This document shows, piece after piece, positions 1 through 64,000 of a DNA stretch of 64,000 nt. How positions within the stretch are numbered: position 1 is the first letter of the stretch; each line of letters opens with the position of its first letter. Below the pieces are notes generated by a model, which was not told the DNA's origin, did no database searches, and saw only the letters and a list, made by a program, of their open reading frames with translations. The stretch comes from Phaeocystidibacter marisrubri (GTDB lineage: Bacteria > Bacteroidota > Bacteroidia > Flavobacteriales > Schleiferiaceae). Position numbers and translations under genes: made by a program. The DNA is taken from positions 62,001 to 126,000 of the forward strand of contig NZ_WBVQ01000003.1 in the NCBI RefSeq assembly GCF_008933165.1. The letters are read 5' to 3'.

Positions 1-2125
1 CGGGTTCCGTGTTAATCACTTGGAACATGATGTCAATCTCAGTGGAGAAACGGAAGAGGGACTGGCCTGCTAGCATATAATAGGCTACCGCTCCTAAGGC
101 GTAAATGTCACTTCGGAGGTCGGAGTTCTTTGGTGTTTTTATTCGTTCAGGCGCCATATATAGCGGGGTGCCCGTCACTTGAGTGGTGCGTGTTTGAGCA
201 GCTTCTTCGTCAGAAAGGTCCTTTACCAAACCGAAGTCGAGCACTTTCACGACATCATCTTCTCCTCCCCGTTGCACCAACATGATGTTTTGTGGTTTGA
301 TGTCACGGTGTATCAAACCAATGCTATGAGCTTCACGAATGGAAGCGGATGCTTGGCGAAGAATGTGAAGCGCACGCTCAAATGGCAACTCGCCTTGCAT
401 CTGAACGATTTGAGCCAAGGTGAAACCATTTAATAGCTCCATGGCATAGTAGAAGATTCCGTCTGGAGTTCTACCAAAATCATAAATCTCGATAGTATTC
501 GGATGGGTGAGACGCGAAGCCAATTGAACTTCTCGCTCAAATCGCTCTACCACTTCGGCTGATATGATATTTGGCTTCAGGATCTTAATGGCGGTCGGTC
601 GTTTGAGCATGGCGTGATGGGCGAGGTATACTTCGCCAATTCCCCCTTCGCCAATCTTCCGCACCATTGTGTATTGACCCAATTGGGCAGCTTCGCCTAC
701 TTTTCTGTTCAAGCGAACGTAGCGTAAGGATGAGTACAAGCTGTAGGTGAGTACAACCGCAAGAATTAAAATCAATATTCCGAAAGTCGCGTCGAGGTAA
801 ATGAGTGGTTCAAATGCCTCTTCGTAATCTACTTCGGTTACCAGTCCAAAACCAAATTCAGGAAACCAATGATAGGCACCAATGACTTTCACTCCTCGAT
901 AGTCGCGATACGGGTCGATTAAAACGTCTGTAATCGCAATGGAAGAATCACTTTTGGATGCAATAGAAAGGGCAACAGGTTCCGTGAAATTACGTGAAAT
1001 CAAAGGCTGTGTAGGCTTGTAGCCTTCGGTGAGGTCACCTCCTGGATCGCGAAGAGAAACCACCAATGAACTGCCGGCTTCTTCTTTGTTCGGAACTAAA
1101 CCAATCGATTTGAGTTGATCTACAAATCGGCTTTCGGTGAGCATCATTCCCTCCGCATTGAAGGCATAAGTCTCACCTGTTTTTCCCATTCGGGCCACAT
1201 TCACAATTTCGCTAAAACCTTCGTCGGCATATCTACCCACACCGAAGTAGCCAATGAGCTCTCCGATTTTATTGTAAATGGGATTGCCCGCCCAAACGAT
1301 GGGTTTGGAATAGATGGAACGAACATCATAGTCGTCGTAAACCAATTTATTGGGATCAAATGGGGCTTTAAATGTGCCTTCTCTAGCGTTCGCTTCAAAA
1401 AGTTGTCGGAAGCCTGCGGGATTGAGGCGATTGCCAATCACACTGCGATCGGACGCAGCGAATTCATATCCGGCTTCGTCAAAGAGATTGTAACCGGCGC
1501 TGTTGGTGTTCTTTAAATAAGGACGAAGAATACCCGTTAGCGTATCTTGCCATGGCGAGAATTGAAGCCGCTCTATTTCTTCAGGGCTATTTCTATAGCG
1601 AAGGATGTAGTGGATTTCATCAGAAACTTCAGGTGTGTTGCACCAAAATCGAACAGAATTGCGAAAATCTCGGATCCAGTATTGCATGGCCACCACATCG
1701 GCATCCAAGACGGCTTGAAGTTGTTCGCGACGGATTTCCTCTAGACTGTTTTTAACCTGTCGGTGAGACCAGTATCCCAATACAATGAGAAGCACGAAAG
1801 TGACGATGAGGGTAATGCCAAAACGTTGGCGAGTACCAAAAAGACGCTCCATCCAAATCACCGAACGCTTGGTGAATGTGGTGTCGCTCAACTTCGGTGA
1901 GAGATGTTGTCGAGGTTTTTTTCGCGATGCAGTGTCCGTTGCATTTCCCGAATTCTCGACCATAATGGTCTCTTCACTATGGTTGGCTAAGAGCGTACGC
2001 AACTCTTCTAGAATCTCGGTGTCACCTTTGGAAGCCTGACGAATGTAGGCTTCTCGTTCCCGAGGTTTTAGATCGATGGCCTCAATGAATATGGCCTTTA
2101 CTTTCTGATGCTTTTCAGCGTCCAT
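1..2125 (-). CDS. Membrane Ser/Thr protein kinase with extracytoplasmic sensor region (3' end cut off by window)
   Basis: The start codon at 2125 follows the TAA of the sigma gene with no spacer, and a GAGGGAAA ribosome site lies inside that gene's end. About 708 residues are visible. An N-terminal cytoplasmic stretch (1-100) is followed by a membrane helix (about 103-121), a roughly 320-residue extracytoplasmic region resembling a double-Cache sensor, a second helix (about 445-463) and a Hanks-type kinase domain from about 485. Kinase motifs are the glycine loop IGEGGIGEV, AIKILK with the ATP lysine (about 513), HRDIKPQN (about 604), DFG (about 628) and GTPLYMAPE (about 651). All catalytic residues visible are intact, so it should be active. 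The reversed order, with sensor first and kinase last, is less common than kinase-first. Inference: it phosphorylates the sigma factor encoded just upstream. Confidence 0.92.
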   Translation of the reverse strand, partial: MDAEKHQKVKAIFIEAIDLKPREREAYIRQASKGDTEILEELRTLLANHSEETIMVENSGNATDTASRKKPRQHLSPKLSDTTFTKRSVIWMERLFGTRQRFGITLIVTFVLLIVLGYWSHRQVKNSLEEIRREQLQAVLDADVVAMQYWIRDFRNSVRFWCNTPEVSDEIHYILRYRNSPEEIERLQFSPWQDTLTGILRPYLKNTNSAGYNLFDEAGYEFAASDRSVIGNRLNPAGFRQLFEANAREGTFKAPFDPNKLVYDDYDVRSIYSKPIVWAGNPIYNKIGELIGYFGVGRYADEGFSEIVNVARMGKTGETYAFNAEGMMLTESRFVDQLKSIGLVPNKEEAGSSLVVSLRDPGGDLTEGYKPTQPLISRNFTEPVALSIASKSDSSIAITDVLIDPYRDYRGVKVIGAYHWFPEFGFGLVTEVDYEEAFEPLIYLDATFGILILILAVVLTYSLYSSLRYVRLNRKVGEAAQLGQYTMVRKIGEGGIGEVYLAHHAMLKRPTAIKILKPNIISAEVVERFEREVQLASRLTHPNTIEIYDFGRTPDGIFYYAMELLNGFTLAQIVQMQGELPFERALHILRQASASIREAHSIGLIHRDIKPQNIMLVQRGGEDDVVKVLDFGLVKDLSDEEAAQTRTTQVTGTPLYMAPERIKTPKNSDLRSDIYALGAVAYYMLAGQSLFRFSTEIDIMFQVINTEP

Positions 2126-2704
2126 TTATTTTCCCTCCAAATGTATATTGGAACGCAGCCAAGCTTTAATCATGGTCCATTCCGCCTCGATTTTCCGTTT
2201 TGACACGCCCATGGCATCGGCCACTTCTTGAACGGTCATGCCGGTAAAGAACCGCATTTCCACAATTTTAGCTTGAAAGGGATCTCTGGCTTCTAAGAGG
2301 GTAAGTGCTTCGTCAATGGCCAATACATGTTCATCAACTTCTGGATCTAGAAGTTTGTAATCGACGTCATCTACATTCACTTTGTGAACATCACCACCTC
2401 GTTTCTTTCGCTTCTTGGTTCGGGCATGGTCTACCAAAATACGGCGCATCGCTTGGGCGCTCACCGCTAAAAAGTGGGTTCTTCCTTGCCAATCTACATC
2501 ATCCTGACCTATCAATTTCACGTAAGCTTCATGCACTAAACTGGTGGGTTGTAGTGTATGGCCTCTGTTTTCATAACGCATGTAATTGCCCGCCATTCCT
2601 CGCAATTCTTCATACAAAAGCGGGAAGAGTAGGTCGGCCGCTTTGTCATCTCCATTTTTCAGTTGATGCAAGGCTTGTGTAATATCGCTTCTAAATGACT
2701 TCAT
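2126..2704 (-). CDS. ECF-like sigma factor of the kinase-linked TIGR02999/Sigma70_ECF type
   Basis: 192 residues. The hallmark region HTLQPTSLVHEAYVKL (49-64), followed by DWQGRTHFLAVSAQAMRRIL and VDHAR, matches the TIGR02999 family of ECF-like sigma factors, which often sit beside Ser/Thr kinases. Region 4 helix-turn-helix covers about 140-190 (MRFFTGMTVQEVADAMGVSK). In normal ECF factors region 2.2 reads D-A-E-D before LVQE; here the equivalent residues are Q-P-T54-S55, so the acidic RNA-polymerase contact is missing and two phosphorylatable residues stand in its place. The stop codon abuts the kinase start, so the two are co-transcribed and probably translationally coupled. No anti-sigma gene is adjacent. 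Confidence 0.93.
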   Translation of the reverse strand: MKSFRSDITQALHQLKNGDDKAADLLFPLLYEELRGMAGNYMRYENRGHTLQPTSLVHEAYVKLIGQDDVDWQGRTHFLAVSAQAMRRILVDHARTKKRKKRGGDVHKVNVDDVDYKLLDPEVDEHVLAIDEALTLLEARDPFQAKIVEMRFFTGMTVQEVADAMGVSKRKIEAEWTMIKAWLRSNIHLEGK

Positions 2705-2762
2705 AGAGTAGGTGGTTCTTCGAAGGGAATAGGTTCTCCGAAAGATACAAATTGCTTTGTGC

Positions 2763-3704
2763 TCAAAACGGAAGATGGCTCAAATCCGTATTCCCGCCAC
2801 ATAGGATTATTCCAACGCGCTTATGCTGAAAGAGCTCTGGATAGGCTCTGACCACTGCAAGTGGAACGCCTGCAGAAGGTTCAATTACTTGCTTCATGCG
2901 CTCCCATGTCCAGCGCGTGGCTTCAATAATTTGAGGATCACTTACGGTTAAGATGTCGCGCACATGTTTTTTAATCACCGGGAAATTGACGGAGCCTAGG
3001 CCTGTTCGAAGTCCATCGGCCACTGTAGTAGAAGCGCGAGCAGGAATGATTTCCCCTGCTTGTAGGCTCCGTTTGGCGTCGTCTGCCAACTCCGGCTCTC
3101 CGGCATAAATATCTATCGAGGGGTTCATGGCCACGGCTGCAAGACAAGTGCCCGCAAGAAGTCCGCCTCCACCAACGGCAACGAGGAGAATATCCAGATC
3201 GTGCACATCTTCCATCAGCTCTAAAGCGGCGGTACCTTGACCCCAAATTACATCTTCATCGTTGCTGGGATGGATAAAATAGGCCCCTGTTCTGTCTTGA
3301 AAGTCGGCGGCAGTCGCTTCTCGGTCGGCCTGTGTCGCTTCGCAGTAAATGAGCTTAGCGCCATATCCTTCCATCGCTTCAACTTTTGATTTGGGAGCGT
3401 TCTTTGGCACAATGACAGAGCACGGAATACCTAGTGTTCGTGCTGCTAAAGCAACCGCTTGACCATGATTTCCCGAGCTGTGGGTGCAAACCCCTTTCTC
3501 CACGGCATCTGCTGGAAGTTGAAGAATGGCGTGCGTTGCGCCGCGCATCTTGAATGCTCCCATACGCTGAAGATGTTCAGCTTTAAAGAAGAACTCAGCG
3601 TTGAATTCAGCATTGAGCGTGCTGGAAGTCAGTACCGGTGTGCGGTGAATGTGTGGAGAAATCTTCTCCAACACAGAACGGTGGTAGTTTAAATCGGGAT
3701 GCAT
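2763..3704 (-). CDS. Threonine dehydratase / serine racemase-like PLP enzyme
   Basis: 313 residues from the ATG at 3704 (MHPDLNYHRS). An in-frame TTG 81 bases upstream would add a hydrophobic stretch that coincides with a terminator hairpin, so I chose the ATG. Fold-type II PLP motifs are clear: KAEHLQRMGAFKMRGA with the Schiff-base lysine, SSGNHGQAVA, the phosphate-binding GGGGLLAGT, and a C-terminal IILCGGNTDLS. There is no C-terminal ACT-like regulatory domain, so this is the short catabolic threonine ammonia-lyase or serine racemase type rather than the allosteric biosynthetic IlvA. It deaminates threonine or serine to 2-oxobutyrate or pyruvate; which is preferred cannot be read from the sequence. 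The leader contains two terminator-like hairpins (see those entries). Confidence 0.88.
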   Translation of the reverse strand: MHPDLNYHRSVLEKISPHIHRTPVLTSSTLNAEFNAEFFFKAEHLQRMGAFKMRGATHAILQLPADAVEKGVCTHSSGNHGQAVALAARTLGIPCSVIVPKNAPKSKVEAMEGYGAKLIYCEATQADREATAADFQDRTGAYFIHPSNDEDVIWGQGTAALELMEDVHDLDILLVAVGGGGLLAGTCLAAVAMNPSIDIYAGEPELADDAKRSLQAGEIIPARASTTVADGLRTGLGSVNFPVIKKHVRDILTVSDPQIIEATRWTWERMKQVIEPSAGVPLAVVRAYPELFQHKRVGIILCGGNTDLSHLPF

Positions 3705-3713
3705 GAAAACAAA

Positions 3714-3744
3714 AATAGCCCCCGCAATGAGAACGGGGGCTATT
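3714..3744 (-). terminator. Terminator-like hairpin directly upstream of the threonine dehydratase start
   Basis: A perfect 11-bp GC-rich stem (3714-3724 with 3734-3744, loop 9 nt) is followed on the minus strand by a T-rich tail that runs into the ATG at 3704. It faces the dehydratase and stands between any upstream promoter and that gene, which is an attenuator-like position. The same bases read in frame as an Ala/Val/Leu/Ile-rich stretch. Confidence 0.65.
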
Positions 3745-3802
3745 GAGGGTCGAAAAGAAGAGTCAATAAAGACTCTACCAACCAAAAACCTAACCTATGA
3801 AA

Positions 3803-3839
3803 AACTACCCTCACCTACTTAAGCGATAGGAGGGTAGTT
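3803..3839 (-). terminator. Second terminator-like hairpin in the threonine dehydratase leader
   Basis: 10-bp perfect stem (3803-3812 with 3830-3839) with a 17-nt loop, followed on the minus strand by a run of T. It lies 59 bases before the hairpin at 3714. On the plus strand the same segment encodes a ten-codon ORF (ATG at 3797), which I consider accidental because no plus-strand gene follows. Confidence 0.55.
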
Positions 3840-3889
3840 AATCCGCACGGGTTAGTACATCTCGGGCGATAAAATTCTGTTAAGGTGGT

Positions 3890-3926
3890 AAGAGCCCTGA
3901 GAAAGTGCACGCAATCCAGGGCTCTT
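3890..3926. terminator. Hairpin after the small T9SS gene
   Basis: 10-bp perfect stem AAGAGCCCTG/CAGGGCTCTT with a 17-nt loop (3890-3899 with 3917-3926), 80 bases beyond the stop of the minus-strand T9SS gene. There is no clear T-tract on the minus strand. It could end that transcript, or be the first element of the dehydratase leader. Confidence 0.45.
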
Positions 3927-4005
3927 TGATTTGAGTTCTCTAGGTTAGCACGGTTGAATTTTCTCAGAATCGCAACCACGAAACGGACTTGAACTCAGGT
4001 ACAGG

Positions 4006-4428
4006 TTAGTGGACCACCATAACTCGACTTTGGAACAAGGCGTTCTTAGAGAACACTTTGATGATATAAGTGGCTTCGTCGAGGTTGCGCATGCGGAAGT
4101 GACGAAGTTCTGCGTATGTTCCGCTTTTGCGTTCCACCACTCTTCCGTTCATGTCGTAGATAAAGAGTGCGATGTTTTCGTCGTCCGCCAATGGAACATC
4201 GATTGTGAAATTGCTTCCAATACTTGGATTTGGGTAGATCATCAAGTCTTGAACAGAATTCTCTGTAATGCCTACAGGCTTCTGGCGATCGGGGTCGTTG
4301 TTGTTCGGATCATCGGGTTCGCTTCTCTGTTCAGCTACACCAATGGGGCGAGCTTCTTGAGCTTGAACGGTAGGTTGATACATGAAGGTGGCCATTCCGA
4401 ATACGAGGAGTGCTTTTAGCGTTTTCAT
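4006..4428 (-). CDS. Small secreted protein with T9SS type A sorting domain
   Basis: 140 residues from the ATG at 4428; the reading frame extends upstream but the signal peptide (MKTLKALLVFGMATFMYQ, cleavage near VQAQ) fixes this start. After a short polar, Pro/Asp-rich linker (SEPDDPNNNDPDRQ) almost the whole mature protein is a Por secretion-system C-terminal domain: YPNPSIGSNFTIDV, an IYDMNGRVV strand and a terminal SRVMVVH. The mature part outside the sorting domain is only about 35 residues, so it has essentially no cargo domain. Function unknown. A plausible promoter lies at 4471-4478. Confidence 0.85.
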   Translation of the reverse strand: MKTLKALLVFGMATFMYQPTVQAQEARPIGVAEQRSEPDDPNNNDPDRQKPVGITENSVQDLMIYPNPSIGSNFTIDVPLADDENIALFIYDMNGRVVERKSGTYAELRHFRMRNLDEATYIIKVFSKNALFQSRVMVVH

Positions 4429-4470
4429 GGTTTTGTGTTTTAGGTAATGTGTTTCAGTGTTTTGTTGTGC

Positions 4471-4478
4471 CAGAACTA
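4471..4478 (-). promoter_or_regulatory. Possible -7 element of the small T9SS gene
   Basis: Minus-strand TAGTTCTG, one mismatch from TAnnTTTG, with a TTGG about 15 bases upstream as a possible -33 element. Start codon lies 42 bases downstream. Confidence 0.3.
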
Positions 4479-4596
4479 TTGAAAAGCACGTGCCAATCGA
4501 AATAATGGCCTTTTTTGGCCCTTTATTAACAAAAAGTGTCCGATAGCGAACAGTTGTTCGTTCGAAGTCGGACAGGTGTAGAGCGCACATTTACAT

Positions 4597-4604
4597 TACA
4601 TTTG
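4597..4604 (+). promoter_or_regulatory. -7 promoter element of the envelope cluster
   Basis: TACATTTG is an exact match to the Bacteroidota TAnnTTTG element, 19 bases before the GTG start of the flippase gene. It would drive the six-gene cluster ending at 11450. Confidence 0.5.
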
Positions 4605-4623
4605 GTGCACAAAAACCTCATTC

Positions 4624-6108
4624 GTGGCGAGTACGCTAAAAAGACTTACTGGAGATACTGCTCTTTATGGACTGAGTTCCATTCTGGGAAGGGTGCTGAA
4701 TTTTGTACTCGTGCCCATCCATACGAAGTATATGACAGAGTCGGAGTATGGGGTGAATTCCGATTTGTACTCCATCCTCGCTTTTCTGATGGTCTTGTTG
4801 ACCTATGGTTTTGAAACGGGCTTTTTTCGGTTTTCAGAGAAGTACAAGGATAGAAAGATGCTCGTTTATGCCACGGCAACTCGAAGCATCATCACCACGA
4901 CGCTTATTTTTCTCGGTATAATTTACCTACTTCAGGTTCCTATTCTCGATGCACTGCGCTATCAGGATCATCCAGAATACCTGTGGATGTTGCTGTTTAT
5001 TATTTCTGCGGATGTAATGGCGGCGGTTCCTATGGCCAAGCTCCGCAGCGAACGGCGAGCCAAGCGATTTGTGAGGAATCGGATGGTGGTAATTGTGGTG
5101 AATGTTCTACTGAATGTCTTCTTTTTCATGGCTTTGCCTGAGATGAGTACTTGGGATGGAATGTTGGGTGACTTCGGCAGATGGATGTATGATCCAGAGG
5201 TTAAAGTAGGCTACGTTCTACTCGCCAACTTGATTGCCAATGCCTTTATGCTGTTGGATTTGATTCCTGAGTTTTGGAAAATTCGAATAGGGTTCGACAA
5301 GGCTATTTGGAGAGAAATGCTCTTTTTTTCCTTTCCATTGATGTTGGCTGGATTAGCAGGTGTGGCAAACGAGATGATAGATCGTCAATTCATCAAGTAC
5401 CTGCTCCCTGAGTCGGAGTCATTGGAACAACTGGGCATTTATTCTGGAGTTTACAAACTTTCCATCGCACTGGTCCTTTTCAATCAAGCCTTTCGATACG
5501 CAGCAGAGCCACTCTTTTTTGAGGAAGGTGAAAAGGGAAGGGATCGAACCATCTTTGCCCAAATTCTTCGTGCCTTTACGGTTGTGATGTGTCTAGGATT
5601 GGTCTCTGTTTTGGCCTTTTCAGATTTGTTAAAGGAACTCTTCTTGAAGAATGAAGACCTCTGGGCGGGGATGGAAATTCTTCCAGTCCTTCTCATCGCG
5701 AATGTTTTTCTGGGCATACACACCAATATGTCTATTTGGTACAAGCTCTCAGACCAAACTCGATATGGAATGTACATCACAGGGATTGGATTGGTGTTTA
5801 CCGTGGTGATGAACCTGTTGTTGATCCCACCTTTGGGCATTATGGGAGCGGCTTATGCTACGCTGGCGAGTTATGCGGCAATGGCTATTTCATCGTACGC
5901 CTTCGGACAGATTCATTACCCTATCCCGTATGACGTTAAGACAATCCTCTTCTACCTTTTAATTTCCTCCGTATTGGGCTATCTTGCCTTCGTTTATAGC
6001 GGCGTTCATATTCTCATTTCTCTCCTTTGTGTACTCGGTTACATTGCCGTAGTTGCTGTAGTAGAAAGGGAAATGATTATGAAAATCGTCCATCGATTGA
6101 AAGGATAA
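4624..6108 (+). CDS. Oligosaccharide flippase / polysaccharide biosynthesis protein (MATE-like Wzx family)
   Basis: 494 residues, GTG start at 4624. The protein is almost entirely hydrophobic helices (about 12-14), opening with [18 protein letters not shown], a typical N-terminus of Wzx/MurJ-like exporters, and with the family's polysaccharide-biosynthesis C-terminal helices. It should flip lipid-linked saccharide units across the inner membrane; the substrate is unknown. It is the first gene of a plus-strand cluster; dut begins two bases after its stop codon. In Bacteroidota this exporter commonly sits with dut and a sugar-1-phosphate nucleotidyltransferase, as here. Confidence 0.88.
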
Positions 6109-6110
6109 GA

Positions 6111-6545
6111 ATGAAAGTTAAGATCGTAAATCGGTCCAGGCATGCCACGCCTCATTATGCCACGTCGCAATCAGCGGGGATGGATTTGAGAGCTAATATC
6201 GAATCCCCTATTTTGTTGAATCCAGGAGATCGCATGCTCGTAAAGACTGGCCTTTTTATGCAATTACCAGAAGGCTTTGAGGCGCAAGTTCGACCTCGGT
6301 CTGGACTGGCTTATAAACATGGTGTTACCGTTTTAAATAGTCCCGGTACAATCGATGCAGACTATCGCGGAGAGATTGGCGTTATCCTCATCAATCACGG
6401 AGTCGAGCCCTTTGAAATTACGGATGGAGAACGGGTAGCACAAATGGTAATTGCCAAGTATGAAAGTATCCAGTGGAATGAAGTAGACGAACTCGATGCG
6501 AGTGATCGTGGAGAGGGAGGCTTTGGATCTACCGGAAAGAAATAA
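6111..6545 (+). CDS. dut: dUTP diphosphatase
   Basis: 144 residues, the usual length of the trimeric enzyme. The start is the ATG at 6111, two bases after the flippase stop; an upstream in-frame start would overlap the flippase. Conserved motifs are present in order: [17 protein letters not shown], the catalytic-aspartate segment [14 protein letters not shown], and the C-terminal glycine-rich GEGGFGSTG that closes over the nucleotide. It hydrolyses dUTP to dUMP and pyrophosphate, keeping uracil out of DNA and feeding dTMP synthesis. Its place among envelope genes is a known Bacteroidota arrangement rather than a sign of a shared function. Confidence 0.96.
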
Positions 6546-6576
6546 AGAGCCAAACCAAACTGAATAATTCACACCC

Positions 6577-7584
6577 ATGAAGATTATTGTACCGATGGCG
6601 GGTAGAGGTAGCCGCCTTAGACCACATACGCTTACTGTACCTAAACCACTTATTCCCATCGCTGGGAAGCCTATCGTTCAGCGATTGGTAGAAGATATCG
6701 TTCGCGTTTGCGGACAAAAAGTAGACGAGATCGCTTTCATAATTGGTGATTTTGGAGAAGAGACAGAACGTCACCTCATTGACGTAGCTGAAAAATTAGG
6801 AGCCAAGGGAACGATCTATTATCAAGATGAACCCCTCGGAACAGCACATGCCATTCTCTGCGCAAAGCGCTCCATGAATGGTCCATGTGTGGTTGCATTT
6901 GCCGATACCCTTTTCCGTGCGGATTTTACACTTGATGCCGAGGCAGAAGGTGTGATTTGGGTAAAGCAAGTAGCCGATCCGAGTGCTTTTGGTGTCATCA
7001 AAATGGATGACGAGGGTGTGATTACGGATTTCGTAGAGAAACCCAAAGAGTTTGTTTCTGACTTGGCGATTATCGGGATCTACTTCTTTAGAGATGGCGA
7101 GTTGCTCCGCGATGAGCTTCAGTATTTGATCGATAACGATATTACGGATAAAGGCGAGTACCAATTGACGGATGCGCTAGAGAACATGAAGGCGAAAGGC
7201 TTGAAGTTCGTTCCAGGAACCGTGAATGAATGGATGGACTGTGGCAACAAAGATGTGACGGTAGATACGAATAGCCGTATGCTTGGTTTCCTCCAAAATG
7301 AAGAGGCGTTGATCAGTGATGATGTCGTTCTGGAGAATAGCAAAATCGTTGAACCGTGTTACATCGGCCCTGGGGTTACACTGCGCAACTCTACGGTTGG
7401 TCCGAACGTCAGCGTTGGTCGTGGAACCGTCATCGAAGATTCAACCATCCAGACCACGATCATTCAAGAGGATAGCGTAATTTCAAATATGAACTTAGAG
7501 AATTCAATGATTGGCAATAAAGCCGTGTTGAATGGTAAGTTCAAATCAATTTCACTTGGCGATTACTGCCGTTTAGAAGGATAA
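6577..7584 (+). CDS. Sugar-1-phosphate nucleotidyltransferase
   Basis: 335 residues. The N-terminal Rossmann-like nucleotidyltransferase domain starts MKIIVPMAGRGSRLRP, with the signature loop and KPLIPIAGKPIV, and has FADTLF with the metal-binding aspartate. The C-terminal quarter (from about 235) has short hexapeptide-like repeats (VGPNVSVGRGTVIEDSTI), suggesting a left-handed beta-helix. It couples a sugar phosphate to a nucleotide to make an activated sugar, as in glucose-1-phosphate thymidylyl- or mannose-1-phosphate guanylyltransferases; the exact sugar and base cannot be told. It lies between dut and a TPR gene and probably supplies precursor for the glycan exported by the adjacent flippase. 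Confidence 0.88.
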   Translation: MKIIVPMAGRGSRLRPHTLTVPKPLIPIAGKPIVQRLVEDIVRVCGQKVDEIAFIIGDFGEETERHLIDVAEKLGAKGTIYYQDEPLGTAHAILCAKRSMNGPCVVAFADTLFRADFTLDAEAEGVIWVKQVADPSAFGVIKMDDEGVITDFVEKPKEFVSDLAIIGIYFFRDGELLRDELQYLIDNDITDKGEYQLTDALENMKAKGLKFVPGTVNEWMDCGNKDVTVDTNSRMLGFLQNEEALISDDVVLENSKIVEPCYIGPGVTLRNSTVGPNVSVGRGTVIEDSTIQTTIIQEDSVISNMNLENSMIGNKAVLNGKFKSISLGDYCRLEG

Positions 7585-7587
7585 TAC

Positions 7588-9309
7588 TTGAGAATATCAG
7601 CCCTCATTCTAATCAGCTCGCTTTTAGGACTGCCTGTTTATGCACAGGAGGAAGTCGAGGAGGTTCAGATTTCAGAAGATGGGTTAACCGCGCGTGAATC
7701 CCACGAATTTGATAAACACTTTTTTGAAGCTCAACGCTTCAAGGCAGTGGGAGATGATGCTAAAATGCTCGCTGAATTGGAGGCGTGTCTAGAGCTTCAG
7801 CCGAATCACGCTACTGTGAATTTTGAGATTGCACAGTACTATCTGAAGCGGAAAATGGCTCATCAAGCGGCTACGTATTTAAAGCTGGCCGATGAAAATG
7901 ATCCGGGAAACCCTTGGATTGTACGAGCAGAGTGGGAAGCGGCTAAACTCAAGATGAATTTGGTTGAGGAGCGAAATGCCCTCGAAAAGTTGCACCACTT
8001 AGAGCCGGACAACCCAGAGTTTATTTGGGAACTCGCCATGGCCAAGTTGCGAATGAACTTGCCCGATAGTGCTATTGCCGACTTGGATAAGCTGGATCAA
8101 TTGCTAGGACCAAGTGATATGGTGATGGACCAGAAGGTTCGCATCTATTTGGAGCTTGGGAATCTTGAGGGTGCCGAAAAGGTGCTCGTGGATGCCATTG
8201 CAACTTCTCCCAATCGAATGGATTTGCGCGGGAGACTGGCCGAGTTCTATGAGAATACAGGTCAGCGTCTAAAGTCTATTGGTGTTTATGAAGAGATCAT
8301 CAGACTGGACTCCAATGAGCCCAGAGCGCATCTGCATATTGCCAGTTTATTGAGTGAAAGAGGTCGATTGGACAGTGCAGCGCATCACTTGAGAATTGCC
8401 CTTTCGAGTACTGAGTTGCCCATTGATGCGAAGATGGGCGTACTGGTGAACTTGCTTGCACCTGCCGAGAAAGATCCGGCGGTAATGAAGTTGGCGCTGG
8501 AGCTCGGTGATACGCTCGTTTCGGTTCACCCTTCTGATCCCAAGGCATACGCTATGCTGGCAGATTTTGCCATACGTGCCAATCAGGTGGAAAGAAGTAG
8601 AAACCTCTGGAAGAAAGCAGTAATGCTTCCAGATGGAGATAAATTGATGCTTTGGCAGCAGATTCTTCAAACGGATGTTCAACTCCAGATGTGGGATTCA
8701 CTTCACGTGGATGCACAGTTGGTCCTTGAGCGCTACCCCAATCAACCACTAAGCTACCTCTACGACGGTCTGGCTCTTGTTCAACTTGAAGAATACGAGG
8801 ATGCTATATTGATTTTGGAAGAGGGTGAACTGTATGCCCTAGGAAATCCAGAATTGGAAAGCCAGTTTAGTTTGCAATTGGCTAGTGCCTATGAGAAAAC
8901 TGGCGATTCAGAAATGGCCATTGCGTACTTTGAGAAGGTGCTTTTGAAATCACCGGACAATGTCCTTGCGCTAAACAATTACGCCTATCATTTGGCAGAA
9001 CGAGGAGTGGACTTGCCGAACGCTTTGAGTATGGCAAGCCGAGCAACAAGCCTTGCGCCAGATCAATCTACCTTTTGGGACACCTATGCATGGGTGCTCT
9101 ATAAAATGGATCGCTATTCCGAAGCGTTAGATAAAATTGACCGAGCCATTCGCATAGGAGGAGCTCGTGATTCAGAGATACTAGAGCACAAAGGAGACAT
9201 ACTCTCTGCATTGGGCAGGAGAGAAGAGGCCATTCATCAATGGAATATGGCATTGGAGAAGGGTGGGAATGAAGAGCGACTGAGGCAAAAGATTGTTTTG
9301 AATGAATAG
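7588..9309 (+). CDS. Secreted tetratricopeptide-repeat protein
   Basis: 573 residues from a TTG at 7588, three bases after the upstream stop; this start gives a good signal peptide (MRISALILISSLLGLPVYAQ). The rest is helical repeats of TPR type (for example LNNYAYHLAERGVDLPNAL, WDTYAWVLYKMDRYSEALDK, GDILSALGRREEAIHQW). It is therefore a periplasmic or outer-membrane-facing scaffold. It overlaps the next gene by 8 bases, so the two are translationally coupled. In Bacteroidota this TPR gene is regularly followed by a DUF4292 lipoprotein and an EnvC-like gene, which suggests work in outer-envelope or peptidoglycan assembly; the precise job is unknown. Confidence 0.87.
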   Translation: MRISALILISSLLGLPVYAQEEVEEVQISEDGLTARESHEFDKHFFEAQRFKAVGDDAKMLAELEACLELQPNHATVNFEIAQYYLKRKMAHQAATYLKLADENDPGNPWIVRAEWEAAKLKMNLVEERNALEKLHHLEPDNPEFIWELAMAKLRMNLPDSAIADLDKLDQLLGPSDMVMDQKVRIYLELGNLEGAEKVLVDAIATSPNRMDLRGRLAEFYENTGQRLKSIGVYEEIIRLDSNEPRAHLHIASLLSERGRLDSAAHHLRIALSSTELPIDAKMGVLVNLLAPAEKDPAVMKLALELGDTLVSVHPSDPKAYAMLADFAIRANQVERSRNLWKKAVMLPDGDKLMLWQQILQTDVQLQMWDSLHVDAQLVLERYPNQPLSYLYDGLALVQLEEYEDAILILEEGELYALGNPELESQFSLQLASAYEKTGDSEMAIAYFEKVLLKSPDNVLALNNYAYHLAERGVDLPNALSMASRATSLAPDQSTFWDTYAWVLYKMDRYSEALDKIDRAIRIGGARDSEILEHKGDILSALGRREEAIHQWNMALEKGGNEERLRQKIVLNE

Positions 9310-10093
9310 GTTACAAGCATTAGTATTGATGAGTGTGTTTACGCTGGCCATCGTTTCGTGTGGTCCGAAAGAACTGACGTATGACGGCTCTACAGAAGAG
9401 GTGAGTGTCGCTGATCTGACCGCCGCAATGTCAAATACGCTTGAAACCGCAGAGACTTTTGAGTTCAACGGAAGAGCCAATTATATATCGGGTACGAGCG
9501 ACGTGAATTTTGCGTACAGCATCCGACTGAAAAAAGACAGTGTTATTTGGGTGGACATCAAAGATCCATTTGTTGGGTTGAAGGTGGCGAGAGCGATTAT
9601 CTATCCAGATAGTGCGGCTTTCTATAACCGATTGGAATCGACTTGGATGGCTGGAGGAATAGAGTTGGTCCGTGAGAAATTGCAATTGGGCTTGGAATTT
9701 CACCACCTTCAATCAGTGCTTTTGGGCGAGCCTTTGTATTTACCAAAGACCAATAAGGATGTCACTTTGCATCGGGGAGAGGGCAGAATTACGGCAACCG
9801 TAATGGGTATGGAAAACGATCCATTGTTCGCTTTTGATACTGCCATGTACGTATACACCTATGGTTATGTGTCCCAACTGCCTCTTCTACACCAACAACT
9901 TCCAGATGGGCCTAGAGTGTTGGAAGTAGACTATGCCTACCAAGACGAAGATAGAGGCATACCCTACAAGACTACATTGGAGCTCAAATGGGAGTCAGAA
10001 GTATCTTTAAAATTGACGCACAATCAAGTACTACGCGACGTAGATTTGCACATACCTTTTAGCATTCCAAGTGGTTATGAACGGATTCAGTAA
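9302..10093 (+). CDS. DUF4292 lipoprotein
   Basis: 263 residues. The N-terminus MNRLQALVLMSVFTLAIVSC is a lipoprotein signal with the lipobox cysteine at 20. The body is a beta-rich fold (FNGRANYISGTSDVNFAYSI, VDIKDPFVGLKVARAII) typical of DUF4292 proteins, which resemble LolA/LolB-like lipid carriers. It likely sits in the outer membrane facing the periplasm. It overlaps the TPR gene by 8 bases and the EnvC-like gene by 17, so all three are tightly coupled. A role in moving or placing a lipid or lipoprotein is inference from fold and neighbours. Confidence 0.85.
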   Translation: MNRLQALVLMSVFTLAIVSCGPKELTYDGSTEEVSVADLTAAMSNTLETAETFEFNGRANYISGTSDVNFAYSIRLKKDSVIWVDIKDPFVGLKVARAIIYPDSAAFYNRLESTWMAGGIELVREKLQLGLEFHHLQSVLLGEPLYLPKTNKDVTLHRGEGRITATVMGMENDPLFAFDTAMYVYTYGYVSQLPLLHQQLPDGPRVLEVDYAYQDEDRGIPYKTTLELKWESEVSLKLTHNQVLRDVDLHIPFSIPSGYERIQ

Positions 10094-11450
10094 GACCTTT
10101 ATACGAGTTGCACTTTTACTATGTGCATTCACGGTCTCTTTTGGTCTATACGCCCAAGACCGAAAGGAGGAGTTGCGTGTCCGTAAGGCTCATCTCCAAG
10201 ATGAGATCCAAATAGCCAATAAGATTTTAGAGGAAGCAAGGGAGACTCGCCAATCCAGTATCACCACCCTCCAAACGCTCAATCAAAAGGTTCGAATTCG
10301 TCAAGATCTCTTGCGCACCATCAATCGAGAAATTGCATTGATTGACGAAGAAATTGCGCTGCAAGAGGCCGAGATTGAAACGCTTAAGGCTGAGATTGAT
10401 ACATTGAAACAAAAGTATGCGGAGATGATTCGCTTGGCTTACAAGAACAAGTCGAAGACCTCCCGATTGATGTTTGTTTTCTCCAGTACTGATTTCAATC
10501 AAGCTATGCGCAGAATTCAATACCTGCGGCAGTACGGAGAGTTCCGCAGACAGCAGGTGACTCGAATTGAAGAGAGACAGGCAGAGTTGGAGCATCAAAT
10601 TGACATGCTCAATCGCCAAAAAGAAGAGAAGGAAGAACTCCGAACCCAACGCGCTTCGGAACTCGAGGAGTTGGAGAACGAGAAATCGGAACAGCGCGAA
10701 ACCATTGCTTCGCTTCAAGCTCAAGAGGGCACATTGCAAGCTCAAATTCAGAGTAAGCAAAATGAGGCGAATCGTCTGGAGTCGGAGATTCAACGCATTA
10801 TTGCAGAAGAAATACGTAAAGAGCGTGCCCGCGCCGAGCGAAACGCATTGGAAGAACGAGCCTTGGCAGCAGGGCTGGTAAAAGGACAAGACTTCAATAC
10901 CCGTACGCCAAACGCCCGTCTTACCGAATTGATTACGCAGGCCAATGCTCGCAGAGCAGCCAGCAATACGCCTACTTCAGAGCCGGAACCTGTTGCAAGT
11001 ACGAGTTATGCCCTCACGCCAGAGGCTGCCCGACTCGCTAGAAACTTTGAAGCGAACAAAGGCAAACTCCCTTGGCCAGTAGAGCGCGGAATCATCGTGG
11101 GTCGATTCGGTACGCAACCTCACCCTGTGGTGGCTGGTATCACCATCAATAACCCGCATATTGAAATTGGTACTTCAGCAGGAGCAGAGGCACGTGCCGC
11201 TTTTGATGGAACCGTTTTAGATGTTGTCCGAATTCCAGGTGCACCTATTACAGTAATTGTGCAACACGGCAACTATTACACACACTACGGAAACTTGGGT
11301 GAATCTTTCGTGAAGCGCGGTGATGCCGTAACGGCCAAGCAGGCCATTGGCAAAGTGTTCACGGATCCGAGTGAAAACCAGACTGTCCTTCAATTCGGTA
11401 TTTGGAAGAATACAGATTTGATGGATCCGGCGCCTTGGTTGGCTCGGTAG
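10077..11450 (+). CDS. EnvC-like murein hydrolase activator (coiled coil plus degenerate M23 domain)
   Basis: 457 residues from the ATG at 10077 (a GTG two codons upstream is possible). A signal peptide (to LYAQD) is followed by a long coiled coil (about 25-260, Glu/Gln/Arg/Leu-rich) and a C-terminal LytM/M23 domain (about 340-457) beginning LPWPVERGIIVGRFG. The zinc ligands expected in active M23 peptidases are not in place: the first motif reads HIEIGTS where HxGxD is expected, and the last reads THYGNL where the HxH motif should be. This matches EnvC, which lacks hydrolase activity and activates amidases at division. It closes the envelope cluster and ends just before a shared terminator. 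Confidence 0.88.
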   Translation: MNGFSKTFIRVALLLCAFTVSFGLYAQDRKEELRVRKAHLQDEIQIANKILEEARETRQSSITTLQTLNQKVRIRQDLLRTINREIALIDEEIALQEAEIETLKAEIDTLKQKYAEMIRLAYKNKSKTSRLMFVFSSTDFNQAMRRIQYLRQYGEFRRQQVTRIEERQAELEHQIDMLNRQKEEKEELRTQRASELEELENEKSEQRETIASLQAQEGTLQAQIQSKQNEANRLESEIQRIIAEEIRKERARAERNALEERALAAGLVKGQDFNTRTPNARLTELITQANARRAASNTPTSEPEPVASTSYALTPEAARLARNFEANKGKLPWPVERGIIVGRFGTQPHPVVAGITINNPHIEIGTSAGAEARAAFDGTVLDVVRIPGAPITVIVQHGNYYTHYGNLGESFVKRGDAVTAKQAIGKVFTDPSENQTVLQFGIWKNTDLMDPAPWLAR

Positions 11451-11464
11451 ATTCCTGATAAAAA

Positions 11465-11494
11465 AGGCCGACCACCCTTCTGGATGATCGGCCT
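11465..11494. terminator. Bidirectional terminator between convergent operons
   Basis: Stem of 11 paired bases with two mismatches (11465-11477 with 11482-11494) and a TTCT loop. A run of A on its left gives a T-tract for the minus-strand beta-barrel operon; it also ends the plus-strand envelope cluster. Confidence 0.7.
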
Positions 11495-11520
11495 ACTCCT
11501 CAACTCAACGCCGGGTTTGC

Positions 11521-12702
11521 TTAGAAAACAAATCCCAGGGTTAGTGATGCCAAGTGATAGTTTGGCGTTTCGTAACGGTCTTGGAACAGCTGATTCATAT
11601 CGTAACGTGCTGTTACCTTGAATGCGCCCCATCCAATCTGACCCATAAGTCCGTATCTGAATTGGTTTGACAAGAATTTGTCTTCCAAGGTTTCTTCAAC
11701 TTCGTCTTCATTGAAGTCCGTGAAGGTTGTTTCTCTTTCAGAGCTCAAGCGAACACCACCGTATCCACCTACTAGAAGAGACACATTTTCGTTCAGGTCT
11801 TTTCCGCTCAAGTCAATTCCGAAAAGCAATGGAATGTCCATGTAAACGATATCAAACTCTGTCTCAATGATGTTTCTGTTTGGATCTGGTAGGAAGTCCA
11901 CCGCAACCTCACCATTGGATCCTTGGAACTTTGTGATAGGGTACTTGCTTTGGATATTGTGCCAGCTAAAGTTCAAACCGTACTGGAAGATGAACGGACT
12001 GGTCTCTCCCAGACGTACACGGTGTCCAAACTCAAGGTCGTAAGCCCAAGCATTGAAGAAGTCTACCTCTGCATTTCCACTTGCCAATTCATTGTTGTCA
12101 TTGTACAAGGTGTTCCATCCAAAGTGGAATCCAATCAGCCCCATGTCTTGATCATATCCTTGGTGTTCATCCTTAATGATGATGTCCTCTTCTTCGATTC
12201 GGTCTTCGATGACGATGCCATTTTCACCAATGCGAATTACTTGGCCTTTTCTAGAATGTGGTAGGTCTTCCGCTTCCATTTCGGCTGCATCCTCTTCCCA
12301 TTGCTTGCTGTAGGCTTCCCAACCACTTTCAGAAGTATCGATGCTGGTTTCAAATTCTTCGCTCCAATCTTCTATTTTTTCAGCGAGAAGTTCTGCTTTT
12401 TCTTCGAATTGATCTTCAGCGGCATCCATCTCTTCTTCCGCTTCGTCTTCGGTAATTTCACCCGCTTCAAGTCGAGCGTTGATGTCAGCCACTTTAGCGC
12501 TGTAATCTGCAGCGGCTTCCGACATACCTCTCGAGAATTCTGAAAGGGCGCCGTTGATGTCCATATCGTCCAACTCGGTTAGGTTCTCCGTAATGATGGT
12601 GATGGTTGAGTTATTTGATTTAATGCTCAACGTATCCTGTGCTGAGGCTGATGCACTCAGTAAGCCTAAGGCTACGGATAGGAAGGGGATTAGCTTCTTC
12701 AT
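11521..12702 (-). CDS. Outer-membrane beta-barrel protein with acidic helical N-terminal region
   Basis: 393 residues from the ATG at 12702, which gives a clean signal peptide (MKKLIPFLSVALGLLSASASAQ). Residues about 45-150 form a very acidic, probably coiled-coil segment (runs such as ITEDEAEEEMDAAEDQFEE). From about 165 the sequence alternates as amphipathic strands (GLIGFHFGWNTLYND, FQYGLNFSWHNI, FRYGLMGQIGWGAFKVTARY) and ends in LGFVF, a C-terminal aromatic typical of outer-membrane barrels (PorT/OmpW-like). It begins 10 bases after the stop of the putative anti-sigma gene and is the likely last gene of a three-gene operon. Function unknown. Confidence 0.82.
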   Translation of the reverse strand: MKKLIPFLSVALGLLSASASAQDTLSIKSNNSTITIITENLTELDDMDINGALSEFSRGMSEAAADYSAKVADINARLEAGEITEDEAEEEMDAAEDQFEEKAELLAEKIEDWSEEFETSIDTSESGWEAYSKQWEEDAAEMEAEDLPHSRKGQVIRIGENGIVIEDRIEEEDIIIKDEHQGYDQDMGLIGFHFGWNTLYNDNNELASGNAEVDFFNAWAYDLEFGHRVRLGETSPFIFQYGLNFSWHNIQSKYPITKFQGSNGEVAVDFLPDPNRNIIETEFDIVYMDIPLLFGIDLSGKDLNENVSLLVGGYGGVRLSSERETTFTDFNEDEVEETLEDKFLSNQFRYGLMGQIGWGAFKVTARYDMNQLFQDRYETPNYHLASLTLGFVF

Positions 12703-12712
12703 GATTGTTGAT

Positions 12713-13510
12713 TTAAGGTTGTGTAGATGTTTTGTCTTCTTGGTCAGGTGCAAACTTCTGAATGATAGGGCTGAGGTTGATACTCACTTCAGGCCATCTA
12801 ATTTGATCTTTACGAGGTGTTTCAACCGGCTTCAAACTCAGGATATTGTCGATTTGTTCTTCGGCGTATTCTGCGAGATCAACCTTGTTCGGAGCTTGAG
12901 TGGCATCCGACGATTCCGTGCGAGTTTGAGGTTGTTCTGAATCTCTCGGATTCGATTTCATCAAGTACTTGTTCGGGTCGAATCGAACGCGATTTCCCAA
13001 CTCGTTTGAAGCGTCTGCCATGGTTCGTGTTTCGCTCCCCGTGGACTTGGCTTCTGTGTTTAATGCGGTTTCACGTAAGGCAGACTCACCGGCATCTTGG
13101 CCTACAACGCTTGGCATGATGTTGAGTGAAGAAGGCGTTCTCCTCTTTGGCGATTCCGTGGCTATTTCCTGTACGGGAACGACTTCGGTTGTGTTATTAT
13201 GTATTTCCTCTGGAGCAACTTCTTTCTCTTCTACGGGTTGAAGAACAGGTGTCTCGATAGGTTCAATATCTTTCGGTTCAATGGTGATGCCGCCATTGCC
13301 AGTAGACATGGGCTGATAAGTGTCGTACAAGTAACTGCTCACGGCAATTGCTAGTGTAAGAGAGGCCGCTATTCCGATTAGCCATCCGCGGTTGGATGGG
13401 CGTTCGTTTAAGCGCGGTTCCATCTTCGACCACAAGTCGGCACTAGGCTGAACCTCTACGTCGTGTAGATGCTCTTTGAAGTGTTCGTCGATTGGATTTT
13501 TAGCACTCAT
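12713..13510 (-). CDS. Putative anti-sigma factor, single-pass membrane protein
   Basis: 265 residues. A short N-terminal cytoplasmic part (1-45; HFKEHLHDVEVQPSADLWSKME, typical of Bacteroidota anti-sigma-like proteins) precedes one membrane helix (WLIGIAASLTLAIAVSSYLY, about 43-62) and a long low-complexity periplasmic tail rich in Pro, Glu, Thr and Ser. The start codon overlaps the stop of the ECF sigma gene (ATGA), which is the usual sigma/anti-sigma arrangement. No zinc-binding HxxxCxxC motif is present, so it is not a ZAS anti-sigma; the role is inferred from order and topology. Confidence 0.72.
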   Translation of the reverse strand: MSAKNPIDEHFKEHLHDVEVQPSADLWSKMEPRLNERPSNRGWLIGIAASLTLAIAVSSYLYDTYQPMSTGNGGITIEPKDIEPIETPVLQPVEEKEVAPEEIHNNTTEVVPVQEIATESPKRRTPSSLNIMPSVVGQDAGESALRETALNTEAKSTGSETRTMADASNELGNRVRFDPNKYLMKSNPRDSEQPQTRTESSDATQAPNKVDLAEYAEEQIDNILSLKPVETPRKDQIRWPEVSINLSPIIQKFAPDQEDKTSTQP

Positions 13511-14067
13511 GGCTTGTACAGGTATTGTGATTCTGTTACTCGCTCTTGTAATTGTTTTCTCGCTCGGCTCAGTTGCGATCGACTCGTATTCTCATCAATG
13601 TTGAGCATTTCCGCAATCTCTCTGTGACCGTATCCCTCTATGGCATGAAGGTTAAAAACCGTTCGGTAGCCCAAGGGAAGTTCTTCTATTAGTTGAAGGA
13701 GGGCGTGTGTTGTTTCTTTCGATTCAACGGGAGCATGTTGTGGTTCTACCCAATCCTCCTCTTCATTTTCTACAAATAGATTCTTCTTGTAGCGAAGGTG
13801 ATTCAAACTCTCATTTACCATGATTTTTCGAATCCATCCTTCAAAAGAACCCTCTTCGTTGAAGTCCTCTATCTTGTTGAACACTTTCATAAAACCGTTC
13901 ATCAAGACTTCTTCTGCTTCGTCCTTCCGCTTCACGTACCGAATGCAAACACCGAGCATCTTTGCCGCAAAGCGGTTATAGAGCTCATGCTGCGCTTTTT
14001 TGTCGTGTTCACGACAACGCGCTAGCAGGTCTTCGGTTGTAGTTGAGTTGAGTCGGAAGAGTTTCAC
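13507..14067 (-). CDS. RNA polymerase ECF-type sigma factor
   Basis: 186 residues, GTG start at 14067. Region 2 covers about 15-85 (YNRFAAKMLGVCIRYVKRKDEAEEVLMNGFMKVF, the canonical D-E-A-E-E acidic patch present), ending in FEGWIRKIMVNESLNHLR; region 4 helix-turn-helix covers about 120-175 (LPLGYRTVFNLHAIEGYGHREIAEML with SRSQLSRARKQL). Unlike the sigma at 2126, its acidic region 2.2 is intact, so it fits the classic anti-sigma-controlled class. It is first in an operon with a membrane anti-sigma-like protein and an outer-membrane barrel, so it may respond to envelope conditions (inference). Confidence 0.93.
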   Translation of the reverse strand: MKLFRLNSTTTEDLLARCREHDKKAQHELYNRFAAKMLGVCIRYVKRKDEAEEVLMNGFMKVFNKIEDFNEEGSFEGWIRKIMVNESLNHLRYKKNLFVENEEEDWVEPQHAPVESKETTHALLQLIEELPLGYRTVFNLHAIEGYGHREIAEMLNIDENTSRSQLSRARKQLQERVTESQYLYKP

Positions 14068-14215
14068 TTTGTTAGGTCTTCATTTAGATAGACACTGCAA
14101 TTTGCAGAAACGTTGCACGAGCTTTTGAATTATTTTGAAATCTTTTGTAAAACATCTGATAAACAGCGGTTTGAGAGTTGGTAAATTACTGCTCTTTCTT
14201 TCAGTCACCATTGAC

Positions 14216-14223
14216 TATCTTCG
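14216..14223 (+). promoter_or_regulatory. Possible -7 element of the metallo-hydrolase gene
   Basis: TATCTTCG, one mismatch from TAnnTTTG, ends 16 bases before the ATG at 14240 and supports that start over the upstream one. Confidence 0.4.
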
Positions 14224-14239
14224 CAGAAAGCACATTTTT

Positions 14240-15094
14240 ATGAAGATATATCCCCTCAATACTGGCTATTTCAAGTTAGATGGTGGCGCCATGTTTGGTG
14301 TTGTTCCAAAAGCTCTTTGGCAGCGAACCAACCCGGCAGACGCGAATAATATGTGTACGTGGGCGATGCGCAGTATGCTTATTGAAGATGGCAATCGCCT
14401 TATTCTAATTGATACGGGTATTGGCGATAAGCAAGATGACAAGTTCTTTAGTCATTACTATTTACACGGAGACGATAGTATAGATGGAAACTTGGCGAAG
14501 TTGGGCTTTCACAGGAATGATATCACGGATGTATTTCTAACGCACCTGCACTTTGATCACGTGGGCGGAGCAATTGAGTGGAATAAAGATAGAACTGGTT
14601 TTATTCCCGCGTTTCCCAATGCCCACTATTGGTCGAATGAGAATCACTGGAAGTGGGCTACAGAACCGAATCCACGCGAAAAGGCTTCTTTTATAAAGGA
14701 GAACATTATTCCGATTCAGGAAAGTGGACAGTTAAAGCACGTAAACGTTGGCAATGATTTTTTAGCCACTACGGAATTGGGCTTCGACACCTTTGTAGTG
14801 AATGGACACACCGATGCGCAGATGATTCCTATCATCAATTATAAAGGGAAAAAACTGGTGTTTACGGCCGATCTTCTACCAAGTGCAGGACACATTCCAC
14901 TTCCCTATGTGATGGGATACGATACGCGTCCGCTTCTCACCATGGATGAAAAGGCTCGGTTCTTGAAACAGGCTGCTGAAGAAGAGTACGTCTTGTTCCT
15001 CGAACACGATTCTGTGAACGAGTGCTGTACCGTTAAAATGACCGAAAAAGGTGTACGTTTGGATCAGACGTTTGCCTTTAACGAAATGTTCTGA
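14240..15094 (+). CDS. MBL-fold metallo-hydrolase
   Basis: 284 residues from the ATG at 14240; a longer frame starts at 14135 but contains no family sequence. The zinc motif HLHFDHVGG has H102, H104, D106 and H107. Later ligands are present: NGHTDAQM, FTADLLPS and FLEHD, so both metal sites look complete. The architecture, with an N-terminal GGAMFGVVP segment and a full metal set, is that of the lactonase-like/AidC-like branch of the superfamily. Substrate cannot be stated. It is followed after 21 bases by the M1 peptidase gene and may share its transcript. Confidence 0.86.
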   Translation: MKIYPLNTGYFKLDGGAMFGVVPKALWQRTNPADANNMCTWAMRSMLIEDGNRLILIDTGIGDKQDDKFFSHYYLHGDDSIDGNLAKLGFHRNDITDVFLTHLHFDHVGGAIEWNKDRTGFIPAFPNAHYWSNENHWKWATEPNPREKASFIKENIIPIQESGQLKHVNVGNDFLATTELGFDTFVVNGHTDAQMIPIINYKGKKLVFTADLLPSAGHIPLPYVMGYDTRPLLTMDEKARFLKQAAEEEYVLFLEHDSVNECCTVKMTEKGVRLDQTFAFNEMF

Positions 15095-15115
15095 TCAAAG
15101 ATTAAAATCAAAGAT

Positions 15116-16972
15116 ATGCACAAAAGAATCCTCGTCGCCGTTGCGGCGGCTTTGCCATTCCTAGCTTTTTCTCAAGGAGGATATTGGCAGAATCACGTTG
15201 ATTATCGAATGGACATTGATATGGATGTAGACGATAATCAATTTGAAGGAGAGCAGTGGCTGACTTTCACGAACAACAGCCCAGACACAATTACAGAGGT
15301 TTTCTATCACCTTTATTACAATGCTTTCCAGCCCGAAAGCATGATGGATACGCGCTCTAGAAATATTGCAGATCCAGATGGAAGAGTTCGCGATCGCATT
15401 TCTAAGCTGGATGATGATGAGATTGGCTACCACAGAATTGGAACCTTAGAACAAGATGGAGCTTTGGTTGAATACGACATTCAACAGACCATCATGAAGG
15501 TGAAACTCCAGCGTCCAATTGTGCCGGGTGATGCATCGGTCTTCCACATGACTTTTGAATCTCAAGTTCCAATACAGATCAGAAGAACGGGTAGAGACAA
15601 CAGTGAAGATATCCAGTTTTCAATGAGTCAGTGGTACCCTAAAATGGCGATGTATGACAGAGATGGATGGCATGCCGATCCTTATGTTGGACGTGAATTC
15701 TATGGTGAGTTCGGCCGATTTGTGGTGAACATCACCATTGATAAAGACTACGTCATTGGCGGAACAGGTGAATTGACCAACCCAGAAGAAGTGGGACACG
15801 GCTACATTGAAGGTGAAGTAGCACGCAGAAATAATAAGATTACCTACAAGTTTGTGGCGGACAACGTTCACGATTTTGCGTGGGCAGCGGATAAAGATTT
15901 CCGTCACACCATTATGCACATGGAGGATGGTCGACCTATCCATTTCTTCTACAATCCAGAGACGGCTAACGTAGCCAATTGGGAGAAGTTGGAGGAAATG
16001 GCCCCTGCTTATTTCAGCTACATGGGCGAGCATTTTGGGGTTTACCAATATCCACAGTTCTCCGTTATTCAAGGAGGAGATGGAGGAATGGAATACCCAA
16101 TGTGTACTTTCATTTTAGGTGGAGGAGAAGAGTTTGAGGGCTTGCTGGGAGTGTTTGTTCACGAAGCAACCCACAACTGGTACTACGGTCAGATTGGTAC
16201 CAACGAGGCGAACTACCCTTGGATGGATGAGGGCTTTACCACCTTTGCGGAATACGAGTGTATTCACTCCTTGATGGAGGAAACGGGCAATCCTCACACA
16301 CGCGTTTATGCGGTATATGGACAATATCAGTCGTCCTCTCTTCGTGAGCCGATGAGCACACCTGGCGATCACTTTAACACCAACCGAGCCTATGCCATTT
16401 CATCGTACTACCTCGGTTCCATTTTCTTGAATCAGTTGAGAGGTGTAGTAGGAGAAGAGGCGTTTTGGAGAGGGATGCATACCTACTTTGATCAGTGGCA
16501 TTTTAAGCATCCACACCCTGAAGATTTCATCCGTGTGATGGAGCGTGAATCTGGGATGATTCTCGACTGGTACTTGAATTACTGGGTGAATCAGACCAAA
16601 CCTATTGATTATGCCATCACTAGTGTTGAGCCAATGGGAAGAGGTGCATGTGCGGTGAATCTTGAGCGAATGGGTCAAATGCCAATGCCGGTAGATGTTA
16701 TGGTTGAATTCAAGAATGGAAGAAAGGTGCGCTACACCATTCCATTGGTAATGATGCAGGGGGTGAAGCCAGAAGGGCTTCCAGCGATGCCTTGGCCATG
16801 GACACATCCTACGTATACGTTACAAGTGGATTTTCCAATGGATGAAATCAAAAGCATTCGCTTGAATCCAGATGCGCGCATCGCAGACATCGACGCGTCT
16901 AACGATATGTGGCCAGGTCCGGAGTCTTCAAGCCCAGAAGGTAACGGAAATAGTCTCAAAGGCGGACGCTAG
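15116..16972 (+). CDS. M1-family zinc metallopeptidase, exported
   Basis: 618 residues with a signal peptide (MHKRILVAVAAALPFLAFSQ). The N-terminal beta-sandwich typical of M1 aminopeptidases (about 25-240) is followed by the substrate GGMEYPMCTF segment and the zinc motif HEATH (H349, H353) with the third ligand E372 in DEGFTTFAE, exactly the HEXXH-x18-E pattern. It should release N-terminal residues or cleave peptides in the periplasm or outside. No T9SS sorting domain is visible. Its stop codon overlaps that of the convergent lysE gene by 4 bases. Confidence 0.92.
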   Translation: MHKRILVAVAAALPFLAFSQGGYWQNHVDYRMDIDMDVDDNQFEGEQWLTFTNNSPDTITEVFYHLYYNAFQPESMMDTRSRNIADPDGRVRDRISKLDDDEIGYHRIGTLEQDGALVEYDIQQTIMKVKLQRPIVPGDASVFHMTFESQVPIQIRRTGRDNSEDIQFSMSQWYPKMAMYDRDGWHADPYVGREFYGEFGRFVVNITIDKDYVIGGTGELTNPEEVGHGYIEGEVARRNNKITYKFVADNVHDFAWAADKDFRHTIMHMEDGRPIHFFYNPETANVANWEKLEEMAPAYFSYMGEHFGVYQYPQFSVIQGGDGGMEYPMCTFILGGGEEFEGLLGVFVHEATHNWYYGQIGTNEANYPWMDEGFTTFAEYECIHSLMEETGNPHTRVYAVYGQYQSSSLREPMSTPGDHFNTNRAYAISSYYLGSIFLNQLRGVVGEEAFWRGMHTYFDQWHFKHPHPEDFIRVMERESGMILDWYLNYWVNQTKPIDYAITSVEPMGRGACAVNLERMGQMPMPVDVMVEFKNGRKVRYTIPLVMMQGVKPEGLPAMPWPWTHPTYTLQVDFPMDEIKSIRLNPDARIADIDASNDMWPGPESSSPEGNGNSLKGGR

Positions 16973-17640
16973 GCGATTCCCAATAAACTTTCAAGAGAAT
17001 ACCCGAGGTGTTGCAAAACGCCTCGGGCTATCATTATCACCCCAAAGCCCACCAATACAAAACCGACAACGCGTTCAATTTTGACCAGAACGGCATCGGT
17101 TAAATAGGCTTTGAGTTTTCTAGCAGAGAATATTTTAGCGACATCCACCAGTGCGTAGGTAGCTACAGTAATGAGGAAGTAAAGCTTCATCAGATTTTCA
17201 TCGTTATCTACTGAAGCACGCATCACTACTACGGTTGCTAGCCAATAGGCAAGTACGCCAACGTTTAGAAAATTCATGAAGAACCCTTTCACAACGTACA
17301 CTCCCACGGGGGTGTTTTTGTTTTCTGGCAGCTTGTCTTTTTCTTCCAAGTGATGCTTCTTCTTGGCGGCATTCTTCACGTTGTAAAGTCCAAATGCAAT
17401 GATGACAAGTCCCCCAATCCCATACACCCATGCTAGGTTGGTGATGTTCTGCAGAAACGAACTGCTGTAGAGGATGGCGATGATGAAAAGTACATCTGCG
17501 GCAATGACACCCGCATCAAAGGCCAGCGCTTTTTTAGCGCCTTTGTTCATGGCAATTTCAAGAAGGAGGAGAAATACGGGCCCCACCATAAAAGAAAGGG
17601 TGACGCCCAGGATAATTGCCGCAAGAATTACTTCAAACAT
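16969..17640 (-). CDS. LysE-family amino-acid exporter
   Basis: 223 residues with six predicted membrane helices and the LysE/RhtB N-terminal signature (ILGVTLSFMVGPVFLLLLEI, AFDAGVIAADVLF). A charged cytoplasmic loop rich in Lys and His lies between helices 3 and 4 (about 115-130). Such proteins export amino acids or related small molecules; the substrate is unknown. It starts 9 bases after the RNase R stop and is likely expressed with it. Confidence 0.85.
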   Translation of the reverse strand: MFEVILAAIILGVTLSFMVGPVFLLLLEIAMNKGAKKALAFDAGVIAADVLFIIAILYSSSFLQNITNLAWVYGIGGLVIIAFGLYNVKNAAKKKHHLEEKDKLPENKNTPVGVYVVKGFFMNFLNVGVLAYWLATVVVMRASVDNDENLMKLYFLITVATYALVDVAKIFSARKLKAYLTDAVLVKIERVVGFVLVGFGVIMIARGVLQHLGYSLESLLGIA

Positions 17641-17649
17641 CTATTCAAT

Positions 17650-19827
17650 CTAATCGCGTCCGTGTCCGGAGCGTATTGGGGTAAAGTCGATTTGTTTTTT
17701 CTCCAAATCGACGTTTTTCACTCGAATGCGCATAGCATCACCAAGTTGATAAATACGACCCGATGATTCGCCAATGATTTGATGATTCTTCTCGTCAAAG
17801 ATGTAGTAATCATCCTTAAAATCACGAATGCGAATCATGCCTTCACAGTAGTTATCGTTCAGCTCAACAAACACGCCCCAGTCAGTTACACCAGTAATAA
17901 CACCAGAGAACTCCTCGCCCACAAATTGCTCGAGGTACTTGGCTTGCATGTACTTAATGGACTCTCTTTCTGCCATGGCTGCCATCTTCTCTCGGTCGGA
18001 TGAATGCTCGCAGAGTTCTTCAATCGGATCCGCAGGTGCTGCTGGTTTTTTGTCGAGATAGTCTTGAAGAAGTCGGTGAACCAGCACGTCTGGATATCGA
18101 CGAATAGGTGAGGTAAAGTGTGTGTAATAATCGAAAGCTAGTCCGTAGTGGCCAATGTTGGCCGTGCTATAGACTGCTTTTGCCATAGAGCGAACGGTTA
18201 GCGTTTCAATCATGTTAGCCTCACCTGAACCTTTTACATCCTTGAGCATTTTATTCAATGAGGCAGAAATCGCCTTCCTTCCTCGGGTAGAAATGCTATA
18301 TCCAAATTGCTTCACAAAGTTGGAAAGATCGATCAATTTGGTAGGATCTGGATTGTCGTGAATACGGTAAACCATGGTTCTGCCGCTCGGCTCGCCGTCC
18401 TTGGCTCTACCTACAAAAGCTGCAACTTCTCGGTTAGCCAAAAGCATGAACTCTTCAATGAGATGGTTCGCATCTTTAGACTCCTTGAAGTACACACCTG
18501 TTGGTTCGTTGTTTTCGTTCAAGTGGAATTTTACTTCGCGCTTGTCGAAGCTAATGGCGCCATTCTTCATCCTGTCTTTGCGCAGTTTTTTGGCGATACC
18601 ATCAAGGGTGAGTATTTCAGCTTTTAATGGACCATCTCCACCTTCAATAATGGCTTGTGCGTCTTCGTATGCAAAGCGGTGGTCGGAGTGAATCGCGGTA
18701 CGGCCGAACCACTTTTGGCGTACCGTTCCATCTTCATCCATATCAAAGATGGCAGAGAAGGTTAGTTTATCTTCATTGGGGCGAAGGCTACATACCCCGT
18801 TGGAGAGTTTTTCCGGCAACATAGGAACCACTCGATCTACCAGATAAACACTGGTTGCGCGTTCCACGGCTTCTTCGTCTAGAAGGGAGCCTGGTGTTAC
18901 AAAGTGAGAGACATCGGCAATGTGAATACCCACTCTCCATTGACCATTGTCCAGTTTCTCTAGTGACAGAGCGTCGTCAAAGTCTTTGGCGTCAGCAGGG
19001 TCGATGGTAAATGTGGTCACGCCCCTCATATCGCGTCGTTTTGCGATTTCATCCTCTGGAATCTCCATTGGAATTTTTTCCGCTACCGCTTCTACCTCTG
19101 GAGGGAATTCATAGGGCAATCCATATTCGGCCAAAATTGAATGAATCTCTACGTTGTGATCCCCAGGAACTCCCAACACTTTGATGATTTCACCAAAGGG
19201 AGAGCTCGCACGTTCAGGCCAATCGGCCAAACGCGCAATCACCTTTTCACCGTGATTAGCACCGTTGAGTTTCTCTTGAGGAATGTAGAGGTCCACTTGC
19301 ATCTTAGTGCTGTCAGGGACCACAAAGGCGTAGGACTTGCCCATTTCAACCGTTCCGACAAATTCCGTTCTCTTGCGCTCCAGAATTTCAACCACTTCAC
19401 CTTCTAAGCGCTTATTTCTAGAACGTGCATACAAGAGGATTTTAACTCGGTCGCCGTGCAATGCGTGCTTCAAGTTGCCCGCTTTTACGAGGACATCGGC
19501 TTCCGTTTTGTCGTTCACAATATAGGCGTTTCCGGATGTTGTCATATCAACAACACCTTCCACATGATTGGCTCTAAACTTCAGTTTGTACTTGCCTCGA
19601 TCTACTTCTATAAGGTCACCTTTTTCTGTGAGTTGTTTCAGAAGAGTTTCCAGATTCTGACGCACTTCAGATGGGATGAGGCCCAAGCGAGAGGCAACTT
19701 GTTTGTAGTTAAAACTCTTATTGGCATTGCGCTCAAATAAGGTCAGTGTTTTTTGGCGAATATCGCTCAGGTCGGCCGTCCGACCAGACGAGCCCGATGC
19801 CCGTCTATTCTTTTTCTTTTTACTCAT
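17650..19827 (-). CDS. rnr: Ribonuclease R
   Basis: 725 residues. Order of domains: a Lys/Arg-rich N-terminus (KKKKNRRASGSSGR), a winged helix (about 25-85), cold-shock/OB domains (about 85-240), the RNB catalytic domain with the aspartate cluster TIDPADAKDFDDALS (about 275), and a C-terminal S1 domain (GVITGVTDWGVFVELNDNY, about 640). It degrades structured RNA from the 3' end in mRNA turnover and rRNA quality control. Length and motifs are normal. The perfect -7 element at 19833-19840 lies only five bases before the ATG, so the transcript may be leaderless. Confidence 0.95.
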   Translation of the reverse strand: MSKKKKNRRASGSSGRTADLSDIRQKTLTLFERNANKSFNYKQVASRLGLIPSEVRQNLETLLKQLTEKGDLIEVDRGKYKLKFRANHVEGVVDMTTSGNAYIVNDKTEADVLVKAGNLKHALHGDRVKILLYARSRNKRLEGEVVEILERKRTEFVGTVEMGKSYAFVVPDSTKMQVDLYIPQEKLNGANHGEKVIARLADWPERASSPFGEIIKVLGVPGDHNVEIHSILAEYGLPYEFPPEVEAVAEKIPMEIPEDEIAKRRDMRGVTTFTIDPADAKDFDDALSLEKLDNGQWRVGIHIADVSHFVTPGSLLDEEAVERATSVYLVDRVVPMLPEKLSNGVCSLRPNEDKLTFSAIFDMDEDGTVRQKWFGRTAIHSDHRFAYEDAQAIIEGGDGPLKAEILTLDGIAKKLRKDRMKNGAISFDKREVKFHLNENNEPTGVYFKESKDANHLIEEFMLLANREVAAFVGRAKDGEPSGRTMVYRIHDNPDPTKLIDLSNFVKQFGYSISTRGRKAISASLNKMLKDVKGSGEANMIETLTVRSMAKAVYSTANIGHYGLAFDYYTHFTSPIRRYPDVLVHRLLQDYLDKKPAAPADPIEELCEHSSDREKMAAMAERESIKYMQAKYLEQFVGEEFSGVITGVTDWGVFVELNDNYCEGMIRIRDFKDDYYIFDEKNHQIIGESSGRIYQLGDAMRIRVKNVDLEKKQIDFTPIRSGHGRD

Positions 19828-19832
19828 GTGGG

Positions 19833-19840
19833 CAAAGGTA
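19833..19840 (-). promoter_or_regulatory. -7 promoter element of rnr, almost touching the start codon
   Basis: Minus-strand TACCTTTG, an exact Bacteroidota -7 match, five bases before the ATG at 19827. Transcription would begin at or next to the ATG. Confidence 0.5.
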
Positions 19841-20138
19841 GTGAATGGTGTGGAGCTTGTAGGTTATTAGCATGTAAAGCCGTTCGGCGCTTCCCGTGAA
19901 TGGATAGTCAATGAAAAGGTAGCCATTTATGGAATAGTTTTGAAATCGTTTAAACAATTTCGAGGGAGTGTTGTAGACATAAGATAGAGCGTTTGCAAAA
20001 TCATTGAAATCGATCAATCATTCAGCAAACCTTTTCTCGCTTTTATTCGTTACATTATTAACAGATTGGCAATATTCCGATGGCCTTTTTCGAAATAGTG
20101 TCACGTACCTTGTAACAGTTTAAACACCAAATCAGTAG
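19841..20138. other. Intergenic region upstream of rnr, no gene recognised
   Basis: About 300 AT-rich bases between divergent genes. A 65-codon minus-strand frame opens with TTG at 20017 and runs into the start of rnr, but it has no ribosome site and overlaps the rnr promoter. Otherwise I see nothing here. Confidence 0.5.
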
Positions 20139-20621
20139 ATGAAAATTTCAAACAGCAATATTCGAGTACATTTTTGGATCGTCTTAGGAGCTCTTCTTTT
20201 GATCTCTTTGATGGATTTCATCCTTGCTCGAATGAGTGGTGCTTGGAGTGAGTGGTTCTGGGGATACGTCTTCGCCATTAACATTGCTCTGATCGCACTG
20301 GTTTACACACTTTTTGGTCGACCTATTTTCCGTTTTAACGAAAAGGGTGATGTACTTGAAATTCGCAACGGACTTGCTTTAGGAAAGTGGTTTGAGAAGC
20401 GCATTTTGGTGAATAGAGGCAATTTGATGACGTTCACGATTGAGAAGCGAAACTTCAGAAGTTACCTCATTTTGAGTATCCTTCAGCAGGATGGTGTTAG
20501 ACAACGCCGCTTTGTAATTAGCTTCCTTTCCACAGGGAAACGCGAGAGACTTCGTCACCACCTTCAAGAGATGATGAAAGACAAGCAGGAAGACAAATCC
20601 AATGTTCACTTGTTTATCTAA
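20139..20621 (+). CDS. Small membrane protein with two helices and a PH-like domain
   Basis: 160 residues: two membrane helices (about 10-30 and 40-60) separated by an aromatic turn (ARMSGAWSEWFWGY), then a cytoplasmic beta-rich domain of about 95 residues (FRFNEKGDVLEI, RILVNRGNLMTFTIEKRN, RRFVISF) ending in a basic helix (GKRERLRHHLQEMMKD). The pattern resembles bacterial PH-like (bPH) proteins, but I do not recognise a named family. It is a single-gene unit closed by a strong terminator. Two other proteins in this window (43940 and 48530) share a similar plan. Confidence 0.78.
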   Translation: MKISNSNIRVHFWIVLGALLLISLMDFILARMSGAWSEWFWGYVFAINIALIALVYTLFGRPIFRFNEKGDVLEIRNGLALGKWFEKRILVNRGNLMTFTIEKRNFRSYLILSILQQDGVRQRRFVISFLSTGKRERLRHHLQEMMKDKQEDKSNVHLFI

Positions 20622-20644
20622 TAGATACAGTTCAAGGTAGATGA

Positions 20645-20680
20645 AAGCCGGTTAGATGTAAAAATCTAATCGGCTTTTTT
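20645..20680 (+). terminator. Rho-independent terminator
   Basis: 13-bp stem with one G-T pair (20645-20657 with 20664-20676), 6-nt loop, then T-tract. Ends the 160-residue membrane protein gene. Confidence 0.85.
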
Positions 20681-20690
20681 GTTTGTAGCC

Positions 20691-20698
20691 TATCTTCG
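20691..20698 (+). promoter_or_regulatory. Possible -7 element of tadA
   Basis: TATCTTCG, one mismatch from TAnnTTTG, only four bases before the ATG at 20703. If used, the transcript would be leaderless. Confidence 0.3.
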
Positions 20699-20702
20699 CG
20701 AG

Positions 20703-21146
20703 ATGGAATTGGACCTGTATTCAGATGAGCGCTTTATGCGCGAGGCATTGAAAGAAGCCGTTAAGGCATGGGATATGGATGAAGTTCCGGTCGGTGCCAT
20801 CGTAGTGAGTCAAAACAGAATCATTGCAAGAGCGCACAACTTAACCGAACGACTCCAAGACGTTACAGCTCACGCTGAAATGCAGGCCATCACGGCAGCT
20901 GCCAATCACATCGGGGCAAAATACCTCACAGATTGCACGCTATACGTCACTCTAGAGCCCTGTTCGATGTGTGCGGGTGCCCTGTTTTGGTCGCAGGTAG
21001 GCAAAGTGGTTTACGGTGCCTCCGATCCTAAACGAGGCTATATTTCTCAAGCTGGAAAACTGCACCCAAGAACAGAAGTGGTTTCTGGAATAGAAGCGGA
21101 AGCATGCTCTGACCTGTTGGTGGAGTTTTTCAGGAAGAAGAGGTAG
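20703..21146 (+). CDS. tadA: tRNA-specific adenosine deaminase
   Basis: 147 residues from the ATG at 20703; a frame extension to 20679 would start inside the terminator. The zinc deaminase motifs are intact: AHAEM (H57, catalytic E59) and PCSMC (C87, C90). The C-terminal segment with GYISQAGKLHPRTEVVSGI and a final LLVEFFRKKR is typical of TadA. It converts adenosine-34 to inosine in tRNA-Arg(ACG), letting it read CGU, CGC and CGA. Single-copy housekeeping gene. Confidence 0.94.
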   Translation: MELDLYSDERFMREALKEAVKAWDMDEVPVGAIVVSQNRIIARAHNLTERLQDVTAHAEMQAITAAANHIGAKYLTDCTLYVTLEPCSMCAGALFWSQVGKVVYGASDPKRGYISQAGKLHPRTEVVSGIEAEACSDLLVEFFRKKR

Positions 21147-21184
21147 GGGTTGGCTGTTGGTTTTAGCTCACGTCTGAAGCCCCC

Positions 21185-24016
21185 TTACTCGTTATACATC
21201 ACCAGTCGCTTCTCAATCACATTTCCATTAGCGCTTCTTAACCGGACGATATAATTTCCAGGAGGGAGTTGAGGGACTACTTCTTCACCCGTGCGGTAAT
21301 TGAGTTTTTCGAAGACGGATCTTCCTGTTACATCCATAATCACAAGATTTGTGTAACCCCATCCTTCTGGATAGATCACGCTAAAGGATGACGCAGTGGG
21401 GTTGGGGTAGATGTAGATGTGGTTAGACTCTTCTTCAGCAAGATTGATTCCAGTAACCGTAATACAATTGGTTGTATCCGTGCAAAAGGCATTGATTAGG
21501 ATGGCAGCGTAGGATCCGTTGGAGGTGGGGGTGAAATGAGTGGTGTCTCCAATTCCTGAGATAGGTAGCCAAGTAGCACAATCTACCCATTGAACAACGG
21601 AAGGTTGTGGTAAGACTCGAAGCGTACCCTGAGTTTCAAAGGCAAAGGGATACATTGCTTCGTAATCCAATTGTAATTCAACAACGCTGTCGCAGCCATT
21701 AGAACCCGTTAATGTGTAGTGTGCCGTTGTATCGGTGGCATAGGGCTTTCCATCAATCCATGTGTATTGATAACAGGTATTTACGAACATAAATCCTGTG
21801 TCGGTGGGTTCTAGTTTTTCAAAATCCAGTCGCACTAAACTATCGCATTGGTACATGGAGGTTAGGTTGATCCATGGTGTAATGGTGTCCGATTTGTACC
21901 ACTGTCCGTCTATCCAAGAAGTGGAATCGCAAGAGGAGACATATACGGTAATACTGTCTGTTTTATTCAATCGGGAAAAGTGCAGGGTATACGTACTATC
22001 ACATCCTCCTGTTTTGACAAACTCCCAAGCGGCAGTGGTATCCGTTTGATAGATGTTCCCGTCTCGCCAAGTGAAAGGCTGACAAGATTGAACGCTATCG
22101 ATTTGATGAAATGAAGGAATAATAGTGAGGATGTTCACAAACGTACTGTCTGCTCCTGCAACATTTGTATACGTCGATGTATAAGTACCGCTAGAATCTA
22201 CCCATTGGTTGTTAATATACAGGGAATCACAGACCGTATTTTCTTCTATTTCGTAATTGGGAAACAACGTGCTTTCTGCTGCTCCGCGATCACGTCTACC
22301 CGCTCTGATGGAATCGTTTTGAGCGATTGTAAAGTTGCCAGGGCTACCTGAGTTAATCGCTTTTGAACCCGTTTGGGGCAGCATAGTAAGGACGGTGTTC
22401 CCATTGTTTGAAAGAGTGCCTAAGTTGGCATCAGTCGCAGTTGCGTTAGTGATATCTGTATACTGGAAATTTAGCCCAAGTTCGGGGCCTAAGAGATTAA
22501 AGCCTCCGCTTTTGAAATGTACAGGCCCGGAAGCAAAACGGTTTCTCTTTACAGCTTGAGAGGCCGTGCCGTGATTCAGTACAATCGTGCTTTTGAATGA
22601 AATCGAATCTATTTCGTGGTAATAAAGCAGGCTTCCATCGGTAGTGGCTGTGTTGCCTATCAAAGTGCTGTTTTCTATTTGAATATATCCATCGTCAGAC
22701 GAGTAGATAAATCCTCCTTCATTACCTTGGTTGTAAGCAAAGGTGCTTTCCTGAATCTGAACAACAGGAGAGTAACTAGGTGATCCAGAACTCTGTATTG
22801 CACCTCCAGTTCCATTTGAAGTGTTGTAGGCAAAAGTGCTTCTCTTCACCAAGAGTTCTTCTGAGAAACTGAGGATGCCGCCTGCGTTGGTTCCGGCCTG
22901 ATTGGAATCCAATTGACAGTCGATAAGCTCTGTATAAATTCGGCAAGCCAACCCTCCTCCATGAAACGTAGCTACATTCGATCGAATCGTACAGCCAATT
23001 AATCTGGCATTGAATGCATTCAAGCCACCTCCGTCATTCGCTTTGTTCTTATAAAACAGACAGTTTTCTACGAGTGCTTTGTTGGGATCGTCACAGCGTA
23101 CAAAGGCACCTCCTCCGGCCAAAGAAGATGTGTTTCTAGTGAATGTGCTGTTGCTCAATTTCAATGATTGATTCGTGTAAGCTGATAGGCCTGTACCTCC
23201 TTGAATAGAGAAATTGTTCCGAAACTCTGAAGAGTCGACTGACAGATGATTAGAATTGATAACGTTTACACAAAGGCCAGTAGCAAAGGCGGCAGAATCA
23301 CCATTATCTTCAAAAAGCGAATTCTGAATAGCGATAGAATCTGAGTAGCTGATAGAAATCGAAACATTGATATTGTCGTGAAAGTGACAATTTTGGATAG
23401 AAATATTCTCTGTGCCTGTGGTTTTAATAAGACCGTTTCCTGGCGTGTTTTGTCCTACCGTATTGTTGCTAAACTCTGAATGAGTAATATTCAGGTAGTT
23501 CAAGGTGTTTGTGCTCGGGGCGACGATACGAGAATACAACACAGACCCACCCATGTGTCCGTAACAATTGCTGAACCGACAATTCTCTATAGTGACTTCA
23601 TGTGCGCTGATGATTTGAATGGCTCCTCCATTTTTATCGTTGATGTCCGGTGTGCTTCCATTGATAAAATCGAGATTTAGGAAGCGAACAGTGCGAGCAG
23701 AATCCATGCCTGCGAGGTTGACGTCGAAAATACGATGCAGACTTTGCCCATCGAGGACAACGCGGTTTCCGTTCAATTCAACTCCAAGAATGGTAAGCGG
23801 TTTGGTGATACTGTAGTTCAATATTCCAGAAATAACCGCGTTTCCTCCGGACAAAAGGGAGGAGTCAAATGTTATAGTGTCTGAAGGTGCTGCCGCAGTA
23901 ATGGCAGAATCTAAACTCCCAGTTCCGGTGGGATTTGTAGATGTTACCACAATTGTATTTGCAGAAATCGAGAGTCCTAGAACTGCTAAAGTAATAGTGA
24001 AGAACGTTTTCAGCAT
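21185..24016 (-). CDS. Secreted parallel beta-helix protein with repeated Cys modules and T9SS sorting domain
   Basis: 943 residues from the ATG at 24016 (signal peptide MLKTFFTITLAVLGLSISA). Residues about 20-580 are a right-handed parallel beta-helix with short N/S/G-rich coils (SIQNCHFHDN, LSNSTFTRNTSSLAGGGAFV, IENSTLIGNTA), as in choice-of-anchor-Q and polymorphic outer-membrane-like proteins. Then follow about four 70-residue modules opened by a Cys and aromatic signature (CQPFTWRDGNIY, CDSTSWIDGQWY, CYQYTWIDGKPY) and closed by GCDS. A type A T9SS C-terminal domain ends it (IYPNPTASSFSVIYPEGW, ...KRLVMYNE). It is probably surface-bound or released. It lies 54 bases downstream of its paralogue, likely in one transcript. 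Confidence 0.87.
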   Translation of the reverse strand: MLKTFFTITLAVLGLSISANTIVVTSTNPTGTGSLDSAITAAAPSDTITFDSSLLSGGNAVISGILNYSITKPLTILGVELNGNRVVLDGQSLHRIFDVNLAGMDSARTVRFLNLDFINGSTPDINDKNGGAIQIISAHEVTIENCRFSNCYGHMGGSVLYSRIVAPSTNTLNYLNITHSEFSNNTVGQNTPGNGLIKTTGTENISIQNCHFHDNINVSISISYSDSIAIQNSLFEDNGDSAAFATGLCVNVINSNHLSVDSSEFRNNFSIQGGTGLSAYTNQSLKLSNSTFTRNTSSLAGGGAFVRCDDPNKALVENCLFYKNKANDGGGLNAFNARLIGCTIRSNVATFHGGGLACRIYTELIDCQLDSNQAGTNAGGILSFSEELLVKRSTFAYNTSNGTGGAIQSSGSPSYSPVVQIQESTFAYNQGNEGGFIYSSDDGYIQIENSTLIGNTATTDGSLLYYHEIDSISFKSTIVLNHGTASQAVKRNRFASGPVHFKSGGFNLLGPELGLNFQYTDITNATATDANLGTLSNNGNTVLTMLPQTGSKAINSGSPGNFTIAQNDSIRAGRRDRGAAESTLFPNYEIEENTVCDSLYINNQWVDSSGTYTSTYTNVAGADSTFVNILTIIPSFHQIDSVQSCQPFTWRDGNIYQTDTTAAWEFVKTGGCDSTYTLHFSRLNKTDSITVYVSSCDSTSWIDGQWYKSDTITPWINLTSMYQCDSLVRLDFEKLEPTDTGFMFVNTCYQYTWIDGKPYATDTTAHYTLTGSNGCDSVVELQLDYEAMYPFAFETQGTLRVLPQPSVVQWVDCATWLPISGIGDTTHFTPTSNGSYAAILINAFCTDTTNCITVTGINLAEEESNHIYIYPNPTASSFSVIYPEGWGYTNLVIMDVTGRSVFEKLNYRTGEEVVPQLPPGNYIVRLRSANGNVIEKRLVMYNE

Positions 24017-24070
24017 AGGTGTGTTTTGGCAAAGTGGAAGCGGGAATGCTCCCATTAATCGGATGACTGA

Positions 24071-26578
24071 TTAATCTCTTCTTACGAAGAGTCGTTTGGT
24101 GATGAGGTTCCCATGATCATTGAATAATCGAACGACATATGTGCCCGAAGCCAAGTCATGAGTGACAGTCTTGTTGGATGAGTAATTAAACTCGTTCAAC
24201 ATCACTCTACCTGTCATATCTGCTATTTCAAAATGAGTAGAACCCCATTCTGCAGGATAGTCAATTCTGAATGATGAATGAGCAGGATTAGGAAGGAGAT
24301 AAACAGCAGAATTCGAGTTTTCTTCTATCCCGATACTCCAACTGTAGCATTTCGTGTACGCCGTACATCCATCTTCACTTATGGCAGCAAAATATCCAGC
24401 TGTATCAGGTGCAGTGTAAGCGTGATAAACGGAAACTAAAGTAGAGTCTTCACAAGTGTACCATTCAACGGTTGCATTCGAATTGGTTGCAATGAAGTCT
24501 GTCCAATGAACCCATACAGAATCATCGATGGGAGTGATAGTCATTCTCACATCAACAACACTATCGCAGCCGTGAATGCTCGAAAGCGTAGCAATAAACG
24601 AGGTGTCGCGGTAATACGTGTTACCATCGGCATATTTAAAAGGCCCACACGTATCGATGTGAACAACGGCACTGTCGTGGTAACTCTGTTGAATACTCAA
24701 CGTAACTACATGAGTACTGTCGCTGTTGTGTCGATTGTTGAAAGTGGCTGAAATAATGGTGTCGGAATGATACCATTGGCTGTAAAAAAGAGCTGAGTCA
24801 CATCCAGTATAGGCCTCAAATGAATAATGAGATTGGGCACTTCCTTCTGCAGCACCACGATCTCTTTGCATGAAAATGGGAACGAGATTTTGATGCAGCG
24901 AGTGGTCTGTGGAGTCTCCAGAGTTAGCCGCAGGACTACCTTGAAGTGGAAGCATGGTTTGACCAAAGCCTCCGTTATGAGCAAGAGGACCCAGTCCAAT
25001 TGCGGAATCAGGGAATCGAGTCAGGTCGGTGTACTGACGGTCAAGCGGGAATCCAGGTTGAGTAATATTGTACCCAAGAGATGATATTTTAAAATTGCTT
25101 GGAGCTTGGGGATATGCCAATACATCTTGTCCGCCTGAATTTGATGAGATGATATTCCCTTTCAAGTCGAAGTTTCCCCTATTGATGTAAAAGGCATTTC
25201 CGTTACTCGTAGCGGAGTTGCCGTATATGGTGTTGTTTCTAAGTGTAGCCGAACCTCTGTCAAAGTAGAAAGCCCCTCCTTCATCAGCTTGGTTGTGAAC
25301 AATCGTATTAGAAGCGATGTGTCTTGTCAATCCAGTAGAGCCAAAGTACAACGCGCCTCCCATGTCGTTTGATGTGTTGTGGGATATAGTAGATCGCAGA
25401 AGTACGAAGTCATCGGAATATATGGTTATCGCGCCGCCTCTGCCTGTAGTTGTATTTGAATCGAGGACACAGTCCTCAATTCTAACGAGGTTATCTCCAC
25501 CTACCGATTTGCTGTTTGCTCGAATTGCACCACCGTAACTGGAAGAGTTGCCTCTGACAATGCTATTCTTAATGAGTCCATTAGCTACCTGGATTCCCCC
25601 AGAAATTACGCCCTGATTGTCCTTGAAGGTGCAATGTAATATTCTCATATATGAATGAGCTGAACCCGCTCTTTCTGTAATTCCAGGAGCTTCACTTGTG
25701 GCTGTATTGCTCACAAATGTGCAGTGGTTGAAGAAAATAGAATCTATAGAACGATATTGTGCGCAACCGTGACTGGTGATATTGTCTGAAAATTGGCAAG
25801 AATCAACTTTAGCCCGATCTAAAGTTGATAAATACATACTTGGTGAGTCTGTTCCACCCCGGCTCGAGAAAAAGACTTGGTTGTCATGAAAGTTACAGTC
25901 TTTAATAGACACTTCATCTCCAAGTTCCAGTTGTAGATTGACGGAGCCATTATTGTAAAATTCACAATTTTCAACTTCTATTTTCTGGAACTTGTGAAAG
26001 TAAACGACACCGCCCAGATACGCTGTTCCTCCTGAAAATTGTGAGTTTGTAATCCGCACAAAATCGGGGGTGAAAACGGTTCCGGGACCGTTGTTTTGGG
26101 ATCCAATGGCTGCGCCGTAACCATCAGAATCTACGTTTTGAAAAACACATCCATCAACAATCAGCGTGTCTAAACCAAGAACATTGATGGCTCCCCCGTC
26201 TTTATCGCTGTAGGTAGAGGAGTTCATGTCCTTGAAGACGAGATTTGATAGACTAACGGTTCGGTTGGGAACTGTATCAGGGATATTCAATCGGAAAGCT
26301 CTATGCTGATTGATGCCATTGAAAATGACTCTAAACCCTGCCGAATCTACCCCTATGATGTGCACCGGTTTGGTGATGAGGTAATTTACAGGACTAAAGA
26401 AATTTGCATTTCCATTCGTCAATACTGTTTTATCAAATTGGATGGTGTCTCCTGCGCTATAAGAGTCTAGGGCGTAACGCAAGCTTCCAGGCCCCGACGA
26501 ATTGGTATTGACAACCGTCCATTGTGCATGGGTTAGTAGAGATGATAAACACCAGAGAGCGATAAAGAGGGTGCGCAT
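24071..26578 (-). CDS. Paralogous secreted parallel beta-helix protein with T9SS sorting domain
   Basis: 835 residues from the ATG at 26578 (signal MRTLFIALWCLSSLLTHAQ). Same plan as the gene downstream: an opening VVNTNSSGPGSLRYALDSY that matches the neighbour's VVTSTNPTGTGSLDSAI, a beta-helix of N/S/G-rich coils (about 30-560; SQFSGGTAYLGGVVYF, NNTIYGNSATSNGNAFYI), fewer Cys modules (CDSALFYSQWYHSDT, CGPFKYADGNTY) and a sorting domain (YLLPNPAHSSFRIDYPAEW). It arose by tandem duplication. It could be an adhesin or a carbohydrate-binding surface protein; no catalytic residues are recognisable. Confidence 0.87.
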   Translation of the reverse strand: MRTLFIALWCLSSLLTHAQWTVVNTNSSGPGSLRYALDSYSAGDTIQFDKTVLTNGNANFFSPVNYLITKPVHIIGVDSAGFRVIFNGINQHRAFRLNIPDTVPNRTVSLSNLVFKDMNSSTYSDKDGGAINVLGLDTLIVDGCVFQNVDSDGYGAAIGSQNNGPGTVFTPDFVRITNSQFSGGTAYLGGVVYFHKFQKIEVENCEFYNNGSVNLQLELGDEVSIKDCNFHDNQVFFSSRGGTDSPSMYLSTLDRAKVDSCQFSDNITSHGCAQYRSIDSIFFNHCTFVSNTATSEAPGITERAGSAHSYMRILHCTFKDNQGVISGGIQVANGLIKNSIVRGNSSSYGGAIRANSKSVGGDNLVRIEDCVLDSNTTTGRGGAITIYSDDFVLLRSTISHNTSNDMGGALYFGSTGLTRHIASNTIVHNQADEGGAFYFDRGSATLRNNTIYGNSATSNGNAFYINRGNFDLKGNIISSNSGGQDVLAYPQAPSNFKISSLGYNITQPGFPLDRQYTDLTRFPDSAIGLGPLAHNGGFGQTMLPLQGSPAANSGDSTDHSLHQNLVPIFMQRDRGAAEGSAQSHYSFEAYTGCDSALFYSQWYHSDTIISATFNNRHNSDSTHVVTLSIQQSYHDSAVVHIDTCGPFKYADGNTYYRDTSFIATLSSIHGCDSVVDVRMTITPIDDSVWVHWTDFIATNSNATVEWYTCEDSTLVSVYHAYTAPDTAGYFAAISEDGCTAYTKCYSWSIGIEENSNSAVYLLPNPAHSSFRIDYPAEWGSTHFEIADMTGRVMLNEFNYSSNKTVTHDLASGTYVVRLFNDHGNLITKRLFVRRD

Positions 26579-26825
26579 GAGTGGATTGATTTTTTCAAAA
26601 ATAAGAAACATAGAAGTGAGCTACTTCAAACTGACATTTTGTACGCTGTTGTAAGAACGGGTCTGTTAGACGTGGTTGGACTTCATTGATGATTTGCTCA
26701 TCGCTGAAGTTGGGTGTTTAAATAGATATAGTATGATGTGTTTTATCGATTGTAACCCCTCTTCCTGCGAACATAATCTCCTCAAACACTACCCCCGTTA
26801 AACTCATAAACTCAGTTCCATTCCC

Positions 26826-26833
26826 TACCTTCG
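26826..26833 (+). promoter_or_regulatory. Possible -7 element of the aspS-clc operon
   Basis: TACCTTCG, one mismatch from TAnnTTTG, 18 bases before the aspS ATG. Confidence 0.45.
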
Positions 26834-26851
26834 CAGCGCAAATTTTAGGAT

Positions 26852-28603
26852 ATGTATCGTACGCATACTTGCGGGGAACTCCGCGCCGAACATGTAGGGA
26901 AGGAAGTAACGCTTTCAGGATGGGTTCAACGCCGTCGTGATCTAGGTGGAATGTCGTTTATCGACCTCCGAGATCGCTATGGAATTACTCAACTCGCCTT
27001 TAATGATGGAGTGGATGCCACTCTCTTGGAAAAGGCGCGTAAAGTGAACCGCGAATTTGTGATTCAAGCTACAGGTAAGGTGATTGCCCGCGAGAGCGTG
27101 AACAAGCAGAATCCAACTGGTGATGTGGAAGTGGTAGTGACAGACTTGAAGGTCTTGAATGCGGCTAAAACACCACCATTCACTATTGAAAATGAAACGG
27201 ACGGCGGTGAAGAACTTCGCATGAAGTACCGCTATCTAGATATCCGAAGAAATCCCGTTCGCGACAACCTAATGCTTCGCCACCGTGTAAGTATGGCCGT
27301 TCGCAAGTACCTTTCTGATGCGGGTTTCATCGATGTGGAAACTCCATACCTCATCAAATCAACACCAGAAGGAGCTCGCGATTTCGTGGTGCCGAGCCGT
27401 ATGAATCCCAATGAGTTTTACGCTCTTCCACAATCACCTCAAACGTTCAAGCAACTTTTGATGGTAGCGGGCATGGATCGCTATTACCAAATTGTTCGTT
27501 GTTTCCGCGATGAGGACCTTCGTGCCGATCGTCAGCCTGAGTTTACTCAAATTGACTGCGAAATGGCCTTTGTAGAACAGGAAGACATCATCTCTATGTT
27601 TGAAGGCTTGATAAAAAGCTTATTGAAGGAAGTTCGCGGTGTTGAAATTGACGAGGTTCCACGCATGAGCTGGCATGAAGCCATGGAACGCTATGGAAAT
27701 GATAAGCCAGATATTCGCTTCGGAATGGAGCTTATCAAAATGAACGACTTAGTTCAGGGTAAAGGCTTCAAAGTTTTCGACGACTCAGAATTGGTGGTTG
27801 GAATTAAAGTGGATGGAGCTGCGGATTGGACTAGAAAGCAACTCGATGCACTGACCAAATGGGTTCAACGTCCACAAATTGGAATGGGTGGCGTTATTTG
27901 GGCGAAATACGGAGAAGACGGATCTCGCTCTTCTTCTGTCAATAAATTCTTCGACGAAGCAGCACAAGCAGAATGGGCAGAAGCCTTTGGCGCTCAGCCA
28001 GGCGATTTGATGCTCATCTTGGCAGGTGCCGAAACGAAAACCCGAAAGGCGATGAGTGAACTTCGTCTTTACATGGGAGAAGAACTCGGATTGAGAAATC
28101 CAGATGTGTTTGCTCCGCTTTGGGTGACGGACTTTCCGCTATTGGAGTGGGACGAAGATACCGAGCGTTACTATGCAATGCACCATCCATTTACTTCACC
28201 TAAGCCGGAGGATATGGATAAAATTGACACGGCTCCAGGTGAGGTTCGGGCCAATGCCTACGATATGGTGTTGAATGGTAACGAAATTGGTGGTGGATCT
28301 ATCCGTATCCATGATCGCGACCTTCAAAAGCGCATGTTTACGCTTCTTGGCTTTAGCGACGAAGAAGCGCAGGAGCAATTCGGTTTCTTGATGAATGCCT
28401 TTGAATACGGCGCTCCGCCACATGGAGGTATCGCTTTTGGTTTTGACCGCCTCTGCGCCTTGATTGGTGGTGATGAGGTGATTCGCGATTACATCGCATT
28501 CCCGAAAAACAACGCTGGTAGAGACGTGATGATCGATGCTCCAGCGGCCATTTCTGGTGAACAACTCGATGAATTGTATCTTGGTCTTAAACCGCTCGAT
28601 TAA
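26852..28603 (+). CDS. aspS: Aspartate--tRNA ligase
   Basis: 583 residues, the normal length of the bacterial type. An N-terminal OB-fold anticodon-binding domain ([24 protein letters not shown]) is followed by the class II catalytic core with motif 2 ([19 protein letters not shown]) and motif 3 ([14 protein letters not shown]), split by the bacterial GAD insertion (about 285-420). It charges tRNA-Asp with aspartate. The gene is followed three bases later by the CLC gene, so they are co-transcribed. Confidence 0.97.
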
Positions 28604-28606
28604 GCG

Positions 28607-30388
28607 ATGACCACACGCCCCGACAACTATTTAGGAAGATTTCTGGTTTGGAGGATCAAACACATCCCTCAAAAGCAGTTCATCATTCTCTTGAGTATTT
28701 TGGTGGGGCTTATTACGGGATTTGTTGCGGTTATCCTAAAGAACTCTACTCACGCCATCCAAGAGTTGGTGACGAGTGAGCGCCTTCGTGATTACCATCA
28801 AGTTTACTATTTCCTCTTTCCTATCATCGGTATTCTGATTACCGTTCTCATCAAGCGATGGTTGCCGGGTCCATTGGGAGAGGGGATTCCCAGTACGCTC
28901 TATGCTATCTCCCGTCGAAATGGCATTTTGAAGCCGTTCAAGATGTTCGCTTCGGTGATTACTTCTGCCTTTACAGTAGGCATGGGGGGATCCGTTGGTT
29001 TGGAGGGACCTACCGTAAGTACGGGGTCGGCTATTGGATCTAATGTGGGGAGGATTCTTCACCTTACCTACAAGCAGCGTATTCTTCTCATTGGTTGTGC
29101 AACAGCAGGTGCTATCGCGTCTATCTTTAATGCACCTATTGCTGCCATCATTTTTACTATCGAGATTTTTAGTCTTGATCTGACCATGGCCTCCCTTTTA
29201 CCGTTGCTCTTGGCCTCTGTTTCAGGGGCGGTGACCAGTATTTTCTTAGAAGGAGATAGCCAGATCATCAGTTCCAATCTCACTGCACAATTTGAAGTGA
29301 GTCACGTTCCGGCTTATATCGGAGTAGGTGTCCTTTGCTCGCTGGTTTCCATTTACTTCAAAAAGGCCTTCTTTATGACGGAAGGACTTTTTGATAAGCT
29401 CGAGAATAAATACGTAAAAGTGCTCGTGGGGGGTACGGCTCTCGGACTCCTTATCTTCTTGATTCCACCGTTGTATGGGGAAGGTTTCTCTACCATTAAC
29501 CACTTGCTAGATGGAGATGTTGAACGCGTTCTATCCCGCAGTTTCTTGTGGAGTGATGACGCGGGACTTCCTACCATTTTGCTCTTGTTAGCCGGACTTT
29601 TTCTATTTAAAGTACTCGCGGCCTCTTTTACTATGAATGCTGGAGGCGTAGGGGGGATTTTTGCACCTACCCTATTTATGGGCAGTGCATTAGGATTGAT
29701 GTATGCCAAGTTTATCAATAGCACCGGACTGGCCAACTTGCCAGAAAGTAACTTCACCTTGGTAGCCATGGCTGGTCTAATGGCTGGTGTACTTCACGCT
29801 CCACTAACAGCCATCTTTCTCATTGCTGAGGTAACTGGAGGGTACAGTCTGTTCCTCCCTTTGATGCTTACTTCAGCAACGGCTTATCTCGTAACGAGGG
29901 GAATTGATCCACACAGCATTTACACCGAACAGTTGGCGCGTAGGGGCGATCTTATTACCCACAATAAAGATCAGACCATCCTTACCCTGATGAAGACCGA
30001 ACAAGTGATTGAACGCGACTTCATCCATACCCATCCAAGCATGAGCTTGCGCGATCTAGTGCAGGTATTTACAAAGTCACGCCGAAATCTTTTCCCAGTT
30101 TTGGAAGAGGGTAGATTGGTAGGGGTTCTGACTTTGGATGATTTCAAGCAAATGCTTTTCGACAAGACCTTATACGACAAGGTTTTTGTGCGAGATTTGA
30201 TGGTGAATGCTCCCGCAATTGTGGAGAAAACCGATACCATGGAAGCGGTGATGCACAAATTTCAAACCTCAGGTGCATGGAACCTTCCGGTTACTGATAG
30301 CCAAGGGAAGTACATTGGATTTATATCTAAGTCGAAACTATTCTCTGCGTATCGCCGTAAGTTAATTGAGGTAAGCGACGATAGGTAG
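28607..30388 (+). CDS. CLC-family chloride channel/antiporter with CBS domains
   Basis: 593 residues. The membrane part (about 1-430) has the CLC signatures: GEGIPST (91-97), GGSVGLEGPT with the gating glutamate E133, FNAPIAAIIFTIE (174-186), and GGVGGIFAPTLFMG. Two CBS domains follow (about 450-585, the second starting near VFVRDLMVNAPAIV), which usually bind adenosine nucleotides. Two features are unlike the Escherichia coli antiporter: the selectivity-filter serine position is Glu92, and the inner proton glutamate position (E203 there) is Ile187. It moves chloride or another anion; whether it is coupled to protons is uncertain because of those changes. Lies three bases after aspS. Confidence 0.92.
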   Translation: MTTRPDNYLGRFLVWRIKHIPQKQFIILLSILVGLITGFVAVILKNSTHAIQELVTSERLRDYHQVYYFLFPIIGILITVLIKRWLPGPLGEGIPSTLYAISRRNGILKPFKMFASVITSAFTVGMGGSVGLEGPTVSTGSAIGSNVGRILHLTYKQRILLIGCATAGAIASIFNAPIAAIIFTIEIFSLDLTMASLLPLLLASVSGAVTSIFLEGDSQIISSNLTAQFEVSHVPAYIGVGVLCSLVSIYFKKAFFMTEGLFDKLENKYVKVLVGGTALGLLIFLIPPLYGEGFSTINHLLDGDVERVLSRSFLWSDDAGLPTILLLLAGLFLFKVLAASFTMNAGGVGGIFAPTLFMGSALGLMYAKFINSTGLANLPESNFTLVAMAGLMAGVLHAPLTAIFLIAEVTGGYSLFLPLMLTSATAYLVTRGIDPHSIYTEQLARRGDLITHNKDQTILTLMKTEQVIERDFIHTHPSMSLRDLVQVFTKSRRNLFPVLEEGRLVGVLTLDDFKQMLFDKTLYDKVFVRDLMVNAPAIVEKTDTMEAVMHKFQTSGAWNLPVTDSQGKYIGFISKSKLFSAYRRKLIEVSDDR

Positions 30389-30554
30389 CTGGATTAGCCC
30401 GAATCGTTTCAATTGAACATTTCTTTACCTGCTGTAAGGAATAGGAACTCAGTCGTTTATACTTTGCTTATATTGCTCCCCCTGTAAAAAGTTGAACATT
30501 TTGCAACTATATGTGTTTCAACTTCGTATAGGTAAGAAACCCTAATGTTCGCAC

Positions 30555-33500
30555 ATGATGAAGATATTACGCACATGCCTATTGGGCGTATTCTGTTTAA
30601 TGGTTGGCTCTGCATTTGCGCAAGATGGAACCCCAGACTATGTTAAACAGATGGCAGACCCATCCGTTAATTTTTACACAGTACAAGAGAGCTTTGAAGC
30701 GTATTGGAAAGATCGTGAAGTAGAGAGAAGTCACGGTTGGAAGCAGTTTAAACGTTGGGAAGCCTTTATGGAACCACGCGTTTTCCCAACAGGGGAAAGG
30801 CCTGATCCTGCCATTCTTTGGAATGAAGGGATGAAGATGGGGAGCAATAAAGTGAACCTCGGTAACTGGTCGCACATTGGCCCGTATAACGGCAATGCCC
30901 TTGGGGGGGTTGGGCGTGTGAACTGTATTGAATTCCACCCAGAAAATTCCAACATCATATTTGCGGGTGCTCCTGCAGGTGGGGTTTGGAAATCAACCGA
31001 TGGGGGTACTTCATGGAGTACAAACACGGATTTGCTTCCGAACCTTGGGGTTTCTGATATTGCAATTGATCCTTTGCATCCAGATACGATGTACATCGCT
31101 ACAGGTGATCGCGATGCTGCAGATACCTACAGTATTGGTCTATTAAAATCGACCGATGGTGGTCAGACCTGGAATACGACTGGCATGAGCTATTCTGTGA
31201 TCATGAGTCGCAGAATTGGTGGGATTTACATCAATCCAAAAAACACACAAGAAATTGTTGTAGCCACTCGAAATGGCATTCACCGATCTACTGACGGAGG
31301 CGCGAACTTTAGCAGCGTTCAAGGCGGATCTTGGCAAATGTTGACCTTCATCCCAGGTGCTTCAGACACCCTCTTTGTAGGGTCAAACTCTGGAGGAAAT
31401 ATCATGCGTTCCACGGATGCGGGACAGACTTGGACGACAGCCACAAATGGTATCCCAAACAGTGGTGTAACCCGCGTGGAAATTGCCACAACAGCAGACG
31501 ATAACAACTACGTATATGCGTTAGTAACAGCATCGAATAACGGTCTGGACGGAGTTTATCGTTCTACCGATCGCGGTGCGAACTGGACGCTCGTGTTTAG
31601 CGGAAATACTCAGAACCTGCTTTCTTGGGGAACAAACCCAGGAGGGAATTCAGGGGGTTCTGCCGGAGGACAGGGATGGTATGATTTGGCCATTGCTGTT
31701 TCTCCAATCAACAAGAATGAAGTGTATGTGGGGGGTGTGAACATTTGGAGGTCTACCAATGGTGGAACTAGCTGGTCACTCAGCGCACACTGGTACGGTG
31801 GTGGCGGTGCTGACTTTGCTCACGCAGATCAGCATGCATTTATGTTTAAGCCGGGCACCAGCGATTTCTATGCGGGGAATGATGGTGGAGTTTATATGAC
31901 CGCCGACGGTACCAATTACGTAGAACTTTGTAACGGACTGCACATTACCCAATACTATTGTATCGATATCTCAGAAGGTGAGCAGAACCTTACTATTGGT
32001 GGAGCTCAAGACAACGGTACGCATCTCAACAACACCTTTGGTTGGGACCGAGTGAAAGGTGGAGACGGTATGGACAACGCCATCGCAGAGGATAATCCCA
32101 ATGTGATGTATGCAGCTTCTCAGTACGGGAACTTCTCAAAGTCGACCAATGGAGGTCAGAGTTTCAACGCAACCTTTAACCTGCCTCCAAATGGAACAGG
32201 TCAATGGGTTACGCCAATTGTTATTGATCCTACCAATGATAATGTTGTGTATATCGGCTATGATCAACTTTGGAAAACGACCAATGCCGGTTTGTCTTTC
32301 TCCGCAACCAGTGGTGCCATTCAAGGTACTCAACAGTGGATTGATGCCATTGCTGTATCCGAGAGCAATCCAGACTATATCTATGTGAGCATTGAGCAAA
32401 ACGTATATAAATCGATGGATGGCGGCGCTACATGGGCATTGATCTCTAACAACATTTCAAATTCACGTTCGGTTACCGACATCGCTATTTCCGATACCGA
32501 TCCAAATCACATTTGGATTTGTAAGTCGGGTTATGATGCAAACTTCAAAGTGTATGAATCCATCAATGGCGGTTTGTCTTGGTCGAATATCACAGGATCA
32601 CTCCCGAACTTACCAGTGAATGCCATTATCTACCAAAAGGGCTCCAATGGTGCTATTTATGTGGGAACTGATATTGGTGTTTATTACCGCGATTACGGTT
32701 CAACATCGTGGGTTCCATTTATGTCAGGTCTTCCGAATGTCATCGTTAACGACCTCGAAATCCACTACGGTGCAGGCATCATTCGTGCGGGAACGTACGG
32801 TAGAGGTGTGTGGGAGAGCCCTTTGGCAAATACATTCTTGGGTAAGCCAAATGCAGCATTTACAGTCGCTCCAAAAGCATCATGTGTGCTTGGAGATACC
32901 ATCACACTAACCGATATCAGCACGTATTCACCAACCGCTTGGGATTGGACGATCGTTCCATCTACGTATCAGTTTGTGAACGGGACCAATGCACAATCTC
33001 AGGATCCGCAAATTGTGGTCTCTGCCACAGGTCAATATTCAGTTCAACTCATTGCGTCTAACCGATTTGGTTCTGATACAGTGGTTGAAATCGGAGCTAT
33101 TGGTGTGGGCGGTTTATCAGTACCTTATTCTGAAGATTTTGCCAACGGAGTTTCTGAAGATTACGAGATTATCAATCCAGATAACAACATTACTTGGTCG
33201 GCTTCACCTGCCGGAAATGGTAGTGTTTATATGGATTTCTACGATTATTCTATAGTGGGTGCTGAAGACGATTTGGTACTTCCTCCATTTGATCTGTCAG
33301 GGGTGGCAAACGCAAAATTGGTTTATGACATGGCCTATCGCCAGTATTCGTCATCGGCCTTGGATAGTTTGAAGATTTATGTGAGTTCTGATTGTGGAGC
33401 TACTTGGTCTTTGGAGCATGCTAGAGGAGAAGATGGAAGTGGAAACTTCGTGACCGGTGCCATGCAAACATCTGAATTCACTCCTCAAGCTCCATCGGAT

Positions 33501-35084
33501 TGGAGAACCGATTCATTGGATTTGAGTGCATATGATAACTTGTCGCAAGTGCGCATCAAGTTTGTTGGCGTGAACGGAAACGGAAACAACTTGTACTTAG
33601 ATAACATTAGCGTTACCGCCTCTGCTGGAGCTGCGCCTATTGCGGATTACTTTGCGGCAGACACAGCTTGTGAAGGATCTACCGTTCAGTATTACAACTT
33701 GAGTGGTGTAAACGGTCAGAGTTATCAGTGGACATTCCCTGGAGGTTCACCGTCAACTTCTACTGCGGCGAATCCAACCGTTACTTATGCGGGCACAGGT
33801 ACGTATTCAGCATCGTTGGTAGTGTCCAATAGCTTCGGTTCGGACTCTATCTATGTCGCAAATTCCATTCATATTGTTGCCGCTACTGTTCCTTCTGTGA
33901 ACCTCACGGCGAGTGCAACCACCATTTGTGCAGGAGAGGAAGTAACCTTCTATGCATCCAGCGTCAATGGCGGAGCAAATCCACAATATCAGTGGTTTGT
34001 GAACGGTCTGGCTAGAGGAAATTCTGGCGATACCATCACCATTCAACAATTGTCAAATAACGACACCATCCGAGTAGAGCTTCAATCGACAGAGCAATGT
34101 GCCATTCCTTCGGTTGTCTCTTCGAATAATATCATCTTAAATGTAAATGCATTACCAAATGTTGATGCAGGTACGTATGGTCCGATATGTTCAGGTGATG
34201 CTGCTTTTGCCCTTACAGGAACGCCTGCGGGAGGTACGTATTCAGGTAGAGGAGTGAGTGGAACCACTTTCGATCCGGTTTCTGCCGGTGTAGGTGCACA
34301 TACCATCACCTATGAATACACCGATGCCAACGGATGTTTCAATTCGGCTTCAACGGTTATTGCTGTTCAAAATGGTCCGAATGTATTCATGACTGTGAAA
34401 GATTACTGCGAGAGTGATCCAGCAGAAAACATGAGCTATGGATTCCCGACTGGAGGTACCTATTCTATTGATGGTGTGGTTTCTTCAGTCATTGATCCAG
34501 CGAGTTTAGGTGCGGGTAAGTATTACGTTGAATACAGTTATAGCAATGGTAATTGTACCACGGTTAAAGCAGATACCATCGAGGTGTTTGCCGCTCCTCC
34601 AGCAAATCCTGGTATTACGGTAGACTGGGGAAGTCTGACGTGTAACTTGGTGGGGTATAACTACCAATGGTTGGATGCGAATGGTAATGCAATTCCTGGT
34701 GAGACCAATCGTGTGTTCTATCCGCAAGCGGCGGGTAATTATGCTGTACGTGTGAGTGCTGGAGCAACGTGTTCAGAAACATCCAATTACGTGTTCATTG
34801 AGAAGATCAGTGTGGAAGAGCAAATGTTGGCTCAGATCGATCTGAAATTGTTCCCGAATCCAACGGCTGACCAAGCTACTTTGAGCTTCAATTTAGAAGA
34901 AGCTGCTGAAGTTAAAGTTGAGTTGATGGATCTTACTGGAAAGATTCTCGAAGTGCGTAACGAAGGAACGCGAGTGGGAAGTGTTGCGATTCCATTCTCA
35001 CTTCGCAAGTACGCTGCAGGCGTTTATATGGTTAAACTAACCGTGGGTGAAGCATCTACTACGAAGCGCATTGTTTTAGAGTAA
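30555..35084 (+). CDS. Giant secreted Asp-box/PKD protein with T9SS sorting domain
   Basis: 1509 residues with a signal peptide (cleavage near AFAQD). Residues about 80-745 carry many Asp-box (BNR) repeats of the form S-T-D-G-G-x-x-W, as in sortilin/VPS10-like propellers. A PKD-like domain (about 760-855), a choice-of-anchor J-type jelly roll (about 860-1030, DFANGVSEDYEIINPDNNITW), another PKD domain (about 1035-1115), Ig-like repeats, and a type A sorting domain (LKLFPNPTADQATLSFNLEE ... TTKRIVLE) complete it. No glycosidase catalytic motif is evident. The neighbours are unrelated and it ends in a strong terminator, so it is monocistronic. Likely a cell-surface or released binding protein. 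Confidence 0.9.
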   Translation: MMKILRTCLLGVFCLMVGSAFAQDGTPDYVKQMADPSVNFYTVQESFEAYWKDREVERSHGWKQFKRWEAFMEPRVFPTGERPDPAILWNEGMKMGSNKVNLGNWSHIGPYNGNALGGVGRVNCIEFHPENSNIIFAGAPAGGVWKSTDGGTSWSTNTDLLPNLGVSDIAIDPLHPDTMYIATGDRDAADTYSIGLLKSTDGGQTWNTTGMSYSVIMSRRIGGIYINPKNTQEIVVATRNGIHRSTDGGANFSSVQGGSWQMLTFIPGASDTLFVGSNSGGNIMRSTDAGQTWTTATNGIPNSGVTRVEIATTADDNNYVYALVTASNNGLDGVYRSTDRGANWTLVFSGNTQNLLSWGTNPGGNSGGSAGGQGWYDLAIAVSPINKNEVYVGGVNIWRSTNGGTSWSLSAHWYGGGGADFAHADQHAFMFKPGTSDFYAGNDGGVYMTADGTNYVELCNGLHITQYYCIDISEGEQNLTIGGAQDNGTHLNNTFGWDRVKGGDGMDNAIAEDNPNVMYAASQYGNFSKSTNGGQSFNATFNLPPNGTGQWVTPIVIDPTNDNVVYIGYDQLWKTTNAGLSFSATSGAIQGTQQWIDAIAVSESNPDYIYVSIEQNVYKSMDGGATWALISNNISNSRSVTDIAISDTDPNHIWICKSGYDANFKVYESINGGLSWSNITGSLPNLPVNAIIYQKGSNGAIYVGTDIGVYYRDYGSTSWVPFMSGLPNVIVNDLEIHYGAGIIRAGTYGRGVWESPLANTFLGKPNAAFTVAPKASCVLGDTITLTDISTYSPTAWDWTIVPSTYQFVNGTNAQSQDPQIVVSATGQYSVQLIASNRFGSDTVVEIGAIGVGGLSVPYSEDFANGVSEDYEIINPDNNITWSASPAGNGSVYMDFYDYSIVGAEDDLVLPPFDLSGVANAKLVYDMAYRQYSSSALDSLKIYVSSDCGATWSLEHARGEDGSGNFVTGAMQTSEFTPQAPSDWRTDSLDLSAYDNLSQVRIKFVGVNGNGNNLYLDNISVTASAGAAPIADYFAADTACEGSTVQYYNLSGVNGQSYQWTFPGGSPSTSTAANPTVTYAGTGTYSASLVVSNSFGSDSIYVANSIHIVAATVPSVNLTASATTICAGEEVTFYASSVNGGANPQYQWFVNGLARGNSGDTITIQQLSNNDTIRVELQSTEQCAIPSVVSSNNIILNVNALPNVDAGTYGPICSGDAAFALTGTPAGGTYSGRGVSGTTFDPVSAGVGAHTITYEYTDANGCFNSASTVIAVQNGPNVFMTVKDYCESDPAENMSYGFPTGGTYSIDGVVSSVIDPASLGAGKYYVEYSYSNGNCTTVKADTIEVFAAPPANPGITVDWGSLTCNLVGYNYQWLDANGNAIPGETNRVFYPQAAGNYAVRVSAGATCSETSNYVFIEKISVEEQMLAQIDLKLFPNPTADQATLSFNLEEAAEVKVELMDLTGKILEVRNEGTRVGSVAIPFSLRKYAAGVYMVKLTVGEASTTKRIVLE

Positions 35085-35107
35085 ACACCACGAGTGTATA
35101 TTGAGAG

Positions 35108-35137
35108 AACCCCGACGAACTCGTCGGGGTTTTTTTA
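35108..35137 (+). terminator. Rho-independent terminator
   Basis: Up to 11-bp stem AACCCCGACGA/TCGTCGGGGTT with a 2-nt loop (effectively 4) and seven T. Ends the 1509-residue gene; lies 8 bases before the stop of the convergent membrane protein gene. Confidence 0.9.
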
Positions 35138-35144
35138 TGAGTTT

Positions 35145-35936
35145 TTAGTCCGTAAGCTCTTGGAGTATATCCACAGATTCTTGTCTGGTCATCTTGTCGA
35201 AAAGTGGTTGAAGTACCCATACTCCAATAAAAGGGAAGATGTATAGAAGGACAAAAGTGATTTTCATCCGATATTTCAGCCACCATTTTTGGAAAGCCGA
35301 ATGATGAGATTCAATACGGCGCTCGTCTTCTTTAAGTGCCATCCAAAATGTAGGCAGGTCTCGTTCCGTTTTTTTGAGACATGCTGTAAATACAACCGCC
35401 GACTTATAGGCCAATAATGTACTTGCAAGGAGACGCAGGGCGATAAAAGCCAAGGGAACACCTGCTGCAGTGAGGGTAAAGTCGAGTTTGCGGGTCGGCA
35501 GTCGGTTTGTAAAGAGAGGATAGAGCAGAAAGAAAAGGCTAATTGATGCGGTAAGAATGTACCAGAAGGTTTCCTTTCGTCGCCTATTACTCCGCATTCG
35601 GTTCGGCTCAAATTTGGGTTTGAGTTCAGGCAGATAGCTTTGGTAGAGTTCATTTGAAATGCTGACATGCCATTTGCCAATGAGGCCGAGTAAATAGATG
35701 GAGATTAAATGAAGTAGAAAGATGGCGCTGAATATTTGGAATGCTTGACTTGCATATTCATAAGGCAAAGGGCCGTAATTCTGAAATTGCTTATAACGAT
35801 CAAGTTCAAAGAGCATCCAAAGAAAACCACCTATCCAGATAGCTAAGAACACTAAAGCAGGAAGCGCTTGTGCCAAAAGAATCAAATGGAAGTGTTTCCA
35901 GTTGACGATTTTTCGGAGAGAGACGCGTCGTTTCAT
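35145..35936 (-). CDS. Unknown multi-pass membrane protein
   Basis: 263 residues. Predicted helices at about 17-40, 67-90, 125-145, 155-180 and 230-250. The N-terminal helix is followed by YKQFQNYGPLPYEYASQAFQIF, and a basic loop NRMRSNRRRKETFW precedes helix 3. I do not recognise a family and see no catalytic motifs. It stands alone, convergent with the 1509-residue gene and 120 bases from the purQ stop on the same strand. Confidence 0.75.
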   Translation of the reverse strand: MKRRVSLRKIVNWKHFHLILLAQALPALVFLAIWIGGFLWMLFELDRYKQFQNYGPLPYEYASQAFQIFSAIFLLHLISIYLLGLIGKWHVSISNELYQSYLPELKPKFEPNRMRSNRRRKETFWYILTASISLFFLLYPLFTNRLPTRKLDFTLTAAGVPLAFIALRLLASTLLAYKSAVVFTACLKKTERDLPTFWMALKEDERRIESHHSAFQKWWLKYRMKITFVLLYIFPFIGVWVLQPLFDKMTRQESVDILQELTD

Positions 35937-36056
35937 TTAGGTAGAGATGTTCAGGGTCGATTGCGAATATAGCAACGACAAAGAACACATCGATGGTTCT
36001 CATCTATGTAGAAGAATATTGCGCCACGCGCATGTGGAAATGGGAATTTGGCCTGA

Positions 36057-36749
36057 TTAGCCGTTCACCAAGTTCAAGATGCTTTCGAACATTGCTTTTC
36101 CATCCAAGTTGCCAAGGTTTGCATCGGCTGCTCTTTCGGGATGTGGCATCATTCCAAATACATTGCGACCCTCATTTGTGATTCCTGCGATGTTCTCAAC
36201 TGCACCATTTGGATTTGCTTCTGGAGTAATGTTCCCATCTGCATCACAGTAACGGAAGAGAATTTGGTTATTCTCATTGAGCTTCTTGATGGTAGCTTCA
36301 TCCGCGAAGTAATTACCCTCGCCATGTGCAATTGGAATTTGGTACGCTTTGTCCATGTCCAATCCACGAGTTACCAAGCTCTCGCCTGTTTGTGGCTTGA
36401 GGTAAACATTCTTACAAATGAATTTGTGACTCTCATTGTGCAACAAGGCGCCGGGAAGTAGGTGGCTCTCTGTCAATACTTGGAACCCGTTACAAACACC
36501 TAACACGTATCCGCCGTTGTTTGCGTGCTCAATAATGGACTCCATAATTGGAGAAAAACGAGCAATGGCTCCTGAACGAAGGTAATCTCCGTACGAGAAT
36601 CCACCAGGAAGAACCACAAAGTCAACACCTTGTAAATCGGTGTCTTTGTGCCACAATTCAACCGTTTCGCACCCCATCACATTGCGGAGTACATAAATCA
36701 TGTCTTGATCACAGTTCGATCCTGGAAAGGTTACAACGCCAAATTTCAT
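36057..36749 (-). CDS. purQ: Phosphoribosylformylglycinamidine synthase subunit I
   Basis: 230 residues from the ATG at 36749. It is a class I glutamine amidotransferase: FPGSNCDQD at the N-terminus, PGGFSYGDYLRSGAIA, the nucleophile C86 in GVCNGFQ, and the PHPE histidine and glutamate near the C-terminus (MMPHPERA). It supplies ammonia to PurL in step four of purine synthesis. As a free-standing subunit it implies a small PurL and PurS elsewhere. A perfect -7 element lies at 36768-36775. Confidence 0.95.
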   Translation of the reverse strand: MKFGVVTFPGSNCDQDMIYVLRNVMGCETVELWHKDTDLQGVDFVVLPGGFSYGDYLRSGAIARFSPIMESIIEHANNGGYVLGVCNGFQVLTESHLLPGALLHNESHKFICKNVYLKPQTGESLVTRGLDMDKAYQIPIAHGEGNYFADEATIKKLNENNQILFRYCDADGNITPEANPNGAVENIAGITNEGRNVFGMMPHPERAADANLGNLDGKAMFESILNLVNG

Positions 36750-36767
36750 GTTGCTGAGAATTTGCCG

Positions 36768-36775
36768 CAAAGGTA
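36768..36775 (-). promoter_or_regulatory. -7 promoter element of purQ
   Basis: Minus-strand TACCTTTG, exact match, 18 bases before the ATG at 36749. Confidence 0.5.
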
Positions 36776-36834
36776 AAGAATAAGTTAGAGATTGGATGGG
36801 TTGGGGAGCAGGGTTTAATGGGGGGTGTTTTTGG

Positions 36835-36925
36835 GGTTTTAGGGTTTTAGGTGTTTTAGAGGTTTTAGGTGTTTTAGGGGTTGGATGACGGATGGCGGGT
36901 GACGGGTGACGGGTGATGGGTGTTT
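36835..36925. repeat. G-rich low-complexity tandem repeat between purQ and a lipoprotein gene
   Basis: GTTTTAG recurs five times with spacing of about nine bases, followed by repeats of GACGGGT/GATGGGT. The plus strand is G-rich with many G3-G4 runs. No gene crosses it. Confidence 0.75.
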
Positions 36926-37065
36926 GATGCCTTGGGTTAGAAGTCTGAAGTTCAAAGCATGGGCTCGGGCTTCAGGCGTGGCCTTGTAATCCGCTGCTGA
37001 CAGAATTTCCGCGCAGTATTTTTCCGTAAAACGCTGGAAATTGGCAATCTACTAGAACAACTACT

Positions 37066-37893
37066 ATGCTTACAACGAATTCATCTTGGCTAAAGAAAGG
37101 AGCGTGGATTGCCGCTACCGCTTCATTCTTAGTGGTGGCGTGTGAAAAAAACATATTGAATACGGGACCTGTAGAATACGACGAGAAGGCTACCACAGAT
37201 GCGACCATTGCTTCAGTTCCATACGACGATGCCTCCGTAATTGTAGATCTCGCTTATGAGGGCAATTACAATGGCAAGAACAATGATGTCCTTTCTTGCG
37301 CTGTCATCTCTGTGGATACACTGACTTCGGCTTTTCACCGAGTAATCATCGATTTTGGAACAGGTTGTACGGATGCTGCAGGCAATGTGAGAACGGGACA
37401 GATTAAAGCGACCTTCACGGTTCCACGAATTGCGGGAGGTGCAGTAACCGACTTAGAATTTATCAATTACACCTTCAATCAAGTTGAGGTTGCCGGTATT
37501 TATCATCAAGTTTTTACAGGGCTTAATTCATCTAGCCAACCAGAGTGGGCGGTTGATATTGACGGCTATGCAGCTTTTTCTCCTGGTGATACTCTTTTCT
37601 ATGAAAGCACTCGGACGAGAACTTGGATTGATGGTTTTAATCCCTTTAATCCATCTTCTATCAGATTTGCCATAACGGGAGCTGCGAGTGGTCAACGTAC
37701 CGGTCAACCACAATGGATTGCCACAGTGAAAGACGATCTGATTTGGAAGTACGGTTGCCCTTGGTTAGTTGAGGGGAAATACGAAATCAGTGTAGGGAAT
37801 GCGAAAGTTTACGAAGTGGATTTCGGGAATGGTGACTGTGACGACGAAGCTACTGTTTCTGGCAGCGGCGGCTCCATCATCATCCAGTTATAA
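37066..37893 (+). CDS. Unknown lipoprotein
   Basis: 275 residues. The signal region (KKGAWIAATASFLVVAC) has a lipobox cysteine near residue 26, preceded by a polar N-terminus. The mature protein is beta-rich (ISVDTLTSAFHRVIIDFGTG, GQIKATFTVPRIAGGAVTDL, WIATVKDDLIWKYGCPWLVE) and includes paired cysteines. I do not recognise a family, although similar lipoproteins are frequent in Bacteroidota. Convergent with the arginase-family gene; the two stop codons nearly touch. Confidence 0.78.
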   Translation: MLTTNSSWLKKGAWIAATASFLVVACEKNILNTGPVEYDEKATTDATIASVPYDDASVIVDLAYEGNYNGKNNDVLSCAVISVDTLTSAFHRVIIDFGTGCTDAAGNVRTGQIKATFTVPRIAGGAVTDLEFINYTFNQVEVAGIYHQVFTGLNSSSQPEWAVDIDGYAAFSPGDTLFYESTRTRTWIDGFNPFNPSSIRFAITGAASGQRTGQPQWIATVKDDLIWKYGCPWLVEGKYEISVGNAKVYEVDFGNGDCDDEATVSGSGGSIIIQL

Positions 37894-37894
37894 A

Positions 37895-38941
37895 TTAAAT
37901 TCTTCCGTTGTTCTTACCCAAGAGGTTGCACATGCGGTAGAGAATGCGAGCACCTACGTTTGCATCCCAATCGTCGTGCGGGCCTGGAGCAACTTCGTTC
38001 AAATCCATTCCGATAATGGTTCTGCCTGATTCGGAAAGGCGTTCAAACAAATAGAGAACTTCCTCTACATCGAATCCGCCTGCCACAGGAGTGCCAGTGT
38101 TTGGGCAAAGCTTGGGGTCTAGTCCGTCGATATCAAAGCTGATGTACACTTTGGAAGGCAGGTGTTCAATGATCTCTTCTACCTGTTCTTTCCACGTTTT
38201 TCCTTCGAACTTCGCTCGCTTCAAATCGCGATCAAAATAGGTGACCACTCTACCGTTTTGAGCGGCGATAGCATCCACTTCTTCTTCACAATAATCGCGG
38301 ATTCCCACCTGAACCAACTTAGAAATCCGTTCTTCTTTCAGCGCATTGGTCATGATGGATGCATGCGAGTAATCAAATCCTTCATACGCATCTCTCAAAT
38401 CCGCATGAGCATCAATTTGTAGGATTCCAAAACTGCGATGACGTTCTGCTAGCGCTTTGAGGTACCCCAAAGGAGTGCTGTGGTCACCCCCTAAAAGCAC
38501 GACCAATTTATCTTTGTCTAAGTACTCCGACGTGCTCTCCTGAACCCACTTTACCATTTTGTGAGTGGCGTGGTTGATCTTCTCTAGTAGTTCGGCGGTC
38601 TTATTGTCTTCGTGGCCAGTTTCAAGGGCGCCTAAATAGGCAACTGCTTTTTCTCGATACTTGTCGCTCCGCTCTTTCCACTTGGTGTCAATCTTCGCCA
38701 TGTACAATCCCATTTTCCAGGCATCGCGCACGTAGGGATCGTATAAATCCACTTGCTTAGAAGCTTCTAGAACCGCCTCCGGACCAAGGGCTGTTCCTCC
38801 TGAATAACTAACGGTGACTTCCCATGGAACTGGAAAGATGACAACTTCAGCATCTTTTGAATTGAAAGGTAGACCATAAATGCGATCTCCTGTAGCAAGT
38901 CCGTTTGGATCAAACTGAACAATTTTTTCTTCCTTGGTCAT
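37895..38941 (-). CDS. Arginase/agmatinase-family ureohydrolase
   Basis: 348 residues. Binuclear manganese motifs are complete: GGDHS, DAHADLRD and SFDIDGLDP, with a C-terminal GMDLNEVAPGPHDDW. The N-terminal 60 residues (IVQFDPNGLATGDRIYGLPF) are longer than in classic agmatinases. It hydrolyses a guanidino compound to urea or formamide plus an amine; agmatine is the usual assignment for Bacteroidota members of this length, but the substrate is not proven here. Next to unrelated genes. Confidence 0.88.
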   Translation of the reverse strand: MTKEEKIVQFDPNGLATGDRIYGLPFNSKDAEVVIFPVPWEVTVSYSGGTALGPEAVLEASKQVDLYDPYVRDAWKMGLYMAKIDTKWKERSDKYREKAVAYLGALETGHEDNKTAELLEKINHATHKMVKWVQESTSEYLDKDKLVVLLGGDHSTPLGYLKALAERHRSFGILQIDAHADLRDAYEGFDYSHASIMTNALKEERISKLVQVGIRDYCEEEVDAIAAQNGRVVTYFDRDLKRAKFEGKTWKEQVEEIIEHLPSKVYISFDIDGLDPKLCPNTGTPVAGGFDVEEVLYLFERLSESGRTIIGMDLNEVAPGPHDDWDANVGARILYRMCNLLGKNNGRI

Positions 38942-38990
38942 GTAGGTGCAGTTGAATACTACAAAGTTTACACTTTTTGCGACACCAAAG

Positions 38991-41402
38991 TTACTGCGAG
39001 GTTAAAAGACAACCATGGTACCAGTACGCGGTGGAGCCATCGGAAGATAAAGTTTGAATTTCAATCAGATACTGTCCGGGAACAAGAGTTTTGCGATTTT
39101 CGTCGAATCCATCCCAACGAAGTACATCACCTTTAGCGATGAGCACCTCCTTGAGAGGATGGGCAAGTGGCTGACCATCCGCTGTTATGATGTTGAGTGA
39201 ACACGATTTTCCTTCCCATGAGTCGGGTAAATGAATGATGAGCTCATCATAGATGCCATCGTTATTCGGTGAAAATTGAGCGCGTTCCAAGGAGGGTTCA
39301 TCCACTTGAAGAGGGGGGTGAAATCGATAGATACCCGGTGTTGCGTTTCCCGATCCTGTAGAAGTGGACGTCCATGCAGTCTCGCTTGAGGTGAATTGAA
39401 TTCGGCGCAAACTCACACTGGTGTTTTTATCGGTTAGTGGATGGTAGCTGTCCTGTGACCAACGGGTGGAATCGAGCATTGTCCCCTCTGAATTGACGAG
39501 GCATAATCCTCCAATTGATGGTAGGTTCACCATGTTTCCCTTGTAGACGTGCGCTCGTGGATTGGAATGTGCGAAATGCGAGAATAGGGACAGTGGTTGA
39601 TCACAGATTACGGCTGTTTCCCAAGGGCCGAGGAGTGTGCTATTGTCCGTTATGCGTGCAAGGTCTTCGGCACCATTATCCACCGACCATCTCCCTATGT
39701 AAACCTGCTCCAGGTCAATGGTGAAATTTCCAAAATTGACGATTTCAATGAATTCGGGTATGTCGTTTACGGGATCCACTAAGAGTTCAGTGATGCGAAG
39801 ATGATTGGCAATTTCAGGCGCCCCTAAATAAGTTGCAGTGGTGTCAAAAACGAAACCTCCGCAGAAATCTCCATGGAGTTGAACTTGTCCTGTGTCAGAT
39901 ATATGCCAATTTCTTCGGGTGAGATTTGTAGCTATAGAAGGTTGGCCATTCGCGAGCAATTGTAAAAGAGGAAAGGCGAATTGAAGGGTGAATCCCGTAT
40001 CGTTTGCGGCGATGTACTCCAAAGCATTGAGAGGAGCGTACAGGTTGGTTTCTGGCTTATTCTCTAGCCCGGGAGAACCACCATCGGTTCCTGCAGAGGA
40101 CCATGCGCTCTCGGTTTCGCAACTGGGCCTGCTTTCATTTCTTTCAAGGGACCATCCACTTTTATCTTTCCACGATGAACTGTGCCATGATGGATTATAT
40201 TCAACATAATCTATTACCTCGTTCCAATCATCCAGAAGTTCAAGGGTGCCTCCTGAATTGGGCAAGGAGGAGAAGTTCATTACGTAAACGTTGGGCTCAA
40301 GAGGTCCATTTGCGAAGGCCATTTTACCTACAAATGCAGTGTCCGGCAATGGGTATTTCTTTTCATTGATTCGAACCGTCCAGTCTTTCAATGAAACGGA
40401 GTCTGAAGCAAGAGCGTAAAGTTCAAAATACTCATGGGGCCATGGGCTTTCAGTGTTTGCATTGTAGTGAATTTCGGAGAAGTGCACCCATCGGTAAATA
40501 GGACGGACTAGTGTTGTTTGCAGCGTGTCTGCAGGCAGTCCGGCATTGTCTATAAAGGATTCTAAGCTGATTTGATACGTCCCATCAGATGCGCCTGAAT
40601 TTCGTTGTAAGATGAATTCCGAGTTTGAGTTTCTGGAAACCGTCCAGATTATACTTTGATTGTCCACTACAGTGGATGGAAATTGTAGGATGCTTTTGGA
40701 GAACTGAATTTCTAATCGTGTTCTACTCTTCCATTCAACTGCGCTAATTTTAGGGGGAATTGTATCGCGATAAGGAATGCCGCTAACATGAATGTCATCC
40801 CAAAAGACTTTTGTGGCTCTCGTCTTCGTGTATTTGGCTCCTATGCCGAAGCGTTGAGAGGAGAAATGCTGGTCATCGAAAGCAGAATCCGAGTATTCCC
40901 ATGAAGTTGAATCACGTTTGAGATTGAGTGTCCAATAGTGGTTGGGAGAACGCTGGACTTCCCAGAATAGCGTCACTGAGGCGAGATCTAGATAGTCAAC
41001 AGGAGATTGCAGAAGTGTTTGCGATTGTGCACCTGTATTTCGGACGAGTTTCACACGATCAGCAGATTGTCCAGCAACTCGTAATTCTACAGTGTTTCCA
41101 AGGGTGTCATCACACAGTACTAATGTGGCGAAGTTGGCGCTGGAAGGGTTAAAGTCCATCGCGATGTAGCCGCTCCAAATGCCAGTCTTTTCTGCCGTGG
41201 ATGGTGCGTAGATCCAGCTTTCACCAGCATTGGAATCATTGAGTTGAAGTTGTTTGTCTGACGATTGAATAAAGTTGCTTGTGTCACCGCTCCAAGCGGG
41301 ATTTCTGCCTAGGGAATGGTCTGAAAATGAGTCGAACCACGTACCTTGGGCAGAAGTACAAAACGACATTCCCATGCAAGCAACATATACTGATGCTTTC
41401 AT
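38991..41402 (-). CDS. Secreted lamin-tail-domain protein with gliding-type C-terminus
   Basis: 803 residues, signal peptide MKASVYVACMGMSFCTSAQ. An N-terminal LamG-like beta-sandwich (WFDSFSDHSLGRNPAWSGDT) is followed by two lamin-tail domains (HFSEIHYNANTESPW near 310; LRITELLVDPVNDIPEFIEI near 545). The end (ERAQFSPNNDGIYDELIIH ... FDENRKTLVPGQYLIEI) is FlgD-like and close to gliding-motility-associated sorting domains, a second route of T9SS recognition. Probably surface-exposed, of unknown role. Divergent from asd, from which it is separated by 59 bases. Confidence 0.87.
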   Translation of the reverse strand: MKASVYVACMGMSFCTSAQGTWFDSFSDHSLGRNPAWSGDTSNFIQSSDKQLQLNDSNAGESWIYAPSTAEKTGIWSGYIAMDFNPSSANFATLVLCDDTLGNTVELRVAGQSADRVKLVRNTGAQSQTLLQSPVDYLDLASVTLFWEVQRSPNHYWTLNLKRDSTSWEYSDSAFDDQHFSSQRFGIGAKYTKTRATKVFWDDIHVSGIPYRDTIPPKISAVEWKSRTRLEIQFSKSILQFPSTVVDNQSIIWTVSRNSNSEFILQRNSGASDGTYQISLESFIDNAGLPADTLQTTLVRPIYRWVHFSEIHYNANTESPWPHEYFELYALASDSVSLKDWTVRINEKKYPLPDTAFVGKMAFANGPLEPNVYVMNFSSLPNSGGTLELLDDWNEVIDYVEYNPSWHSSSWKDKSGWSLERNESRPSCETESAWSSAGTDGGSPGLENKPETNLYAPLNALEYIAANDTGFTLQFAFPLLQLLANGQPSIATNLTRRNWHISDTGQVQLHGDFCGGFVFDTTATYLGAPEIANHLRITELLVDPVNDIPEFIEIVNFGNFTIDLEQVYIGRWSVDNGAEDLARITDNSTLLGPWETAVICDQPLSLFSHFAHSNPRAHVYKGNMVNLPSIGGLCLVNSEGTMLDSTRWSQDSYHPLTDKNTSVSLRRIQFTSSETAWTSTSTGSGNATPGIYRFHPPLQVDEPSLERAQFSPNNDGIYDELIIHLPDSWEGKSCSLNIITADGQPLAHPLKEVLIAKGDVLRWDGFDENRKTLVPGQYLIEIQTLSSDGSTAYWYHGCLLTSQ

Positions 41403-41424
41403 GTGAAAAATTAATTGGTTTGTT

Positions 41425-41432
41425 TAAATTTG
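41425..41432 (+). promoter_or_regulatory. -7 promoter element of asd
   Basis: TAAATTTG, an exact match to TAnnTTTG, 29 bases before the asd ATG. Confidence 0.45.
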
Positions 41433-41461
41433 CAGCCTAAATTTAAGAAAAAAACAAAACA

Positions 41462-42448
41462 ATGCGAGTAGCCGTAGTTGGAGCCACCGGAATGGTTGGT
41501 GAGGTTATGTTGAAGGTGCTCGAAGAGCGCAATTTTCCCGTTACTGAATTAATCCCTGCGGCCAGTGTTCGGTCGGTAGGTAAAAAGGTAATGTTTAAAG
41601 GGAAAGAAGTTTCCGTGGTTTCGCTTCCAGATGCCGTCGCAGCCAAGCCTGATATCGCACTGTTTTCCGCCGGTGGAGATGTGTCTACTGCTTGGGCTCC
41701 TAAATTTGCTGAAGTAGGTACGCGTGTCATTGACAATAGCTCGGCGTGGAGAATGACCGAGGGCATTCCGCTGGTTGTTCCAGAAATCAATGGCTCTATT
41801 ATTTCTGAGGATGATCGCATTATTGCCAATCCCAATTGTTCGACTATCCAGCTTGTTATGGTGTTGAACCCCCTCCATGAGCGTTATGGAATCACACGTG
41901 TAATTGTGAGTACGTATCAAAGTATTACGGGTACAGGTGTGAAAGCTGTAGAACAACTACAAAATGAGCGTGAGGGCAAGACAGGTCCAATGGCTTACCC
42001 TTATCCCATTGACAAAAACTGTTTGCCACAATGTGATGTCTTTACGGACAATGGTTACACTAAGGAAGAGATGAAACTCACCCGTGAAACCGTGAAAATT
42101 CTTGACGATGATTCTGTATTGGTGTCTGCAACCGCTGTCCGTGTACCCGTTCAGGGTGGTCATTCCGAGAGTGTGAATATTGAGTTCGCTGAGGTGCCAA
42201 GCGTCCCAGAAATCAGAACTATATTAAATGCCACTCCGGGCATAACCCTACAAGATAATCCGGATATCAACCTTTATCCTATGCCTCGTTTTGCAGAAGG
42301 CAAGGACGATACTTTTGTTGGAAGGATTCGTGTGGATTATTCCAATCCAAGAGCGGTGAACTGCTGGATCGTAGCTGACAACCTTCGAAAAGGGGCCGCT
42401 ACCAATGCGGTTCAAATTGCAGAGTACATCTTGGCGCAGGGATGGTAG
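41462..42448 (+). CDS. asd: Aspartate-semialdehyde dehydrogenase
   Basis: 328 residues. The NADP-binding N-terminus is MRVAVVGATGMVGEVMLKVL, the catalytic cysteine is C126 in NPNCSTIQ, and the substrate loop has VPVQGGHSESVNIEF with the conserved histidine. It makes aspartate semialdehyde from aspartyl phosphate, the branch point to lysine/diaminopimelate, methionine and threonine. Single gene. Confidence 0.96.
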   Translation: MRVAVVGATGMVGEVMLKVLEERNFPVTELIPAASVRSVGKKVMFKGKEVSVVSLPDAVAAKPDIALFSAGGDVSTAWAPKFAEVGTRVIDNSSAWRMTEGIPLVVPEINGSIISEDDRIIANPNCSTIQLVMVLNPLHERYGITRVIVSTYQSITGTGVKAVEQLQNEREGKTGPMAYPYPIDKNCLPQCDVFTDNGYTKEEMKLTRETVKILDDDSVLVSATAVRVPVQGGHSESVNIEFAEVPSVPEIRTILNATPGITLQDNPDINLYPMPRFAEGKDDTFVGRIRVDYSNPRAVNCWIVADNLRKGAATNAVQIAEYILAQGW

Positions 42449-42734
42449 TTTGGGGGTGAGTGTTGTAGGTTCATAGTTCTGTGTCTGGGGGAATTCGAAG
42501 TTCGTTCGGAGGACTGACATCATGCACTGAACATTACGTGCAGCCAACAGTTCGATGTTTGAATCATTAAGTTGTAAAGCAGGGCGGGCGTATGCTGCAA
42601 TTGTAAAGTGACATCCGCACTATCCATCTAGTGCATAGTACGTTGTGCATGCCACTCGCCGCCGCAAACTTCTTCCCGTCGTGAAAGGAACCTTTTTCCC
42701 GTTCGTCTCGTTAATAGATTAAGAATAGACGACT
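42449..42734. other. Intergenic region between asd and msrA
   Basis: 286 bases without a supportable gene, RNA or terminator. The one minus-strand frame here is a shadow of asd. Confidence 0.5.
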
Positions 42735-43337
42735 ATGAAATTGAATTCCGTTGTATTTTCACTTACCGCACTGCTGTCCATGGCCTGTGGAAATTCTAGT
42801 TCACACACGTCAGGTACACCAGTTGCAACAACATTGAACACTGAAATGAGTCAGGAAACACAAACCGCCATCTTTGCCTCTGGATGTTTTTGGGGCACGG
42901 AGTATTTTTTAAAGAGACAAGAAGGAGTAATTTCAACTACCGTAGGCTATACCGGAGGTCATGTTGATAATCCTACGTACAAACAGGTGTGTACCAAGGA
43001 GACTGGGCATTACGAAGCGGTGATGGTAGAGTTCGATCCATCTATTGTGAGCTATGAACAACTGACTAAGTGGTTCTTTGAAACCCATGACCCCACTCAA
43101 GCGAATGGTCAGGGACCAGATATTGGTCCTCAGTACCGCTCTGCCATCTTTGTTGCCGATGATAATCAGCGGAGAATTGCCAACGACCTTATTGGCATTC
43201 TCGAAGCCAAGGGAATGGACATTGCCACGGAAGTGAAAGATGCCGTTACATTCTGGCCCGCTGAATTGTATCACCAAGACTACTACGACAATAAGGGGGG
43301 TACTCCATATTGCCACGCGTATAGGAAGTTGTTTTAG
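42735..43337 (+). CDS. msrA: Peptide-methionine (S)-S-oxide reductase, probable lipoprotein
   Basis: 200 residues. Catalytic C51 lies in SGCFWGTEYF; the C-terminal YCHAYRKLF carries a likely resolving cysteine. The N-terminus (MKLNSVVFSLTALLSMACGN) is a lipoprotein signal with cysteine 18, so this copy repairs oxidised methionine outside the cytoplasm. A single MsrA domain, with no MsrB fusion. Confidence 0.92.
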   Translation: MKLNSVVFSLTALLSMACGNSSSHTSGTPVATTLNTEMSQETQTAIFASGCFWGTEYFLKRQEGVISTTVGYTGGHVDNPTYKQVCTKETGHYEAVMVEFDPSIVSYEQLTKWFFETHDPTQANGQGPDIGPQYRSAIFVADDNQRRIANDLIGILEAKGMDIATEVKDAVTFWPAELYHQDYYDNKGGTPYCHAYRKLF

Positions 43338-43412
43338 AAGGAGGGTAGGTGCGAAGTACTGGAACTTCGTACCCGAATTCTTACCTTGCCCTTCCATTAA
43401 GAATATACCATT

Positions 43413-43943
43413 ATGGCAATCAGAGCACCTTTCAATTTCAATAAGTGGCTAGAGGAGAACCGAGATAAGCTCGTTCCACCTGTGGGCAACAAGAACTTAT
43501 ATCCAGAAGGGGAGGATTACATTGTTATGGTGGTGGCTGGGCCAAATGCCCGTAAGGATTATCACTACAATGAAACCGAGGAGTGGTTTTTCCAATTGGA
43601 AGGAGAGATCACCGTTCGCATTCAAGAGGAAGGAAAAGCTCGTGATATCGATTTAGGTCCGGGCGACATGTTCCTATGTCCTGCCGGGATTCCGCACAGC
43701 CCAATGCGAAAGGAAGGTAGTATTGGGTTGGTGGTAGAGCGCGTTAGAAAGGGAACAGATTACAAAGATGGATTGCTTTGGTTCTGTGATAAGTGTAACC
43801 ACAAATTACATGAAACATACTTCCCATTGGTAGATATCGAAACGGACTTCTTACCTCGATTTAAGGAGTACTATTCTTCAGAAGAGTTGCGCACTTGTGA
43901 CAACTGTGGTCACACCATGGAAACCGATCCGCGCTTCGTTTAG
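43413..43943 (+). CDS. nbaC: 3-hydroxyanthranilate 3,4-dioxygenase
   Basis: 176 residues. Cupin iron ligands fall at H51, E57 and H95 (HYNETEEWFF; GIPHSPMR), the positions known in the bacterial enzyme. The C-terminus has the second, rubredoxin-like metal site CDKC (about 127-130) and CDNC (about 164-167) of the bacterial dimeric type. It opens the ring of 3-hydroxyanthranilate to 2-amino-3-carboxymuconate semialdehyde. The next pathway enzyme, ACMSD, is at 49172, so the two are separated by about 5 kb of minus-strand genes. Stop codon overlaps the convergent gene by 4 bases. Confidence 0.95.
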   Translation: MAIRAPFNFNKWLEENRDKLVPPVGNKNLYPEGEDYIVMVVAGPNARKDYHYNETEEWFFQLEGEITVRIQEEGKARDIDLGPGDMFLCPAGIPHSPMRKEGSIGLVVERVRKGTDYKDGLLWFCDKCNHKLHETYFPLVDIETDFLPRFKEYYSSEELRTCDNCGHTMETDPRFV

Positions 43944-44401
43944 GCCCAATGGTCTTCTTTCAATTCAGAATTTTGAGCTAGCCAATTGAGCACTTCTTCC
44001 CTGTCCGTGGTAAATGTGAAATCGTCGTATGCGCCATGGCGAATTGTGATCTTGTGGACATATGATCCCCAAAAGAGCTGAGACCACTTCGACGTGTTCT
44101 CAATCGTATACCATCGAGCTTCTTTGGAAGCTATGCATATTTCTTTTTCTAAGAAGGTCTTGAAGCACAGTTCGTCCTGACGAATAGTGAACTTGGCAAA
44201 AACGTTTTGAAGTGGCTGGATGGTGGCCAGTATCGAGAATATCAAAACGGTTGCCCAAGACATGTCTTGATCTTTCCAAATGAGGTTTGTAAGGCTTGTC
44301 AGTGCTCCCAAAATAGCCACCGTTAGAGGAAAGACGAGTAGGGAAGAAAGTCGAACTGTATTGCGAATGACTACGGTAGAGACTGCGTTGGTTTCGCTCA
44401 T
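43940..44401 (-). CDS. Small membrane protein with PH-like tail
   Basis: 153 residues from the ATG at 44401 (a TTG four codons upstream is possible). Two membrane helices (about 15-40 and 50-70) precede a beta-rich cytoplasmic tail (FTIRQDELCFKTFLEKE, KITIRHGAYDDFTF). No family recognised; the plan resembles the protein at 20139. It begins one base after the stop of the FG-GAP-like gene, so it belongs to the lepB operon. Confidence 0.72.
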   Translation of the reverse strand: MSETNAVSTVVIRNTVRLSSLLVFPLTVAILGALTSLTNLIWKDQDMSWATVLIFSILATIQPLQNVFAKFTIRQDELCFKTFLEKEICIASKEARWYTIENTSKWSQLFWGSYVHKITIRHGAYDDFTFTTDREEVLNWLAQNSELKEDHWA

Positions 44402-44402
44402 T

Positions 44403-46268
44403 TTACTGTTCAATTACTCTTGTACTATACACATCTTGACGGTCGCCAACGGCTCGGAAGACATACATACCGGCTGGCAGGTCTAAATTCAATTCTACAC
44501 GGTCTGTGTCGGTGTACGAAGCTCTGTAGAGAAGTCGGCCATCCACCGCGTGTATTTCGAAATCTAATTGATTGTATTCCCTTGGGAAAGTAAGAGAATA
44601 TATACCATTCCCTGGATTAGGGAATACGTTGAGTTGCGCGATTCCCTGTTCTCTCAAAGAAACGTCTTGGAGTACAATACACGCGGAGGTATCGGAACAA
44701 TTTCCTTTGTTGATAATCACGGCGTAGGTTCCATCTTGAGTGGGGGTGAAGTTTCTATTGATTGCCCCAGGAATGATGTTTTTGTTGACGCAGTTCATCC
44801 ATTGATAGGAAGAGGCGTTGGCTTCGCCGCTGGTAAGTGTTGAATTAGAAACGGCGATTGTTTCGTCGATTTCCGTGATTTCAACACGAATTGAAACTAC
44901 GCTGTCGCAACCGTTAGCGAGGGGATAAAGGAAAGATGCGGTGTCACAAGTGGTGGTGTATTTTGTTCCCATCAACCAAAGTGGACCACAAGATTGCATG
45001 GTGTCTCTTCCCGTTTTTCCATCAGCACAAAAGAGTCGCGCTTCTCCAGTTTGAGGGCCATTTTGATTGGAGTTGATAGAAGATGCAAAGAGTCTCTGTC
45101 CTGTTGAATCGAGCGCCAATCGGTGTCCAAATTTATCGAGAAAATCATGTCCTTTTACAGGAGTGTGAACGAGCGACCATGTTCCGTTACTCACTTCTTC
45201 ATAGATGTACACGCCACCTTGTGAAGATTGGTTGAAAGTTGCGTGAACGTCTGAAGATGCGAGACGATTTCCATCGCGAGAAAGGGAGATGTATGAGCCG
45301 AAGGCCACCGATCCAGTAGGTGGGTTGAGGGTTCCGTTGAGGCTCCAAGAAGTACCATTCCAGTCATAGGTTTTAACCCGACGTTGAACCGAGGCGCTGG
45401 TGTTTAATCGTTCAAAAGATGTAAATGATATTCTATCCCCTGTTATGTCTATGTCTGCCGAATGGCCAAGAGATGTTTGCAATTGAAGCCCTGTAAAAGC
45501 CCCACCTTTTGTTTGCCAAGCGCCGGCCACATATTCGTAGACTTCTACTTCGCCAACAACAGATCCTCCTACCTCTAAAAGAGGGGTGGTAACGATGAAT
45601 TCTGTTCCATCGCCACTGATCTTGAGCGACTCGCCAAATTTGGCATTGGATGCATTTCCGTGAATAGGACTTCCTTTTTGAACATATCCAGCTCCCAAGT
45701 TCTCGTAAACCTTCACATCTCCTGCATAGAGCGTGTTGCCATTCGGCGAGTACTCAGAAGAAATGACAATCACGGATCCGTCTTGGTTCAAGTCAATTCT
45801 CCATCCAAACTGGTCGTTCATGTTGGTGCCGTAAAGCGTGCCAATATTTTGCCATTCCATTCCTGTAAAGGCAAAAATCACCACCATGCCTCTATCTACA
45901 CCTAAATCGTCGTTACCGGGTTCACCAATTGCGATGACATTCCCATCACCAGAGATGGCCACGGACGTTCCCGCTCTTACTCCTGGGCTCGATCCTTCGT
46001 ACTTGGTGTGTAGAGGTTGCCATCTATTTCGATTTGGATTCCATTCTAGAATTCGAACCTCACCTGAATTGTACCAACCGTTGATGTTTGCCGCATGAGC
46101 GCCAATAATGCAACGCTGTCCGTCATTGGAAAGATCTATGGCGTGTCCGAGTTCATCTTGCCCGTCTTTGCCTATCAGAGCTTGTCCAATTTGCGTCCAA
46201 TCCTGCGCTTGTGCAGTAGGAGTGAGGCCGAGTAAAAGGAGGAAAAGTGGTAGTAGTCTTGTAATCAT
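44403..46268 (-). CDS. Secreted FG-GAP-like propeller protein with Cys module and T9SS sorting domain
   Basis: 621 residues from the ATG at 46268 (signal MITRLLPLFLLLLGLTPTAQAQ). About residues 25-390 are repeats of the form ...GHAIDLSNDGQRCIIGA..., ...GWRIDLNQDGSVIVIS..., ...GESLKISGDGTEFIVT..., indicating a seven-bladed propeller like FG-GAP/integrin-alpha proteins. One Cys module follows (CGPLWLMGTKY ... GCDSVVSIRV), shared with the two beta-helix proteins at 21-26 kb, then a sorting domain (NVFPNPGNGIYSLTFPREY). Probably surface-exposed; binding partner unknown. 25 bases downstream of lepB. Confidence 0.87.
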   Translation of the reverse strand: MITRLLPLFLLLLGLTPTAQAQDWTQIGQALIGKDGQDELGHAIDLSNDGQRCIIGAHAANINGWYNSGEVRILEWNPNRNRWQPLHTKYEGSSPGVRAGTSVAISGDGNVIAIGEPGNDDLGVDRGMVVIFAFTGMEWQNIGTLYGTNMNDQFGWRIDLNQDGSVIVISSEYSPNGNTLYAGDVKVYENLGAGYVQKGSPIHGNASNAKFGESLKISGDGTEFIVTTPLLEVGGSVVGEVEVYEYVAGAWQTKGGAFTGLQLQTSLGHSADIDITGDRISFTSFERLNTSASVQRRVKTYDWNGTSWSLNGTLNPPTGSVAFGSYISLSRDGNRLASSDVHATFNQSSQGGVYIYEEVSNGTWSLVHTPVKGHDFLDKFGHRLALDSTGQRLFASSINSNQNGPQTGEARLFCADGKTGRDTMQSCGPLWLMGTKYTTTCDTASFLYPLANGCDSVVSIRVEITEIDETIAVSNSTLTSGEANASSYQWMNCVNKNIIPGAINRNFTPTQDGTYAVIINKGNCSDTSACIVLQDVSLREQGIAQLNVFPNPGNGIYSLTFPREYNQLDFEIHAVDGRLLYRASYTDTDRVELNLDLPAGMYVFRAVGDRQDVYSTRVIEQ

Positions 46269-46293
46269 ACAGAGCGATCGAACAGGGAAGGTA

Positions 46294-47415
46294 TTAATTT
46301 TCCAAGGATTTTCCGATACGTTCATTCGTATCGCTGACCACAATGTATGTAGCTACGCTTATAATGTCCTCAACAGGAATGCAGTTGTAATGTCTAGAGT
46401 CTTGAGCGACTCCACGATTGTCACTTGTTACAAATACATAGTCTTTTTGAAAGGTGTATGCACTGTATCGTTCAGTCGTTTCCAACTTGTCATCTCTACT
46501 TGATCCTGTATAATACCCTTGCTCTAAACTAATAAGTTTGGCGTAAATGTGAGCGGTAGAATCATTGATAACTACCGTCATTCCCTTGTATGGGATGGTA
46601 GTATTCAAGATGGATTCTTCTAGTTCGTACGTTACAAATGGCCTTTCCCAGATAGAGTCGCAACCCACTTGTGTAGAGATGTATTGGGCCGTGCTGTCCG
46701 AGATCTGACTAACATATTGATACCCATCTCTTGAGTAAATTTGACCCTCGTACTGTAGTTTTACACTATTAAAAGTGATGTCAGGTTGGCTAGATTCAAT
46801 CACATACGTTTGGAACACTTCGTACGAGTGATCAGCGAGCTTTCCATCTATGAATTCGTCAATATCGTCAAAACGAATATGTTCACCTGGTAGACCTACT
46901 ACTCTTGAAAGGTATCTATCCCCAGTACCTAAATCTGCTCTCTCAAACATAACAACACTGCCACGCTTGAACTCCTTGTTTTCCATGCGAATTAACTCAC
47001 CTGGAAGAATTGTCGGAGCCATTGAAGCGGTAGGTGCTGTAACCGTTTTAGAAATCAAAAACCCTTTTGCTAGGTAAGGAATGCCGATGCGAAGTAAAAT
47101 GGCTACCAGTGTCCATAGTAACAAATTAGGGGCGTCAATAGGAGTTTTAGTGCGTTGGATCACCGCCACTATAGCTGCAAATAGGGAAAAAGATAACATG
47201 ATGCCTATGCAAGAGTACAGCAGAATGGGGCCTAGTTCAACGAACACTATAATTAGAGATAGGACCAAGAATGTTCCTAGAAATCCTGCTGCTTGCAAAT
47301 ACTTCTGATAGTAAAGCTGAACTGAACCAGGAAGGGCTAGGTTGCATAGAAAGACAAGAATGCCATTCGATTTTTTATATCCTTCATCTGATTCCAATTG
47401 ATCGAGAACGTCCAT
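46294..47415 (-). CDS. lepB: Signal peptidase I family protein with serine at the lysine position
   Basis: 373 residues. Four N-terminal membrane helices are followed by the S26 domain: box B TASMAPTILPGE with the nucleophile S131, box C-like KRGSVVMFE, box D DRYLSRVVGLPGEHI, and box E FVTSDNRGVAQDSRHY. In the standard Ser/Lys enzymes box D reads (Y)(I)KR; here the base position is S170. The codon is TCA, so it is not a single-base reading error of AAA or AAG. The long, helix-rich N-terminus is also unusual. Whether this protein is active or has a specialised role is open. Confidence 0.85.
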   Translation of the reverse strand: MDVLDQLESDEGYKKSNGILVFLCNLALPGSVQLYYQKYLQAAGFLGTFLVLSLIIVFVELGPILLYSCIGIMLSFSLFAAIVAVIQRTKTPIDAPNLLLWTLVAILLRIGIPYLAKGFLISKTVTAPTASMAPTILPGELIRMENKEFKRGSVVMFERADLGTGDRYLSRVVGLPGEHIRFDDIDEFIDGKLADHSYEVFQTYVIESSQPDITFNSVKLQYEGQIYSRDGYQYVSQISDSTAQYISTQVGCDSIWERPFVTYELEESILNTTIPYKGMTVVINDSTAHIYAKLISLEQGYYTGSSRDDKLETTERYSAYTFQKDYVFVTSDNRGVAQDSRHYNCIPVEDIISVATYIVVSDTNERIGKSLEN

Positions 47416-47488
47416 GAAATTTGTGTGTTTGGATGAACTAGGTTCAAGGCACTACGTACTGAGGTTCATTTCTGAGCAATGACTGTTT

Positions 47489-47746
47489 TCAACTCTTCCA
47501 ACGTTCAAGTTTAGGAATGCCTTTGGTGAAGAATCGAGCCAAGAATTTCGGGAATCCCATTTTAGCCATCTGGTTTGTAACCAAGACTTGCATTTCGGTC
47601 ACCGTCATATCCGGTTGTGTAAACGTGCCATTCTGATAGCACATGCTGCAGTACTTGGCACTGGTTGAACCATCTGCATTTGTTCCGCCACCATTTGGAT
47701 CTTTCTTTAGTGGCATGCTGCAACTCTGACAATTTTTGTGTGCCAT
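47489..47746 (-). CDS. Small zinc-ribbon protein
   Basis: 85 residues. Two cysteine pairs, CQSC and CSMC (ribbon PF12674-like), surround GGGTNADGSTSAKY; the C-terminal half is basic and amphipathic (FPKFLARFFTKGIPKL). Such proteins are common in Bacteroidota and of unknown function. Stands alone on the minus strand. Confidence 0.82.
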   Translation of the reverse strand: MAHKNCQSCSMPLKKDPNGGGTNADGSTSAKYCSMCYQNGTFTQPDMTVTEMQVLVTNQMAKMGFPKFLARFFTKGIPKLERWKS

Positions 47747-47819
47747 GGGAATAGTTTTTATAGGTACGAAGTACGAGGTGCTTGCACGTTAGTAATTACA
47801 GTCTATAAGAGGGGGCCAA

Positions 47820-48428
47820 TCAACCTTGTGAATTTTGAATCACTTCCTCTTGCGTGATTTGTCGGAATGAAAATTTGAAGCCTTCATACAGGGCGATGCC
47901 ATAAAATAGGAAGTCGTACGGACTCAAATCGTCTATGAGTACATTGATGACTTCACCAAGAGGTATAGCGGAAAGGGATTCCATAAAAGTAACATCGAAT
48001 TCAACGGTGACAAATCCATAAACCGAGAAGATATTACCGAGAACACAACCGAGTAGGGCGAAGACTGCACCGATTACCCCGAAAGTATTGTCAATTCCCT
48101 TTCCCATATAGCGAACGGCATATCCAACTAGGAAACCGACACCAACGGCCATCCATCCAATTTGGGATTCCGCTTTAATTGTTACCAATGCCCAAACTGC
48201 AGAACTGACAAGTGCAGCAACCAATCCAGCAACAATGGCCATAGGAAGATTTTGTTCAGCGCGTATTTTCTCCTCATACGCCCTTATGGTTTCTGGGTCG
48301 AGGGAAGGTTGATTTGGGGTTGTTGAGGTGTCGATTGTAGCTTCAAGTACCTCTTCTTGTCCCGAGTTTACAGAGGTTGTTACTGTCGCTTCCGACACTT
48401 CGTTGGTGGTTTCTTTTTGGTTATCCAT
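47820..48428 (-). CDS. Unknown membrane protein with disordered N-terminus
   Basis: 202 residues. The first 75 are polar and Thr/Glu-rich, with no structure obvious; then AGLVAALVSSAVWALVTI and two more hydrophobic segments make three or four helices. The C-terminus has LSAIPLGEVINVLIDDLSP and YGIALYEGFKFSF. No family recognised. Neighbours on the minus strand are also small unknowns. Confidence 0.7.
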   Translation of the reverse strand: MDNQKETTNEVSEATVTTSVNSGQEEVLEATIDTSTTPNQPSLDPETIRAYEEKIRAEQNLPMAIVAGLVAALVSSAVWALVTIKAESQIGWMAVGVGFLVGYAVRYMGKGIDNTFGVIGAVFALLGCVLGNIFSVYGFVTVEFDVTFMESLSAIPLGEVINVLIDDLSPYDFLFYGIALYEGFKFSFRQITQEEVIQNSQG

Positions 48429-48529
48429 AAGAGAGTAGATTAAAATTCGGATTGGAAGTTAAGGTTTAGACTCCAGATTGAACATAGTACTAGAGCATAG
48501 TGCTAATGCCACAGAGCCATCCCGCTTTG

Positions 48530-49048
48530 TCATCGGTTTCGCCTCGCCAAGGTTTTGGAGCTAAGCTGCGGGTTGTAAGTGACCTTGTTTAAGTGAAGTG
48601 CGTCGGCAATTTTATTTCTTAAATCGATAGCAAATGCCTCATTAAGGCCACTGTAAACTACCTTCTTTTTTCTGTGGTTCGAATTGAGTAAAACTACCTC
48701 ATAAGTGTTGTTAACGAGGATGTTGGATTGCATGGTTTGGTGGGATACAGAGGCTTTGCCTTTCTTTCTTTTCATAATGGTAATATCTCCGAAATCATCG
48801 AGAGGTTCCCATTTTCCAAGCTTCAACCCCATGATGGAATTCGCTGTTCTAAAGGTGAAAGCCTCTGTATCTACCTCTGAGACGTCCTTAGCGAAAAGCA
48901 TCAGAATCCCAATGAGAATGAAAGGAAGACTAAACGGGATAAAGGGAAGAAGTATAAAAGCGATTAGGCCAGCGAAGATTCGCATTCCCGTGGTGAACGT
49001 TTTTCCGTTCGGTGTGGTGATGATCATGTTTAAGAGAGAATTTGCCAC
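48530..49048 (-). CDS. Small membrane protein, two helices and a beta-rich tail
   Basis: 172 residues; GTG start at 49048, with an ATG seven codons in (49027) as an alternative. Two helices (about 22-60, GMRIFAGLIAFILLPFIPF) precede a cytoplasmic tail (GDITIMKRKKGKASVS, NTYEVVLLNSNHRKKKVVYSG) that resembles a PH-like fold. Similar in plan to the proteins at 20139 and 43940. No name given. Confidence 0.7.
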   Translation of the reverse strand: MANSLLNMIITTPNGKTFTTGMRIFAGLIAFILLPFIPFSLPFILIGILMLFAKDVSEVDTEAFTFRTANSIMGLKLGKWEPLDDFGDITIMKRKKGKASVSHQTMQSNILVNNTYEVVLLNSNHRKKKVVYSGLNEAFAIDLRNKIADALHLNKVTYNPQLSSKTLARRNR

Positions 49049-49144
49049 GTGAAATTAGATAATTTTTTCAGGCTTCCAGCTCAACATAGTATATCGCCTC
49101 CGAGCCAATACCGAACTCCTTCCACTCAACTCCTCTCTTTTCAC

Positions 49145-49152
49145 TACTTTCG
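49145..49152 (+). promoter_or_regulatory. Possible -7 element of the ACMSD operon
   Basis: TACTTTCG, one mismatch from TAnnTTTG, 19 bases before the GTG at 49172. Confidence 0.35.
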
Positions 49153-49171
49153 CTTCAAACCCCGCTTACCC

Positions 49172-50203
49172 GTGTCAGATACTCAATTCCCAGACATTTT
49201 TACGATTGACATTCACACGCATATCCTTCCGGAGAACATTCCTAATTTCCGAGAGCGATTTGGATATGGTGGCTTCATTAACCTCGATCATCACAAGCCT
49301 TGTTGTGCTCGAATGATGAAGGATGATGTGTTCTTCAGAGAGATTCAAGACAATTGTTGGGATCCGCGAACTCGAGCGAAGGAGTGCAATCATCAGCAGG
49401 TGGATGTGCAAGTGCTTTCTACTGTTCCGGTAATGTTTTCGTATTGGGCAAAGCCAGAGCACGCCCTGGAAGTTGCACAGTTTATCAATGATCACATCGC
49501 AGATGTTTGTCAGCGCTACCCCGATCGCTTTGTAGGTCTGGGGACTCTGCCCATGCAAGATCCAGCCTTGGCCATTCGCGAATTGAAGCGTTGCAAGGAG
49601 ATTGGATTGAAAGGGATTGAAATCGGTACCCATGTCAACGATTGGAACTTGGATGCTCCCGAGATTTTTGCGGTACTAGAAGCTTGTCAGGATCTGGACA
49701 TGGCTGTATTTGTTCACCCATGGGATATGATGGGAAAAGAGAACATGCCAAAGTATTGGTTGCCATGGTTGGTGGGGATGCCGGCGGAGAGTTCCCTCGC
49801 ACTTTGTTCGCTCATCTTTAGTGGAACATTTGAGAAGCTTCCAAAGCTCAGAGTTGCCATTGCCCACGGAGGTGGTAGCTTCCCAGCAACCCTGGGTAGA
49901 ATACAACACGGGTTCGATGTTCGTCCCGATTTATGTGCTGTAGACAACCCTGTGGCACCACGTGACTACATGGGTAAGTTTTGGATTGATTCCTTGGTGC
50001 ACGATCCAAAAATGTTGGATTATGTTACCGATTTAGTCGGCCCCAATCGCGTAGCCCTAGGAACCGATTATCCTTTTCCACTGGGTGAGTTGGAGCCGGG
50101 AAAACTCATCCACAGTATGGACTGGGATGATGCGAAAAAGGAGTTGCTCTTAAGCGGAGCTGCTCTTGAATGGTTGAACATGAGCAAATCAGATTTTAGA
50201 TGA
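49172..50203 (+). CDS. nbaD: Aminocarboxymuconate-semialdehyde decarboxylase (ACMSD)
   Basis: 343 residues from the GTG at 49172. The frame opens 123 bases earlier, but that stretch is not family-like and contains a promoter candidate. Amidohydrolase motifs: IDIHTHILPE (metal HxH), VHPWDMMG, the AHGGGSFPATLGRI histidine, and the metal aspartate in GTDYPFPLGE. ACMSD-type features include NLDHHKPCCARM and CWDPRTRAKEC. It decarboxylates the product of 3-hydroxyanthranilate dioxygenase and so steers the kynurenine pathway away from quinolinate/NAD. It overlaps the next gene by ATGA. Confidence 0.93.
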   Translation: MSDTQFPDIFTIDIHTHILPENIPNFRERFGYGGFINLDHHKPCCARMMKDDVFFREIQDNCWDPRTRAKECNHQQVDVQVLSTVPVMFSYWAKPEHALEVAQFINDHIADVCQRYPDRFVGLGTLPMQDPALAIRELKRCKEIGLKGIEIGTHVNDWNLDAPEIFAVLEACQDLDMAVFVHPWDMMGKENMPKYWLPWLVGMPAESSLALCSLIFSGTFEKLPKLRVAIAHGGGSFPATLGRIQHGFDVRPDLCAVDNPVAPRDYMGKFWIDSLVHDPKMLDYVTDLVGPNRVALGTDYPFPLGELEPGKLIHSMDWDDAKKELLLSGAALEWLNMSKSDFR

Positions 50204-50586
50204 GACCCATTCCCTTTGCTTGGTTGAAGTATGCCTCTTGGTTTGTCTTTGTGCAAGCGGCATTGTTCGTTTTATACCTCTGGTACGATGTCGCGACAAA
50301 TGGAGGCCAGGCGGTATTGGCTTTAGGGATTTCGGTGGTTTCTGTTTTCACGTATCCGAATATTAAGAATGCCGGATGGGGGTTCTGGGGTGGGCGAAAT
50401 CTATGTCCGAATCTCTCCACTTTCATCGTGGCCTTATTTGTTCTGCTGATTTCAGCTGTTCCCTTCTGGATTTCTCTGTTGGAAGGGAATGTAGATTATC
50501 TATTCTATCTGGGCTGGCTTATCCCGGGACTCTTAATTCTTCGTGCCTATTCTACCATGGCACAGGCCTATGCGAAACCATCATGA
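50200..50586 (+). CDS. Unknown four-helix membrane protein
   Basis: 128 residues with about four helices (KYASWFVFVQAALFVLYLWY, LALGISVVSVFTY, FIVALFVLLISAVPFWIS, YLGWLIPGLLILRAY). The ATG overlaps the ACMSD stop by four bases and its own stop overlaps the following ATG, so three genes are coupled. A role in uptake or export tied to aromatic catabolism is possible but unsupported. Confidence 0.75.
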   Translation: MRPIPFAWLKYASWFVFVQAALFVLYLWYDVATNGGQAVLALGISVVSVFTYPNIKNAGWGFWGGRNLCPNLSTFIVALFVLLISAVPFWISLLEGNVDYLFYLGWLIPGLLILRAYSTMAQAYAKPS

Positions 50587-50900
50587 AATTGGCGGGCGTT
50601 AATTATATCGTTTGGGCGCTCCTCACAATTGAACTGATCGTATTTGGTTACCCAACTCTAGCAACGTTCATCATTGGAGGATTAATTGTCGCCTTGCTCA
50701 TTCTTCGCTTCCTCACCAGAAATTCGAACAAATGGAGAGAAGCTCAAACGGAATTTGACAAGGCCAATATTCTCCCCCCAGTACTTTTCAACCCGCTCAT
50801 TATTCTTTTCACACTAGCCGCCTTGATTCTTCCGTACTTCAGTGGAGAAGTCATCTTGCCTTTGTACGTGTTCGTGGCAGCGATATGGCTGGTGAGGTAA
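50583..50900 (+). CDS. Unknown three-helix membrane protein
   Basis: 105 residues from the ATG at 50583, chosen because of the four-base overlap with the stop upstream; the same frame is open to 50376. Helices at about 8-50 (NYIVWALLTIELIVFGY, IIGGLIVALLILRFL) and 70-102 (LIILFTLAALILPYFSG, LPLYVFVAAIWLV). No family recognised. Last gene of the ACMSD operon. Confidence 0.72.
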   Translation: MKLAGVNYIVWALLTIELIVFGYPTLATFIIGGLIVALLILRFLTRNSNKWREAQTEFDKANILPPVLFNPLIILFTLAALILPYFSGEVILPLYVFVAAIWLVR

Positions 50901-50991
50901 GGTGATGAGGTCGATGAAGTTTTTTGGGGTCGTTGAGGTCTTGCACTTCGATGGTCCGGTGTCTTCGGCCAGAAGCTCATTCTACGTCATT

Positions 50992-51083
50992 TTGTACCCC
51001 GGGGTGGCTCCCGCTAACCCCAGATTCAAGTTCGTGAATTTTGAAGGTATAGTCGTAGGATAAACGGATACAAACGATTGCAA
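50992..51083. repeat. 92-bp intergenic repeat, copy 1
   Basis: From TTGTACCCCGGGG to ACGATTGCAA; nearly identical to copy 2 (about five differences, one of them an inserted T). It holds a hairpin GGGGTGGC/GCTAACCCC and a second one ATTCA/TGAAT. Confidence 0.9.
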
Positions 51084-51157
51084 ATAGAAGAGTGAGATAT
51101 TGAAACTCAGGGTTGCTGAAGCGTGGGATGAGATGAAGTTTGGTTACAAGTCAAGGC

Positions 51158-51251
51158 TTGTCTCCCCGGGGAGGCTCCCGCTAACCCCAGATTCAAGTTC
51201 GTGAATTTTTGAAGGTATAGTCGTAGGATAAACGGATACAAACGATTGCAA
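51158..51251. repeat. 92-bp intergenic repeat, copy 2
   Basis: Same element in the same orientation as copy 1, with 74 unrelated bases between. The flanking sequence of the two copies is different. Confidence 0.9.
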
Positions 51252-51418
51252 CCTTTTATTTCATGACTTATTGAAGTTTGCTACCCACCTTGAATGAAGG
51301 TTGTAGGGGTTAATTTGTATCGCCGAGTTTCGACATTTGAATTTCTCATTCTTGATGGGCAAATGGTTTTGGATGGTAACGATGGATGTGGAATAACCTC
51401 TCATTTAGCTCATGGTCG

Positions 51419-52543
51419 TTAAAGCCCTTCTACCGAATAAAGTGACTTCATTTGCTTTCGAAGGACTTTCTCTGGAGTTATTTTCATGACTCCTCTCAGA
51501 AGGAGTTGTCCAGCTTGGTTGTGAACCAGTTTCCCAAAGTTCCAGGAGTTGTTGACTACATAATCCACCTTTTTTCGTCGTTGCTTTTCAAAGGCAATGA
51601 ATGCTTCTAAGGCTGTTCCTTTACTCTTTAAAAAGCGACTGAGATAGTAGGCATCTTCAATACCTTGACAGGCACCCTGACCCATGTTTGGTGTTGTAGC
51701 GTGGGCGGCATCGCCAATCAAACAGGTGTTCGAATTGTGCCAGGTGTCAAGCCTTTTTAGATCGGCGAGCTCAGTGGTGTGTATCTGATCTGACGCATTT
51801 AATAAGTCTGTAACCGTAGCATCAAAATCAGCGAAGAGCGATGTTAGTGTTTCTCTGGAGACTGTACTTGGACTCTTTTCTTCATTGACGACTGTAAAGA
51901 AGTACACTAGGTCGGGAGCGATCTGAGAGAACCCAAACCGTTGCTGCTTTCCCCACATCTCTTTTCCCTCGTATTTCAAGTGATCGGGGAGAGTTACATT
52001 GGCAATTCCTCTTGAACAGATTTGTCCCGTTTTTCGGTATTCTGACGGTAGGCCCATCGCTTTTCTGACGAGGGAATGGATACCGTCAGCGCCTAGAACT
52101 ACATCGGTTTCTATGCTGTGATCTTTGAAGTAAACCGTAGTCTTTCCGTCTGCACTTTGGTGGTGTTGATAAGGCATGCCCAATTCAACGAGCTCCAGTT
52201 CTGCACATTTTTCAAAAAGAATCCGTTGGAGCTTTCCGCGATGGATGGCAATAGTCTGGTTTCCGTATACGTCCGAAACAACTACTTCGTCAATCTTTTT
52301 GATAGGTGTGAGGTCTGGATTGGTGATCTCCATTTTGTTTAGTTGATGGCCTTCCTGAATGATGTCATCTAGTATTCCCAACCACTGTAGAATTTGAACA
52401 GCGTTCGGTTGAAGCCAGATCCCAGCTCCAATCTCATTGAGTGTCTCAGCTCGTTCGTACACTTTTGCTTGAATTCCAACTTTATGTAAAGCAAGTGCTG
52501 TGGATAAGCCGGTGATTCCACCTCCTATGATTGATATTTTCAT
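51419..52543 (-). CDS. FAD-dependent monooxygenase (phenol hydroxylase-like class)
   Basis: 374 residues. FAD motifs: the Rossmann GGGITGLSTALAL at the N-terminus, GADGIHSLVRK (about 153), and GDAAHATTPNMGQGACQGIED (about 275). It fits the class A flavin monooxygenases (salicylate hydroxylase/zeaxanthin epoxidase-like), not kynurenine 3-monooxygenase, which has a different N-terminus and C-terminal helices. Substrate unknown; it may be an aromatic or a drug-like molecule, given the adjacent divergent TetR gene and a repeated operator-like site in the promoter. Confidence 0.88.
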   Translation of the reverse strand: MKISIIGGGITGLSTALALHKVGIQAKVYERAETLNEIGAGIWLQPNAVQILQWLGILDDIIQEGHQLNKMEITNPDLTPIKKIDEVVVSDVYGNQTIAIHRGKLQRILFEKCAELELVELGMPYQHHQSADGKTTVYFKDHSIETDVVLGADGIHSLVRKAMGLPSEYRKTGQICSRGIANVTLPDHLKYEGKEMWGKQQRFGFSQIAPDLVYFFTVVNEEKSPSTVSRETLTSLFADFDATVTDLLNASDQIHTTELADLKRLDTWHNSNTCLIGDAAHATTPNMGQGACQGIEDAYYLSRFLKSKGTALEAFIAFEKQRRKKVDYVVNNSWNFGKLVHNQAGQLLLRGVMKITPEKVLRKQMKSLYSVEGL

Positions 52544-52558
52544 TATCGTTGCATTATT

Positions 52559-52593
52559 AGGTCAAATATACTAAAATAGGTCAAGTGTACTAA
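52559..52593. promoter_or_regulatory. Two direct repeats, likely regulator binding sites, between monooxygenase and TetR genes
   Basis: AGGTCAAATATACTAA (52559-52574) and AGGTCAAGTGTACTAA (52578-52593) match at 14 of 16 positions with a 19-base period. The minus-strand -7 element TATATTTG (52563-52570) of the monooxygenase gene lies inside the first copy. Confidence 0.7.
52563..52570 (-). promoter_or_regulatory. -7 promoter element of the monooxygenase gene
   Basis: Minus-strand TATATTTG, exact match to TAnnTTTG, 19 bases before the ATG at 52543. Confidence 0.5.
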
Positions 52594-52597
52594 TTTT

Positions 52598-53209
52598 ATG
52601 AAAACGAAGGAGAAGATACTTTTGAAGTCGTTGGAGCTGTTCAATGAAGAAGGGCTGAAAGAGGTCACCTTGAGGCAGATAGCTAGTTCACTTGGGATGA
52701 GTCAGGGTAACTTGAACTATCATTTCAAAACGAAATCGGACATCGTGTCTGAGTTGTATTACAAGCTAGTAAGTGCAATGGATCATGAAATGAATCAGCT
52801 GAGTAGTGAAAGGCCCATTCTTTCTTTCCTCTATGAAAGTGCACTGATCTCTATGAATACCCTTTTTGAGTACAGGTTCATCACCCGTGATTTATACCTT
52901 GTTTTGAGCGGAGATCCAGAGTTGAAAGCTCATTATTTGCAGTTGCAATTGCTTAGGAAACAGCAGTATTTATACGTTTTCGAACAACTCACTAAAGAAG
53001 GTTTGATGCGAAAGCAGGAGCTTGACGGTGAGTACGACCGGTTATATGAACGCATGAACATCCTTGGTGACAATTGGATTAATGCAGCTGATTTTTTCTT
53101 GAAAGAGAGGGGGGGCAAGGTGTCGCATTATCACAGAGTGTTGTTTGAAATGATATATCCATACCTGACTACCTCTGGAAAAAGGCAATATCAGGAGCTT
53201 TTGAAATAG
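52598..53209 (+). CDS. TetR/AcrR-family transcriptional regulator
   Basis: 203 residues. The N-terminal helix-turn-helix (KEVTLRQIASSLGMSQGNLN plus YHFKTKSDI, about 20-50) is typical; the rest is a helical ligand-binding and dimer domain (about 60-203). Divergent from the monooxygenase gene, so probably its repressor, using the two repeats between them. The ligand is unknown. Confidence 0.9.
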   Translation: MKTKEKILLKSLELFNEEGLKEVTLRQIASSLGMSQGNLNYHFKTKSDIVSELYYKLVSAMDHEMNQLSSERPILSFLYESALISMNTLFEYRFITRDLYLVLSGDPELKAHYLQLQLLRKQQYLYVFEQLTKEGLMRKQELDGEYDRLYERMNILGDNWINAADFFLKERGGKVSHYHRVLFEMIYPYLTTSGKRQYQELLK

Positions 53210-53227
53210 CTCGGATGCATTAGGTAA

Positions 53228-53265
53228 TGTTGTCACAGGGTAATCACAACTTCCCTGTGACAACA
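53228..53265. terminator. Hairpin between convergent genes
   Basis: Perfect 13-bp stem (53228-53240 with 53253-53265), 12-nt loop, no T-tract on either side. Lies 18 bases after the TetR stop; could end both transcripts. Confidence 0.55.
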
Positions 53266-53272
53266 GTAGGAG

Positions 53273-53473
53273 TTACTTCTTTCGGTTTGCTTTCAAAACT
53301 GAATAGCTACAAGATCTGTTATTCTTAAATTCAATTTTGTTTTCGGATAAAAGAGTAGAGATAATCTGTTGCGTTTCATCCTCTGTCAGTCCCATTTGTT
53401 CACCTAGATCACTTTCGTTGAGTTGACCATTATTGGTGTGTAATAGTTGATAAAATGCCTCTTTAGCTTCCAT
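53273..53473 (-). CDS. Small winged-helix-like protein
   Basis: 66 residues. Helices MEAKEAFYQLLHTNNGQL, ESDLGEQMGLTEDETQQIIS, and a beta wing KIEFKNNRSCSYSV suggest a miniature winged helix. It overlaps the methyltransferase gene by 11 bases (start within that gene's end), indicating coupling. It is too small for an enzyme; a DNA- or protein-binding partner is likely (inference). Confidence 0.7.
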   Translation of the reverse strand: MEAKEAFYQLLHTNNGQLNESDLGEQMGLTEDETQQIISTLLSENKIEFKNNRSCSYSVLKANRKK

Positions 53474-54302
53474 AGTTACTCTGTTTTGTAGCGGATATCA
53501 TGTAGTGTGGACTAAACGGTAGAAGGGATGTATCGTTTTCTGTAGCTTCTAGCAGTTCCATAAGGTTACGCCTTCTTTTTTCTTGCTGCATGTTAGAGAA
53601 GAACTCTTTATCTAACCAAACAACTCCTTCTACAGCGTAGGCGATTGATGGGGTTAGTCCTTCTCGAATGAATTCCTCTCTTAATTTTTCAGGTTTGTGA
53701 TAGTAGGCCTCAGCCAAGAGCCATGGGAAATCTTCTGGAGGATTATGAACGCCAGAAGACAATTCCAATTTGCACATTTCTAAGAAAGACTTCTTGTGAA
53801 TCAGACCGCTCAATAATCCGGCAATGGTGGAAGCGGTATTGTTAATGGCGAATGCAAGAATTACCCCATCCTTCATTAGTACTCTTTTAGCCTCTTGAAT
53901 GGTGAGTGCTCTATCTTCTTCTTTTTGAAGGTGATATAGAGGGCCATGTAGAATAATTACATCGGCATAGTTGCTTGGAAAGTCTAAGTTTCTAGACTCT
54001 CCTTTGTGAACTGCAAACTTGTTTTTTAAGGAGTTTGATCTGTTTTGTGCTGTAAGGAGGTGCTTATCTACGGGTTCTATTAGGTGGACTTCATGTCCTT
54101 TTTTGGCAAGCCATTCAGCGTATTTACCCGTTCCGCCTCCAACATCCAGAATCCGTGAGGACGAGTTGCTGAGGTGTTTATCTATGAGTGATTTGACTCT
54201 TTCAAATTCAAAAACGCCTAGACCTTTGTTAAGTCGGGTTTCTTCGGATGCCTTGTTGTAAAACCGTTCTATATCTCTACTAATTAATTTCTTTTGCTGC
54301 AT
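53463..54302 (-). CDS. Class I SAM-dependent methyltransferase
   Basis: 279 residues. SAM motif I is ILDVGGGTGKYAEWL (about 51-65) with the acidic ribose contact in LIEPVDKHL; motif II/III regions are NYADVIILHGPLYHL. The target is unknown. First gene of a two-gene operon with the winged-helix-like protein. Intergenic sequence upstream holds two adjoining small hairpins. Confidence 0.88.
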   Translation of the reverse strand: MQQKKLISRDIERFYNKASEETRLNKGLGVFEFERVKSLIDKHLSNSSSRILDVGGGTGKYAEWLAKKGHEVHLIEPVDKHLLTAQNRSNSLKNKFAVHKGESRNLDFPSNYADVIILHGPLYHLQKEEDRALTIQEAKRVLMKDGVILAFAINNTASTIAGLLSGLIHKKSFLEMCKLELSSGVHNPPEDFPWLLAEAYYHKPEKLREEFIREGLTPSIAYAVEGVVWLDKEFFSNMQQEKRRRNLMELLEATENDTSLLPFSPHYMISATKQSNYGS

Positions 54303-54608
54303 GCCTATTCATGAATCTAGGGCATCCACAATGATTGATGCATTGTGAAGCGCTACAATTGATGATGTGTCAATTGTGATGATTAATTCTCGATGAAAAG
54401 TGGGATGCTATTATCTGCACGTGAAAATCGGAGAGATTCTCACAAATAGGTCACTCATGGCTATGAGTCGTCTTAAGGGTAAGACGCAGATAATATGTTT
54501 AACTAGTAAGTCAGACCTCAAAGATAGAAATTATCATTGGTCTGTGGGGTGGTGGAGTTTATGTAGTCGCTGAAGTCATACGATACTCGGGCCTATGGCC
54601 TCTTCTCC
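54303..54608. other. Intergenic region with two abutting hairpins
   Basis: 306 bases without a gene. Two perfect short hairpins touch each other: ACTCAT-GGCT-ATGAGT at 54453-54468 and CGTCTTA-AGGG-TAAGACG at 54469-54486. They have no T-tract. Confidence 0.6.
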
Positions 54609-55115
54609 TCACCAAACCATCACAACATCTCTTCGATGGAGTACGTTGCGGAGCACCCAAGTTCCGGATAAGGGTACACCGTTAGTGAAAGTTGTGTTGT
54701 TGGGGTCTTCTAGGCAAATGGCAATGTGGTAGTTCTCTTCAGCACGGACAGATTGAGAAGCGAGCTCTTGGCGTAGTTCCAGCGGTAGTCTTGAGCAGTT
54801 CAGATTCACGAAAGTGTTCATGGCGTGTAAAAGTTCGACTTGCGAGATCATGATGATGGTGTCTGGTGTATGGCAAGGCAGAGCGGCCCATTGGAATGTG
54901 GAGTACAGTCGGTTTCTCTCATCTGTGCTTACTTGTAGTGTGTTGAGAGCATCTAAAGCCATCTCCTGTTCCTCTGTGAGTTTTGGAAGGGAGTCGTGCG
55001 TTGTGGTATACCTAGTTGGTATAGAATCCAATTCTGGTAATTCTGTTGAACTCTTTTGTGGCGATGAGGTACAGGCAAAGAGGACTGCGATGGGAAGGAG
55101 TAAGATGGACTTCAT
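54609..55115 (-). CDS. Unknown lipoprotein
   Basis: 168 residues from the ATG at 55115 (MKSILLLPIAVLFAC, lipobox cysteine 15). The frame is open upstream, but the signal peptide decides the start. Mature part is mostly helical (LTEEQEMALDALNTLQVS, LELRQELASQSVRAEENYH). No family known. 11 bases after the stop of a small membrane protein gene. Confidence 0.72.
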   Translation of the reverse strand: MKSILLLPIAVLFACTSSPQKSSTELPELDSIPTRYTTTHDSLPKLTEEQEMALDALNTLQVSTDERNRLYSTFQWAALPCHTPDTIIMISQVELLHAMNTFVNLNCSRLPLELRQELASQSVRAEENYHIAICLEDPNNTTFTNGVPLSGTWVLRNVLHRRDVVMVW

Positions 55116-55126
55116 ATTAAAAGGAG

Positions 55127-55468
55127 TTAAACGCCCATTTGTGCATGAATGAGCTGTCCCATAACTATCAAAAGGATAGGGCCTACCGTCAGTTGAATAC
55201 CTTTCTCTCTTTTGGAAAGTACAAGCCAAAGGACAAATGCGAACGTTATTAGAAAGAGGATTCCCCAAACCAGACTAACATTAGAATAAAGCTCGGCAGA
55301 GCGATAGTAATATGGAGTAGGACCTTCGCTTCCAAATGGATACTCCGCAGTCTGTTGTTTAATCTTCACCACATACCAATCCGACAAGTGTAGAAAGGCA
55401 AAAATCCCACAAAGCAATAGAGCGAACAATTGTATAGTGAGACGAATGGGAATTGCTAGAGACTTCAT
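55127..55468 (-). CDS. Small membrane protein, three helices
   Basis: 113 residues with helices at about 8-28, 62-82 and 94-110, and a loop rich in Tyr and Pro (EGPTPYYYRSAELYSN). Start overlaps the upstream stop by four bases. No family recognised. Confidence 0.7.
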   Translation of the reverse strand: MKSLAIPIRLTIQLFALLLCGIFAFLHLSDWYVVKIKQQTAEYPFGSEGPTPYYYRSAELYSNVSLVWGILFLITFAFVLWLVLSKREKGIQLTVGPILLIVMGQLIHAQMGV

Positions 55469-55839
55469 TCTAGCAAGTTACTCTCCAACAGACTAGTTAC
55501 CAAGTAAGCTGTCGAAAGGATGTTTACCACAGAAAAAATGTAGTTGTATTGCTTGCGCACCTCCAATGGAAACTTGTTTCGGAACCACATCACAACATTC
55601 AAGATGATCATGATGACCGAGAAGATGAGGTAGTAATAAAGGTCTCCAAGCTCAAGTCCGAAGTACAGTTCTAGAAAGTATGCTGCATAGAACAGAAATA
55701 AATAGCAAAGGGTATAGGACAGATGGGTGGCTAGTAGCACAGTTCTGCTACTTTCCTTGTTGAGTCGTTTGCCCAAGGGGAATACAACGGGGATAAAGGA
55801 AATAGCTAAAAGAGAGAGAATGATCATATCCATGGACAT
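55465..55839 (-). CDS. Small membrane protein, four helices
   Basis: 124 residues, starting at ATG 55839 (or two codons later). Four helices, the third with FSVIMIILNVVMWF. First of three coupled minus-strand genes (55465, 55127, 54609). No family recognised. Confidence 0.7.
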   Translation of the reverse strand: MSMDMIILSLLAISFIPVVFPLGKRLNKESSRTVLLATHLSYTLCYLFLFYAAYFLELYFGLELGDLYYYLIFSVIMIILNVVMWFRNKFPLEVRKQYNYIFSVVNILSTAYLVTSLLESNLLE

Positions 55840-55907
55840 GGAGGCTACTCGATTAAACCTTGATTGTGCTGACCTGTTGCAGGCTGTTGTTTAGCCTGGT
55901 TATTTTT

Positions 55908-56654
55908 TTAGTGTCCATGGCCGTTATCTTCAGCCACTAATTTTCCATAGGTATCGGTCAATAGTCGACTTAATCGTTGATTCTGACCGGCAATTGCTAG
56001 TTTAAGATTTTCATAGAGTTTTTCGTTGTATTTGTTCTTTGGGTGGGGTCCGTCAAATATGAAATGAAACACACTCTTTATCTCTTTGTCGGAGAATGTT
56101 GAAAGAACTTTACAAGCGTTTTCAGTATCTGTGGTCAACCTATTTGCGAAGTCAAATGCTTCTCGGATGTTGTCAGCTTCCCAAATGCCGTCGATGTTAA
56201 TTCTAATGTATTTGTCATAATAAGCTGAGTCGGGAATAGATTCCAACTGGCTGAAATATTGAATTACATTTTCTCCTTTTGGATAGTCATATAGTGGAGC
56301 CGCTCCAATTTCATTATCATACCCAAACAAAGACTGCATTCCTTTAAATGAACTTGGAAAAGCACAGAAAAATTTTTGTTCCCATTTTATTCGATTGGCC
56401 AAACTCGAATCGGTGGCATTTTCATAAAAAACCAGTAAAGAATCGGCTTGATGTTCTACTGAACTGAAGTAAAAATTGGGACTGTCTGTTTTTTCAATTA
56501 TTACCTTGTTTCTAGTTTCCTGCTCTGTTTGAGAAACTTCAAATTTGGTAGATGTCTCTGTTTGCTTCTCCGCCCGTTCTGAATCGTCGTTATTGTTTGA
56601 TTGACGACAAGAAGTCAAAAAAATGATGGTTGATATGAAGAGTAGATGATTCAT
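55908..56654 (-). CDS. Unknown lipoprotein
   Basis: 248 residues from ATG 56654 (MNHLLFISTIIFLTSC, lipobox cysteine 16), followed by a polar linker with Asn, Asp and Glu (RQSNNNDDSERAEKQTE). The body is mostly helical, ending in a His-rich tail (EDNGHGH). No motif known. Not clearly in an operon with its neighbours. Confidence 0.72.
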   Translation of the reverse strand: MNHLLFISTIIFLTSCRQSNNNDDSERAEKQTETSTKFEVSQTEQETRNKVIIEKTDSPNFYFSSVEHQADSLLVFYENATDSSLANRIKWEQKFFCAFPSSFKGMQSLFGYDNEIGAAPLYDYPKGENVIQYFSQLESIPDSAYYDKYIRINIDGIWEADNIREAFDFANRLTTDTENACKVLSTFSDKEIKSVFHFIFDGPHPKNKYNEKLYENLKLAIAGQNQRLSRLLTDTYGKLVAEDNGHGH

Positions 56655-56754
56655 TTTAATTGCTAGAATGACGGTGGCTATGAAGTGTGAAGTAAAAGCG
56701 GATAAATTGAATTTGCGATGCATGCTTACATAGTCTGTGCTAATGTATCATCTC

Positions 56755-57225
56755 TTATTTCATTTCTTTTTTAAAGTCCTCAAGCGGAAATGCCCAAGGT
56801 ACTCCTAAATCATCTTCCCAATCGTCGTAAAGTCCCATTCCGACATTTGCTTTTATAATAATGTTGTTCAAAGCATCGGAGTTTTTCGCTAGTCGCAGTT
56901 TTTGGTCGTTTTTAGAAACAAGGAAGTACAAATTATAAGTTGGTCCTACGTCATAACTTCCGGCTTCCACTTGTAAGATTGGGTTACCATTTGTATCAGT
57001 AGTGAAACGCCCCAAGAGTTTTATGGTGTCCTTTTGGCTACCTCCAAGCAAGTCGATTTTGTAAGGTTGACCTTTAGAGTCCAATACTGTGACTACGTAG
57101 GAATGATGTTTTGTGGGTTCTATTATGACTTGCTTTCCATTCTTGTCAGTCCAAAGTCCACACCATGTTTTTGGAATAGACTTTCGATTTTTTGTGGAGT
57201 CGAATATGTCAAATAGTGATTTCAT
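56755..57225 (-). CDS. Unknown soluble protein
   Basis: 156 residues without signal peptide or helices. Beta-rich sequence (WCGLWTDKNGKQVIIEPTKH, HSYVVTVLDSKGQPYKIDLL, YNLYFLVSKND) and a conserved-looking DDWEDDLGVPWAFPLEDF end. No family recognised. Confidence 0.72.
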   Translation of the reverse strand: MKSLFDIFDSTKNRKSIPKTWCGLWTDKNGKQVIIEPTKHHSYVVTVLDSKGQPYKIDLLGGSQKDTIKLLGRFTTDTNGNPILQVEAGSYDVGPTYNLYFLVSKNDQKLRLAKNSDALNNIIIKANVGMGLYDDWEDDLGVPWAFPLEDFKKEMK

Positions 57226-57846
57226 GATTACCTATTACCAATGGATCGGCTAAGAAATGTAGTGCATTCTAGTTAATTGTCCATTGAAACCGAAGTTTGT
57301 TAAGTGTATGGGCCTTTCTAAAAGCCATGTCTGCCCGATGTTTTCTTAGCCATTGTTGTGGCTAGTAATTTTTGTTTTTTCTTCAATCTGTTTGTCCATT
57401 TCTAGAGTTGACTGCTCAGTGTACTTTTCAATTTCAAAGCTGATACATAAATGTCATTCCGAGATTATAGTTATTAACTCATATCCATATTCTATGTGTC
57501 AACCGCTTGCCCAACTCTCGTAATAGAGGCGAATTGATGACCTTACGTCATTTTATTTTGTAATGATAAATGAAGTTTCTTGAGCTACTACTTCAAGTCC
57601 ATCGACTCCATTTACCCCCTCAGACTATCGATGATTTCACGCGAAAGGATTCGCTCGGTGGAAGAGTGGGTTCTAACTCTGGCATCCGACGAGTGTGCGT
57701 TCCTTTCATTGTTAGTAGAAGTCCACGACTTCACAATTCCACTGACGACAGCGGCTTTAAAGACTACAGATTTTCAAACCATTCTCGTACCTTTGCAGCT
57801 TCCTTCAGTGAAGGTCGTTGGAGGAACACAACAAAGTCGTTTGTAA
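57226..57846. other. 620-base region upstream of the PurF-type gene, mostly without genes
   Basis: No protein gene is well supported. A plus-strand frame (57580-57846, TTG start; inner ATG 57631) ends directly before the PurF ATG, but the exact promoter element TACCTTTG at 57788 falls inside it. A small hairpin TAGCCA-TTGTTG-TGGCTA lies near 57349. Confidence 0.5.
57788..57795 (+). promoter_or_regulatory. -7 promoter element of the PurF-type gene
   Basis: TACCTTTG, exact match, 51 bases before the ATG at 57847. Confidence 0.5.
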
Positions 57847-59745
57847 ATGAGTGACTTCATCCATCACGAGTGCGGAATAGCCATGATCAGGCTCCGCAAA
57901 CCCCTGAATTATTACATCGAAAAGTACGGTTCAGCCATGTATGCCCTGAACAAGATGTACCTCCTTATGGAGAAGCAGCACAACCGAGGGCAAGACGGGG
58001 CTGGTTTGGCCAGTATTAAGTTGGATGTTCCTCCCGGACAACGCTACATTTCTCGTCAGAGAAGTATCGATCCAAAACCGATTCAGGATATCTTCGAATA
58101 CGTTCAAAACCGCGTAAACGAAGGGATTAAGGATGATCCTGAAAAACTGAAAGATGCGGATTGGCTAAAGAATAACCTGCCTTTCTTTGGTGAGGTTTAC
58201 CTTGGACACCTACGCTATGGTACATATGGAAAGAACAGCATTGAAGCTTGTCACCCTTTCCTTCGCCAAAACAACTGGATGACACGTAACTTGATTGTTG
58301 CGGGTAACTTCAATATGACTAACGTGGATGAACTTTTCAATCAATTGGTTGAATTGGGTCAGCATCCAAAAGAGAAAGCAGATACGGTAACAGTAATGGA
58401 GAAAATCGGTCACTTCTTGGATGAAGCGAACGAAGAACTCTATCACCAATTCCGTGAAGAAGGTTTGAGCAAGGTTGAGATTTCTCACAAAATTGCAGAG
58501 AGCCTCGATATTGGAGAGATCCTTCGAAATGCCGCTAAGAAGTGGGATGGAGGTTACGCTATGGCTGGTATGTTTGGCCACGGTGATTCTTTCGTGCTTC
58601 GCGATCCAAGCGGTATTCGTCCAGCATATTATTACTACGATGATGAGATTGTGGTGGTAGCCAGCGAGCGTCCAGTGATTCAAACTGGATTTAACTTGGA
58701 TGTAAAAGACATCAAAGAGATTCCTCCAGGTAATGCTTTGATTATGAAGAAGAACGGTGAAGTTTTCTTCGAAGAAATCAAGCAGCCGCTTGAGCGTAAA
58801 GCGTGTTCTTTTGAGCGCATTTACTTCTCTAGAGGGAATGATATGTCAATTTACAACGAGCGTATCGAACTCGGTAGAAGACTGACTCCAGTGATTATGG
58901 AGGCGGTTGATTACGATATTGACAATACGGTTTTTGGCTTTATTCCGAATACGGCAGAAGTTAGTTTCTACGGTATTGTGAAGGGTGTTGAAGAACACTT
59001 GAACGCATGGAAGAAGGAGCAAATTGCCGCGATGGCGGACAATATGGATGAAGCTCGTTTAGATGTGGTTTTGAACACCCGCATGCGTGTGGATAAGGTG
59101 GCTTGGAAGGATGTGAAACTCCGCACTTTTATCACACAAGATGATAGTCGCGATGATCTCGTTTCACATGTGTATGACGTGACGTATGGAATTGTAAAAC
59201 CAACCGACAATTTGGTGGTTATGGATGATTCCATTGTTCGTGGTACTACACTTCGCCAGAGTATTCTCCGCATTCTAGATCGCTTGGAGCCGAAGAAAAT
59301 TATCGTGGTGAGCTCTGCTCCACAAATTCGCTATCCCGATTGTTATGGGATTGATATGGCAAAGATGGGCGATTTCATTGCGTTTCGAGCTGCCATTGAG
59401 CTTTTGAAGGAGACAAAGCAACACAAGTTGATTCAGGATACGTATGAGAAGTGTTTGGCGCAAGTTCAATTGCCAGATGAACAAGTGCGAAACTACGTGA
59501 AGGATATTTATGCTCCGTTTACTCCAGAGCAGATTTCTGCAAAATGTGCCGAGCTATTGAAGCCAGTAGATTTGAATGCAGAGGTTCAGATTATCTTCCA
59601 AACCATTGAAGATCTTCACGCTTCATGTCCAGAGAATCTAGGAGATTGGTACTTTACAGGTGATTACCCTACGCCAGGTGGAAATCGCGTGGTTAATAAG
59701 GCTTTCATCAACTTCGTTGAAGGACGAAACGAGAGAGCATATTGA
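57847..59745 (+). CDS. purF: Amidophosphoribosyltransferase-type glutamine amidotransferase, long form
   Basis: 632 residues, about 130 more than a typical PurF. The N-terminal Ntn amidotransferase domain begins HHECGIAMIR; C9 would become the N-terminal nucleophile after removal of the short propeptide. RGQDGAGLAS and the glutamine-site LGHLRYGTYG are present. The C-terminal phosphoribosyltransferase domain carries the PRPP loop VVMDDSIVRGTTLRQSI. It should catalyse the first step of purine synthesis. Bacteroidota often carry such a long copy besides a short PurF, so the true function could differ. Ends in a strong terminator. Confidence 0.88.
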   Translation: MSDFIHHECGIAMIRLRKPLNYYIEKYGSAMYALNKMYLLMEKQHNRGQDGAGLASIKLDVPPGQRYISRQRSIDPKPIQDIFEYVQNRVNEGIKDDPEKLKDADWLKNNLPFFGEVYLGHLRYGTYGKNSIEACHPFLRQNNWMTRNLIVAGNFNMTNVDELFNQLVELGQHPKEKADTVTVMEKIGHFLDEANEELYHQFREEGLSKVEISHKIAESLDIGEILRNAAKKWDGGYAMAGMFGHGDSFVLRDPSGIRPAYYYYDDEIVVVASERPVIQTGFNLDVKDIKEIPPGNALIMKKNGEVFFEEIKQPLERKACSFERIYFSRGNDMSIYNERIELGRRLTPVIMEAVDYDIDNTVFGFIPNTAEVSFYGIVKGVEEHLNAWKKEQIAAMADNMDEARLDVVLNTRMRVDKVAWKDVKLRTFITQDDSRDDLVSHVYDVTYGIVKPTDNLVVMDDSIVRGTTLRQSILRILDRLEPKKIIVVSSAPQIRYPDCYGIDMAKMGDFIAFRAAIELLKETKQHKLIQDTYEKCLAQVQLPDEQVRNYVKDIYAPFTPEQISAKCAELLKPVDLNAEVQIIFQTIEDLHASCPENLGDWYFTGDYPTPGGNRVVNKAFINFVEGRNERAY

Positions 59746-59766
59746 TCTCAACAGATAATTCTAAAG

Positions 59767-59796
59767 AAAGGGAGGATTAATTGTCCTCCCTTTTTT
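59767..59796 (+). terminator. Rho-independent terminator
   Basis: 10-bp stem AAAGGGAGGA/TCCTCCCTTT with 7-nt loop, followed by a T-run. Closes the PurF-type gene. Confidence 0.9.
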
Positions 59797-59808
59797 ATTT
59801 TCACACCT

Positions 59809-61251
59809 ATGAAGAACCTCTCTCGTAAGCATATTTACTGGGCGGTGGCCACCTTGGTGTTCATCTATGTTGCTCTGCGCGCATTTCTGATTTCGTTCAG
59901 TATCGACGAGGGCATGTCTTACCGATTTGTGGTAGGAATATGGGAGGATAAACACCACAGCAATAACCATTTCCTAAATACCCAGTTGATGAAAATCAGC
60001 TCGGCCCTTTTTGGTAATGAACCATGGTCGCTGCGCCTTCCTAACTTGCTCGTATTTGTTCTCTACCTATGGATGGTCTGGAAGCTGATTAAAGATGCAT
60101 CCACCTCTTTCTCCATGGCCTTTGGAATGGTGGTTATGTTGGGGTTACCCTTCATGCTGGAAATGTTTGCCATTGCGAGAGGTTATGGATTGAGCATGGG
60201 CTTTACCCTCCTCGGAATGGCCTTTTTCATCCTTGCTGCTACACGTGAAATGACAGATTCGCACTACCAGAAGCAAGTGGTGTTGTCCTCGGTATTACTC
60301 GGTTTAGGGGTGGCGTCTAATCTTTCAGTGATTAACGTAGTCATTGCCATTGTAGGATTGTTGTTATTGCATCAAATCATCCGACTCAAACATAACAGTG
60401 GGAAGGTGAATTGGATTGGATTTGCGGCCTCTTTGGTGGTCAACTTTATTTCACTTGGACTTGGTGTAAATGCGCTTCTTCGCTTAAAAGCCAACAATGA
60501 TCTCGTCTTTGGATCTCAAACCTATGAGGAGCTTGCGAGAAAGTCGGTGTGGTCCTACATCTATGTTCAACCAGTGGCCATGTGGGTGCGCTATCTTCTG
60601 TTAGTAGTGTTGATCCTTGTGGTGGTTTTGGGTATTTACACGGCCATCCGAAAGGCAAAATTGTACAGTAGGATTTCCATGGTCATGGCTATCATTCTTA
60701 TTTCCATGCTCGGTTGGGTGTTTGAATACGAAGTGATGGAAGCCAATCTGCCACTGGGTAGAACAGGTGTCATCTATTTACCACTTCTTGGATATGCCAT
60801 GTTCTTGTTGGTTGATTATTGGATTTCTCATTCCAATCGATGGATTCGAGTGACAAAAGTTCTGGCCAGTATTGTGATGGCGGCCTATCTCTACAATGCA
60901 AAAGCGGCTATTAATGTGAGAGAAATTCGTCCATGGCCGGAATTTGCATTATTTGATAAATACACCGATGTTATTGCGGAGTTGTCCAAAGACAGGGAGG
61001 AGCCAGTCGTGATTGAGAAGCACTTCCTTTTCCGTTCAACTTTGAATTACTATCTCCTCGAAAAGGGGATCAATGCTAAGGTGAATGAGGACTACGGAAT
61101 TAAAGCAAATGCAGAATTTTTGTTGATTAACCGGAAGGATTTTGTCATGCTGGAAGACGACCCTCGCTTGGATAATTACGAAACACCCGAAGGTTGCCAA
61201 GATTGGTATACACGTTTGTTTGTCCGGAAGGATCTATTGAGAAAGGAGTAG
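59809..61251 (+). CDS. GT-C type polytopic membrane glycosyltransferase-like protein (copy 1)
   Basis: 480 residues, about 11-12 helices. The first extracytoplasmic loop has the acidic motif SIDEGMSYRF (about 33-36) followed by HHSNNHFLNTQLMKI and a positive loop NEPWSLRLPNLLVF; these are features of GT-C enzymes (ArnT/PMT-like) using lipid-linked sugars. C-terminal residues 390-480 form a soluble tail. Acceptor and sugar unknown. Paralogous to the next gene. Confidence 0.78.
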   Translation: MKNLSRKHIYWAVATLVFIYVALRAFLISFSIDEGMSYRFVVGIWEDKHHSNNHFLNTQLMKISSALFGNEPWSLRLPNLLVFVLYLWMVWKLIKDASTSFSMAFGMVVMLGLPFMLEMFAIARGYGLSMGFTLLGMAFFILAATREMTDSHYQKQVVLSSVLLGLGVASNLSVINVVIAIVGLLLLHQIIRLKHNSGKVNWIGFAASLVVNFISLGLGVNALLRLKANNDLVFGSQTYEELARKSVWSYIYVQPVAMWVRYLLLVVLILVVVLGIYTAIRKAKLYSRISMVMAIILISMLGWVFEYEVMEANLPLGRTGVIYLPLLGYAMFLLVDYWISHSNRWIRVTKVLASIVMAAYLYNAKAAINVREIRPWPEFALFDKYTDVIAELSKDREEPVVIEKHFLFRSTLNYYLLEKGINAKVNEDYGIKANAEFLLINRKDFVMLEDDPRLDNYETPEGCQDWYTRLFVRKDLLRKE

Positions 61252-61277
61252 CTTTATCCTAAAGTAAATCCAATTCC

Positions 61278-62645
61278 ATGAACAGAAATGCCATTCTTTA
61301 CAGCGCACTTTTCGCTATGGCATTTTTGTACATCATCGGAAGAGGAATGTGGCTTTCTCTTACCATCGATGAAGCCTTGAGCTTTTTTCACATCACTCGA
61401 CCTAGTTCTGAAATCTCTGCGAACGATCACTATCTGAACTCTCAATTGATGCGAATTTGCATCGCGGTATTTGGAGATTCGGAAGGGTCGCTGCGCTTGC
61501 CAAATATGTTGAGTTTTGCACTCTTTGGGACGGCGGGCTATCGCATATTGCGACCCATTCAGGAGCCTGTTTTGTTCACGATTGGGGCGCTTCTGTTCTT
61601 CTTTCAACCTTTTGTACTAGAGTTTTTTTCTATCGCTCGTGGGTATGGCCTTGGCCTCTCATTCTCGCTTTTTGCCTTAGCGGTATCCCTAGAAGAAGAG
61701 AGATATAAGTCGTTTGTAGCTAACGTCTTGATCATAGGAGCATCCATATTCGCTGTGCTCGCCAATGTGGTGTACTTCAATTTCGTTGCAGCACTGTTGC
61801 TTTGGATGGTTTTCACAACGTGGAAATCAAATCGAATTTCTGCAGTGATATACGGCTTTGGACTTCTCCTCATTGGAGGGGCTTCCTATGTTTATTTACA
61901 CGATTTAGCCGCCGTTGGTGGACTTCAATTGGGGGCGGAAACGTTAGGAGATGCCTTCTGGCGTACGGTCAATAAGATGAGTTATTGGCCCGTGACGAAG
62001 TATTCCGCTCATCAGTATGGCATTTTGGGACTTTCGCTGGTGGGGGTACTAGTGATGGGTTGGAATGTTTTCAGAGGAACGATTCAAAAGAGAACCGCTG
62101 CACTTTTAGCCATTTGCTTATTGATGATATTGGGGTGGGTGGCAGAGCACATTTTCTTTCACACACCTTTCCCCCAAGGAAGAATGATCTTGATTCTTCC
62201 CATCTTACTCGGGATGCTCTTCATCTTCAGTGCTTTTGATCAACTCCAAACTCCCCATAAGTGGATGAAATGGCCGGTACTTCTAATGGGCTCTGTGGCG
62301 GTGATTAATATGGCCTACGGAATCAATTTCAATCGAACTGTTCAATGGAGCAGTGATGCGCCTATTCGAACTTTAGTGATGGATGTGAAGCCTGGAGCTG
62401 TGCCTGTTCGTGTGGAGATCAGTAAGCGACTCTTGCCTGTGGCTCAGTACTATGTAGAGCGCTTGGATAGGAAGATAGATTTGGTGCCGTTTACCGACGA
62501 TCCGTCCTTGTCATCCTCGGTCATTTGGGTGGATGTTAACCGAAATAAATCTGCGGAGCGAACTATTCTAGGCTCTTTGATGTATAGAGAAATAAGACGT
62601 TTTGAAAACACTCCTGTTGTAGTCTACGAGAGGGTGTTGGAATGA
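61278..62645 (+). CDS. GT-C type polytopic membrane glycosyltransferase-like protein (copy 2)
   Basis: 455 residues with the same plan: TIDEALSFFHI, SANDHYLNSQLMRI, and EGSLRLPNMLSF align with SIDEGMSYRF, SNNHFLNTQLMKI and PWSLRLPNLLVF of copy 1. It follows 26 bases after the first copy and so arose by tandem duplication; both may act in one pathway. The end overlaps the region upstream of the adenosyltransferase, whose ATG (62720) is 74 bases downstream. Confidence 0.78.
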   Translation: MNRNAILYSALFAMAFLYIIGRGMWLSLTIDEALSFFHITRPSSEISANDHYLNSQLMRICIAVFGDSEGSLRLPNMLSFALFGTAGYRILRPIQEPVLFTIGALLFFFQPFVLEFFSIARGYGLGLSFSLFALAVSLEEERYKSFVANVLIIGASIFAVLANVVYFNFVAALLLWMVFTTWKSNRISAVIYGFGLLLIGGASYVYLHDLAAVGGLQLGAETLGDAFWRTVNKMSYWPVTKYSAHQYGILGLSLVGVLVMGWNVFRGTIQKRTAALLAICLLMILGWVAEHIFFHTPFPQGRMILILPILLGMLFIFSAFDQLQTPHKWMKWPVLLMGSVAVINMAYGINFNRTVQWSSDAPIRTLVMDVKPGAVPVRVEISKRLLPVAQYYVERLDRKIDLVPFTDDPSLSSSVIWVDVNRNKSAERTILGSLMYREIRRFENTPVVVYERVLE

Positions 62646-62719
62646 GACTTGACAAAAAATTCTGTCCGTTCGTCGGGGTAAAGCGGAATTTTGACATATT
62701 TGAAAGAAGACTTGACGCA

Positions 62720-63268
62720 ATGAAGGTATACACCAAAACAGGTGACGAAGGAAAGACAAGCTTGCTAACGGGGAAGAGAGTAGATAAATTCTCGGAGAAG
62801 TTGCACGCTTATGGAACTACGGACGAATTGAATTCCTGGATTGGATTGCTTCGCGATGAAATTGGAGAAGGAGACTCATGGGATTTGTTGATTCGCATTC
62901 AGGATCGACTTTTCACGATGGGAAGTCACCTTGCCAACGAAAGTGGAAGTACTCGCGTCAAACTTCCAACGATTGAGGAATCGGACATTGAGGCTCTTGA
63001 GCTCGCAATGGATAAGATGAATGAAGAACTCCCAGAGTTGCGTTCCTTCGTTTTGCCAGGTGGACATCCCACTGTGAGTCATTGTCACATTGCCCGAACC
63101 GTATGCCGAAGAGCGGAGAGGCATGTAGCCTTTCTTCGCCAAGAAGGAGAAGTGGATGCGATTTTACTGAAATATTTAAACCGACTGTCGGATTTCTTGT
63201 TCGTATTGTCGCGTAAATTATCGAGTGATCTGAATGCAATAGAAACTCCTTGGACCCCAAGTAAATGA
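62720..63268 (+). CDS. Cob(I)yrinic acid a,c-diamide adenosyltransferase (PduO type)
   Basis: 182 residues from ATG 62720 (frame open upstream, but the family begins here). PduO-type motif KVYTKTGDEGKTSL at the N-terminus, with YGTTDELNSWIG and the ATP-site ARTVCRRAERHV. It adds the adenosyl group to cobalamin for adenosylcobalamin-dependent enzymes such as methylmalonyl-CoA mutase. Position after the membrane genes is not explanatory. Confidence 0.93.
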   Translation: MKVYTKTGDEGKTSLLTGKRVDKFSEKLHAYGTTDELNSWIGLLRDEIGEGDSWDLLIRIQDRLFTMGSHLANESGSTRVKLPTIEESDIEALELAMDKMNEELPELRSFVLPGGHPTVSHCHIARTVCRRAERHVAFLRQEGEVDAILLKYLNRLSDFLFVLSRKLSSDLNAIETPWTPSK

Positions 63269-63351
63269 GAATCTGAGGATAAGGTTGCAAAAAGACTTGA
63301 CTCGTACGTGAAAAAAATTACTTTTGCCAAAAATTAAAACGCCTCTGTGCT

Positions 63352-63576
63352 ATGTATTGGACGCTAGAACTTGCTTCCTATTTGAGTGATGCTCCGTGGC
63401 CAGCCACGAAAGATGAGTTGGTTGACTACGCCATTCGTACCGGTGCTCCTCTTGAAGTTGTAGAAAACCTTCAATCCATTGAGGACGAAGATGGAGAGGT
63501 TTATGAGTCAATTGAAGAAATTTGGCCGGACTATCCGTCGGAAGAAGATTTCCTCTGGAACGAAGAGGAATACTGA
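63352..63576 (+). CDS. DUF2795 protein
   Basis: 74 residues, very acidic at the C-terminus (DYPSEEDFLWNEEEY). N-terminal YLSDAPWPATKDELVDYA is typical of DUF2795. Regularly found just before secA in Bacteroidota, as here. Function unknown. Confidence 0.88.
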   Translation: MYWTLELASYLSDAPWPATKDELVDYAIRTGAPLEVVENLQSIEDEDGEVYESIEEIWPDYPSEEDFLWNEEEY

Positions 63577-63595
63577 CAAAAAGATACCTAGATAT

Positions 63596-63629
63596 AAACC
63601 GCTCAGTCATAATTGGGCGGTTTTTTTTT
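63596..63629 (+). terminator. Rho-independent terminator
   Basis: 10-bp stem with one G-T pair (63596-63605 with 63614-63623) and nine T. Ends the DUF2795 gene. Confidence 0.9.
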
Positions 63630-63770
63630 GCCCTTCTGACACTTTGTCCAGATATATATGTCGGAATGGTTTTCGCACACGCTCGTTTATTCCGAAATTC
63701 CCGCCGCCAATAGCTGGGGTATTCAATTGGATTAAATTTGTTACCCCACTTGGGATAATAGCACGACGAT

Positions 63771-64000
63771 ATGATCAACAAGATTCTCGAAACCGTATTC
63801 GGCAGCAAGTCGAAGCGCGATATGAAGACCCTCCAACCTCTGGTTGATACAATAAAGGCGGTTGAGCCTACAATTCAGGCCCTCTCCAATGATGAGCTCC
63901 GCGCAAAAACGCTCTCTTTTAAAACGCAAATCGCGGAGAACGTACAAGACATTACAAATCAAATCGCCGATCTAAAGGCTGAGATTGAGAAGGAGGCTGA
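63771..64000 (+). CDS. secA: Preprotein translocase subunit SecA (N-terminal part only; runs off the window)
   Basis: 76 residues visible, from ATG 63771. MINKILETVFGSKSKRDMK, followed by VDTIKAVEPTIQALSNDELR and AKTLSFKTQIAE, is the SecA N-terminus of Bacteroidota. The helicase motifs lie beyond the window. ATPase that drives Sec export, which feeds the secreted proteins listed above. Confidence 0.93.
   Translation, partial: MINKILETVFGSKSKRDMKTLQPLVDTIKAVEPTIQALSNDELRAKTLSFKTQIAENVQDITNQIADLKAEIEKEA

Follow-up and report, generated by a model that had tools for sequence, protein, structure and literature searches.

Two ECF43 sigma factor systems have been studied at the bench in the literature cited here, EcfP-PknT of Vibrio parahaemolyticus and EcfK-PknS of Xanthomonas citri (PMC8999054, PMC13147305). 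The partner kinase of EcfP, which the sequence-only reading of the present locus had called PpkT, is named PknT in the cited reports (PMC8999054, PMC13147305, PMC8103513). In the same accounts, EcfP has no acidic residues in region 2.2 and is switched through one threonine. PknS has been proven at the bench to be a sigma kinase, EcfK keeps an acid next to its phosphorylated T51 and carries a second phosphosite, T106, in its linker, and the phosphatase of the X. citri cluster, PppA, is described as the partner of another kinase, PpkA (PMC13147305).

Here we analyzed a 64,000-nucleotide stretch of the genome of Phaeocystidibacter marisrubri (NZ_WBVQ01000003.1, positions 62,001 to 126,000), referred to as the window, together with the genes that adjoin it. 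Like EcfK-PknS (PDB 9EED), the locus combines an ECF43 sigma carrying a region 2.2 threonine with an adjoining membrane-bound Hanks-type kinase that has the same N-terminal domain; like EcfP, its sigma lacks the acidic residues, with QPTS where EcfP has STTA. The sequences make it probable that the sigma, the kinase and a PP2C phosphatase form a reversible phospho-switch of three genes, turned on by the sensor kinase and off by the phosphatase.

Results

The sigma factor and its predicted phosphosite

The features of the locus are listed in Table 1. Both family matches of the sigma exceeded their curated cut-offs (TIGR02999, 207.5 bits against a cut-off of 126.15). It ranked first among the 9 PF07638 matches in a search of the genome, with 204.4 bits compared with 51.1 for the second, so a chance match to this family is not at issue. 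The protein is of the PF07638/TIGR02999 kind, has a threonine where the acidic DxxD is replaced, and adjoins a Hanks-type kinase; the label "ECF43-type" denotes this combination of family match, region 2.2 motif and adjoining kinase rather than a match to a published ECF43 group model.

Table 1. Features on the minus strand of the window and the evidence for each
Feature	Window position	Strand	Evidence or remark
Membrane-bound Ser/Thr kinase, residues 1-708 of 770	1..2125	-	PF00069 3e-51 on full ORF
Kinase catalytic domain, in-window part (residues 485-708)	2..673	-	PF00069 6.6e-44
Extracytoplasmic dCache-like sensor (residues 119-444)	794..1771	-	dCache_1 sub-cut-off match; hydropathy
Kinase N-terminal domain (residues 1-52), candidate sigma dock	1970..2125	-	HMM E 6.4e-15
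ECF43-type sigma, 192 aa	2704-2126	-	PF07638 1.3e-60; TIGR02999 (Sig-70_X6) 1.5e-61
Q52-P53-T54-S55 codons	2540..2551	-	In place of the region 2.2 acidic motif (DAED); phosphosite predicted at T54
ATTTGTATCTT	2742..2752	-	Conserved in short gap 5' of sigma gene, 3 genus members aligned

Two observations of the sequence-only reading were borne out directly: region 2.2 runs from Q-P-T-S into LVHEAY, and the sigma stop codon (TAA, 2128-2126) is followed immediately by the kinase ATG (2125-2123). In the remaining 8 PF07638 matches of the genome (L002-L009), region 2.2 was acidic when read by eye, so that within this genome QPTS is specific to the window sigma. Upstream of the sigma gene, the conserved ATTTGTATCTT, which may resemble a Bacteroidota -7 box, is a possible promoter element.

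The earlier proposal left the phosphosite between T54 and S55. Among 78 distinct related sigmas, the window sigma included, the T54 column held 72 threonines and 6 serines, while the S55 column was A, E, D, G or S in 51, 10, 8, 5 and 4 sequences, with all four serines coming from the window's genus and G017. Given a phosphorylatable residue in 78/78 against 4/78, T54 is the likely switch; S55 is very unlikely to be the site and was rejected. The phosphothreonines described for EcfK (T51, in QATE) and EcfP (STTA) correspond to T54 (PMC13147305, PMC8999054). In a profile alignment with PDB 6dxo, itself weak, the E of the AED pairs with the T54 column and the D with the S55 column. A second phosphosite in the linker was ruled out, since the linker (residues 97-134) contains no Ser or Thr and EcfK T106 therefore has no counterpart, leaving T54 as the only plausible switch. 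An acid directly after the threonine was kept in 18 of the 78 sigmas, so a charge-less region 2.2 is not universal. In X. citri, EcfK T51A is described as still functional (PMC13147305), and a T54-only switch is thus not assured in this family.

Domain order of the kinase

The full kinase ORF (L010:12125-9813, minus strand) continues beyond the window, its remainder lying at L010:9813-10000. It contains the catalytic motifs K514 (AIK), D608 (HRD) and D630 (DFG; position counted by hand). Hydropathy revealed two strongly hydrophobic stretches, with peaks near residues 102-120 and 441-459, which makes the extracytoplasmic sensor region proposed earlier a fair reading. Its suggested Cache fold is less firmly indicated: dCache_1 matched all four homologous sensors, each below the Pfam cut-off of 45 (window sensor, 2.9e-7 and 30.7 bits). 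An AlphaFold2 model of the sensor from a 4-row alignment had a mean pLDDT of 44.9, with values <50 over most of the region, and a PDB search with the sensor profile returned nothing below E 0.2, the weak best match being the NagS sensor (E 0.23).

The layout had been described as sensor-first, which overlooked a conserved cytoplasmic domain; the actual order is N-terminal domain, transmembrane segment, sensor, transmembrane segment, kinase. This layout is rare in our sample but not unique to the window family. A similar domain-sensor-kinase order was met once elsewhere, in an ECF43-adjacent kinase from an Acidobacteriota sample (L163), whose NTD-PDZ-like-multi-TM-kinase arrangement represents another sensor in another phylum. 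In PknS, by contrast, the kinase domain precedes the membrane and periplasmic TPRs are C-terminal (PMC13147305).

A conserved N-terminal domain in sigma-linked kinases

The cytoplasmic N-terminal domain is a helical unit of about 55 residues common to sigma-linked kinases of several phyla, PknS included. It lay unnoticed in the first reading of the window. The HMM that matched it in the window kinase was built from 24 other sigma-linked kinases, and a profile of 28 N-terminal segments retrieved PknS from the PDB (E 6.6e-9). The structural model contains three predicted helices with pLDDT block means of 71-83. No Pfam family, anti-sigma families included, matched the domain at the thresholds used.

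We compared the occurrence of the domain with the presence of a neighboring sigma. It was found in 13/14 sigma-adjacent kinases (the exception, L068, fell below threshold) versus 2/16 others (Fisher p 2.2e-5), and the contrast persisted when three HMM-training loci were left out (10/11 versus 2/16, p 7.7e-5). Independent contrasts gave 2 pairs on supported branches and 5 on all branches, and with 2 supported pairs the phylogenetic contrast cannot reach significance. Among 20 other Bacteroidota ECF43 loci (L096-L115), the kinase adjoins the sigma in 17 (with the opposite orientation in L108), and all 17 kinases carry the domain, a description rather than a test since most of them trained the HMM. 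Unlike in the window, the kinase domain directly follows the N-terminal domain in these 17, and the other 3 loci have no kinase beside the sigma.

Apparent kinase-free carriers of the domain were also considered. In L152 the domain ends one ORF and the kinase occupies the next, probably a split frame; in L156 it is joined to an apparent TolB-type stretch, which may be a deletion. L148 at first resembled a domain protein lacking a kinase but was ruled out, because its complete gene (L163) encodes a kinase at the C-terminal end.

Most likely, the domain docks the sigma, a role that would explain why it accompanies ECF43 sigmas. There is also a real, if less than even, possibility that T54 does mediate activation of the sigma by the kinase but that the domain is an autoinhibitory or dimerization element, or an inherited remnant. 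The segment corresponding to the domain is described as absent from the density of the PknS crystal (PMC13147305), and the domain also turns up in some kinases beside which no sigma was seen (8/30 in a second set, besides the 2/16 above). In the kinase tree, one large clade of 26 rows holds most domain-bearing kinases, which makes shared ancestry a partial explanation for the association between domain and sigma, and the window kinases belonging with that clade was not rejected (AU p 0.239). The best tree placed the window catalytic domain apart from the main group of ECF43 kinases, but we do not claim such a separate origin because the AU test keeps one clade at this value. Against this alternative, a single clade uniting every sigma-linked or domain-bearing kinase (34 rows) was rejected (AU p 0.0186; the groups were defined by trait, although the test followed inspection of the tree), implying either that at least two kinase lineages bear the domain or that some have lost it. 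Moreover, both L163 and the window family keep the domain N-terminal with a sensor lying between it and the kinase domain, an arrangement awkward for a cis-acting autoinhibitor.

The domain might instead be a built-in anti-sigma that tethers the sigma to the membrane until phosphorylation frees it. This would suit both its association with ECF43 sigmas and the lack of a separate anti-sigma gene beside the sigma, yet we consider it unlikely: EcfP is reported to lack intrinsic activity unless it is phosphorylated (PMC8999054), so that an inhibitor is not needed, and the anti-sigma families of Pfam were among those that did not match.

An adjoining phosphatase and the conserved trio

A PP2C phosphatase gene follows the kinase just outside the window, beyond the view of the sequence-only reading. 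Its product matched PF13672 with 41.9 bits (cut-off 24) and contains the Asp-containing motifs NEDN28, CDGVGG48, GDSR128, SDGI204 and RDNFS241, which we take to be those that matter for PP2C. The uvrC and patatin/Omp85-like genes come next, and a PALP enzyme gene, threonine dehydratase-like, lies upstream of the sigma; as stated earlier, none of these neighbors encodes an anti-sigma.

In PknB/Stp-type operons, too, a kinase and a PP2C lie side by side, although these operons are not known to include a sigma partner. No PASTA domain matched in the full ORF of the window kinase, and the PASTA-kinase model gave 217.7 bits on its in-window part, far below the cut-off of 450.

Conserved kinase-sigma neighbors in related genomes, a check that had been suggested, were indeed found: the sigma-kinase-PP2C trio was present in 4/4 intact family loci, the window's own included, and a fifth was divided between two contig ends. 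All four loci encode the kinase, sensor and PP2C domains, and the trio was retained where flanking genes differ (L019). The sensor region occurred in 4/88 family genomes, the same four that have intact trios. The trio supplies the only Pkinase (PF00069, E<=1e-15) and the only PP2C_2 match of its genome; G000, G001 and G002 each have exactly one Pkinase (E<=1e-15) and one PP2C_2 (E<=1e-3), and three sigma-less family genomes examined (of 83) have neither at those thresholds. No PP2C was detected in the 20 other Bacteroidota ECF43 stretches, and the literature consulted on ECF43 sigmas, Hanks-type kinases, PP2C and Phaeocystidibacter kinases yielded no description of an ECF43-kinase-PP2C operon.

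As the sole such pair of the genome at these thresholds, the kinase and PP2C may have further substrates, but it is quite improbable that they are a general Ser/Thr signaling pair with the sigma as one of several targets or a mere neighbor, given the persistence of the trio next to differing flanking genes, the invariably phosphorylatable T54 column and the absence of such a kinase and PP2C_2 from the three sigma-less genomes.

Discussion

The earlier suggestion that the kinase activates the sigma through the region 2.2 threonine is well supported by homology to the described systems, by T54 conservation and by the sole PF00069 match in the genome at E<=1e-15. From these, together with the gene order and families, the loss of the acidic motif, the recurrence of the trio and the association between the N-terminal domain and ECF43 sigmas, we infer phosphorylation, its effect, dephosphorylation, docking and a signal as follows. 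A periplasmic ligand or stress would act on the dCache-like sensor, and the cytoplasmic Hanks-type kinase, then active, would phosphorylate T54 of the co-translated sigma, which the N-terminal helical domain of the kinase would dock. Phospho-T54 would give region 2.2 its missing negative charge, allowing the sigma to engage the beta' clamp of RNA polymerase and to direct transcription of its regulon. Removal of the phosphate by the PP2C encoded next would reset the switch, although the target of the phosphatase could be the kinase itself instead of the sigma.

Tentatively, and with confidence that falls a little short of even, we propose that a portable sigma-docking domain lets diverse sensor kinases control ECF43 sigmas and is kept in front despite an intervening sensor, and that the window family adds a dedicated phosphatase, yielding a self-contained operon that senses, writes and erases for one sigma.

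Direct phosphorylation of a sigma factor is a recent addition to bacterial signaling, and the trio looks like a compact version of this recently discovered route. The operon offers candidates for two of its steps, the N-terminal domain for finding the sigma and the adjoining PP2C for ending the signal. Because no other Pkinase or PP2C_2 match was found in the genome at the thresholds used, cross-talk should be low, which would make the locus a clean test system.

Gene organization and distribution of the trio

The window spans G000:C3:62001-126000, with the sigma and kinase genes on its minus strand. The sigma stop codon touches the kinase start, as the sequence-only reading had stated: the sigma TAA is followed directly by the kinase ATG. 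A PP2C-type phosphatase ORF begins 37 bases past the kinase end; it lies outside the window and is part of the module. The sigma was present in 5 of the 88 family genomes, and sigmas of the ECF43 type were present in 57 of 395 genomes sampled across the phylum (own genome included in both counts). The order sigma, kinase, PP2C was found in all four intact family loci (the window's own genome G000 and its relatives G001, G002 and G019), with the genes flanking the trio in G019 differing from those of the others. In the family genome G017, one contig end holds the sigma and another holds a kinase 3' end with the PP2C after it, the pattern that a split trio would leave. Genome-wide (Pkinase, E ≤1e-15; PP2C_2, E ≤1e-3), G000, G001 and G002 each yielded one match per profile, both belonging to the trio, and G019 and G017 each yielded two kinase matches and one PP2C_2 match. 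Neither profile gave a match at these thresholds in G014, G018 and G020, three of the 83 sigma-less family genomes.

As a control, we analyzed the surroundings (8-12 kb) of ECF43 sigmas in 20 other Bacteroidota genomes. A kinase was found beside the sigma in 17 of these loci and was absent in 3, and PP2C was detected in none of the 20 stretches using a profile from only four proteins, which distant PP2Cs may escape. An independent search with PF13672 identified a PP2C somewhere in 13 of the 20 genomes; none of these lay within 10 kb of a sigma among the ECF43 sigmas listed (coordinates compared by eye), the nearest being 11.4 kb away in control genome G268. As far as sampled, a phosphatase next to the sigma-kinase pair is thus a feature of the window's lineage.

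The PALP gene upstream of the sigma was observed in three genus members and not in G019; the TTG given as its start probably lies too far upstream, because the ORFs of relatives begin at the MHPDL position. Three aligned genus members share the sequence ATTTGTATCTT in the short stretch that precedes the sigma gene; it may be the sigma gene's own promoter. Downstream of the trio, after uvrC, the first of two tandem patatin-like genes showed Patatin and Omp85 matches, and the second resembles the first by look only.

Features of the trio, its surroundings and two loci from other genomes (L010, the window's own locus with flanks; L156 and L163, fetched loci)
Feature	Coordinates	Strand	Evidence or remark
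Sigma gene	window 2704-2126	-	PF07638, 1.3e-60
Kinase gene, 770 aa, complete	L010:12125-9813	-	PF00069, 3e-51; extends past window start
Kinase sensor region	window 701-1843
PP2C-type phosphatase ORF, 252 aa	L010:9775-9017	-	lies 226-984 bases ahead of the window; PF13672, 41.9 bits (cut-off 24)
ATTTGTATCTT	window 2742-2752	-	possible promoter
PALP enzyme	window 2763-3785	-	kin to threo-3-hydroxyaspartate/threonine dehydratases
Two tandem patatin-like genes	L010:2373-6839	-
Second, ordinary ECF sigma	window 13540-13737	-	weak PF07638 match; acidic region 2.2
ECF43 sigma, then 1047-aa protein	L163:1888-5594	-	N-terminal domain, PDZ-like and multi-TM region, C-terminal kinase
N-terminal domain fused to apparent TolB-type stretch	L156:1548-2297	-	overlaps ECF43 sigma ORF

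A conserved threonine in region 2.2

Region 2.2 of the sigma reads QPT54S55 and then LVHEAY, in agreement with the sequence-only reading. In two studies (PMC8999054, PMC13147305), ECF43 sigmas are described as being without the acidic DAED/DxxD motif, and the Thr at the third motif position is phosphorylated by the neighboring kinase (STTA in EcfP; QATE, T51, in EcfK). The other eight PF07638-matching sigmas of the window's genome carry acidic residues in region 2.2 (by eye).

T54 is the third residue of QPTS and occupies the same position as the published phospho-Thr, based on a weak profile alignment to PDB 6dxo. It was invariant in a 25-row sigma alignment, and its column contained Thr in 72 of 78 distinct ECF43-like sigmas and Ser in the remaining 6 (bit score of at least 150 against a custom sigma profile, own included). 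At the S55 column, Ser was found in only 4 of the 78 and an acid in 18; EcfK has an acid right after the phospho-Thr, as in these 18, whereas the window sigma has S55 there. Between the two sigma domains, the linker (residues 97-134) contains neither Ser nor Thr, and the second EcfK site (T106) therefore has no counterpart. Because the T54 column is conserved as Thr/Ser, S55 is rarely Ser and the linker is devoid of both, T54 is likely the single switch of this sigma; of the two phosphosites proposed earlier, T54 or S55, the former is favored and the latter is not.

An N-terminal domain associated with ECF43 sigmas

Residues 1-60 of the window kinase had no Pfam match. Of 29 sampled phylum loci (L020-L048), 24 yielded a kinase ORF, each with a similar segment of ~55 residues near the start (by eye); a motif search detected no kinase in the short sequence of the other five loci. 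An HMM from these 24 kinases matched the four window-family kinases with E-values of 2.5e-17, 6.4e-15, 1.7e-12 and 9.1e-8, while the best of 1000 shuffled N-termini reached 0.33. A profile of 28 N-terminal segments (A3), including the window family, was searched against 177,635 distinct PDB sequences and gave a single clear match, 9eed_A (E = 6.6e-9). Weaker matches (9e-4 and up) were mostly repeat, designed and protein-A-type helical proteins and were taken as chance. According to PMC13147305, 9EED comprises residues 1-364 of X. citri PknS, whose 83-residue N-terminal segment is conserved among Xanthomonadaceae and "may play a functional role"; the first 81 residues are absent from the electron density and are predicted to form three to four helices. 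The model of the window kinase, with helices at 3-16, 21-31 and 36-49 (pLDDT block means 71-83), agrees with this prediction.

Searching eight ECF43-bearing genomes with PF00069 yielded 87 kinase matches, of which 30 were examined as loci, and an ECF43 sigma adjoined 14 of these (one downstream). The domain was present in 13 of the 14 sigma-adjacent kinases versus 2 of the 16 others (Fisher, 2.2e-5), and in 10 of 11 versus 2 of 16 (7.7e-5) without the three HMM-training loci, although the loci share descent and neither p-value is strict. In Acidobacteriota, the phylum of genome G495, 51 of 149 sampled genomes contained the domain; 22 of 30 domain loci fetched from them had a same-strand ECF43 sigma in the upstream sequence available (up to 1.5 kb per locus), and 8 did not.

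In a kinase-domain tree of 50 rows, uniting every kinase that is linked to a sigma or bears the domain in a single clade was rejected (AU p = 0.0186). Hence at least two kinase lineages carry the domain, or some kinases have lost it. The best tree places the window kinase domain outside the main ECF43 group, and placement within it was not rejected (AU p = 0.239). Two domain-bearing kinases whose retrieved loci (L085 and L087) lack an ECF43 sigma group with sigma-linked kinases, and their sigma may therefore be lost or located elsewhere. The direct fusion at L156, which has no kinase, may represent an internal deletion.

Position of the sensor

In the 24 phylum kinases, the HRD-type motif appears about 198-258 residues into the ORF, and the kinase domain therefore directly follows the N-terminal domain. 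The HRD motif of the window kinase comes much later, at 606, because two hydrophobic stretches, with ~320 presumably extracytoplasmic residues between them, separate the kinase domain from the N-terminal domain. The "sensor-first" layout described from the sequence leaves out the N-terminal domain, which precedes the sensor. L163 is apparently a second, independent case of a sensor between N-terminal domain and kinase, so the layout is rare, not unique.

Because dCache_1 matches in all four members fell below the Pfam cut-off and the predicted structure of the sensor region was an unreliable model, we call the sensor only "dCache-like". The region was found in 4 of the 88 family genomes, namely those with intact trios, and in the 395-genome phylum sample only short partial matches (23-25 bits) appeared, in 4 genomes beyond the window's own. 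Within the genus, sensor identity was 60-66% versus 85-86% for the sigma, as if the input were being retuned. A W-x7-WW motif is conserved in the C-terminal tail (~755-769 of the L010 kinase) of all four trio kinases (L010, L016, L017 and L019).

Proposed mechanism and implications

A signal acting on the sensor would activate the kinase, which would phosphorylate T54; the phosphate would restore charge in region 2.2, permitting polymerase binding and transcription, and the PP2C would reset the switch. The middle steps, from kinase activation to transcription, follow from the two published ECF43 systems together with the conserved residue. The signal step, the reset and the docking role are suggested by anatomy, and we infer that the N-terminal domain may be a sigma-docking module mainly because it stays foremost while the parts that follow it change. 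Compared with known phospho-activated ECF43 systems, the window trio adds a phosphatase and has its sensor relocated. The part of the finding with the widest reach is the N-terminal domain, which is shared across phyla.
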